A stretch of 27,067 nucleotides of DNA from a virus (IMGVR_UViG_3300012363_000018:1-27067), one strand, 5' to 3'; numbered from the stretch's first letter, positions 1 through 27,067 are shown. The notes: generated from the sequence alone by a model not told the origin. Numbers and translations: made by a program.

Positions 1-438
1 AGGATTGTCCACGCCGCCTCCAAGCCCAAGCTCCTCCGGCTTGAACTTGGTCAGGTCGAGCGGCCCCGCATCCGCATCCATCATTTCTGTGAGGTCGTTG
101 TTGAGCTGGATCTCAGCCGCGCTCCCAGGCTTGATGTCGCCCCCCTCCCGCGCTGTCACCTCGGCCCGCTTGTCGCGCCCAGCCTTCTGGAAAGCGAGAG
201 TGATCTCTTTCAGCTTCGTTATGTTGCGCCCGATTGCAAGCCGCACGTTGCTTGACAATTGGTATGACATGCGAACTGTGCGCTCAGTCGCGCCATCCTT
301 GACAGTCTTATCGTACCCATCGAGGGCGGCAAGTGCTGCACCAAGGTCCAACGCCGTGCGGATGCTGAGCTTGACTGGATCAGCGCTAGCCGCAAGCGGC
401 ACCAACAACGCCGCAATGACGATGAGGAGTTTTAGCAT
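1..438 (-). CDS. Exported protein of unknown function, C-terminus cut by window edge
   Basis: The frame is open for 146 codons from an ATG at 438 to the window edge. The first 19 residues (MLKLLIVIAALLVPLAASA) form a clear Sec signal peptide with a likely cut after ASA. The rest is soluble and charged, with a helical middle part (about residues 55-90) and an acidic C-terminal part. Its ATG overlaps the stop of the tailspike-like gene by seven bases, so it is the next cistron of the minus-strand operon. I do not recognise the family. A larger plus-strand frame over the same bases is judged a shadow because it breaks the operon pattern. Confidence 0.75.
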   Translation of the reverse strand, partial: MLKLLIVIAALLVPLAASADPVKLSIRTALDLGAALAALDGYDKTVKDGATERTVRMSYQLSSNVRLAIGRNITKLKEITLAFQKAGRDKRAEVTAREGGDIKPGSAAEIQLNNDLTEMMDADAGPLDLTKFKPEELGLGGGVDNP

Positions 439-1808
439 GTCGTCACGAGCCCTCCAGTGGTCCTAGAAGTGCCGCCAAGCCCTGCGCCGCAAGTGACCCC
501 CAACACGCCCCCTGCGTAATAACCACCGGAGTTGATCGTGTTGGCCCCCTTGTCACCACCGGCCGGCGCACCGACCTGCACACCTGCGTTCTTCGTCAAC
601 GTCATCACACTGCCCTCACCGAGCAACAGTAGTCCTGTTGCCGTTGTCCCATTGAGGAAGTAGAGGTTGTCCACCTTGTTCTGAATGCCGACAATGTCCG
701 CGGCGATGTTGTAACCGATCGCGGCCTTGAGAGTAGCAACGTTGTAGAAATCAAGTATCGGATTAACGCACTCACTCTTCAAGCCATTCTGGAACTGCAT
801 CCCCCATGTGGAGCATGTAGCCTTGGATAGATCTATAAGATTAGCGACCGTGCCGGTTTCAGAGCCGATGAGGGTGCCAGTAGTGGAGACACCATAGCCG
901 CCGTTATATGTGAGGGAGCCAAAGAGGATGCCGTTGAGGAACCCAGTGGAACCGCCAAGCGAACCAAGCAAGATCCCTGCATCAAGTGCCTTGCCCTGAG
1001 CGTTGGCGCCAGTGCTGCCGAAGTCAACGATGTTGAGACAGGCGCGCACGTCGGCGGAGCCGGTGCCATTGATGGAGCAATCGATCTCGCGCCCAACGAC
1101 AGCGAGCCAGCCGCTCGCGCCAGCGAGGAGCTGGGAGATGTCTGCGCCACCGTAGAGCTTGCCGGCAGAGGTAAGGCCGACCGTGGCGGATGCAGTGCCG
1201 CCAAGGTTGAACGCAGAGGAGGCCGCGTTGAACGACGGGATGAAGGACTCGTTCTTGCCAGCGGAGGCGTAGGTGGCATTGCCGGTCAGCTTAACATCGA
1301 ACACGGTGCCGATGTGAACACCACCCGTGATGGTGTAACCGCCCGACTTGGCGAGGTCAAGCTCATAGCAGACGGTGGAGAGATTGATCGCGGGGATGGT
1401 GGAGTCGTTGCAGGTCCAGAAGTTCTGCGGATAGCCGCCGAACTGCCCCGTGATACCTCCTGTGAGAGACGCGGCGAGGGTCTGTGTGGTAGGACCGAGC
1501 TGGAGTTGTGACAGCACCCACCGCCCGGTGCCGCCAGCATTCGGCGCCACGCAGGTGAAGGTGTCGTCAGTGCAGGTGGACGCGGCGTTCCAGACGAAGG
1601 TGCCAGCGCCAGAGTCGCCCGGCACGAGGTTGCCAGCCCGGTACACCTCGGGGCGCTGCCCCTTCGCCAGCGCTTTCAGCGCTGCGTTGGTGTCGACGCG
1701 CATGACGGCCTGCGTCTGTGCCTGGGCTTCGCCCAGAAGCAATCCAAGCAAGAGCACTAGGATGACAGGAAGACACAGGGGCCTCGGGGCCGCGACCGGT
1801 GGACGCAT
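432..1808 (-). CDS. Tail fibre/tailspike-like protein with Sec signal peptide
   Basis: The protein has 458 residues. Residues 1-31 look like a Sec signal (hydrophobic run VILVLLLGLLLG, cut near AQAQ). Residues 35-95 carry a stretch like the start of phage tailspikes (NAALKALAKGQRPEVYRAGN, then GDSGAGTFVW). A long Gly/Thr/Ser/Asn-rich body of beta character follows, and the tail ends in Cys (TTGGLVTTC). The role is inferred to be receptor binding or host-surface contact. The ATG shares one base with the stop of the upstream gene (TGATG), which fixes the start. The first codons lie inside a 36-base repeat found again at 15403-15438. A signal peptide on a virion adhesin is odd, because virions assemble in the cytoplasm. 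Confidence 0.65.
   Translation of the reverse strand: MRPPVAAPRPLCLPVILVLLLGLLLGEAQAQTQAVMRVDTNAALKALAKGQRPEVYRAGNLVPGDSGAGTFVWNAASTCTDDTFTCVAPNAGGTGRWVLSQLQLGPTTQTLAASLTGGITGQFGGYPQNFWTCNDSTIPAINLSTVCYELDLAKSGGYTITGGVHIGTVFDVKLTGNATYASAGKNESFIPSFNAASSAFNLGGTASATVGLTSAGKLYGGADISQLLAGASGWLAVVGREIDCSINGTGSADVRACLNIVDFGSTGANAQGKALDAGILLGSLGGSTGFLNGILFGSLTYNGGYGVSTTGTLIGSETGTVANLIDLSKATCSTWGMQFQNGLKSECVNPILDFYNVATLKAAIGYNIAADIVGIQNKVDNLYFLNGTTATGLLLLGEGSVMTLTKNAGVQVGAPAGGDKGANTINSGGYYAGGVLGVTCGAGLGGTSRTTGGLVTTC
1767..1802. repeat. 36-base perfect inverted repeat, copy 1
   Basis: These 36 bases are the exact reverse complement of 15403-15438. Here they encode residues 3-14 of the tailspike-like protein on the minus strand (PPVAAPRPLCLP). 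The other copy is read in a different frame in an unrelated gene. Similarity stops sharply on both sides. Confidence 0.85.
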
Positions 1809-2176
1809 CAGCCGAACGCCTCAATGGTGACGATGGCAGCGCTGGGACAGATTACAGACATCGCGGAGCCGAAGTTGGGGGCTACGAGAAGCATGGGGCC
1901 GAGGTCTGTGCGAAGCATGATGCTAGAAGTGCCGGTGAGGTTCGCAACAGGGACTGCGGCGGTCCCCTGGAAGTTGATGTAGAGCGGCCCCGCATTGGCC
2001 GTGATGCGGAGGATGGGACCGCGCCGCGCTGAGGCGTCGGTGGGGAGCGTGTAGGACTGCGGCGTGTTGGCGACAAGCACGAGCGCATCGATCCACTCGC
2101 CAATGGGGAGCAGACCCGGCACCTGGATGCCAGGGCCCCGCGCGACAGGCTCGATGCGTCGGATAGAAGCGACCAT
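1808..2176 (-). CDS. Putative virion-associated protein, unknown function
   Basis: The protein has 122 residues and no signal peptide. It is rich in short beta-like segments (ITANAGPLYINFQGT, TSSIMLRTDLGPMLLV) and ends in hydrophobic strands, which resembles small phage head- or tail-decoration proteins; this is only a general impression. A good ribosome site (AAGGAG, nine bases before the ATG) lies in the last codons of the upstream lipoprotein gene. The stop is fused to the start of the tailspike-like gene, so the two are probably co-translated. No catalytic motif is visible. Confidence 0.7.
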   Translation of the reverse strand: MVASIRRIEPVARGPGIQVPGLLPIGEWIDALVLVANTPQSYTLPTDASARRGPILRITANAGPLYINFQGTAAVPVANLTGTSSIMLRTDLGPMLLVAPNFGSAMSVICPSAAIVTIEAFG

Positions 2177-2180
2177 GACG

Positions 2181-2426
2181 TTACTCCTTGCTAGCCCCTA
2201 ATGGTGGAGGGCGCAGACGCTCTCGCAGCGCATCGACCTCCTGATTGATGCTGTCGATCCGCTCAGTGAGAGTGCGACGATCTGGCACGGTAGGTGGTGG
2301 CGGTGTGGGTTTATGAGACGGTGGGAGTGGCACAGACACGGTGCGCGGCAACGGCTCAATCCAGCCGGTCGATGAGGCGCAGCCTCCAAGCAGCACAGCG
2401 ATCACGAGGGCGCTAGCGGCGGCCAT
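2181..2426 (-). CDS. Small proline-rich lipoprotein, candidate o-spanin (Rz1-like)
   Basis: The protein has about 81 residues. It begins with a hydrophobic stretch ending in the lipobox LLGGC, so it should be lipidated and anchored in the outer membrane. A proline-rich segment (PLPPSHKPTPPPPTVP) and a short charged helix (TERIDSINQEVDALRERL) follow. Outer-membrane spanins have this make-up. The start overlaps the end of the upstream membrane/coiled-coil gene in another frame, as in Rz/Rz1 pairs. I chose the ATG at 2426; a GTG at 2429 or a TTG at 2444 is also possible. The n-region lacks a positive charge. The spanin role is inference from architecture and neighbour. Confidence 0.65.
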   Translation of the reverse strand: MAAASALVIAVLLGGCASSTGWIEPLPRTVSVPLPPSHKPTPPPPTVPDRRTLTERIDSINQEVDALRERLRPPPLGASKE

Positions 2427-2769
2427 CACGGTTTGGTCCTGCAACGGTGACGCGGAGATCGGCCAGGGTGGCGCTGATCCGGTCGAGGGAGGCTTGGACT
2501 GTTAGTGTCAATGCCTTGAGTCCTTCACGCGCTTCCAAGCGCGTATCGCGTAGTTCATTCTGGGTAGCTGTGATCCAAGCTTCGCTGTTCTTCACTCGCT
2601 GCTCCAACAGCACGATCTGCGCGTCCTTCCCCGCCTCGACCCACACGACGGCAGCAACACCAGAGATGACTGCGCCGAGTAACACCAACGCCTGCATGAC
2701 TTGGCCCAACTCGATCCGCGGGGACCAGCGTACACCGAAGCCATTAGGTTTGTCGCCCTCCGGTGTCAT
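2413..2769 (-). CDS. Membrane-anchored coiled-coil protein, candidate i-spanin (Rz-like)
   Basis: The protein has 118 residues. After a short cytoplasmic part there is one transmembrane segment (about residues 24-44, VMQALVLLGAVISGVAAVVW). A long helical, heptad-like region follows (VLLEQRVKNSEAWITATQNELRD onward), which would lie in the periplasm. An N-in single-pass protein with a periplasmic coiled coil, followed by an overlapping lipoprotein gene, is the usual i-spanin/o-spanin design used to fuse the two membranes at lysis. Start and upstream stop overlap (ATGA). It could instead be another coiled-coil membrane protein; no sequence-specific spanin motif is visible. Confidence 0.65.
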   Translation of the reverse strand: MTPEGDKPNGFGVRWSPRIELGQVMQALVLLGAVISGVAAVVWVEAGKDAQIVLLEQRVKNSEAWITATQNELRDTRLEAREGLKALTLTVQASLDRISATLADLRVTVAGPNRDGRR

Positions 2770-3917
2770 TGACTCAGGAACTCAGTCACAAGTACGACAC
2801 CTTTTGCGCCATTGCCGCCAGCGGCAGTAGAGGCTGTGCCGTCAGTCGCTCCTCCATTGCCGCCAGCTCCATAGGAGGTAGCGCCTGCGGCTGCCCCACT
2901 GATCGCCACGCCCGATACAACACTTGGACCGGGCGGCCCACCCCACTGTGTAGCGCCTCCTAAAGCTGTGTTGCCGGTGACTGTGGTGATGCTAGCGCCG
3001 GTGCCATTCTGACCAGGCTGCCCTGTGGTAGTGAGATCTCCAGTGCCTGCGATACCTCCAGGGCCACCAGTGCCGGCGAAGTTCCCCCCGCCACCACCTG
3101 TGCCGGCCTTGCCTACGCATAGCGTGGTGACTGTTACATCCCCACCATTCGCTCCGGCGTTGTTGCCGGTGGCGCCGCCCGCTGCCGCAGCGGGTATGGT
3201 GACAGCTAGACTCGCCCCGATCTGAGCGGCTGTGAGGCGCACTCGGGAGTAGCTGCCAGCGCCTCCACCACCCCCTGCCGTCATGCTAGTTGCGCCGCCA
3301 ATCGCACCGCCTCCACCACCGCCACCTCCGATACACTCGGCGATTGCATAGAGAATGCCAGCAGATGGCGTGTAGGTGCCGGTGGCTGTGAAGAGTTGCA
3401 GGTTCACCTTCACGGCAGGGGTGATAGTGAGATCCGTGGGGGCGAGCTGGGCGACTGTGAAGGCACCACCGGCGCTGGCCTGCTTGACGACTTGGCTAGC
3501 GCCGCCTGTCGCAGTGAAGTCTGTCGTGCCAGCGGGAAGTGTGAGAGTAGTCGAGCCGGCGTTCGTGGCGGCGTTGAGTGTAGTTGTGCCAGACACGGCG
3601 CCTTTGAGCAGCAGCGTGCCAGAGTTGTGTGACTGTGTGTTGGACCATGTGTTGGCGGCATTGAGGAGGGGGATCGTGGCGCCGCTCGTGCCGGTGGCGG
3701 TTGAGCAGCCAGTCGCCCCGTTGGAGAGGTCGGCGCATGCAGCCTGCGAGAAGACGCTGGAGCCGTTGGACTTGATCGCACCGGTGACTGCGCCGCCCGC
3801 GATGAGGTTGGGCTGAGGCCCATAGGGGGGGACGACTTGGGCGGGAGCGACAGCTGGCAGCAGCGCAGCGAGCGCCAGCGAACCGAGCCATGCTCCGCTG
3901 AACCGGCGGACGTGCAT
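2766..3917 (-). CDS. Glycine-rich adhesin-like protein with Sec signal
   Basis: The protein has 383 residues. A signal peptide (MHVRRFSGAWLGSLALAALLPAVAPAQ) is followed by tail-fibre-like Thr/Ser/Asn repeats (res 45-150). A glycine-rich domain begins at about residue 165: FTATGTYTPSAGILYAIAECIGGGGGGGG is cut here to its key parts, a TGTYTP strand and a run of eight glycines. Many Gly-rich loops follow. Such glycine-rich domains occur in phage receptor-binding adhesins, so host binding is the likely role. The frame is open further upstream to 4412, but that part covers another gene and lacks a ribosome site, so I start at the ATG at 3917. The stop overlaps the candidate i-spanin start. Confidence 0.7.
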   Translation of the reverse strand: MHVRRFSGAWLGSLALAALLPAVAPAQVVPPYGPQPNLIAGGAVTGAIKSNGSSVFSQAACADLSNGATGCSTATGTSGATIPLLNAANTWSNTQSHNSGTLLLKGAVSGTTTLNAATNAGSTTLTLPAGTTDFTATGGASQVVKQASAGGAFTVAQLAPTDLTITPAVKVNLQLFTATGTYTPSAGILYAIAECIGGGGGGGGAIGGATSMTAGGGGGAGSYSRVRLTAAQIGASLAVTIPAAAAGGATGNNAGANGGDVTVTTLCVGKAGTGGGGGNFAGTGGPGGIAGTGDLTTTGQPGQNGTGASITTVTGNTALGGATQWGGPPGPSVVSGVAISGAAAGATSYGAGGNGGATDGTASTAAGGNGAKGVVLVTEFLSQ

Positions 3918-3922
3918 CGCGC

Positions 3923-4393
3923 TCACCACTTCACCACGGTGAGCTTGTGGCCAGAGGTGGCCGCGTTGGCTTTGAGGGTGAGGCCGCTCGCCATCGGTGG
4001 GATGGAGTAGACCTGGCCTGCGGCGAGGAGGGTGGTAGTGCCGTTGGCCACAGCGTCGGTGGAGCCAGGTGAGGCAACGGGATCGATGTAGGCGTTCTCG
4101 GCCGTGACACCCTGCGCCGCGGTGTTGAGGGGGTTGACAACGTAGCCGCCGTTGACCGGGCCGGTGAGCAGTGTGACAGCGGTGCCACCGGTCGCCACGG
4201 TGGCGGTGGTGCCAGCGGAGGGAGTAACGGTGGCCGGAGTCGATGTAATTGAAGCGAGCGCCCCGGTCGTGCCGTTCTCTAGCACGACACCCGGCGCTGT
4301 GGTGCCTGAGCCTGAGGGCCAGTTGAGTGCGGCGGTGAAGACGAAGGCAACTCCTAGGAAGACACCTGCGGCCAGTGCGACACCTTGTTTCAC
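3923..4393 (-). CDS. Membrane-anchored or exported phage protein, unknown function
   Basis: The protein has 156 residues and starts at a GTG at 4393 placed five bases after a perfect AGGAGG. An earlier GTG at 4399 is too close to that site. The N-terminus (MKQGVALAAGVFLGVAFVFTAALNW) is a signal anchor. The body is Thr/Ala/Gly-rich and beta-like. The end (LKANAATSGHKLTVVKW) resembles the C-termini of small phage structural proteins that I know only as hypothetical. The preceding 43-aa gene ends inside its start codon, so translation is coupled. Confidence 0.7.
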   Translation of the reverse strand: MKQGVALAAGVFLGVAFVFTAALNWPSGSGTTAPGVVLENGTTGALASITSTPATVTPSAGTTATVATGGTAVTLLTGPVNGGYVVNPLNTAAQGVTAENAYIDPVASPGSTDAVANGTTTLLAAGQVYSIPPMASGLTLKANAATSGHKLTVVKW

Positions 4394-4521
4394 ATCCACC
4401 TCCTCTGTCCACGCCAGTCGTCGCCGTTTGGGCGTGCTACTCGATCTAGCCAGAATGCTACGCTAAATCCCACCGCCGGCAGGACAATCCCGCCAGCAAG
4501 AAATGCCAGCACACAGATCAT
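4390..4521 (-). CDS. 43-aa membrane peptide
   Basis: This small gene is supported on both sides. Its ATG overlaps the stop of the DUF6197-like gene (ATGA), and its stop overlaps the GTG of the next gene while its last codons contain that gene's AGGAGG site. The peptide starts MICVLAFLAGGIVLPAVGFS, one transmembrane helix, followed by a polar Arg/Asp/Trp-rich tail (RVARPNGDDWRGQRRWM). Function is unknown; a lysis-accessory or inhibitor role is possible but not shown. Confidence 0.65.
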   Translation of the reverse strand: MICVLAFLAGGIVLPAVGFSVAFWLDRVARPNGDDWRGQRRWM

Positions 4522-4811
4522 GGCGGCGCGGCTAGCGTGTTTCGCAGCGCGCTGATCACATCTTCCTTCGTCCGCTTCTGCGCATCGTTCCAGAACGGTA
4601 AATCGATCTCGATCCCATTAGCCGCCTTGACGCGTCGGATAGAGGCAGAGAAAAGCCTAGCTTTGCCCAACGACTCCGCGCGCAGCGCGCCTAAGATACA
4701 GCGCTTTCCGTCGCTGGCGGCGCCGCCTTTACGCCAACCATAGCGTTCTAGGTAATCGATCGCGCCGAGGATCACGTCAGTCGTCGGATCGAGCGTTGTG
4801 TCAAAGGGCAT
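4518..4811 (-). CDS. DUF6197-like protein
   Basis: The protein has 97 residues and starts at an ATG with AAGGA nine bases upstream. A longer frame to 4943 is rejected because it covers two small genes. It matches the DUF6197 pattern as I know it: a start helix with a YLERYGWRKG segment, then CILGALRAES, and a C-terminal FWNDAQKRTKEDVISALR. The WND plus RT..DV motif is the family's most typical part. Such proteins occur in phages and bacteria and have no established function. The gene lies between two membrane-peptide genes. Confidence 0.7.
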   Translation of the reverse strand: MPFDTTLDPTTDVILGAIDYLERYGWRKGGAASDGKRCILGALRAESLGKARLFSASIRRVKAANGIEIDLPFWNDAQKRTKEDVISALRNTLAAPP

Positions 4812-4815
4812 TGCT

Positions 4816-4959
4816 TCAATCCTTCCATGTCCAACGCTGAATTGGGAACGCCAACCTGGCCATCCACTTGAACCTGTAGGGGCCGCGCTCCATGAACGAT
4901 CCCGGCTTGTCGAGCCTGCTCCACCATCCACCGCGCCCGGCATACACTGTTATCGTCAT
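4816..4959 (-). CDS. 47-aa basic, Trp-rich peptide
   Basis: The ATG at 4959 overlaps the stop of the preceding small lipoprotein gene (TGATG), and the last codons contain the ribosome site of the DUF6197-like gene. The peptide is strongly basic and aromatic (GRGGWWSRLDKPGSFMERGP, KWMARLAFPIQRWTWKD) and has no clear membrane span. The overlapping frame 4772-5059 is less likely because it ignores these junctions. Function is unknown. An amphipathic, membrane-contacting peptide is conceivable. Confidence 0.55.
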   Translation of the reverse strand: MTITVYAGRGGWWSRLDKPGSFMERGPYRFKWMARLAFPIQRWTWKD

Positions 4960-5066
4960 CAGTCGAGCCACCCATGAGGGGTGCAGTCGCCGCCGGGCCG
5001 GCAGTTGGGCCAAGCATGGCAGCCAGCGACGAGCAGCACCAGCACAAGGGCAAGGACAACTCTCAT
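4959..5066 (-). CDS. 35-aa Cys-containing lipopeptide
   Basis: This tiny gene starts at an ATG overlapping the stop of the upstream lipoprotein (ATGA) and ends in a TGATG overlap with the next gene. The sequence begins MRVVLALVLVLLVAGC, a compact lipoprotein signal with lipobox VAGC. Only about 20 residues remain after processing, with two more cysteines (NCRPGGDCTPHGWLD). It would be an outer-membrane or periplasmic lipopeptide. Function is unknown. Its place after another lipoprotein suggests a role in envelope modification or lysis. Confidence 0.6.
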   Translation of the reverse strand: MRVVLALVLVLLVAGCHAWPNCRPGGDCTPHGWLD

Positions 5067-5254
5067 GGTGCTCGGATCACCGGAAGCGTCAGGCGCGGCA
5101 GCGTGCAAGCCGAGATGTCAGCCAACGAGCAGTTCGCCTCGTTCTTCAACAGTGTGGAGGCGGAGGCGAGCCCAGCAACAACCTGCAATGCGATGGGGAA
5201 GCCGCCGCAAGCCGATAGTGTTAGGAGGGCGGCTACAGCGATGATGGGGGTCAT
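5063..5254 (-). CDS. 63-aa lipoprotein
   Basis: The ATG at 5254 follows the ribosome site AGGTGAG, which also contains the stop of the upstream gene. A GTG at 5263 is less well placed. The N-terminus MTPIIAVAALLTLSAC is a lipoprotein signal with lipobox LSAC. The mature part is about 48 residues with a helix and two further cysteines (ANCSLADISAC). No family is recognised. It belongs to a run of three consecutive genes for exported small proteins. Confidence 0.65.
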   Translation of the reverse strand: MTPIIAVAALLTLSACGGFPIALQVVAGLASASTLLKNEANCSLADISACTLPRLTLPVIRAP

Positions 5255-5259
5255 AGCAC

Positions 5260-5844
5260 TCACCTGTGGAGTACGGCTTGGAGATTGGCGTGAGCTTGGT
5301 CAGGTGAGACAGTCGCGGCGAACCGGGCTGCGTGAGTGGTCGTCTTGATGCCGACCGCTGCCTCGATAGCTGGCACGAGAGCGACGGCGTTCTGGATGAA
5401 GGTTGTGACGACGGAGGGGACGCCGACGCCAGAGAGCAACCCTGCGATCGTGCCGACGCCGGAGGTGAGCTTGGCGACGAGCCCGGAGGTGGTGGTGGAA
5501 GTTGCGGAGGCGATGCTGGAGGCAGAGGTCTCGATTGCAGCCAGCGCGGAGGCAATGGTGTCCTTGACGTTGGTGCTGAGCTTGGTCAGACCGAGGATCA
5601 CTGGTGTGACAACAGCCGCCACCTTCGCGATGGTGTCGATGTAGCTTGCAATCTTCGGGGTGATCGCCACGATGTCGGAGACGGTTTGGCAGCTGGCTGC
5701 TGCGAGGGCGACAGGGAACAAGGCGGTCGAGCGAAGCAGGGCACGCCGAGACGGAAACTTCGCCGAGATGAAGCCATCGCCGAGGCGAACCTTGGCGGGG
5801 TCATAGATCGCCTCAGGCGGAAGGGATAGTGTCGGCTGGGTCAT
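5260..5844 (-). CDS. Exported helical protein with Tat-like signal
   Basis: The protein has 194 residues. About 30 polar residues are followed by PSRRALLRSTALFPVALAA, which matches the twin-arginine motif (SRRxLL) and a moderately hydrophobic h-region ending AAASC, so Tat export and perhaps lipidation are likely. The mature part is Ala/Ser/Thr/Val-rich and helical, without charged catalytic motifs. Similar Arg-Arg-Ala-Leu-Leu phage proteins are known to me only as hypothetical. Start and neighbour stop overlap (ATGA at 5841-5844). Confidence 0.7.
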   Translation of the reverse strand: MTQPTLSLPPEAIYDPAKVRLGDGFISAKFPSRRALLRSTALFPVALAAASCQTVSDIVAITPKIASYIDTIAKVAAVVTPVILGLTKLSTNVKDTIASALAAIETSASSIASATSTTTSGLVAKLTSGVGTIAGLLSGVGVPSVVTTFIQNAVALVPAIEAAVGIKTTTHAARFAATVSPDQAHANLQAVLHR

Positions 5845-6521
5845 GGTGAGACACTCCTTGCGGCGATCCGCGCCGTGCGGCCAAAGGGCTTTGAGGCCCG
5901 GTGAGACATTGTGCCGTCAGTGTGACGCGCAGCGAGTGTGTCCCAACGCTGCCTCTGTGTGCGGAGCACATAGCCTCCAGGGCGGCGCTCCGGGCACGGT
6001 CCCGTTAGCAGCCGCATGAAGTCCCACGGCCCAACTGATCCTGGCACAAAGTAGGACTGGAGGACGAAGTTGCTGAGTCGAAACCCCATCTTAATTGGGC
6101 CGTCGAGATCTGCCTCCACTGGATCACACCCCTCCATCGCATAGCGCCAGCCTGCGATCGTGTCGCTGACGCGAGTGATCCACGGATTGATGACCATCTC
6201 GATGAGTTCATGCGCCGTGGTAACGGAGATCTCCGCGCCGTAGCGCATGTCATCTTCGGTGAAGATCTTGCCTTCGGGGATGCCAGTGTCGGCTTCGTGA
6301 TAGCCGAGATCGCCGGCAACATCACTGTTGCCGAGGAGCCAGAGCTTCCAGTGCGACGGGGCTGGTGTCTCGGCGCGCCCTACGAAGTGGAGTGTGGTTG
6401 GTTCGAGGTTCCACGCCGGCTCTACGTCCTCAGTCAACTGCGCCTGGAGTGCCGGCATCAACGCGAGGAAGCGGGCATCTCGGATGCGGGGCGTGCGATT
6501 GATGCAAGCGATGTCGGGCAT
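5841..6521 (-). CDS. Phage protein with HExxE motif, possible metal-dependent hydrolase
   Basis: The protein has 226 residues. Around residues 100-113 it has SVTTAHELIEMVINPW, with H104, E105 and E108 in an HExxE arrangement inside a predicted helix. This looks like a zinc-peptidase-type helix but lacks the second His of classical HExxH. Phage proteins with an AHExxEM..(N/D)P motif are familiar as uncharacterised virion-region genes. The C-terminus is very basic. Its start lies in a TGATG overlap with the DUF3309-like gene. Enzyme activity is inference; a structural role is equally possible. Confidence 0.65.
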   Translation of the reverse strand: MPDIACINRTPRIRDARFLALMPALQAQLTEDVEPAWNLEPTTLHFVGRAETPAPSHWKLWLLGNSDVAGDLGYHEADTGIPEGKIFTEDDMRYGAEISVTTAHELIEMVINPWITRVSDTIAGWRYAMEGCDPVEADLDGPIKMGFRLSNFVLQSYFVPGSVGPWDFMRLLTGPCPERRPGGYVLRTQRQRWDTLAARHTDGTMSHRASKPFGRTARIAARSVSP

Positions 6522-6676
6522 CAGATCCTCCCGGTGAGCAGCAAGATGAGGAGGACAATGATTAGCACCCCTCCAAGGCTGATGCCGGGACCGCCCCAGG
6601 GATAGGCGCTGACGTAGCCCCAGCCACCGCCGCCTACGAGCAGGATGATAAGGATGACGAGAAGGATGGTGCCCAT
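6521..6676 (-). CDS. DUF3309-like 51-aa membrane peptide
   Basis: The peptide begins MGTILLVILIILLVGGGGWG and ends VLLILLLTGRI, with a YVSAYPWGGPGIS middle. Two hydrophobic segments around a Gly/Trp/Tyr-rich turn are the hallmark of the DUF3309 family, common in Proteobacteria and of unknown function. The start and the stop are both in TGATG overlaps with the flanking genes. Because it is next to a holin-like gene it could take part in membrane steps of lysis; this is inference. Confidence 0.75.
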   Translation of the reverse strand: MGTILLVILIILLVGGGGWGYVSAYPWGGPGISLGGVLIIVLLILLLTGRI

Positions 6677-6855
6677 CAAGCTGCTTCTGACTTCGTGAAG
6701 TACGTAGCGGCGAAGGAGAGGACTGCCGCGATTACGGTGGTTGCGGCTTGCTCCAGCGTCGGATCGACAGGGTGGCCGAGGGCCCCGAACAACAGTGTCG
6801 CGAGGGCACCTGCGAGGCCGGTCGCTCCACCGGCTGCAACAGCCTTGGTCGGCAT
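6676..6855 (-). CDS. Holin-like small membrane protein
   Basis: The protein has 59 residues and starts at the ATG at 6855. Upstream extension to 7053 would cover the HTH gene and is rejected. A short basic N-terminus (MPTK) is followed by two hydrophobic segments (res 6-25 and 38-52) joined by a polar turn (HPVDPTLEQ) and a charged tail (TKSEAA). The size and topology fit small class II-type phage holins. The spanin-like genes lie 4 kb downstream in the same operon. No family-specific motif proves holin activity. Confidence 0.55.
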   Translation of the reverse strand: MPTKAVAAGGATGLAGALATLLFGALGHPVDPTLEQAATTVIAAVLSFAATYFTKSEAA

Positions 6856-6856
6856 C

Positions 6857-7372
6857 TCATTTGTCCCCCGTGTTGACGGTGACGTTGACCTGAACGCCAG
6901 CGATGAGAGCCGCTGCGACATCCTCGGCGGTGGTGCGAGATGCGGGGACTGGATCCTTCGAGAAGCCACCAAAGCCCGCCCCCTTGAACCATTGCTCGGA
7001 GGCGCGGAGGGCGGTGTTCTGGTCGTTGGAGTTGAGCCCGGACTTGAGCGCATTGAACGCGAGCGGTTTCATCGCAATGAACTCTGCATCCATCGCAGTG
7101 AGGTGAGCCTCACGGTAAGCGATGTAGCGGTCATCTTGTGTGATACGGCAGATGGTCGTTACGCTTGTGTGCATCACTTCCGCAATCTCTTTCTGAGAAA
7201 GACCGCGCAGTTCAAGCTGGTAGATCGCGGCCCACTTGGTGTGGATCTCCTCGCGTCTACGTCTGCCACTCTTGTCTCGCCATTCTTCCCTCACGAAATT
7301 CTGGTTGCCTGCTCGACGCTGATGCGGCAAGTGCGGAGGCGCCGGCGGGAAGATCTGGTCAACGATCGACAT
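6857..7372 (-). CDS. Helix-turn-helix protein, possible terminase small subunit
   Basis: The protein has 171 residues from the ATG at 7372, which has GGGAGG six bases upstream. An Arg/Lys-rich N-terminal part (res 25-46) precedes a helix-turn-helix (about res 56-79, GLSQKEIAEVMHTSVTTICR). A helical middle follows (ALKSGLNSNDQNTALRASEQW) and then a short beta-like end (VQVNVTVNTGDK). DNA binding is well supported. Small terminase subunits have this order, but no large terminase gene follows in the window, so a transcription regulator is an alternative. Confidence 0.6.
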   Translation of the reverse strand: MSIVDQIFPPAPPHLPHQRRAGNQNFVREEWRDKSGRRRREEIHTKWAAIYQLELRGLSQKEIAEVMHTSVTTICRITQDDRYIAYREAHLTAMDAEFIAMKPLAFNALKSGLNSNDQNTALRASEQWFKGAGFGGFSKDPVPASRTTAEDVAAALIAGVQVNVTVNTGDK

Positions 7373-7526
7373 ACTCTGCCTCCCGCGGCTGGTGGCAAGT
7401 GGTGGAGGGCGGATCGATCGGTGGGGCGACAGCCCGCAGCACTGCATCCACGCGGGCGGGGTCGTGGCGCCCGAAGTCGGAGCGGAGGAGGAGGTCGCGG
7501 AGGGAGGGACGCGGGGGGCTGGTCAT
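7359..7526 (-). CDS. 55-aa protein, first cistron of the minus-strand operon
   Basis: The ATG at 7526 opens a 55-codon frame (start MTSPPRPSLRDLLLRSDFGR) that ends 14 bases inside the next gene and contains that gene's GGGAGG site. It lies just downstream of a TTGACA-N17-TAGCGT promoter, whose -10 box ends ten bases before the ATG, so the leader would be extremely short. The upstream ribosome site is weak. The protein is soluble and proline-rich, of unknown function. Confidence 0.5.
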   Translation of the reverse strand: MTSPPRPSLRDLLLRSDFGRHDPARVDAVLRAVAPPIDPPSTTCHQPREAEYVDR

Positions 7527-7535
7527 GGCACGCCT

Positions 7536-7564
7536 ACGCTAACAGATGGTGGTCACAGTGTCAA
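7536..7564 (-). promoter_or_regulatory. Sigma70-type promoter for the minus-strand operon
   Basis: Read on the minus strand, a perfect -35 TTGACA (7564-7559) is followed after exactly 17 bases by TAGCGT (7541-7536). The same TTGACA-N17-TAGnnT form occurs at 11968-11996. Transcription would start about 7 bases later, almost at the ATG at 7526. Confidence 0.5.
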
Positions 7565-7649
7565 CGAGGAGTTGAGGTGCGGAGTTCCACGCGGAGGCGG
7601 TAATGCTGACATGTTGCCGTTTCCAGCCACGATTGCAAACCAAGGTGAG

Positions 7650-7678
7650 ATTATATAGATATGGCCGTGGGGGGTCAG
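7650..7678 (-). promoter_or_regulatory. Second promoter for the minus-strand operon
   Basis: On the minus strand, CTGACC (7678-7673) is followed after 17 bases by a perfect TATAAT (7655-7650). A transcript from here would have a leader of about 115 bases before the ATG at 7526. The -35 box overlaps a GGGGG/CCCCC hairpin (about 7670-7686), which could affect expression. Confidence 0.45.
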
Positions 7679-7704
7679 GCACCCCCTCCCACCCCACCCG
7701 GTGA

Positions 7705-7723
7705 TACACTCATGCTGAGTGTA
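7705..7723. promoter_or_regulatory. 19-base palindrome, candidate operator
   Basis: TACACTCA-TGC-TGAGTGTA has perfect eight-base arms and a three-base spacer, the usual form of a repressor operator. The half-site core TGAGTG recurs in the larger inverted repeat at 7813-7886. It lies just upstream of the promoter at 7650-7678. Confidence 0.5.
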
Positions 7724-7812
7724 AGCATTGCAGCAATAATGCAGAGGGTGTTGCGATTGCATGGAGCGCAAGCAATATTGTCGCAACGCTGCAACGACGC
7801 TAGGACGTCACG

Positions 7813-7886
7813 GAGGCTCGCTGAGTGGGGTGTAGCAGCGCAGCTAGGTCGAGGTGGGAGACGCAACACCACACTCAGCGAGGCTC
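7813..7886. repeat. Large inverted repeat in the divergent control region
   Basis: Arms of 21 bases (7813-7833 and 7866-7886) match as inverted copies at 19 positions and enclose 32 bases. The core CTCGCTGAGTG is perfect and contains the same TGAGTG half-site as the palindrome at 7705-7723. A perfect ten-base palindrome GCTGCGCAGC follows at 7914-7923. It could be a two-site operator, an origin element or a transcript hairpin. Confidence 0.5.
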
Positions 7887-7982
7887 GCAGGGCTGCTACC
7901 GTCGATGGAGCAAGCTGCGCAGCATGGAGCGATTGAGGCAGTTGGACGGCGAGCGGATGCGGGCGGCGTGGACCGAGGCACC

Positions 7983-8146
7983 GAGGCACCGGGGTCAACG
8001 CGGCGGGGCATATATTGGATTACAGAAGGGTACTGTAGATATTCACTCTACCTATCTTACACTAACTACTACCTATGGTTAAGGACCTTTCTACCACACC
8101 CTCCCGTACATCAAAACGCCGCCCCCTCCGCCGACCCCGGTGCCTC
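7983..8146. other. AT-rich tract flanked by a 14-base inverted repeat, candidate origin
   Basis: GAGGCACCGGGGTC (7983-7996) and its exact reverse complement (8133-8146) flank 136 bases that hold the most AT-rich tract of this GC-rich intergenic region (about 8010-8085). The tract contains two CTACCTAT repeats. No convincing gene lies between 7527 and 8319. Several frames cross the region but have odd composition and no ribosome site. Use as a replication origin or control site is inference. Confidence 0.35.
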
Positions 8147-8196
8147 AGTGATCGTGTCGCTACGCTCCACGAAGGTTCAGGGTCCACAAAAACCGC

Positions 8197-8226
8197 TTGA
8201 CACGGCGCGCGGGTGTCTGCTACAAC
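8197..8226 (+). promoter_or_regulatory. Promoter for the first plus-strand operon
   Basis: A perfect TTGACA (8197-8202) is followed after 18 bases by TACAAC (8221-8226). It lies about 95 bases before the first well-supported plus-strand start at 8320, and no gene lies between. Confidence 0.45.
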
Positions 8227-8319
8227 TCCACCTAGGCACAGCTGGACCGACCGAGCGACCCGCTCCGTCCCAGAAAGGTGACAACCCTGCTGTGATGGCT
8301 CGTCAACAGGAGCATCCGC

Positions 8320-8439
8320 ATGATCACCAGTAATAGAGCAGCCGCAGAGAGGCTGGCAGAGACCATCAATCGTCAGCGCCAAGCATGGCAAGCACCAGTG
8401 GCGGTGTATCGCTGCAAGCTCGGATGGATCGTAAGATGA
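8320..8439 (+). CDS. 39-aa protein, first gene of the plus-strand operon
   Basis: The ATG has AGGAG seven bases upstream. The peptide (MITSNRAAAERLAETINRQR...) is a basic amphipathic helix followed by QAPVAVYRCKLGWIVR. The next gene's AAAGGAG site begins at its stop codon, which supports tight operon packing. Function is unknown. A small DNA- or protein-binding early peptide is possible. Confidence 0.5.
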   Translation: MITSNRAAAERLAETINRQRQAWQAPVAVYRCKLGWIVR

Positions 8440-8453
8440 AAGGAGAGATCACA

Positions 8454-8612
8454 ATGGATGTGTTCGATAAACACCAGCTTAAAATAGCGCGTGATACCCT
8501 CAAGATGAGTGACGCAGGCGCGCGCATTATGGGTGGTATGACAAAGGACGAAGCCAGGCGCGTAATCCTACGCATCACCGGCAAGCCTACCAAGGAGGAG
8601 AAGCCCACATGA
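8454..8612 (+). CDS. 52-aa phage early protein, unknown function
   Basis: The start at 8454 is set by AAAGGAG eight bases upstream; the longer frame from 8385 overlaps the preceding gene and is not used. The sequence has HQLKIARDTLKMSDAGARIM, then GGMTKDEARRVILRITGK, a helical pattern seen in small phage proteins of unknown function that I recall by its ...TLKMS...MGGMT.EEA... signature. No catalytic motif is visible. Confidence 0.7.
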   Translation: MDVFDKHQLKIARDTLKMSDAGARIMGGMTKDEARRVILRITGKPTKEEKPT

Positions 8613-8683
8613 CACACACAACCCTCGGCACCTATGGTTCCGATTGGGCGCAGTGCGTTCGCTTGCGCCGCTACCACGACTGA
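8609..8683 (+). CDS. Possible 24-aa peptide
   Basis: An ATG overlaps the stop of the previous gene (ATGA), with GGAGGAG nine bases upstream. It encodes 24 residues ending CVRLRRYHD. Translation signals are good but the frame is very short, so it may be chance. Confidence 0.35.
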   Translation: MTHTTLGTYGSDWAQCVRLRRYHD

Positions 8684-8744
8684 CCACAACCATCGCGCCT
8701 CGCCAGTCATGACAGAGAGACATAGTGCAGCAAGGAGAGAACAA

Positions 8745-8885
8745 ATGTACGAAGTTCATGCAGCTTACGATGAAGATCCCAACCACGACGACATGATCGT
8801 CTGCGACAGCCTAGAAGCAGCAAAAGAATTAGCTGCTGACTGCCGCGCCAACGGCGCAATCATCGTCTACATAGCACTTCGCTAG
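8745..8885 (+). CDS. 46-aa acidic protein, unknown function
   Basis: The ATG at 8745 has AAGGAG seven bases upstream. Longer starts at 8709 and 8634 lack a site. The protein starts MYEVHAAYDEDPNHDDMIVC, followed by a helix (SLEAAKELAADCRANGA) and a final strand (IIVYIALR). This suggests a small alpha/beta fold with a YEV strand at the start and an IVYI strand at the end. It is unrecognised. Confidence 0.6.
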   Translation: MYEVHAAYDEDPNHDDMIVCDSLEAAKELAADCRANGAIIVYIALR

Positions 8886-8925
8886 TCCTGCTTTCATGGC
8901 TAGTTAGCTAGAAGGAACTGTCATC

Positions 8926-9117
8926 ATGTCAACACCCTTGTTCAGCAAACGCCACTACGAATGGCTCGCGGCGTTCGCCCGCGATCAACTATCCGCCGCA
9001 GACGTTGCCGCCTTAGCGCGTGCCCTTGCAAGTACTAACCCACGTTTTGATGCTGCCAAGTTTCGCACTGCCGCAAACCCCAACGAACCTTTGCGTAGGA
9101 CGCCATACCATGCCTGA
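8926..9117 (+). CDS. 63-aa conserved phage-type protein
   Basis: The sequence contains LFSKRHYEWLAAFARDQL and later ASTNPRFDAAKFRTAA. The pair HYE...NPRFD..+F is a signature I know from many small uncharacterised phage proteins. AAGGAA precedes the ATG. It is helical and soluble. Its stop lies eight bases inside the next gene. Function is unknown. Confidence 0.7.
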   Translation: MSTPLFSKRHYEWLAAFARDQLSAADVAALARALASTNPRFDAAKFRTAANPNEPLRRTPYHA

Positions 9118-9322
9118 CACCCCCGCCACTCACTCCCTGTCCCGCTCGGAGGCGCTCTGCGCCTTCGACGCGGAGTTGGAACGTCTAGTCGTCGCCGGGG
9201 CGCTCGATATGGCTGCGATGCAATCTCTCCGCGTCGCTGCCATCACCTATGGTCACGCGTGCGCGAGCGAAGTCCTGCGCACGATGCAGACCTACACCCG
9301 CAGCCTCCTAGGAGACACTTAG
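9110..9322 (+). CDS. 70-aa helical protein, unknown function
   Basis: The ATG at 9110 overlaps the previous stop and has AGGA about ten bases upstream. The sequence is almost all helix (SLSRSEALCAFDAELERLVV, then ALDMAAMQSLRVAAITYGHA). It has no charged cluster or metal site and no recognised family. Confidence 0.6.
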   Translation: MPDTPATHSLSRSEALCAFDAELERLVVAGALDMAAMQSLRVAAITYGHACASEVLRTMQTYTRSLLGDT

Positions 9323-9326
9323 CCCA

Positions 9327-9671
9327 ATGTCCCGTCAAGACACCCGCCCCGACTACCGCCACTTCCCCTCAGAGTACAGCGACCTACTCTACCAATACGC
9401 CCGCGACGGCCAAGCCACTCTCGGCCCAATGCCGCGCAACGCTGCGCTCTCCGCCCGTCGCGACATGTACCGCTTTAAGATGTTTCTCATGCACGGCATC
9501 GACGCAGACCCCGAAGACGCACACTGTCGCGCCCTCCTCGCCATCGCCGTGCGTGCTGTCATTCACGTCGAACCTGTAGCAACGGAGGAACCCACCGGAA
9601 CCCACATGCTCGTTGTAACTACTAACCCGATCGTCGCAGCGATGCAAGCGATCCAGAACGCAAAGGAATGA
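9327..9671 (+). CDS. 114-aa protein, unknown function
   Basis: The start at 9327 lies five bases after the previous stop, with AGGAG in the previous gene's end. It has a polar N-terminus (RQDTRPDYRHFPSEYSDLLY), a helical middle (DMYRFKMFLMHGIDADPEDA) and a Thr/Ala-rich C-terminal part. It is soluble, with no motif I recognise. Codon use follows the neighbours. Confidence 0.65.
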   Translation: MSRQDTRPDYRHFPSEYSDLLYQYARDGQATLGPMPRNAALSARRDMYRFKMFLMHGIDADPEDAHCRALLAIAVRAVIHVEPVATEEPTGTHMLVVTTNPIVAAMQAIQNAKE

Positions 9672-9677
9672 TCCACC

Positions 9678-10040
9678 ATGCGCTCCAAACCCCGCTCACT
9701 GACTAACAATGTCCCCATCGAAGAGATCCGCGAAAAGCTAGGGATGACACAACAAGAGTTCAGCGTCGCCCTTGGCTTCTTCACCTCAGGCGGCTACTAC
9801 GCCGCTCTCCACAACAGTGCCGGTTGCAGCAACCAACTCCTCCTTGCCGCCGAGGGTCTAGCGGCCCGCATCGCGCCACCGTCTCCCCCATCAATGGCAC
9901 CTTCCCCTGAGGTGTTATATCTCCTCGTAACGATTTCAGGCGAGGAGATCATTGCCTCGGAGGCACTCCCAGCCGTCACACATCGGCTCACAATGAACGG
10001 TGTCGCCTACGTCCTCCTTCCCGCCTCCCTCTTTGAATAG
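9678..10040 (+). CDS. XRE-like helix-turn-helix protein
   Basis: The protein has 120 residues. Residues 14-45 (IEEIREKLGMTQQEFSVALG, then FTSGGYYAALHN) fit an XRE/Cro-type helix-turn-helix: the GMTQQEFS turn and a recognition helix. The C-terminal 60 residues form beta-like strands that may dimerise (LYLLVTISGEEIIA, VAYVLLPASLF). An early-region regulator is likely, possibly the ligand of the operator-like palindromes at 7705 or 11849; this link is inference. The AAAGGA site lies about 12 bases upstream. Confidence 0.6.
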   Translation: MRSKPRSLTNNVPIEEIREKLGMTQQEFSVALGFFTSGGYYAALHNSAGCSNQLLLAAEGLAARIAPPSPPSMAPSPEVLYLLVTISGEEIIASEALPAVTHRLTMNGVAYVLLPASLFE

Positions 10041-10052
10041 GAGTAACCTCAC

Positions 10053-10373
10053 ATGTCCAGCCCCATTGACAACGCCATCCGCGTCGCCACAGAAACATTC
10101 GCCTCCGAACTCATGCGCTACCGCACCCGCACCGGTCGAAGTGCTGGTTACTCCACCGACCGGATCACCCTCGCCGTCACGGTAGGCGACAAGCTGGCCG
10201 TCGAACTCACCTTCGGAGGCGAGTACGGCACCAACAACGTGCGAGCTGCTACCCTCGGCGCCCTCATGGACGAAGCCTACCGCCGCCAAGGCTTCGACGA
10301 CAGGGAAGCCGGCCGACTGCAAGCTGCCTCCGACGCCCTCCGCTCCCTCCCAGCGCCGAGCACCGAGCAATGA
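10053..10373 (+). CDS. 106-aa protein, unknown function
   Basis: It follows the HTH gene after 12 bases, with AGGAGT before the ATG. It has a helix (NAIRVATETFASELMRYRTR), a strand pair (ITLAVTVGDKLAVELTFGGE) and C-terminal helices (LGALMDEAYRRQGF). It is soluble, with no recognised family. Its end overlaps the next start (ATGA). Confidence 0.6.
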   Translation: MSSPIDNAIRVATETFASELMRYRTRTGRSAGYSTDRITLAVTVGDKLAVELTFGGEYGTNNVRAATLGALMDEAYRRQGFDDREAGRLQAASDALRSLPAPSTEQ

Positions 10374-10579
10374 GCGCCAAACTCGGCCATTGGGCAAGTC
10401 AGAACGACTACGACTACTGCCCCTGCCACAACGACGCCCCGGACCCTTGCCCCGCTTGCGGCGCAACTGTCGAGCCGCAGGACCGCTGGCCGTACGGGTG
10501 CTGCCAACTGCCAAGCCGCCCGCACGATTATGGCTTGCGGATCATCCTTGTCGACAAACACACAGGCAAACCGATCTAA
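10370..10579 (+). CDS. Small Cys-rich, probably zinc-binding protein
   Basis: The protein has 69 residues. C17, C19, H20, C27 and C30 form a knuckle-rich segment (CPCHNDAPDPCPACG), and C44 and C45 follow (DRWPYGCC). The spacing suggests at least one zinc site. The start is in an ATGA overlap. Function is unknown; such phage zinc-ribbon peptides often modulate host proteins, but nothing here shows that. Confidence 0.6.
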   Translation: MSAKLGHWASQNDYDYCPCHNDAPDPCPACGATVEPQDRWPYGCCQLPSRPHDYGLRIILVDKHTGKPI

Positions 10580-10584
10580 AGCAC

Positions 10585-10613
10585 TTGCACCTTGGCGGGC
10601 GACACGTTATATA
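10585..10613 (+). promoter_or_regulatory. Strong internal promoter directly upstream of an ATG
   Basis: TTGCAC (10585-10590), 17 bases, then TATATA (10608-10613). The expected start point, about seven bases past the -10 box, coincides with the ATG at 10620, so the transcript could be leaderless. The only AGGA is two bases from the ATG, too close for normal initiation. Confidence 0.5.
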
Positions 10614-10619
10614 TAGGAC

Positions 10620-10802
10620 ATGTCGCCCGTCACCCTCTCAATCCTCCCCCTCGGCTGCGGCACGTTCGCCGTCGTCATCGCTTGCGCCGGTCAACTCCCC
10701 CACGTTGCCCTGACCGACGACCTTGAGGCATGCCGCCTCGCCCAGCGCACGCTCTGCCAGCGTGCCGCGCTTCCGCAGGACGCTCCCCGCAGGGCTGCCT
10801 AA
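10620..10802 (+). CDS. 60-aa protein, possibly from a leaderless transcript
   Basis: The frame begins at the predicted transcription start. The sequence has a hydrophobic first third (TLSILPLGCGTFAVVIACAG) and a helical basic remainder (DLEACRLAQRTLCQRAAL). Four cysteines are scattered. The stop codon TAA lies in the loop of a perfect hairpin. No family is recognised. Coding status rests on the promoter and on codon composition, so it is moderate. Confidence 0.45.
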   Translation: MSPVTLSILPLGCGTFAVVIACAGQLPHVALTDDLEACRLAQRTLCQRAALPQDAPRRAA

Positions 10803-10811
10803 GGCAGCCTT
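10791..10811 (+). promoter_or_regulatory. Hairpin with the stop codon in its loop
   Basis: GGCTGCC-TAA-GGCAGCC (10793-10809) is a perfect seven-base stem that extends by one G-U and one A-U pair. The loop is the TAA stop of the preceding gene. No T-run follows, so it is not a classical terminator. It may be an mRNA 3'-end stabiliser or attenuator. Confidence 0.45.
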
Positions 10812-10887
10812 GCAAGGAACGCCAAGCGTCCCCCGGTTCGCCGGCACCGGCACCGGTTCCCTGTCTCCCTATCTAGGAGCTACCCTC

Positions 10888-11529
10888 ATGGCCACCACGA
10901 CCAAGGTTCGCAAAGTGACTGCCGGCCTCAACGACGCCGGCCACGGCACATTCGCTTTCCATCACAAGCCAGACGCAAACGGCGTGCAAGGCATTGCCGA
11001 TACCACGACCCTGGACCCAGCGCACATTCACGACAGCCTCGTCCACACCCTCGCCCTCCGGGGCGTCAGCGACGTACTCGCGGTCCGTGTCCAGCGCCTC
11101 GAAAACCCCACCGCCTCAGAGATCCGCGCCGCCTACGACAAGCTGATCTCCGAGCTCCACGATGGCACCTGGACCCCCGGCCGCTCCTTCGAGGCAGCCG
11201 AGCCCGACGACATGGTGCTGGCACTCGCGGAGGTGACGGGGCAACCAACCCACGTCATTCAAGCCACCATCGACGCGGAGTTGGACAAGGTCCAGACCAA
11301 CGTTGACGGCAGCCCCAAGCGCGACAAGGCTGGCCGTGTGGTTCACGTCAACAGCAAGGCGAAGCTCTACAAGGCGTTCGAGACTGAGCCCCGCGTGAAG
11401 TCGGCGCTGTCAAAGATCCTCGCTGAGAAAGCCCGGCGCATGGCTGCCGAGGGGCGCAAGCCGTCCGATGCCCCCACTGGCGCGCTCGCCCTGTTCGGCG
11501 CTCCAGCGACCGCCGCTGCGGCGCAGTAG
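10888..11529 (+). CDS. 213-aa conserved early protein, unknown function
   Basis: The start at 10888 has TAGGAG eight bases upstream. The frame is open further up to 10723, but that part covers another frame's gene. It is a soluble protein with alternating strand and helix: a VRKVTAGLNDAGHGTFAFHH start, a long helical middle (TASEIRAAYDKLISELHDG), a charged SPKRDKAGRVVHVNSKAKLY segment and an Ala-rich tail. This is the largest gene of the first plus-strand operon. I do not recognise it; nucleic-acid binding is possible from the basic helices. Confidence 0.7.
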   Translation: MATTTKVRKVTAGLNDAGHGTFAFHHKPDANGVQGIADTTTLDPAHIHDSLVHTLALRGVSDVLAVRVQRLENPTASEIRAAYDKLISELHDGTWTPGRSFEAAEPDDMVLALAEVTGQPTHVIQATIDAELDKVQTNVDGSPKRDKAGRVVHVNSKAKLYKAFETEPRVKSALSKILAEKARRMAAEGRKPSDAPTGALALFGAPATAAAAQ

Positions 11530-11538
11530 GAGGATTAG

Positions 11539-11709
11539 ATGACGACCAAGCTCCAGATCGTGCTTGCCGTTGCCGCACTCATTTTAGTGGCAGCGCCTAT
11601 CGCCAAGGCAGGGACCAATTGTCAGGTAATAGGCAACCAAGTCTTTTGCAGCGGCGACAGTGGCAACACACACTGTCAGAGGATCGGCGATCAGATCTTC
11701 TGCAACTAA
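11539..11709 (+). CDS. 56-aa secreted protein with duplicated Cys motif
   Basis: AGGAGGA precedes the ATG. Residues 1-24 (MTTKLQIVLAVAALILVAAP, then IAKA) are a Sec signal peptide. The mature 32 residues contain two copies of a CxxIGxQxFC unit (CQVIGNQVFC and CQRIGDQIFC), so two disulfides are likely after export. It is the last gene before the terminator. Function is unknown. Periplasmic interference with the host or superinfection control are possible roles, not shown. Confidence 0.65.
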   Translation: MTTKLQIVLAVAALILVAAPIAKAGTNCQVIGNQVFCSGDSGNTHCQRIGDQIFCN

Positions 11710-11746
11710 CCCTGGCAGGACTGCTTCCCCCCTTGCCAGCAACCTT

Positions 11747-11773
11747 GGCCCCCTTCGGGGGGCCTCTCTTTTT
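11747..11773 (+). terminator. Intrinsic terminator of the first plus-strand operon
   Basis: GGCCCCC-TTCG-GGGGGCC forms a seven-base perfect stem with a UUCG tetraloop, followed directly by TCTCTTTTT. This is a textbook rho-independent terminator, placed 37 bases after the last gene. Confidence 0.9.
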
Positions 11774-11848
11774 ATCTCGACAACCTCCCTCAACTGGCGT
11801 ACTATCATTTCACGGCCAAGCATGCTCGTGGCCGTCCAGCCCTGCCGT

Positions 11849-11930
11849 AGAGTGAAACTCACTCTCGGTTGTGGAGCACCCCTCCCGCCGAGAGTGAACC
11901 ACTAGGACTCTCGCGCGAGTTGAACGTTCA
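11849..11930. promoter_or_regulatory. Cluster of dyads upstream of the replication operon
   Basis: Four symmetric elements lie in 82 bases: AGAGTGA-AAC-TCACTCT (11849-11865), CACTCTCGG/CCGAGAGTG arms (11860-11868, 11888-11896), the perfect palindrome CTCGCGCGAG (11910-11919) and the perfect palindrome TGAACGTTCA (11921-11930). They sit between the terminator and a TTGACA promoter, where repressor or activator sites are expected. The rest of 11774-12024 holds no supported gene. Confidence 0.5.
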
Positions 11931-11967
11931 CGGTTTGCCCCAACCGGCTCAACCCGTCAACATTCGC

Positions 11968-11996
11968 TTGACACCCTCGCCTCGCCCTGCTAGGCT
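11968..11996 (+). promoter_or_regulatory. Promoter of the replication/recombination operon
   Basis: TTGACA (11968-11973), 17 bases, TAGGCT (11991-11996). It has the same layout as the promoter at 7536-7564. The leader to the ATG at 12025 would be about 22 bases and contains TAGGAG. Confidence 0.55.
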
Positions 11997-12024
11997 CTCC
12001 GAAATCCTCTAGGAGCCCCGCCCA

Positions 12025-12405
12025 ATGGCCGGTCGCACCCTCCCCGTCACGACCCCCGCCCCGCTCTCGCTCGACAGCCTCATGGCCCGCGTGGGCGTCC
12101 GCGAGCAGCCGCACGCCCGCCGATCGGCGCCGCCCTCTGGCGCGCCCGCGCACGCCCCCCTGGCCACCCCCCGCGCCCTCCGCGATTCCCCCACCTCCAT
12201 CGTCCTCCAGACCTGCATCAGCCATTGCGCTTGCGGCGCCCTCCATCGCTCTCCCGCCCCCTACATACTCGCTCGCTACTCCCCCAACGAGCACTCCTAC
12301 CGCTATTCCCGCGCAGACGTGGACAACGATCCCGCACTAGCCAGCCTCCCCCGAGAGCAGCGCGAGCTTCACACCAATGTCCCATTCTGCGAGGAGTGCT
12401 TCTAG
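12025..12405 (+). CDS. Zinc-ribbon-like protein, unknown function
   Basis: The protein has 126 residues. The N-terminal half is Pro/Ala/Arg-rich and looks disordered. The C-terminal half has C64, C68, C70 (QTCISHCACG) and C122, C125 (PFCEECF), which fits one zinc-ribbon-like site. The AGGAG site is well placed. As first gene after the promoter it may act early. I do not recognise a family. Confidence 0.6.
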   Translation: MAGRTLPVTTPAPLSLDSLMARVGVREQPHARRSAPPSGAPAHAPLATPRALRDSPTSIVLQTCISHCACGALHRSPAPYILARYSPNEHSYRYSRADVDNDPALASLPREQRELHTNVPFCEECF

Positions 12406-12435
12406 CATGACTCCCCCCGGATAGGAGCGCCCTCC

Positions 12436-12627
12436 GTGCCAATGCCACACCGCCCTGATGGCCCCACCCGCACCTTCTACGCCCGCATTCCGTGCTGGCT
12501 CTACGATGAACTCCACATTCTCCTCTGCGACCCGCGCTCCGGGCGCGCTCGCTACGGCACATGGAGCAAGTCCGTAGAACACGCCCTCACCCAATGGGTC
12601 GACAGCCAGAAAGTCTCCCCGCCATGA
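12436..12627 (+). CDS. Small ribbon-helix-helix-like protein
   Basis: The protein has 63 residues from a GTG with AGGAG eight bases upstream; the ATG at 12442 is less well spaced. The pattern TFYARIPCWLYDELHILLCD, then RARYGTWSKSVEHALTQWV has a strand with an RIP-type start followed by two helices, like small phage or plasmid RHH proteins. DNA binding is inferred. It overlaps the next gene by four bases. Confidence 0.55.
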   Translation: MPMPHRPDGPTRTFYARIPCWLYDELHILLCDPRSGRARYGTWSKSVEHALTQWVDSQKVSPP

Positions 12628-12815
12628 TCCCCGCCATTCGCCCGTCCGTGCCACCCGAAGGGTGGCCATCAGACCCCGTAGATCCGCCCGACTGGCGCGC
12701 CCCTCCTATCGCCCGCACCCTCGTCATCGTCGCTGGTGCCCTCGCCGGCTGGGTTTGCGTCTGCGCCTTCGCCCTCCTCTCCGTCGCCCTCATCGCTGGG
12801 ATCGTGACGCCATGA
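12624..12815 (+). CDS. 63-aa single-pass membrane protein
   Basis: The start is in an ATGA overlap. A proline-rich cytoplasmic part (VPPEGWPSDPVDPPDWRAPP) precedes one long hydrophobic stretch (about res 31-58, TLVIVAGALAGWVCVCAFAL onward). Function is unknown. It lies among cytoplasmic replication-region genes. Confidence 0.6.
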   Translation: MIPAIRPSVPPEGWPSDPVDPPDWRAPPIARTLVIVAGALAGWVCVCAFALLSVALIAGIVTP

Positions 12816-13051
12816 GTGACACCACCCTCGACACCGCTGCCCGCCTCACCGACATCCGCCTCCGCATCTACAACCGCGAGCGGATCACCCCAGCTGAGAT
12901 GCGATCAATCCTCCTCGACATCGCGCGCGACCGCGAGAGTGCTTCCAAGCTCTCAGTCAAAGCCCGCCGCGATGCGAAGAAGGCTGTTTCGTCCAACGCT
13001 GCCACCGCTCCCTCCATCGACATCGACTCGATGTTCTCCATAAAGTCCTAG
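12812..13051 (+). CDS. 79-aa helical protein, unknown function
   Basis: The start is in an ATGA overlap. The sequence is TAARLTDIRLRIYNRERITP, then AEMRSILLDIARDRESASKL and a basic KARRDAKKA tail. Small phage proteins with the order RL..IR.....IT..EMR..L...R.. are familiar as hypothetical. DNA or protein contact through the basic tail is possible. Confidence 0.65.
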   Translation: MSDTTLDTAARLTDIRLRIYNRERITPAEMRSILLDIARDRESASKLSVKARRDAKKAVSSNAATAPSIDIDSMFSIKS

Positions 13052-13054
13052 CTC

Positions 13055-13429
13055 ATGCTCTATTATCACACCCTGCGCGCGATCACTGACGAGCTAGCAG
13101 CCATCCGCGCCGCACAGGAGACCACCATGGCTACACTTGCCGACATCGTTGCCGCCGACGCCGCAGTCAAAGCCGAACTCGACGAGATGGGACTCAGCGT
13201 CGACAAACTCGTGAAGTCCAACCAGGACCTCGCCGACAAGCTAACAGCGGCTCAAAGCACCGGCGATCCTGCCGCCCTCCAAGCTGCTCTCGACCAAGCC
13301 AAGGCGAACGTGGTGGAGGGTCAAGCGATCGTGGACAAGCTGGCAGGCACCCCGCCAGCACCCACACCAGAGCCCACACCAGCACCTCCCCCGCCCACTC
13401 CCGCCGCACGCTCCTCCTCCAAGGAATAG
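13055..13429 (+). CDS. Coiled-coil protein with proline-rich tail
   Basis: The protein has 124 residues. A helical coil runs from about residue 5 to 95 (ITDELAAIRAAQ..., then VDKLVKSNQDLADKLTAAQS), and a TPPAPTPEPTPAPPPPTP tail follows. An internal ATG at 13128 has a better ribosome site (AGGAG, six bases away), so translation may begin there and give a 99-residue form. Function is unknown. Similar coiled-coil/Pro-tail proteins are common in phages. Confidence 0.6.
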   Translation: MLYYHTLRAITDELAAIRAAQETTMATLADIVAADAAVKAELDEMGLSVDKLVKSNQDLADKLTAAQSTGDPAALQAALDQAKANVVEGQAIVDKLAGTPPAPTPEPTPAPPPPTPAARSSSKE

Positions 13430-13441
13430 GGACACCCCACC

Positions 13442-14503
13442 ATGCACTCCGCCCAGTCGGCCAGTGGCGTTGTAACCCCGACCGCCCGTGGGGAGCTCTC
13501 GGCGACTCCTTCTTATCCCGCGACGGGCATCGATCCTCTTAATCTAGTCTTCCCCCGCGTCATTGACGCCACCATGCGGAGTGACTGGTGGAAATGTCCC
13601 CACGCGTTCTTCCGCCGCCACCTCCAGGGGCTAGTTCGCCCTCGCATCAACGTCCACCTCCACTTCGGCAGTTGCATGGCGAAGGGCCTGGAGGCCGCCC
13701 GCCGCGAGTACCACACCTCCAGCGACACCAATGACGCCCTGATTGCAGGCTGCGAGACCCTGATCCAATCCTGGGGCGACTTCCCCGAGCCCACCAACCC
13801 ATCCCGATCCGAGGCCGCGAAGACCCTCCAAGGCGGCCTCCACGCCCTCCAGCACTACTTCGCTGAGTGGCCCCTGGACGACGACATGCTCCAGATCCAC
13901 ACCCACAACGGCGCCCCCTGTATCGAATGGTCTGGCGCGTGGCCCATTCCTGGCTCTCGACACCCTGACACCAGCGAACCCATCCTGTACGCCGGCCGGT
14001 TCGATCTCATCGCTGATTTCCAGCGCGCCACCTGGGGCCTCGACGATAAGACTACCTCCATCGACCCCAACCACGACTCATGGCGCAACCAGTGGCGCCT
14101 GCGCGGCCAGTTCACCGGCTACACCTGGCTGGCGCACAACTTCGGCATCCCCCTCAAAGGGTTCATCGTCCGTGGCATCGGTGTCCAGAAGACCGACATC
14201 AAGCTCGGCTACGCGATCGTCCCCCGCCCGCCGTGGATGGTGGAGCGCTGGCTGCGTCAGCTCCAGGATGACACCCACGAGATGTGCCAACAATACTCCA
14301 ACCTAATCCAGCGCTTCGAGGGTTTCGACGAAGCCCCCTACGCCGGCCATCCCTTCCCCCAAGCCTTCGACTACGCATGCGCCGACTTCGGTGGCTGCAC
14401 CTACCTCGACCTCTGCACCTCCGAGCACCCGGAGGATTGGACCGACCAGTTCGAGGTGCAGCGTTGGGATCCACTCGTCCGCGCGGAGGACAGCGCAGCA
14501 TGA
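13442..14503 (+). CDS. PD-(D/E)XK nuclease, Cas4/AddB-like with Fe-S cysteines
   Basis: The protein has 353 residues. The nuclease core shows D188 in YAGRFDLIAD, then D202-x... as DDK (D201, D202, K203) in WGLDDKTTS, and Q223 in the QFTGY helix, the order of motifs II, III and the QxxxY motif in Cas4/RecB-type nucleases. One Cys near the start (C52, WWKCPHAFFRR) and three near the end (C313, C319, C325) fit the four-Cys iron-sulfur arrangement of the AddB/Cas4 group. It probably resects DNA ends for recombination with the RecA-like protein encoded next (4-base overlap). Confidence 0.8.
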   Translation: MHSAQSASGVVTPTARGELSATPSYPATGIDPLNLVFPRVIDATMRSDWWKCPHAFFRRHLQGLVRPRINVHLHFGSCMAKGLEAARREYHTSSDTNDALIAGCETLIQSWGDFPEPTNPSRSEAAKTLQGGLHALQHYFAEWPLDDDMLQIHTHNGAPCIEWSGAWPIPGSRHPDTSEPILYAGRFDLIADFQRATWGLDDKTTSIDPNHDSWRNQWRLRGQFTGYTWLAHNFGIPLKGFIVRGIGVQKTDIKLGYAIVPRPPWMVERWLRQLQDDTHEMCQQYSNLIQRFEGFDEAPYAGHPFPQAFDYACADFGGCTYLDLCTSEHPEDWTDQFEVQRWDPLVRAEDSAA

Positions 14504-15345
14504 AAGCGAACATACTTCTCCAAGGGGATATTGGTACAGGGAAAACTACAGCCCTCCGCACCCTCCTCCCCGAGTGGGTCGACGAGCACGGCAAGGTTCA
14601 CGCCGGTGCCGGCCTCACCCCCTTCGTGATCTCCATGGAGTCCGGCATCGAGGCAGCTCTCGGCCCCAACCTCTGTGGTGGCGATGGTGACACCGAGGGC
14701 CTCCGCCGCCTCAAGTCCTCCCGCATCCACTACCACTACCACCCTCCCGCCAACGTCGACTGGTCCACCATGCGCAAGTGGGCGCAGGTCATGCACATCT
14801 CCACCATCGAAGTCGCCATCAAGACGCAAGATCCCGGCCGCTCCCAATACACTCAATTCCTCGACCTGTTCGGCATCTGCTCTGCCTTCACCTGCGACGC
14901 CTGCGGCGAAGACTTCGGCGATGTTGGCGAGTGGGGCGAAGACCGCGCCATCTGCTTCGACGGCCTCACCAGCCTCACCAAGATGGCAATCTTCTCCAAC
15001 GTCGGCAGTCGGTTCTATCTGTCGTGGCCCGAAGTGGGCGGCGTCCAAGGGCTCATCGAGGGTTTCATGGACCTAGTGTGGGGGGGCACCAAATGCACCG
15101 CCATCCTTCTGGCCCACATCGAGCGTGAGGTGTCCCCCCTCACCGGCCTCTCCACCCTCGCCACCTCCACCATCGGCAACAAGCTCGCTCCCAAGCTGGC
15201 TAAGAAGCCCGACGAGATCATCGTCACAGAGTGCGTCGAGGGAAAGTTCGTGTGGAACACGGAGGAGGCCGGGCGCGGCCTCAAGCGCCGCCGCCTTCCT
15301 CTCTCCACCTCCCTCGCCCCCGACTTCGCGCAGTTGTTCAGATGA
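14500..15345 (+). CDS. RecA-like P-loop ATPase, phage recombination protein (Sak4-like candidate)
   Basis: The protein has 281 residues from the ATG at 14500 (ATGA overlap, GGAGGA upstream). Walker A is GDIGTGKTT (res 9-17), Walker B is ICFDGLTSL (151-159) and a sensor-like AILLAHIERE lies at 201-210. An inserted CSAFTCDACGEDFG (127-140) may bind zinc. The size and core fit phage single-domain RecA-like ATPases such as the Sak4 type, which pair with an SSB. A Cas4-like nuclease before it and an SSB-like gene downstream support a recombination role. Assignment to Sak4 rather than another AAA/RecA family is inference. Confidence 0.7.
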   Translation: MKANILLQGDIGTGKTTALRTLLPEWVDEHGKVHAGAGLTPFVISMESGIEAALGPNLCGGDGDTEGLRRLKSSRIHYHYHPPANVDWSTMRKWAQVMHISTIEVAIKTQDPGRSQYTQFLDLFGICSAFTCDACGEDFGDVGEWGEDRAICFDGLTSLTKMAIFSNVGSRFYLSWPEVGGVQGLIEGFMDLVWGGTKCTAILLAHIEREVSPLTGLSTLATSTIGNKLAPKLAKKPDEIIVTECVEGKFVWNTEEAGRGLKRRRLPLSTSLAPDFAQLFR

Positions 15346-15560
15346 CCTCCCTTATCGAAGACTACGCCGCCATCCAACGTCGAGCACGGGAACTTGCCCC
15401 TGCCACCGGTCGCGGCCCCGAGGCCCCTGTGTCTTCCTCGCCTCCCTCTACCTCCCTCCGCTGTCCCCGGTTCGCTGGGCGCGTATTGCACGAGTGCCTC
15501 CGCAACCCCGCTCCATGCCCCCCCGAGTGTCCCCACGTCAACGAATGGATCGGTCCATGA
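15342..15560 (+). CDS. 72-aa Cys-containing protein
   Basis: The start is in an ATGA overlap. The middle is encoded by copy 2 of the 36-base repeat (ATGRGPEAPVSS region). The C-terminal part has C42, C52, C59 and C63 (LRCPRF, HECLRN, APCPPECPH), which may bind zinc. It ends in an overlap with the next start. Function is unknown. Confidence 0.6.
   Translation: MTSLIEDYAAIQRRARELAPATGRGPEAPVSSSPPSTSLRCPRFAGRVLHECLRNPAPCPPECPHVNEWIGP
15403..15438. repeat. 36-base perfect inverted repeat, copy 2
   Basis: These bases are the exact reverse complement of 1767-1802. Here they are read on the plus strand in a different frame from copy 1. Flanks differ at once on both sides (next bases cg here, gt at copy 1). 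Confidence 0.85.
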
Positions 15561-15829
15561 GCATCATTGGCAAGTTCCTCACCGGAGGCTCGCCCGCCGC
15601 CTACGCCTCCACCGAAGCTATCCGCGAGGCCCAAGCTGGCCACGCCGAGTTCGAGGCAGGCTTCTCCGAGTTCTGCAAGGTCCTCGGCATGCGCGTTGGC
15701 GAGCTTGACAAGCTCCCATCGATGGAGGTCCTCACTCTCATGTGCATGCGACTGTTGCGTCTAATGGAGGCTCGCTTGGAAGTAATAGACGGTGAACTGA
15801 CAGGTATTCAAGAAAGGATCTCTCCATGA
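15557..15829 (+). CDS. 90-aa helical protein, unknown function
   Basis: The start is in an ATGA overlap. After MSIIGKFLTGGSPAAYAS the sequence is almost all helix (TEAIREAQAGHAEFEAGFSE, RLLRLMEARLEVIDGELTGI). The end resembles a short coiled coil. The last ~50 bases shift to lower GC as the HNH gene begins. No family is recognised. Confidence 0.6.
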   Translation: MSIIGKFLTGGSPAAYASTEAIREAQAGHAEFEAGFSEFCKVLGMRVGELDKLPSMEVLTLMCMRLLRLMEARLEVIDGELTGIQERISP

Positions 15830-16245
15830 GCACTCTCGCCCACTTAGAAAGTAGCATCCGGCTTAGAGTTAGAGCAACTGCAACAGGGTGTTGGCTCTGG
15901 CAGGGTAGCAAGACAAAAAGTGGCTACGCTGAGAAATGGTGCGATGGAAAGGCAGTACGCTTGCATCGCGAAGTGTACAGAAGGCTGGTAGGGCAAATTC
16001 CAGAAGGGTTGGAATTGGATCACACTTGCCCTTACAAACATTGCATTAACCCAGAACACTTAGACCTAATCACTCCAGCGAAACACAGAAAGCTAACTGG
16101 AGCGCGCAAGTCAGCTTGCATTAACGGGCATGAGTACACGCCCGAGAATACCATAATGAATTCTGCTGGGCATAGATGCTGTCGAACATGCAGAGAGATA
16201 AGCAACAGAGGGAGGTACACAAATGAGTACGTTAAGATCATCTGA
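15826..16245 (+). CDS. HNH homing-type endonuclease
   Basis: The protein has 139 residues. The HNH core is H48 (RLHREVYR), ELDHTCPYKHCINPEHLDLI (LDH at 64-66, N75, H78), the usual form of free-standing phage HNH_3-type nucleases. The C-terminal CINGHEYTPENT...CCRTCR is a typical zinc-binding tail. It is clearly AT-richer than its neighbours, so it is probably a mobile gene inserted into the operon. Both ends overlap neighbours (ATGA at the start, 23 bases at the end). Confidence 0.85.
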   Translation: MSTLAHLESSIRLRVRATATGCWLWQGSKTKSGYAEKWCDGKAVRLHREVYRRLVGQIPEGLELDHTCPYKHCINPEHLDLITPAKHRKLTGARKSACINGHEYTPENTIMNSAGHRCCRTCREISNRGRYTNEYVKII

Positions 16246-16768
16246 TCCTTGCACAGATTTGATTTTAGACTTCATCGCTGGCGGCGTCGACGGCAACCCA
16301 TCCGGCGAGTCCGACGGCAACTACAACGCGGTGATCGGCAACGCGCACAGCGACCGGGACCTGAGTGTGCTGACGCTACATCAGATCGCCAACCTCCAGC
16401 GCCAGCTCGTCAACAACGGCGAACCTTCCTCTGCCGTTGGCCGCTACCAAATCATCGAGCACACCTTGGAGACACTGATCGAGGAACTCCATCTCACCGG
16501 CGAGGAGCACTTCACCCCGGAGCTTCAAGACAAGCTCGCCGTCCAACTCCTTGTCGGCCGCGCCTATCGCTCGTGGTGGCGGGGCGAAATCTCCGACACC
16601 ACCTTCATGCACAACATCTCCGCCGAGTGGGCCTCTCTCCCCGATCCCCGCCTCGGCGGCAAGTCGCACTACGACGGCGTTGGCCCTAACCACGCCTCCA
16701 CCACCCTCCTCGCTGTCAGCCAGATGCTTGTGCAAGCGCGGCTCCACATTCCACCAGCAACATCATGA
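16223..16768 (+). CDS. Peptidoglycan hydrolase (muramidase), lysozyme-like
   Basis: The protein has 181 residues. Residues 18-38 (FIAGGVDGNPSGESDGNYNA) match the catalytic-Glu region of muramidase-like domains (E29 in SGESDGNYNAV). SSAVGRYQIIEHTLETLI (69-86) and FTPELQDKLAVQLL follow, as in lysozyme-like phage enzymes. There is no signal peptide, so a holin or the tail would deliver it. GGAGG lies seven bases upstream, inside the HNH gene. It lies in the replication operon, far from the holin- and spanin-like genes. It could also be a virion-associated lysin. Confidence 0.7.
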   Translation: MSTLRSSDPCTDLILDFIAGGVDGNPSGESDGNYNAVIGNAHSDRDLSVLTLHQIANLQRQLVNNGEPSSAVGRYQIIEHTLETLIEELHLTGEEHFTPELQDKLAVQLLVGRAYRSWWRGEISDTTFMHNISAEWASLPDPRLGGKSHYDGVGPNHASTTLLAVSQMLVQARLHIPPATS

Positions 16769-17039
16769 CGCAGCGCAGCATGGCTCGGTCCGCCGGTGGC
16801 GCGCGCAGCGCGCAGTGTGATTGGCGCTCTGCCCTTATCTGGAGCCTCGCGCCCTGCCCTTACCATCACCATCTTCGCCCATCATGGGAGAGGAAGCCTC
16901 GCGCTCGTGCTGGCCCACAACTCACCAGCATTCAGGCCGGATCGGGATCTCCGGCCGCTCTCCCGCCAGCCCTTGCGGCTTCCCGCCGCAACCTCCGCAA
17001 CGCCTCGTTGCACCTTGACCTAAACCAGGAGCTACCACT
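16769..17039 (+). other. 271-base gap without a supported gene, with two hairpins
   Basis: Several frames are open here (for example 16796-17023 and 16821-17018) but none has a ribosome site or a protein-like composition. GCGCGC-A-GCGCGC occurs near 16800, and GGCCGGA-N8-TCCGGCC (16935-16956) is a perfect seven-base hairpin. It may be an mRNA control segment or a decayed gene. Confidence 0.4.
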
Positions 17040-17567
17040 ATGCCCAGCCAGTCCCTATTCGATATCAATACTTTCCTCGACACCCATCACAAGGTCGACA
17101 TCGACGCCCCATTCGTTCTGCCAGACGCCGGCGACTACCCAGCGCAGATCACTGACACTCAGCGCACCCCTGGCATCAACGTGATCTCTGGCGTCGGCGA
17201 CGATGGCCGCCCCTACGCCATCCTCAACGTCCAATGGGAACTCCAAGACGAGACCATCAAAGCCAAGCTGAACACCGAGCGTGTCTTCGCCCGGCAGTCC
17301 TTCTTCCTCGATCTCACCGAGGACACCCCACCCCAACTCGACTTCGGCACCAACAAGAACATGCGGCTGCGCTCTCTCTGGAAAGCCACCGGCTGCAAGC
17401 CGAACTCCAAGGGCCAGATCAACATCGGCATGCTCAAGTTCCAGACCGGCTACGTCCACGTTGAGAACATGCCCGCGCGCGGCCCCAACGCTGACCCAGA
17501 CATGCTGTTCCCCACTGTCACCCGTGTCACTTCCGCCGACAAGGCGCGCGCCAATGGGGCAGTCTAG
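17040..17567 (+). CDS. Putative ssDNA-binding protein of the recombination module
   Basis: The protein has 175 residues, with AGGAG eight bases before the ATG. Strand-rich segments (DYPAQITDTQRTPGINVISG, PYAILNVQWELQDE, RVFARQSFFLDLTED) and a hydrophilic Asn/Lys loop (LDFGTNKNMRLRSLWKATGC) look like phage DUF669-type or OB-fold SSB proteins that are encoded beside RecA-like ATPases. The acidic tip typical of SSB is absent. Assignment rests on position and general pattern. Confidence 0.45.
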   Translation: MPSQSLFDINTFLDTHHKVDIDAPFVLPDAGDYPAQITDTQRTPGINVISGVGDDGRPYAILNVQWELQDETIKAKLNTERVFARQSFFLDLTEDTPPQLDFGTNKNMRLRSLWKATGCKPNSKGQINIGMLKFQTGYVHVENMPARGPNADPDMLFPTVTRVTSADKARANGAV

Positions 17568-17769
17568 CCGCATAACACGCTGGCGCGAGAAGAACCGCGA
17601 ACACGTTCGCGCTTATGATCGCGCCCGCAAGGCTCTAGACCGCGCCGAGTGCAAAAGACTACTCGGTGTGACACACAAAGAAAGGATCACCCCCCACTAT
17701 GCCTTGGGTCATCGATCCCCCTGGCGGTCTCAGCAATCACAACTTCCCCCGCCGGATCGCCGAAACTGA
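17554..17769 (+). CDS. 71-aa very basic protein
   Basis: The frame starts at an ATG within the last codons of the SSB-like gene. ITRWREKNREHVRAYDRARK is the type of basic helix found in small phage proteins and in HNH-associated segments. The last 24 codons overlap the next gene. There is no strong ribosome site. Nucleic-acid binding is likely from charge only. Confidence 0.45.
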   Translation: MGQSSRITRWREKNREHVRAYDRARKALDRAECKRLLGVTHKERITPHYALGHRSPWRSQQSQLPPPDRRN

Positions 17770-18262
17770 GGCGGAGGCTCGCAGCATCGTTGCCAGCTAT
17801 CCTCTTCACACCCGCATCTTCAAGGAGGCTCCCATCGCGGGGGCCTCTTCCCCCGACCACACTGCGCCCGATCGCCTCGTGCCTCGCCACACCAACGGAG
17901 GCGATGCGACATCCCCGCCGTACAGCCCACCAAACCCCCCACGTGCCTCCGCCTCCTCCATTTGCCGCACAGCCGCCTCCCTCGTCTCCGGCGCCCGCTC
18001 TGCCCTCCATGGCGACAAGCTCGCCAACCACCAGTGCATCGCCCGTCTCTGGGATGGTTACCTCCAGTCCCTTGCTTCAAAGCGCGGTGTAGGATGCCCA
18101 TTCCTCTCCGCCACCGACGTTGCCTCCATGATGGAACTCCTCAAGATCGCGCGCCGCCTCAGCGGCGCTCACAACCTCGACGACTACATCGACGCGGCAG
18201 GCTACGCCGCCATTGCAGGGGAGATCGCCGCCAATGCCGAAGCAACATCGCCTCGCCCGTAA
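17699..18262 (+). CDS. DUF6378-domain protein
   Basis: The protein has 187 residues. The N-terminal half (to about res 85) is Pro/Ser-rich and probably flexible. The C-terminal half matches the DUF6378 pattern: GDKLANHQCIARLWDGYLQS, then LSATDVASMMELLKIARRL and LDDYIDAAGYAAIAGE. This domain is found in phage nucleotide-metabolism neighbourhoods but has no proven function. AAGGA lies 11 bases before the ATG. Confidence 0.7.
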   Translation: MPWVIDPPGGLSNHNFPRRIAETEAEARSIVASYPLHTRIFKEAPIAGASSPDHTAPDRLVPRHTNGGDATSPPYSPPNPPRASASSICRTAASLVSGARSALHGDKLANHQCIARLWDGYLQSLASKRGVGCPFLSATDVASMMELLKIARRLSGAHNLDDYIDAAGYAAIAGEIAANAEATSPRP

Positions 18263-18455
18263 CCACAACGGACGCATCTCATGGCCCTTCAATCACATGG
18301 CCCTCGGAGATTGGTTCAACTTCCCCGTCGCCGCATTCTCAATCCGGCGCGCCCAACAATATGTCTCCGCCCGCGCCGTCGCGTATGGGCGCGCCGGCCA
18401 GTTCAGGACTTACAGCCATGACGGCTTCATCCGAGTCGAGCGCATCCGGCGATGA
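18234..18455 (+). CDS. 73-aa phage protein, unknown function
   Basis: The ATG lies inside the previous gene's end. The part MALGDWFNFPVAAFSIRRAQ, then QYVSARAVAYGRAGQFRTYS resembles a familiar small phage domain (a G..F.VP start, then a helix with A..YGR and a final strand with R). It is short, basic and probably one small alpha/beta unit. It overlaps the next gene by 38 bases. Confidence 0.6.
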   Translation: MPKQHRLARNHNGRISWPFNHMALGDWFNFPVAAFSIRRAQQYVSARAVAYGRAGQFRTYSHDGFIRVERIRR

Positions 18456-18795
18456 CGGCAGCGCCCGCCTAGAGCGCTTCATCGAGATGCTCGTAGCCGC
18501 CCGCGCCTCCCCCACCCGCGCCGCATTCGTCCAGCTCCATCGTGACCTCAACGCCCTGGAGTTCGTCCTCCTCGTCGATCGTAGTGGCTGGGCGCCCTCG
18601 GTCCCTGATCCTGAACTCAAGCGCGGCCTCTTGCGGTGCGCAGCGCCACAATGTCGCGCCACCTGGCGCACCCCCGACGCCTGCCTCCTCCGCGTCGCTG
18701 ACGCATGGTATTGCCGCCAGCACCACCCTGTCCGCGAGTACGGCCTCCACGACCCAGGTTGGATGCCCCCTTACAAGGAGCCTCCCCCAACATGA
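18418..18795 (+). CDS. 125-aa protein with Cys-rich C-terminus
   Basis: The start at 18418 lies within the previous gene. The N-terminal part is helical and acidic (LERFIEMLVAARASPTRAAF, LHRDLNALEFVLLVD). The C-terminal part has several Cys and His residues (RCAAPQCRATW, PDACLL, WYCRQHHP), fitting a zinc-ribbon-like site. The frame is open far upstream, so the exact start is uncertain. Function is unknown. Confidence 0.55.
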   Translation: MTASSESSASGDDGSARLERFIEMLVAARASPTRAAFVQLHRDLNALEFVLLVDRSGWAPSVPDPELKRGLLRCAAPQCRATWRTPDACLLRVADAWYCRQHHPVREYGLHDPGWMPPYKEPPPT

Positions 18796-18980
18796 CCCGC
18801 ATCTGCGCCACTTGCAAAGAAGAGAAACCACTATGGCAGTTCCAGCGCACAGGCCCCCGCGCCCATTGGCGTGACACCCTCTGCCGCCCCTGTCGCCTCT
18901 TCCGATCGAAGCTACGCCGGATAGAGACAGACCAATACTTCGCCGAGCTAAACGCAACGCGTGGATGGACCCGTCCATGA
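18792..18980 (+). CDS. 62-aa zinc-ribbon protein
   Basis: The start is in an ATGA overlap. Two CxxC knuckles (CATC at 5-8, CRPC at 32-35) around WQFQRTGPRAHWRDTL form a compact zinc site. A basic helix follows (RLFRSKLRRIETDQYF). Such proteins accompany phage replication genes; DNA or RNA contact is probable. The stop overlaps the polymerase start. Confidence 0.65.
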   Translation: MTRICATCKEEKPLWQFQRTGPRAHWRDTLCRPCRLFRSKLRRIETDQYFAELNATRGWTRP

Positions 18981-20692
18981 CAGTTGATCACCCCATCCAG
19001 GATGGCAACCCCGCCTCCGCTTCCATCTGGCTAATTGGCGAAGCCCCCGGCGCTGACGAAGTCAGCTCTGGCCGCCCCTTCTCTGGCGCCAGCGGCTACG
19101 AACTCAACAAGATGCTCAATGAAGCCGGCATCGACCGTGGCGCTTGCTTCGCCACCAACGTGTGCCACGTCCGCCCCCCCTCCTACCAGAAGAACGGAAA
19201 GTGGGTCCACAATGACATCGACCAGTTCTTCGCGTCGGCGACTGTCGCACGACTAGAGGGTCTCTCGCTCCTCAATCGACGCTTTCCTCGCGAACCTATC
19301 ACCGCAGGAATTGAGCACCTTCGACGACTTCTGCAAGATCACCGCCCGCATCTTATCATCGCTCTCGGCAACACCCCACTCTGGGCGCTTACTGGTGAGC
19401 TCGGCATTACTAAGTGGCGCGGAAGTGTTATACAAGCGGAAGGTAGGCCAAGCAAAGTCCTCCCCACCTTCCATCCAGCCGATGTCCTCCGAGCCTGGAC
19501 CCACCGACCGATAGTCGTCCAAGACCTCCGCCGCGCAGCTCGTGAAGCAGAGTATCCTGAGATCCGACGCCCCCACTGGGAGTTCACCGTTGCCCCATCC
19601 CTATCCGATGTATTGGAGTGGTTTCAAACATACGCGAACGACAGCGACTCGCCTCTGGTCTGTGACACGGAAGGCTGGGGGCGTGTCGATTGTGTGGGGT
19701 TCGCATCTGACTCCACGCATGCGATCTGTATTCCGTTCACGCATCCTGCTGAACTTGCATCACCGCACTACTGGACGCCGGAGGATGAGTTCACCGTAAC
19801 GCAAGCCTGCCGTACGGTGCTCTCCTCCCGCCCTATCATCTTCCACAACGCCCTCTGGGACTGCCAAGTCATCGCCCGCCGCTGGGCGCTCCTCCCCCTC
19901 CTTCACTCCGACACCATGGTCATGCAACATGTCGCGTTCCCTGGACTCCTGGGCGGCAAGATTGATCCAGTCACGGGCCGAGTGGATAAGAAAGGTTCTT
20001 CTCTTAGCCTATCCTTCATTGCATCAATGTACTGTGACTATTATCGTTATTGGAAAGACGACGGACGGACCTTTGACCCAAGCATTCACGACGAGCGACA
20101 ATACTGGCGCTACAACTGCGAGGACTGCGTCCGCACCTTCGAGTGCTGGAACGCTCTCACCACCATCATCGACCGCTCGCACCTCCGAGAGCAACTCAAC
20201 TTCGAGATGCGGCTCTTTGCGCCCGTGCTCTCCATGATGTTCCGGGGCATGCGCTACGACAGCACTGCATGTGGGCAACAGCGACAGTGGTTCACCGGTG
20301 AGATTAACCGAACTCAAGAGTGGCTTGACAGTGCAGTCGGGTTCCACCTCAACCCCGACTCCACCCCCCAGATGCGCGCCCTCTTCTACGACGACCTTCG
20401 CGTCCCCCAGCTCCGCAACCGCAAGACTGGCGCCCTCACTCTCGACGACCCTGCCCTCACCACTATCGCCATTCGCAACCCCCTCCTGCGACCTCTCGTC
20501 GCACAGATCCAGAACTATCGCACCCTAGACACCCTGCGAGCCGCCCTCGACGCCGCACCATCCCCCGACGGCCGGATGCGCAACGCCCTCAACATCGCCG
20601 GAGTTGAGACCTTCCGGTTCTCCTCCAATGAGACTGCCTTCGGAGAGGGCGGGAATTTACAGAATATTAAGCGAACTGACGGAGACAGTTAA
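18977..20692 (+). CDS. UDG-like domain fused to the N-terminal half of a family A DNA polymerase
   Basis: The protein has 571 residues from the ATG in an ATGA overlap (18965 is an alternative). Residues 1-195: uracil-DNA-glycosylase-like domain with GEAPG (21-25), GRPFSGASG and HPADVL (166-171); the N-terminal Fe-S cysteine pair of family 4 enzymes is not visible. Residues 210-395: 3'-5' exonuclease with D230/E232 (DTE), HNALWD (290-295) and YNCED (379-383). Residues 405-566: polymerase thumb up to FRFSSNETAF...GNLQNIKR. It then stops at TDGDS, just before motif A. Palm motifs A, B and C are in the separate gene at 22767. SPO1-type polymerases are known to carry a UDG-like N-terminus. Confidence 0.8.
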   Translation: MTVDHPIQDGNPASASIWLIGEAPGADEVSSGRPFSGASGYELNKMLNEAGIDRGACFATNVCHVRPPSYQKNGKWVHNDIDQFFASATVARLEGLSLLNRRFPREPITAGIEHLRRLLQDHRPHLIIALGNTPLWALTGELGITKWRGSVIQAEGRPSKVLPTFHPADVLRAWTHRPIVVQDLRRAAREAEYPEIRRPHWEFTVAPSLSDVLEWFQTYANDSDSPLVCDTEGWGRVDCVGFASDSTHAICIPFTHPAELASPHYWTPEDEFTVTQACRTVLSSRPIIFHNALWDCQVIARRWALLPLLHSDTMVMQHVAFPGLLGGKIDPVTGRVDKKGSSLSLSFIASMYCDYYRYWKDDGRTFDPSIHDERQYWRYNCEDCVRTFECWNALTTIIDRSHLREQLNFEMRLFAPVLSMMFRGMRYDSTACGQQRQWFTGEINRTQEWLDSAVGFHLNPDSTPQMRALFYDDLRVPQLRNRKTGALTLDDPALTTIAIRNPLLRPLVAQIQNYRTLDTLRAALDAAPSPDGRMRNALNIAGVETFRFSSNETAFGEGGNLQNIKRTDGDS

Positions 20693-20727
20693 TGCCTACA
20701 CCTAAACTTACAAGCCATGACCGATAA
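20692..20727 (+). CDS. Possible 11-aa leader peptide after the polymerase stop
   Basis: TAATG joins the polymerase stop to an ATG with GGAG seven bases upstream. The frame (MPTPKLTSHDR) ends 11 bases inside the next gene, which itself lacks a ribosome site. It may carry ribosomes to the next start, or be chance. Confidence 0.3.
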   Translation: MPTPKLTSHDR

Positions 20728-21427
20728 AGAGCGCCTCGACCGCCTAGACGAAGCGGCGCGTGCCATCGACCACATCCGAGCACTCGGCCCTCCCATCGAG
20801 AGCCCGTATGAGGGGCGCGAGGCTGACTGGAGAATGTGCTGCGATCGGTGCCGTGCGCAGGTGCTCGCACTGCAGCTGCGAGCACGAGCCTCGGCCAGTG
20901 CCGGGTGGATTGAATGGCATGGCGGCGAATGCCCCGTCCCCGTTGGTGAGTCCTTTGAATATCGTCTTCGTAATGGCACAGGGAACGGGCCGCTAAGAAC
21001 GCCCACCGCCTGGAATTGGGAGCATCATGGTGACCAATATGACATTGTTGCTTATCGGTTGACCGAGGCAGCGCAAGCCCCGCCCGGCGCGTCGGTGATG
21101 GAGCGGGCACAGGCGGCATGCGCGCCCCTACTTTATCAGCGCGCATGTACCGGCGACAATGTTGAAGATCCTGGCCTCATCTTATGGCGACGGGACTACG
21201 ACAGACTCTTGGAGAACAATGCCCGCGCCATCGAGCAGGCCGAGGCCGAGGCCCGCGCGAAGGCGATCGAAGACGCGGCGCAGATAGCGTTCGACACTGC
21301 GAACGAAGATCTACCAGAGCAGCATTGGGACTTAGCTCGTGAGCGCCGCCAACTATGGGCTTCGGCCTGCGGACGCATCATGACAAAGGTCCGCGCCCTC
21401 GCCAAGCCGCAGGAGAAGTCGCCATGA
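20717..21427 (+). CDS. 236-aa phage protein, first gene of the cassette between polymerase halves
   Basis: The start at 20717 has no ribosome site of its own. Residues 62-115 hold GWIEWHGGECPVPVGESFEY...YDIVAYRL (only key parts given), a pattern known to me from uncharacterised phage proteins with a WIEW.GGECP core. The N-terminal part has C41, C42 and C45 (MCCDRC), and the C-terminal third is a long charged helix (NARAIEQAEAEARAKAIEDA). It is not an endonuclease I recognise, which argues against a simple homing-endonuclease intron ORF. Confidence 0.65.
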   Translation: MTDKERLDRLDEAARAIDHIRALGPPIESPYEGREADWRMCCDRCRAQVLALQLRARASASAGWIEWHGGECPVPVGESFEYRLRNGTGNGPLRTPTAWNWEHHGDQYDIVAYRLTEAAQAPPGASVMERAQAACAPLLYQRACTGDNVEDPGLILWRRDYDRLLENNARAIEQAEAEARAKAIEDAAQIAFDTANEDLPEQHWDLARERRQLWASACGRIMTKVRALAKPQEKSP

Positions 21428-21561
21428 CCATTCCCCAGTGGGGCTGGTGGAGTGATGGCTTCGGGTGGCAGCCCGAGGACACGGCGCTAGTCACGATGAC
21501 AGCTGGCCTCATCGCTCTATGCGCCTGCCTCACTATCTTCTCTCGCATCATGTACTACTAG
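21424..21561 (+). CDS. 45-aa membrane peptide
   Basis: The start is in an ATGA overlap. A Trp-rich N-terminus (MTIPQWGWWSDGFGWQPED) precedes one hydrophobic segment (ALVTMTAGLIALCACLTIFS) and a short RIMYY end. Its function in the cassette is unknown. Confidence 0.6.
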   Translation: MTIPQWGWWSDGFGWQPEDTALVTMTAGLIALCACLTIFSRIMYY

Positions 21562-21571
21562 GAGACCTCCC

Positions 21572-21871
21572 GTGGCCCTCGATCCAAATTCATACCTCCG
21601 TGTCCTCCTCGACACCTTCACCCCTGTCCGAGACACTCAGGCCCACCTCGTCGGCTGCATCCCGAAGGTGCCGGACAACTCCGACATCATCACGGACTCC
21701 CAGGGCCGGATCTATGAACTCCGCTGGTCGATGCAGGTCTGTGTGTGCATTGACCTAGAGCAGCAATCCCCCACCTCCCTCGACGGCTTCATCCCACTCG
21801 ACGACACTGACACTGATCTCGCGGTGCCTGTCGCCCGAGGCGATGACCCTGACCTTGCAGAAGGGGTGTGA
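21572..21871 (+). CDS. 99-aa acidic protein, unknown function
   Basis: It starts at a GTG with GGAGA upstream. Strand-like segments (YLRVLLDTFTPV, RIYELRWSMQVCVCIDL) end in a very acidic tail (LDDTDTDLAVPVARGDDPDL). An acidic C-terminus of this kind can mimic SSB tails or DNA, but no such role is shown. The stop overlaps the ribosome site of the exonuclease gene. Confidence 0.55.
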   Translation: MALDPNSYLRVLLDTFTPVRDTQAHLVGCIPKVPDNSDIITDSQGRIYELRWSMQVCVCIDLEQQSPTSLDGFIPLDDTDTDLAVPVARGDDPDLAEGV

Positions 21872-21872
21872 A

Positions 21873-22508
21873 ATGCTATTATTCCTCGATACGGAGACAA
21901 CCGGCCTCCCCGACTTCAACTTGCCCATCACCCACCCCAGCCAACCCCACATCGTCCAGATTGCGGCATGGCTCGGTGAGCCTCCTGTCGGCCGCGACTA
22001 TGCCCCAATGCTAGAGTGCCGCCACGTCGCCTCTCTCAACGCAGTGATCCGTCCCAGCGGATGGGAAGTTGGCGCCCACGCTGAGCGCATCCATGGCATC
22101 TCGACCCGCTACGCGCTCGCCTTCGGCGAGGATCTCGCCCACACCCTACGACGGTTCTTCGAGATGGTGAAGCTGGCCGATGACAAGGAGAATGGCTGCT
22201 CTGGCACCCTGATCGCCCACAACCTCCCCTTCGACCACCGGATGCTGACCGCTGACGCTGCGCGCGCCGGGCTCGATGCCACCCCCCTCGGTCTCCTCAA
22301 GCCGTTCTGCACCATGCGGGCGCTGACTCCCCGCATGCGACTGCCAGGCAAGTGGCCCGGCAAATACAAGTGGCCCAACCTCACCGAAGCTCACCGCTTC
22401 TGCTTCCCCGACACCGCCGACTTCGACAACAAGCACACCGCGATGGGAGATCTCCTCGCTTGCAAGGATATCTATCTACACGGCCTTACGGAGGGCTGGT
22501 GGACATGA
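21873..22508 (+). CDS. DnaQ-like DEDDh 3'-5' exonuclease
   Basis: The protein has 211 residues and starts at an ATG with AAGGGG seven bases upstream. ExoI is LDTETTGLP (D6, E8), followed by IHGIST. ExoII is LIAHNLPFDHRML, with the acid in PFD. ExoIII is KHTAMGDLLACKDIY, with His and Asp in HxxxxD. This is the DEDDh order of proofreading-type exonucleases (DnaQ/RNase T group). It lies between the two polymerase halves, although the N-terminal half already has its own exonuclease domain; it may serve repair or RNA-primer removal. Confidence 0.8.
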   Translation: MLLFLDTETTGLPDFNLPITHPSQPHIVQIAAWLGEPPVGRDYAPMLECRHVASLNAVIRPSGWEVGAHAERIHGISTRYALAFGEDLAHTLRRFFEMVKLADDKENGCSGTLIAHNLPFDHRMLTADAARAGLDATPLGLLKPFCTMRALTPRMRLPGKWPGKYKWPNLTEAHRFCFPDTADFDNKHTAMGDLLACKDIYLHGLTEGWWT

Positions 22509-22766
22509 CCTCCCATCGGCGAGCGGAGTGGTGCGGGAGGGGGGTGACACCCAAGCGCGCGCCTATGCTTGCCAGCGACGCCGCCGCAGGCGGCGGAGCG
22601 AGGCCCGAAGGGCCGGCAAGCGCGCGCAGGGTGTCAAGCGAAGTGGAGGGCCGAGGCTCCGTGGCGAGCGAAGGCGAGCGAAGCGAGCCTGAGCGGTCCC
22701 CGAAGGGGACGCCATGGACGGCCCGCAGCGGAGCGACCCCCGACACGGTCCGCGAGCGAGGTAATC
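22509..22766 (+). ncRNA. Highly foldable GC-rich element before the second polymerase half
   Basis: No convincing gene lies here. Two long-range stems, GACACCC/GGGTGTC (22546-22552 with 22629-22635) plus GCTTGCC/GGCAAGC (22567-22573 with 22615-22621), enclose two hairpins (CGCCGCC-GCA-GGCGGCG at 22579-22595 and GGCCC-GAA-GGGCC at 22602-22614). A second unit, GGGCCG/CGGCCC (22648-22653 with 22719-22724), encloses AGGCTC/GAGCCT and GTCCCC-GAA-GGGGAC (22696-22710). Both units are three-way-junction-like. Candidates are a ribozyme or intron part, a translation-control RNA, or a mobile repeat. Confidence 0.5.
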
Positions 22767-23642
22767 ATGTCTGATGACCCCTACGCCCTCTCCCTCCCCA
22801 ACCTACGGGCGCTCTACCTGCCGGATCCTGGCCATGTCTTCGTCGAGGCTGATCTTGCCCGCGCCGACGCCCAAGTCATCGCGTGGGAGGCGGGCGCAAC
22901 TAAGCTGAAAGGGGAACTGGCTAATGACCTCGACCTCCACACCTCCAACGCCATCCGCCTGTACGCTTCGGTGCGAGAGGGGGACCGTTTCCGTCAAGTG
23001 CGTGATCTTGCCCCCCGCGCGATGCACTCCAACGGCATGTCCTATCGCGACAATGCTAAGCGCTGGGTCCACGCCACCAACTTCGGCGGACGTGCTCGTA
23101 CGGTGGCATCCACGATCGTCCTCCCCGAGAAGCACGTAGAGACCTGTCAACGCTGGTGGTTGCGTGAGGAGCACCCCGAGATCGGAGCATTCCATGACAA
23201 GCTTGAGTTCGATCTCCGCTCCCGCAAGAACCCAATCATCCACAACAAGTTCGGCTTCCGCCGCCTCTATGTCGGCGGCGATCGCACCAGCAACCTCCTC
23301 GGCCAGGCCCTCGCCTGGATCGCGCAGAGCACCGTCGCTGTGGTTATCAACCACGCTATGCTTGCTGTCGATTGCGCTGCCGATCTCCTCAGCCAGCGCC
23401 GCTGTGGCACTTGCATGGCTTGTGTAGGTTGGGACCTGGAACTACTAATGCAACACCATGACAGCCTCTTGCTCCAGGTGCCCGAGGCGGGCCTATCGCA
23501 GCCTCTCATCGACGGCCTCCGTGCTGCCATGTCCGTTGTGGTTCCTTACGACGATCCTTTAACGATAGGCTGTGAAATCAAGTGGAGCGACCGCAGCTGG
23601 GGGCACATGGCACCTTGGAAAGCACAGGAGAGAGCAGCATGA
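22767..23642 (+). CDS. C-terminal palm/fingers half of a family A DNA polymerase
   Basis: The protein has 291 residues. Motif A is D29 in VEADLARADAQ, a DxxxAD variant of DYSQIE. Motif B is T7-like RDNAK (R94, K98) followed by H102 and NFGG. Motif C is HDS (H231, D232). The thumb and exonuclease are missing and are encoded at 18977-20692. The ATG at 22767 has GAGGT five bases upstream, so it can be translated separately; the open frame further upstream has repeat-like, non-protein composition. Residues MSDDPYALSLPNLRALYLPD would directly continue the NLQNIKR end of the first half. Confidence 0.8.
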   Translation: MSDDPYALSLPNLRALYLPDPGHVFVEADLARADAQVIAWEAGATKLKGELANDLDLHTSNAIRLYASVREGDRFRQVRDLAPRAMHSNGMSYRDNAKRWVHATNFGGRARTVASTIVLPEKHVETCQRWWLREEHPEIGAFHDKLEFDLRSRKNPIIHNKFGFRRLYVGGDRTSNLLGQALAWIAQSTVAVVINHAMLAVDCAADLLSQRRCGTCMACVGWDLELLMQHHDSLLLQVPEAGLSQPLIDGLRAAMSVVVPYDDPLTIGCEIKWSDRSWGHMAPWKAQERAA

Positions 23643-23929
23643 GGTTCGATTTCTCTGGTCGACCCGACTTCGACACTCAACTGGAAGACTCCCTAATCGG
23701 CAATATATACAGATGTAAGGGAGGAAACAAGACAAATTACTGGATGATTGTTGGAGTTAGAGCTAGCACAGTCATTTGCCTCGGATTGGATGATGAAGGC
23801 AACATAACATCTTCCTCAAACTATGGCCTGCATGTGTTTCACAACAGCCCCTGGGCCAGGGAACCTTTGGGCAAAGCCATAGACATGCCCGAGATGAGGT
23901 TCAATGTAGCGTGGAGGGAATTGAAATAG
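23639..23929 (+). CDS. 96-aa phage protein, unknown function
   Basis: The start is in an ATGA overlap with GGAGAG upstream. The segment IGNIYRCKGGNKTNYWMIVG, then VICLGLDDEGNITSSSNYGL forms a beta-rich unit like small phage proteins that I know only as hypothetical. It is AT-richer than its neighbours. The stop overlaps the GTG of the primase/helicase gene. Confidence 0.6.
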   Translation: MRFDFSGRPDFDTQLEDSLIGNIYRCKGGNKTNYWMIVGVRASTVICLGLDDEGNITSSSNYGLHVFHNSPWAREPLGKAIDMPEMRFNVAWRELK

Positions 23930-25215
23930 TGTCCCGCCACTTCCCTGATTGGCTCGCCGCCTTCACAGAGACTCTCACCCCCAAGGGGGAGGCGCCAGAG
24001 CGGTTCTATTTCTGGTCCGGCGTCTCCACAATCGCGGGTGTTCTGCGCCGCCGCGTATTCATCGACGAGGGCCATTTCAAGCACCACCCAAACTTCTATA
24101 TCGTCCTCGTTGGTCCCCCCGGCCTCGTGAAGAAATCCACCACTATCAACATCGGGGCCAACCTCCTCAACACCATTCCTAACGTCATCCTCGGCGCCGA
24201 CTGCGCTACTTGGCAAGCCTTCGTGGAGGAAGTCGCCGCTGCGCAGGATCTATTTGCTTCCGGCGACGTAGCTGTCACTAACCTCGTTGACCAGACCCAC
24301 TCCGTCACCTGCGCCCTGACCCTCGCCATCTCCGAACTCGGCACATTCTTCGACCCCAATGACCACATGATGGTCAACGTGATGACGGAACTCTATGACG
24401 GCAAAGACAACCCATTCCGCAAGCGCACCAAGACCATGGGGGAGGATGAGATCCGATCCCCCTTCGTCAATATCATCGCCGGCACGACGCCTGATTGGAT
24501 CCATGCCAACTTTCGAGGCCGCTTCGGTGGCTGGGGACTCAGCTCCCGCATCATCTTCCTCCACTGCGACGAGAAGGAGCGCGACGTCCCATTTCCCCAC
24601 GAGCTGTGGCAGGGCACCTTCGACGCCACGATGGAACGGTTCCGCGACGACCTGATCGCAATCAGCAAGCTCCAAGGGACTTGCACCTATGCCCCAGCAG
24701 CCAAGGATTTCTACCGAGAACTGTACGGTAATCACGGTAGACGCCAAACCCTACTTAACCGTAATGCGCATCACGACCCATGGCTGTCATACTACTTCGC
24801 ACGGAAGCTCGACCACGTTCTAAAGCTCGCAATTGTGCTATCTGCATCCCGCAACCACCAGCTAGTCATCACACTCGAAGACATGCGGGACGCAGCAGCC
24901 CGCTGCGATCAAATCGAGGTAGAACTCAGCAAGGTCTTCGCCGACAAGCAGTCAGGATCTCGCGAGGTCCGCCTCAACAAAGATGTCTGGAACGGCATCG
25001 TCAACGTGATCCGCCACGACGGGGCGATGGAACAGCGCCAGATGTGGAGCTTCACCTCCCAATTCATGACCTTCGGCCGGGCTAAGGAACTCATTGACCA
25101 ACTCATCGCAGGGCGCTGGTTGATCTGTGAGTCCTCGCTGGAGGGCGTGTTCTATACTTTCGGAGAGAACGCCCCGCTGCCAGAGGAATCTTTACATCTC
25201 AACGCCCCACTATAG
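23929..25215 (+). CDS. DUF3987-like phage primase/helicase ATPase
   Basis: The protein has 428 residues from a GTG overlapping the previous stop, with GGAGGG upstream. Walker A is GPPGLVKKST (62-71), typical of DUF3987 proteins (GxxGxxKS). LAISELGTFF (132-141) is the Walker-B-like site with E136. NIIAGTTPDWI and SSRIIFLHCDE would carry the sensor and arginine finger. The C-terminal half has winged-helix-like helices. It probably acts as the replicative helicase or primase-helicase beside the polymerase. No separate DnaB-type helicase is seen in the window. Confidence 0.7.
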   Translation: MSRHFPDWLAAFTETLTPKGEAPERFYFWSGVSTIAGVLRRRVFIDEGHFKHHPNFYIVLVGPPGLVKKSTTINIGANLLNTIPNVILGADCATWQAFVEEVAAAQDLFASGDVAVTNLVDQTHSVTCALTLAISELGTFFDPNDHMMVNVMTELYDGKDNPFRKRTKTMGEDEIRSPFVNIIAGTTPDWIHANFRGRFGGWGLSSRIIFLHCDEKERDVPFPHELWQGTFDATMERFRDDLIAISKLQGTCTYAPAAKDFYRELYGNHGRRQTLLNRNAHHDPWLSYYFARKLDHVLKLAIVLSASRNHQLVITLEDMRDAAARCDQIEVELSKVFADKQSGSREVRLNKDVWNGIVNVIRHDGAMEQRQMWSFTSQFMTFGRAKELIDQLIAGRWLICESSLEGVFYTFGENAPLPEESLHLNAPL

Positions 25216-25225
25216 GAGGAAATCA

Positions 25226-25282
25226 ATGTTCGATAAAGTACCTCACAAGATCCACATCGCTAATGGAGGATCACATGGATGA
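25226..25282 (+). CDS. Possible 18-aa peptide
   Basis: The ATG follows a strong AGGAGGA, and the frame ends eight bases inside the next gene (MFDKVPHKIHIANGGSHG). It contains the next gene's GGAGGA site. Translation signals are better than expected by chance, but the frame is very short. Confidence 0.35.
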   Translation: MFDKVPHKIHIANGGSHG

Positions 25283-25424
25283 CACCGACATTGAAGAAAT
25301 TGTCGCTAGGAGGGTCAGGGCGGAGTTGGGCGAAGGCGCGAGTGCTCTTTTCAAGTCCATCTTAGTATTCATTGTATGGGCTTGGGGAGTGACTTCGCTT
25401 TGTGCTTGGTTAGGGTTAGACTAA
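25275..25424 (+). CDS. 49-aa membrane peptide, last plus-strand gene
   Basis: GGAGGA lies five bases upstream. A charged helix (MDDTDIEEIVARRVRAELGE) is followed by one transmembrane segment (SILVFIVWAWGVTSLCAWLG). The stop TAA overlaps the stop of the opposite-strand gene by two bases. Function is unknown. Confidence 0.6.
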   Translation: MDDTDIEEIVARRVRAELGEGASALFKSILVFIVWAWGVTSLCAWLGLD

Positions 25425-27067
25425 GGAGAGCCAGCTTGCTCTTGCACTGCGCCTCGCGCTGCAACTGCGGTTGTTATTCGCACCCGGCGCTCGATGACCT
25501 TAATCAAGTCATCTAGTTCCTTGGACCCTGGCTTCATTCCTGCTGCCCGCCGCACCAGCGGCTTGACAATTGGAACAGTGTGAATTTCACGTGCCACATG
25601 AGAGGCCAAGTGGAAGGCTGGGAGCGCAAGCAATAGCACCGCCGCTTCCTTATAATGTCCTTCAAACGCTCTATAGAACGCGAACACCGGCGCGAAGCTG
25701 TGAGAATAATCCCACACCCCTTTCATTATACTCTCCCCTTTCTTCTTTACAAACCTATCCGCGATCTCGTCTGCGATCTTCCCAACCCCCATCAGCTGCG
25801 CAAACTCATCCCGCCCGAGCATCTGACGCAGTACTTCCTCGTGCTCCTTGATGTACTTGTACGCAGGCTTGACCGCGCCATCCTGCACCTTCTCCAGCGC
25901 CCGCGCCGCTGTGAGTTGCACCATGTTCTCGCGGCCTTTCTTCCCAAGCATTGCTCCAAGCAGCTCTGCCTCCTTCAAGTCTCCTTTCTCAATGATATGC
26001 ACCACCTTGTCGTTGAACTTCGCTGGAGTGAGTTGGCTCAGCGATCCACCTCTCTGCTCTGCCTCCACCTCCCCCACAGACTTATTTCCGAAGAACTCCT
26101 TCAACGGCGCATGATTGTTCCTAATCCATTCGGAGGCTGCTTCCGCCTTCCTAATGAACTCCTCTTGCGAAACACCCTTGCCAGCCGACGCCGCTGCCAC
26201 CTCATCCACTTGACGCTTCATTTTCAGCATCAATCGCCTTGCGTCCGAGCTACGAGTCGTCCGGATGTGTTCGTTGAGCCTCTTGCGTGCTTCCGAATAT
26301 GACTCTGCCGCCACCGGCCTAGCTTGGAACACCTCTGGGGGCGGTCCGATCTTATCTTCCATCTGGCGCAAGTAACTTGGGCCAGCGTGCTTCAACTCAG
26401 GGTGCGCCGCAATCTGCTTCTGGTACGCCTCAGCAGCTTTGTCTGCTGCTGCCTTCCTTGTCTCTTCCCCACTCAATCCAAGCACTTCACGCACCTCTTC
26501 GGCTGCCCTTCTCACTGCTCCTTTCTGCGCCTTCGGCAAGAACTCCGCGATCGCCTGTGCGAACCCAGGGTCTGCCCCATCTCCCACACCTGATGGAAAC
26601 CCCTCGAACTCTCGCCCGGTTGCATCCCGTAGTGAATACCGCGCATTCTTGATCCGTGTAACTTGCGTATAGCGGTCCAACGCATCATTCATCGGCGCCT
26701 CGCTCGCCGTCGTCATGCCCTTCGCTGTCTGCGCCAGCACCGGCAAGAACTGCCCCCCGAAGCTCGTCTTCGCAAGCTGGTTCGCGGCGAAGCTCACACC
26801 CTTCAACACTGTCAGCCCGATGCCCCCAATCAGCCCTCCCACTGTCGCATCGAACGCCCGAGGCGGTGCGTCGAAGGGGCGCTCCTCTTTCTCAGGGTCG
26901 GCGTAGAACTGCGTCGCCCCAAATCCCATCCCCGTCAAGATCGTGCGCCCTGCCATCCCAACCTTCCCCACGCCCTCACTCACTGCCGTCGCCACCCGTG
27001 GCATCAGCGCCCCAATCTTCGCGGCACCAAACGCTCCACTCGTCGCGAGGATAGCCGCAGTGGAAGA
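25421..27067 (-). CDS. C-terminal part of a large protein, probably virion/ejection protein
   Basis: The frame is open from the right edge (549 codons visible), and the ATG at 27004 is only internal because the frame continues upstream without a stop. Hydrophobic Gly/Ala segments near the edge (TVGGLIGGIGLTVLKGVSFA) are followed by long charged helices (KKGVSQEEFIRKAEAASEWI type; GELK..L segments). A late hydrophobic stretch (YKEAAVLLLALPAFHLASHV) precedes a basic tail. This mix resembles internal virion or ejection proteins and large polyvalent proteins of phages. No enzyme motif is recognised. It converges with the replication operon, with overlapping stops and no terminator between. Confidence 0.6.
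   Translation of the reverse strand, partial: SSTAAILATSGAFGAAKIGALMPRVATAVSEGVGKVGMAGRTILTGMGFGATQFYADPEKEERPFDAPPRAFDATVGGLIGGIGLTVLKGVSFAANQLAKTSFGGQFLPVLAQTAKGMTTASEAPMNDALDRYTQVTRIKNARYSLRDATGREFEGFPSGVGDGADPGFAQAIAEFLPKAQKGAVRRAAEEVREVLGLSGEETRKAAADKAAEAYQKQIAAHPELKHAGPSYLRQMEDKIGPPPEVFQARPVAAESYSEARKRLNEHIRTTRSSDARRLMLKMKRQVDEVAAASAGKGVSQEEFIRKAEAASEWIRNNHAPLKEFFGNKSVGEVEAEQRGGSLSQLTPAKFNDKVVHIIEKGDLKEAELLGAMLGKKGRENMVQLTAARALEKVQDGAVKPAYKYIKEHEEVLRQMLGRDEFAQLMGVGKIADEIADRFVKKKGESIMKGVWDYSHSFAPVFAFYRAFEGHYKEAAVLLLALPAFHLASHVAREIHTVPIVKPLVRRAAGMKPGSKELDDLIKVIERRVRITTAVAARGAVQEQAGSP

Follow-up and report, generated by a model that had tools for sequence, protein, structure and literature searches.

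The 27,067-nt stretch of viral DNA analysed here (IMGVR_UViG_3300012363_000018:1-27067; hereafter the window) encodes a two-chain variant of a family A (Pol I-like) DNA polymerase. Its two open reading frames (ORFs), termed half 1 and half 2, are separated by 2074 nt containing four further ORFs and a structured element (Table 1). We consider it very probable (roughly 0.92) that the two halves are separately translated subunits which would join non-covalently into one active Pol I fold. The split is a recurrent, real gene architecture rather than an error or an intron.

The two halves tile a single polymerase

Profile comparisons place the halves end to end on one polymerase. On the Pfam DNA_pol_A profile (381 positions), half 1 covers positions 4-132 and half 2 positions 140-371, while on PHROG 17 (DNA polymerase, 1445 positions) they cover 482-989 and 996-1239, respectively. 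In a PDB profile search, half 1 reached residue 331 of the Bst fragment and residue 361 of Klenow, and half 2 took over at residues 338 and 366, respectively. Predicted single-chain AlphaFold models of half 1 (pLDDT 90) and half 2 (pLDDT 91) fit Bst/Klenow Pol I with Z scores of 20-22 and meet at approximately residue 631, half-1 residues 199-569 aligning with Bst Pol I 297-631 and half 2 (Z 22) with approximately 630-876. No conserved residue was found to be duplicated or absent at the joint when these profiles and models were compared with Klenow and Bst Pol I. Such an alignment to unsplit polymerases had been proposed as a check by the initial annotation, whose reading of a polymerase broken between a stop at 20692 and a start at 22767 is borne out in both coordinates by the complementary profiles and by the relatives described below. 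The C-terminal residues of half 1 are GEGGNLQNIKRTDGDS, also given as GGNLQNIKRTDGDS, followed by TAA, and half 2 opens at its ATG with MSDDPYALSLPNLRALYLPD. What the break interrupts is solely a linker of variable length, which uninterrupted members possess as well (median 14 residues and at most 53 in fused members, by automatic measurement), and because the break falls in this linker, non-covalent association of the two chains would be expected.

Half 1 comprises, in order, a UDG-like domain, a 3'-5' exonuclease, the thumb and the first palm segment. The exonuclease and thumb had been assigned to this half at the outset, in agreement with the profiles and the model aligned to Bst Pol I, while the UDG-superfamily domain had been missed. 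Residues 1-195 of the half-1 model resemble solved family 4 UDGs and UdgX (Z 20-21), and both the UDG fold and the family 4-like GExPG motif, which reads GEAPG in half 1, are present. The iron-sulphur cluster of family 4 UDGs is held by four Cys ligands; these were not found in half 1, the N-terminus of which contains no CxxC, and in the member alignment none of the (nearly) invariant positions in the UDG region is a Cys. The proofreading motifs DxE, Nx3D and Yx3D (D230/E232, N291/D295, and Y379/D383) are invariant in the alignment (A4).

The marks of family A, namely the motif A Asp, the K/Y(F) of motif B, the His-Asp of motif C, and TxR...NLQN, are all present and are spread over two ORFs in place of the single polypeptide that is usual for, although not strictly defining of, these polymerases. 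From what is established for Pol I and from the alignment, we take the TxRxSS...NLQN stretch of half 1 to correspond to R668, N675, Q677, and N678 of Klenow. Because this motif sits in half 1, with motifs A, B, and C in half 2, the polymerase active site is composite, and the earlier statement that all catalytic palm motifs lie in the second half needs correction. In the mechanism that we propose, subunit 1 would supply the UDG-like domain, proofreading exonuclease, thumb, and first palm segment with R668/NLQN, while subunit 2 would supply the fingers and what remains of the palm, including motifs A, B, and C. Pairing of the two chains, expected to be non-covalent, would give a single Pol I fold whose active site draws on both, and either subunit alone would be expected to be unable to polymerise.

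Table 1. Features of the split polymerase locus, in window coordinates
Feature	Position	Strand	Remarks
Half 1 (subunit 1)	18965..20692	+	start ATG 18965 or 18977; TAA 20690-20692
UDG-superfamily domain of half 1	19001..19507	+	Pfam PF03167, residues 13-181, E 3e-24
TFRFSS...NLQN motif in half 1	20609..20665	+	TFR Thr and Arg and NLQN Gln (nearly) invariant in split and fused members
Gap ORF, 236 aa, PHROG 9174-like	20717..21427	+	variable among relatives
Gap ORF, 45 aa	21424..21561	+	ORF call
Gap ORF, 99 aa	21572..21871	+	kept in close relatives
Gap ORF, DnaQ-like exonuclease	21843..22508	+	likely start ATG 21873; PHROG 192, E 4e-22; kept in close relatives
GC-rich multi-hairpin mobile element	22515..22760	+	core model match 22526-22641; partial repeat 22662-22714
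Shine-Dalgarno-like GAGGT	22758..22762	+	4 nt 5' of the half-2 start; from sequence
Half 2 (subunit 2)	22767..23642	+	291 aa; remaining palm and fingers; motifs A, B, and C
Motif A catalytic Asp, half-2 residue 29	22851..22853	+	invariant in 31 split and 36 fused members
Motif B (RDNAKRWVHATNFGG)	23046..23090	+	from sequence alignment of members
Motif C His-Asp, half-2 residues 231-232	23457..23462	+	invariant in split and fused members

The split is shared by close relatives and found across a wider family

A scan with half 2 matched nine IMG/VR loci at 53-72% identity (L007-L015). All eight that hold both halves (L007-L011 and L013-L015) are split, with half 1 ending in NLQNIKRPDGD and a stop. 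The same stop in eight relatives on other contigs leads us to reject a sequencing error, which the initial annotation had named as a circumstance that could account for the split. The ninth locus, L012, carries half 2, with the same flanking genes, at the beginning of its 42,970-base contig and the half-1 match at the opposite end, an arrangement as expected for a permuted circular genome. Between the halves of these close relatives, the 99-aa ORF and the DnaQ-like exonuclease are retained and the remaining ORFs are variable. The slot between the exonuclease gene and half 2 is occupied by the structured element in the window, L007, L008, L009, and L015, by an HNH-like ORF in L011, and by a different ORF in L010, and is empty in L012-L014. 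In L013 and L014, half 2 begins with a GTG over the exonuclease stop (GTGA overlap; CCGTGACT).

A further scan, using an alignment of four half-2 sequences, identified 358 relatives, the best 80 of which were combined with the earlier loci and the window to give 83 classed members, including a few near-duplicates and one distant member, Caulobacter phage Kuura (L004). This revealed that 43 of the 83 are split at the joint between NLQN and motif A and 40 are fused there, a ratio that does not represent prevalence since the seed used for ranking relatives consisted of two split and two fused members. Every split half 1 terminates approximately 4-13 residues past NLQN, and split half 2 begins shortly 5' of PN[IV]R, usually within about 20 residues. 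Kuura is fused at this joint and apparently split inside the exonuclease region. Two of the four relatives from genome_contigs are split, in MAGs assigned to Ignavibacteria and Dokdonella.

All 31 of the split members that were counted keep DxE, Nx3D, Yx3D, TxR, and the Gln of NLQN in addition to the motif A Asp, the motif B Lys, the Q849-type Gln, and the motif C His-Asp; the 36 fused members keep these catalytic residues likewise, barring gaps or single exceptions. Among relatives at least 68% identical, dN/dS ranged over approximately 0.14-0.22 (half 1) and 0.06-0.21 (half 2); against the distant L012, where comparisons are saturated, it was 0.21-0.31. Both halves are under purifying selection. 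Pairwise distances of the exonuclease-thumb and palm-fingers regions were correlated no less closely in split (r = 0.75) than in fused members (r = 0.60). Searches for a replacement returned no family B polymerase (PF00136) in nine records, no PF00476 match outside the polA locus, whether split or fused, in the records searched, and no second polymerase in relatives of 42-44 kb, the window itself being a 27 kb fragment. Gene fission often precedes loss, and L102 has an in-frame stop within its exonuclease part, both of which would suit a decaying or non-functional polymerase remnant. However, purifying selection on both halves, invariant catalytic residues, maintenance of the split through deep divergence, and the failure to find a replacement polymerase make such a remnant highly unlikely.

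The halves have separate starts and variable gaps

The proposal that half 2 has its own ribosome site is supported by the SD-like GAGGT upstream of its start. A longer half 2 starting at TTG 22569 (357 aa) was rejected, as its 5' stretch is the hairpin element and relatives without the element start at the equivalent of 22767. An SD-like match of at least 4 nt lies 5' of the half-2 start in 36 of the 43 split members versus about 20% of random ATGs, a comparison biased by the fact that the best-looking start had been picked. Where the halves overlap, the half-1 tail PKGDE (AAG GGA GAT GAG) provides an SD-like AAGG. Measured from the stop of half 1 to the first base of half 2, the gap is -4 nt (ATGA overlap) in L050, L068, and L095, -1 in L079 and L099, 0, 2, and 43 nt in L065, L059, and L037, respectively, and approximately 2.9 kb in L043. 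By our reading of the sequences, the gap genes are unrelated between lineages and include dUTPase-like (L082, L086, and L091), ribonucleotide-reductase-like (L043 and L096), methyltransferase-like (L038 and L085), MazG-like (L062), and HNH-like ORFs (L007, L009, L013, L014 (cluster 3), L011, and L060), with most gaps lacking an HNH gene. The SD-like start sites, coupling-type overlaps, and large separations together argue for independent translation of the halves.

Group I introns are well known in phage polymerase genes, and the initial annotation had observed that the end bases of the gap, 20690-22769, fit such an intron by arithmetic, in which case self-splicing (group I or II) would yield a single polymerase. 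The authors who described a split polymerase in OM43 phages likewise suggested an intron, without evidence (PMC10580990). Against this, covariance models show no catalytic core: no Rfam intron family was matched at gathering level in the whole window, and a search of 20600-22850 at E values up to 5 gave only a meaningless match at E = 5. Furthermore, the gaps hold ordinary genes that differ by lineage, those of many members (-4 to 43 nt) are too short for any intron, and half 2 of L013 and L014 sits on the exonuclease stop, leaving no space for a 3' intron core. We therefore regard splicing of this gap as exceedingly improbable. As gaps range from -4 nt to 2.9 kb, contain unrelated genes, and may end with half 2 starting on an upstream stop, an intron is excluded as a general explanation and two subunits are favoured. 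The initial preference for two translated chains is thus strongly supported by the separate starts, the overlaps, the 43 split loci, and selection, with assembly of the chains predicted, while the group I alternative is not supported.

Joining of the halves during or after translation, by ribosome hopping, frameshifting, or a split intein, is similarly very improbable. In L050 and L065, the ORFs overlap by 4 nt or lie in frame with one stop codon between them, such that rare read-through would fuse them. In other members, however, up to 2.9 kb of genes separate the halves, neither half has space at its end for intein segments, and, in the majority of members, half 2 carries a start and an SD-like site of its own.

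The split and fused states have changed repeatedly

The history of the split was examined on trees from quick IQ-TREE searches. The 79-member tree requires at least eight state changes, five of which are forced by well-supported branches, and a reduced 69-member tree requires 11, five of them forced. A single split clade was rejected on the reduced 69-member set (AU test p = 5.9e-6; log-likelihood difference 568). Irreversible fission would entail at least 11 events, and irreversible fusion from a split ancestor 19. Cellular Pol I is continuous, and for this reason repeated fission at one joint is the simplest reading; re-fusion is also possible. The architecture would have originated through gene fission, or fission and re-fusion, repeated at one joint, with unrelated genes later gathering in the gap. 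Taken together, we lean towards the view that independent cuts have been made time and again at the NLQN/motif A joint (at least 11 if fission is irreversible, on the reduced tree). This would imply that a Pol I active site can form from two chains at no cost and that the joint acts as a hotspot for cargo genes in the polymerase operon, with mobile elements such as HNH genes and the hairpin element perhaps as the drivers.

How the cuts arose is a more tentative matter. The HNH-like ORFs in the gaps of the six loci listed above, an HNH-like ORF directly 5' of half 1 in the window, and precedents in T4-like phages (PMC2988022) are consistent with an origin in which homing (HNH) endonuclease genes entered the joint, like that in Aeh1 nrdA, instead of one in which a simple frameshift or stop mutation came first and genes were inserted afterwards. 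We think this origin rather doubtful, as an HNH gene is absent from most gaps and the bare 4-nt overlaps of L050, L068, and L095 show fission without lasting insertion.

A hairpin element adjoins half 2

The hairpin element adjoins half 2 on its 5' side, after the exonuclease gene. Its RNA fold has a z score of -5.1 and the DNA fold of its core a z score of -5.0, and it has no match in Rfam at gathering level. A covariance model was built on its 5' part. In addition to the copies in the exonuclease/half-2 slot of the window and four relatives (L007, L008, L009, and L015), a partial copy lies at the contig end of L105, and further copies are found inside the exonuclease gene of L010 and 5' of another gene in L017 and L021. 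Eleven base pairs have changed on both sides, versus 5.2 in shuffles, and pairing drops from 91% to below 50% in sliding controls. The exonuclease frame of L010 remains open across the element, with about 16 residues replaced by about 80. A candidate copy in L016, suggested by an 18-base match to the end pattern, was rejected as chance because the covariance model finds no element there.

Comparison with known systems

To our knowledge, replicative polymerases in two pieces have been described solely from scattered phages. No description of a split UDG-PolA or of its recurrence was found in the literature, and a survey of polymerase swapping (PMC11348598) has no passage on split genes. The natural series of split and unsplit enzymes described here, from 4-nt overlaps to separations of kilobases, would allow a direct test of how two chains build one Pol I active site, why one joint recurs, and whether splitting alters regulation. 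Biotechnology gains from it a natural blueprint for two-part polymerases, and annotation pipelines should expect phage family A polymerase genes to be often in two pieces.

T4-like Aeromonas phages, and T4-like phage 25, have a family B polymerase split into gp43A and gp43B, with either a seg endonuclease gene or an untranslated insert between the two genes; the chains reportedly co-purify and are active as a polymerase (Petrov et al. 2010, reviewed in PMC2988022). As in the window, a replicative phage polymerase gene is in two with other sequence between, but here the polymerase belongs to family A, has a different fold, and bears a UDG-like domain on subunit 1, and one joint has been open or closed many times in a large family with unrelated gap genes. 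The NrdA of phage Aeh1 is likewise an essential enzyme in two chains, a case of genes-in-pieces in which mobE was inserted and the two chains restore activity (PMC2988022); it differs in being another enzyme with a single insertion, whereas most gaps here have no endonuclease gene.

Closer in enzyme family are OM43 phages MEP401 and MEP402, in which, as in most of their phage group, a family A polymerase is split with a small ORF between the parts and the mechanism was left open by the authors (PMC10580990). Their break also falls between the N- and C-terminal halves of the Pfam domain, but no UDG domain was reported, and half 1 ends NLQNFDGEIKTLFLSRYGE and half 2 begins MILNADAKALEW, which places their joint approximately 12-15 residues later, directly before motif A. 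Because of this displaced joint, the MEP401/MEP402 split is a separate case, and our results argue against the intron reading suggested for it.

Microcystis phage Mel-JY34 and MW202489 encode a UDG-PolA with the same domain order, 31-39% identity over both halves, and the same primase-like gene downstream, but their gene is uninterrupted and has a linker where the joint lies. No gap gene was found in common between the Vibrio phage and the window. The cultured phage with the gap ORF PVS_28 belongs to the same family and has the identical joint, its halves being annotated as two proteins; unlike the window, it has a single, unrelated gap ORF and lies on a deep branch, and it possibly represents a separate fission event.

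Genes and interruptions around the split polymerase

Directly 5' of the first polymerase half, and overlapping its start, lies an HNH-endonuclease-like ORF. The second half is followed by a primase-like gene whose place beside the polymerase is conserved in both split and fused relatives. The gap between the halves carries dUTPase-like ORFs in three related loci, and their presence beside a polymerase with a UDG-like domain suggests a tie to uracil avoidance. In another split relative, L039, the ORF at 5477-6976 within the gap was judged from its sequence to encode a cytochrome-peroxidase-like protein of 499 residues that contains haem-binding motifs, which would be odd cargo for a phage. A related UDG-PolA in Caulobacter phage Kuura (L004:7971-11375) is apparently broken elsewhere: the interruption would fall within its exonuclease part, where two small ORFs separate the apparent pieces. 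An otherwise fused polymerase (L102:2186-4645) has an in-frame stop inside its exonuclease part, which may reflect a pseudogene, an error or recoding.

A mobile hairpin element

The GC-rich element preceding the second half, which comprises several hairpins with covarying pairs and C-GAA-G loops, is a mobile structured element. It occupies three different genomic places among related phages and is absent from the corresponding place in others; no Rfam family matched it in the window at gathering level.

Features of the window and of related viral loci (L; numbered within each locus)
Feature	Location	Strand	Remark
HNH-endonuclease-like ORF	window 18705-18980		PHROG 2255
Primase-like gene	window 23911-25215		PHROG 14296
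Hairpin element	window 22515-22760		GC-rich, covarying, multi-hairpin
Hairpin element copy	L007:7754-7942		
Hairpin element copy	L008:2749-2937		
Hairpin element copy	L009:7754-7942		
Hairpin element copy	L015:7754-7942		
Hairpin element copy	L010:1965-2081		
Hairpin element copy	L017:5419-5535	(-)	
Hairpin element copy	L021:6277-6393		
Hairpin element copy	L105:1-103	(-)	
dUTPase-like ORF	L082:5132-5584		between polymerase halves; sequence reading
dUTPase-like ORF	L086:6531-6986		between polymerase halves; sequence reading
dUTPase-like ORF	L091:1732-2091		between polymerase halves; sequence reading

The L010 copy lies inside a DnaQ-like exonuclease gene (1832-2653) whose reading frame stays open, and it may be translated or excised. 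Palindromic elements are known as insertions in Rickettsia genes, and this in-gene copy recalls them.
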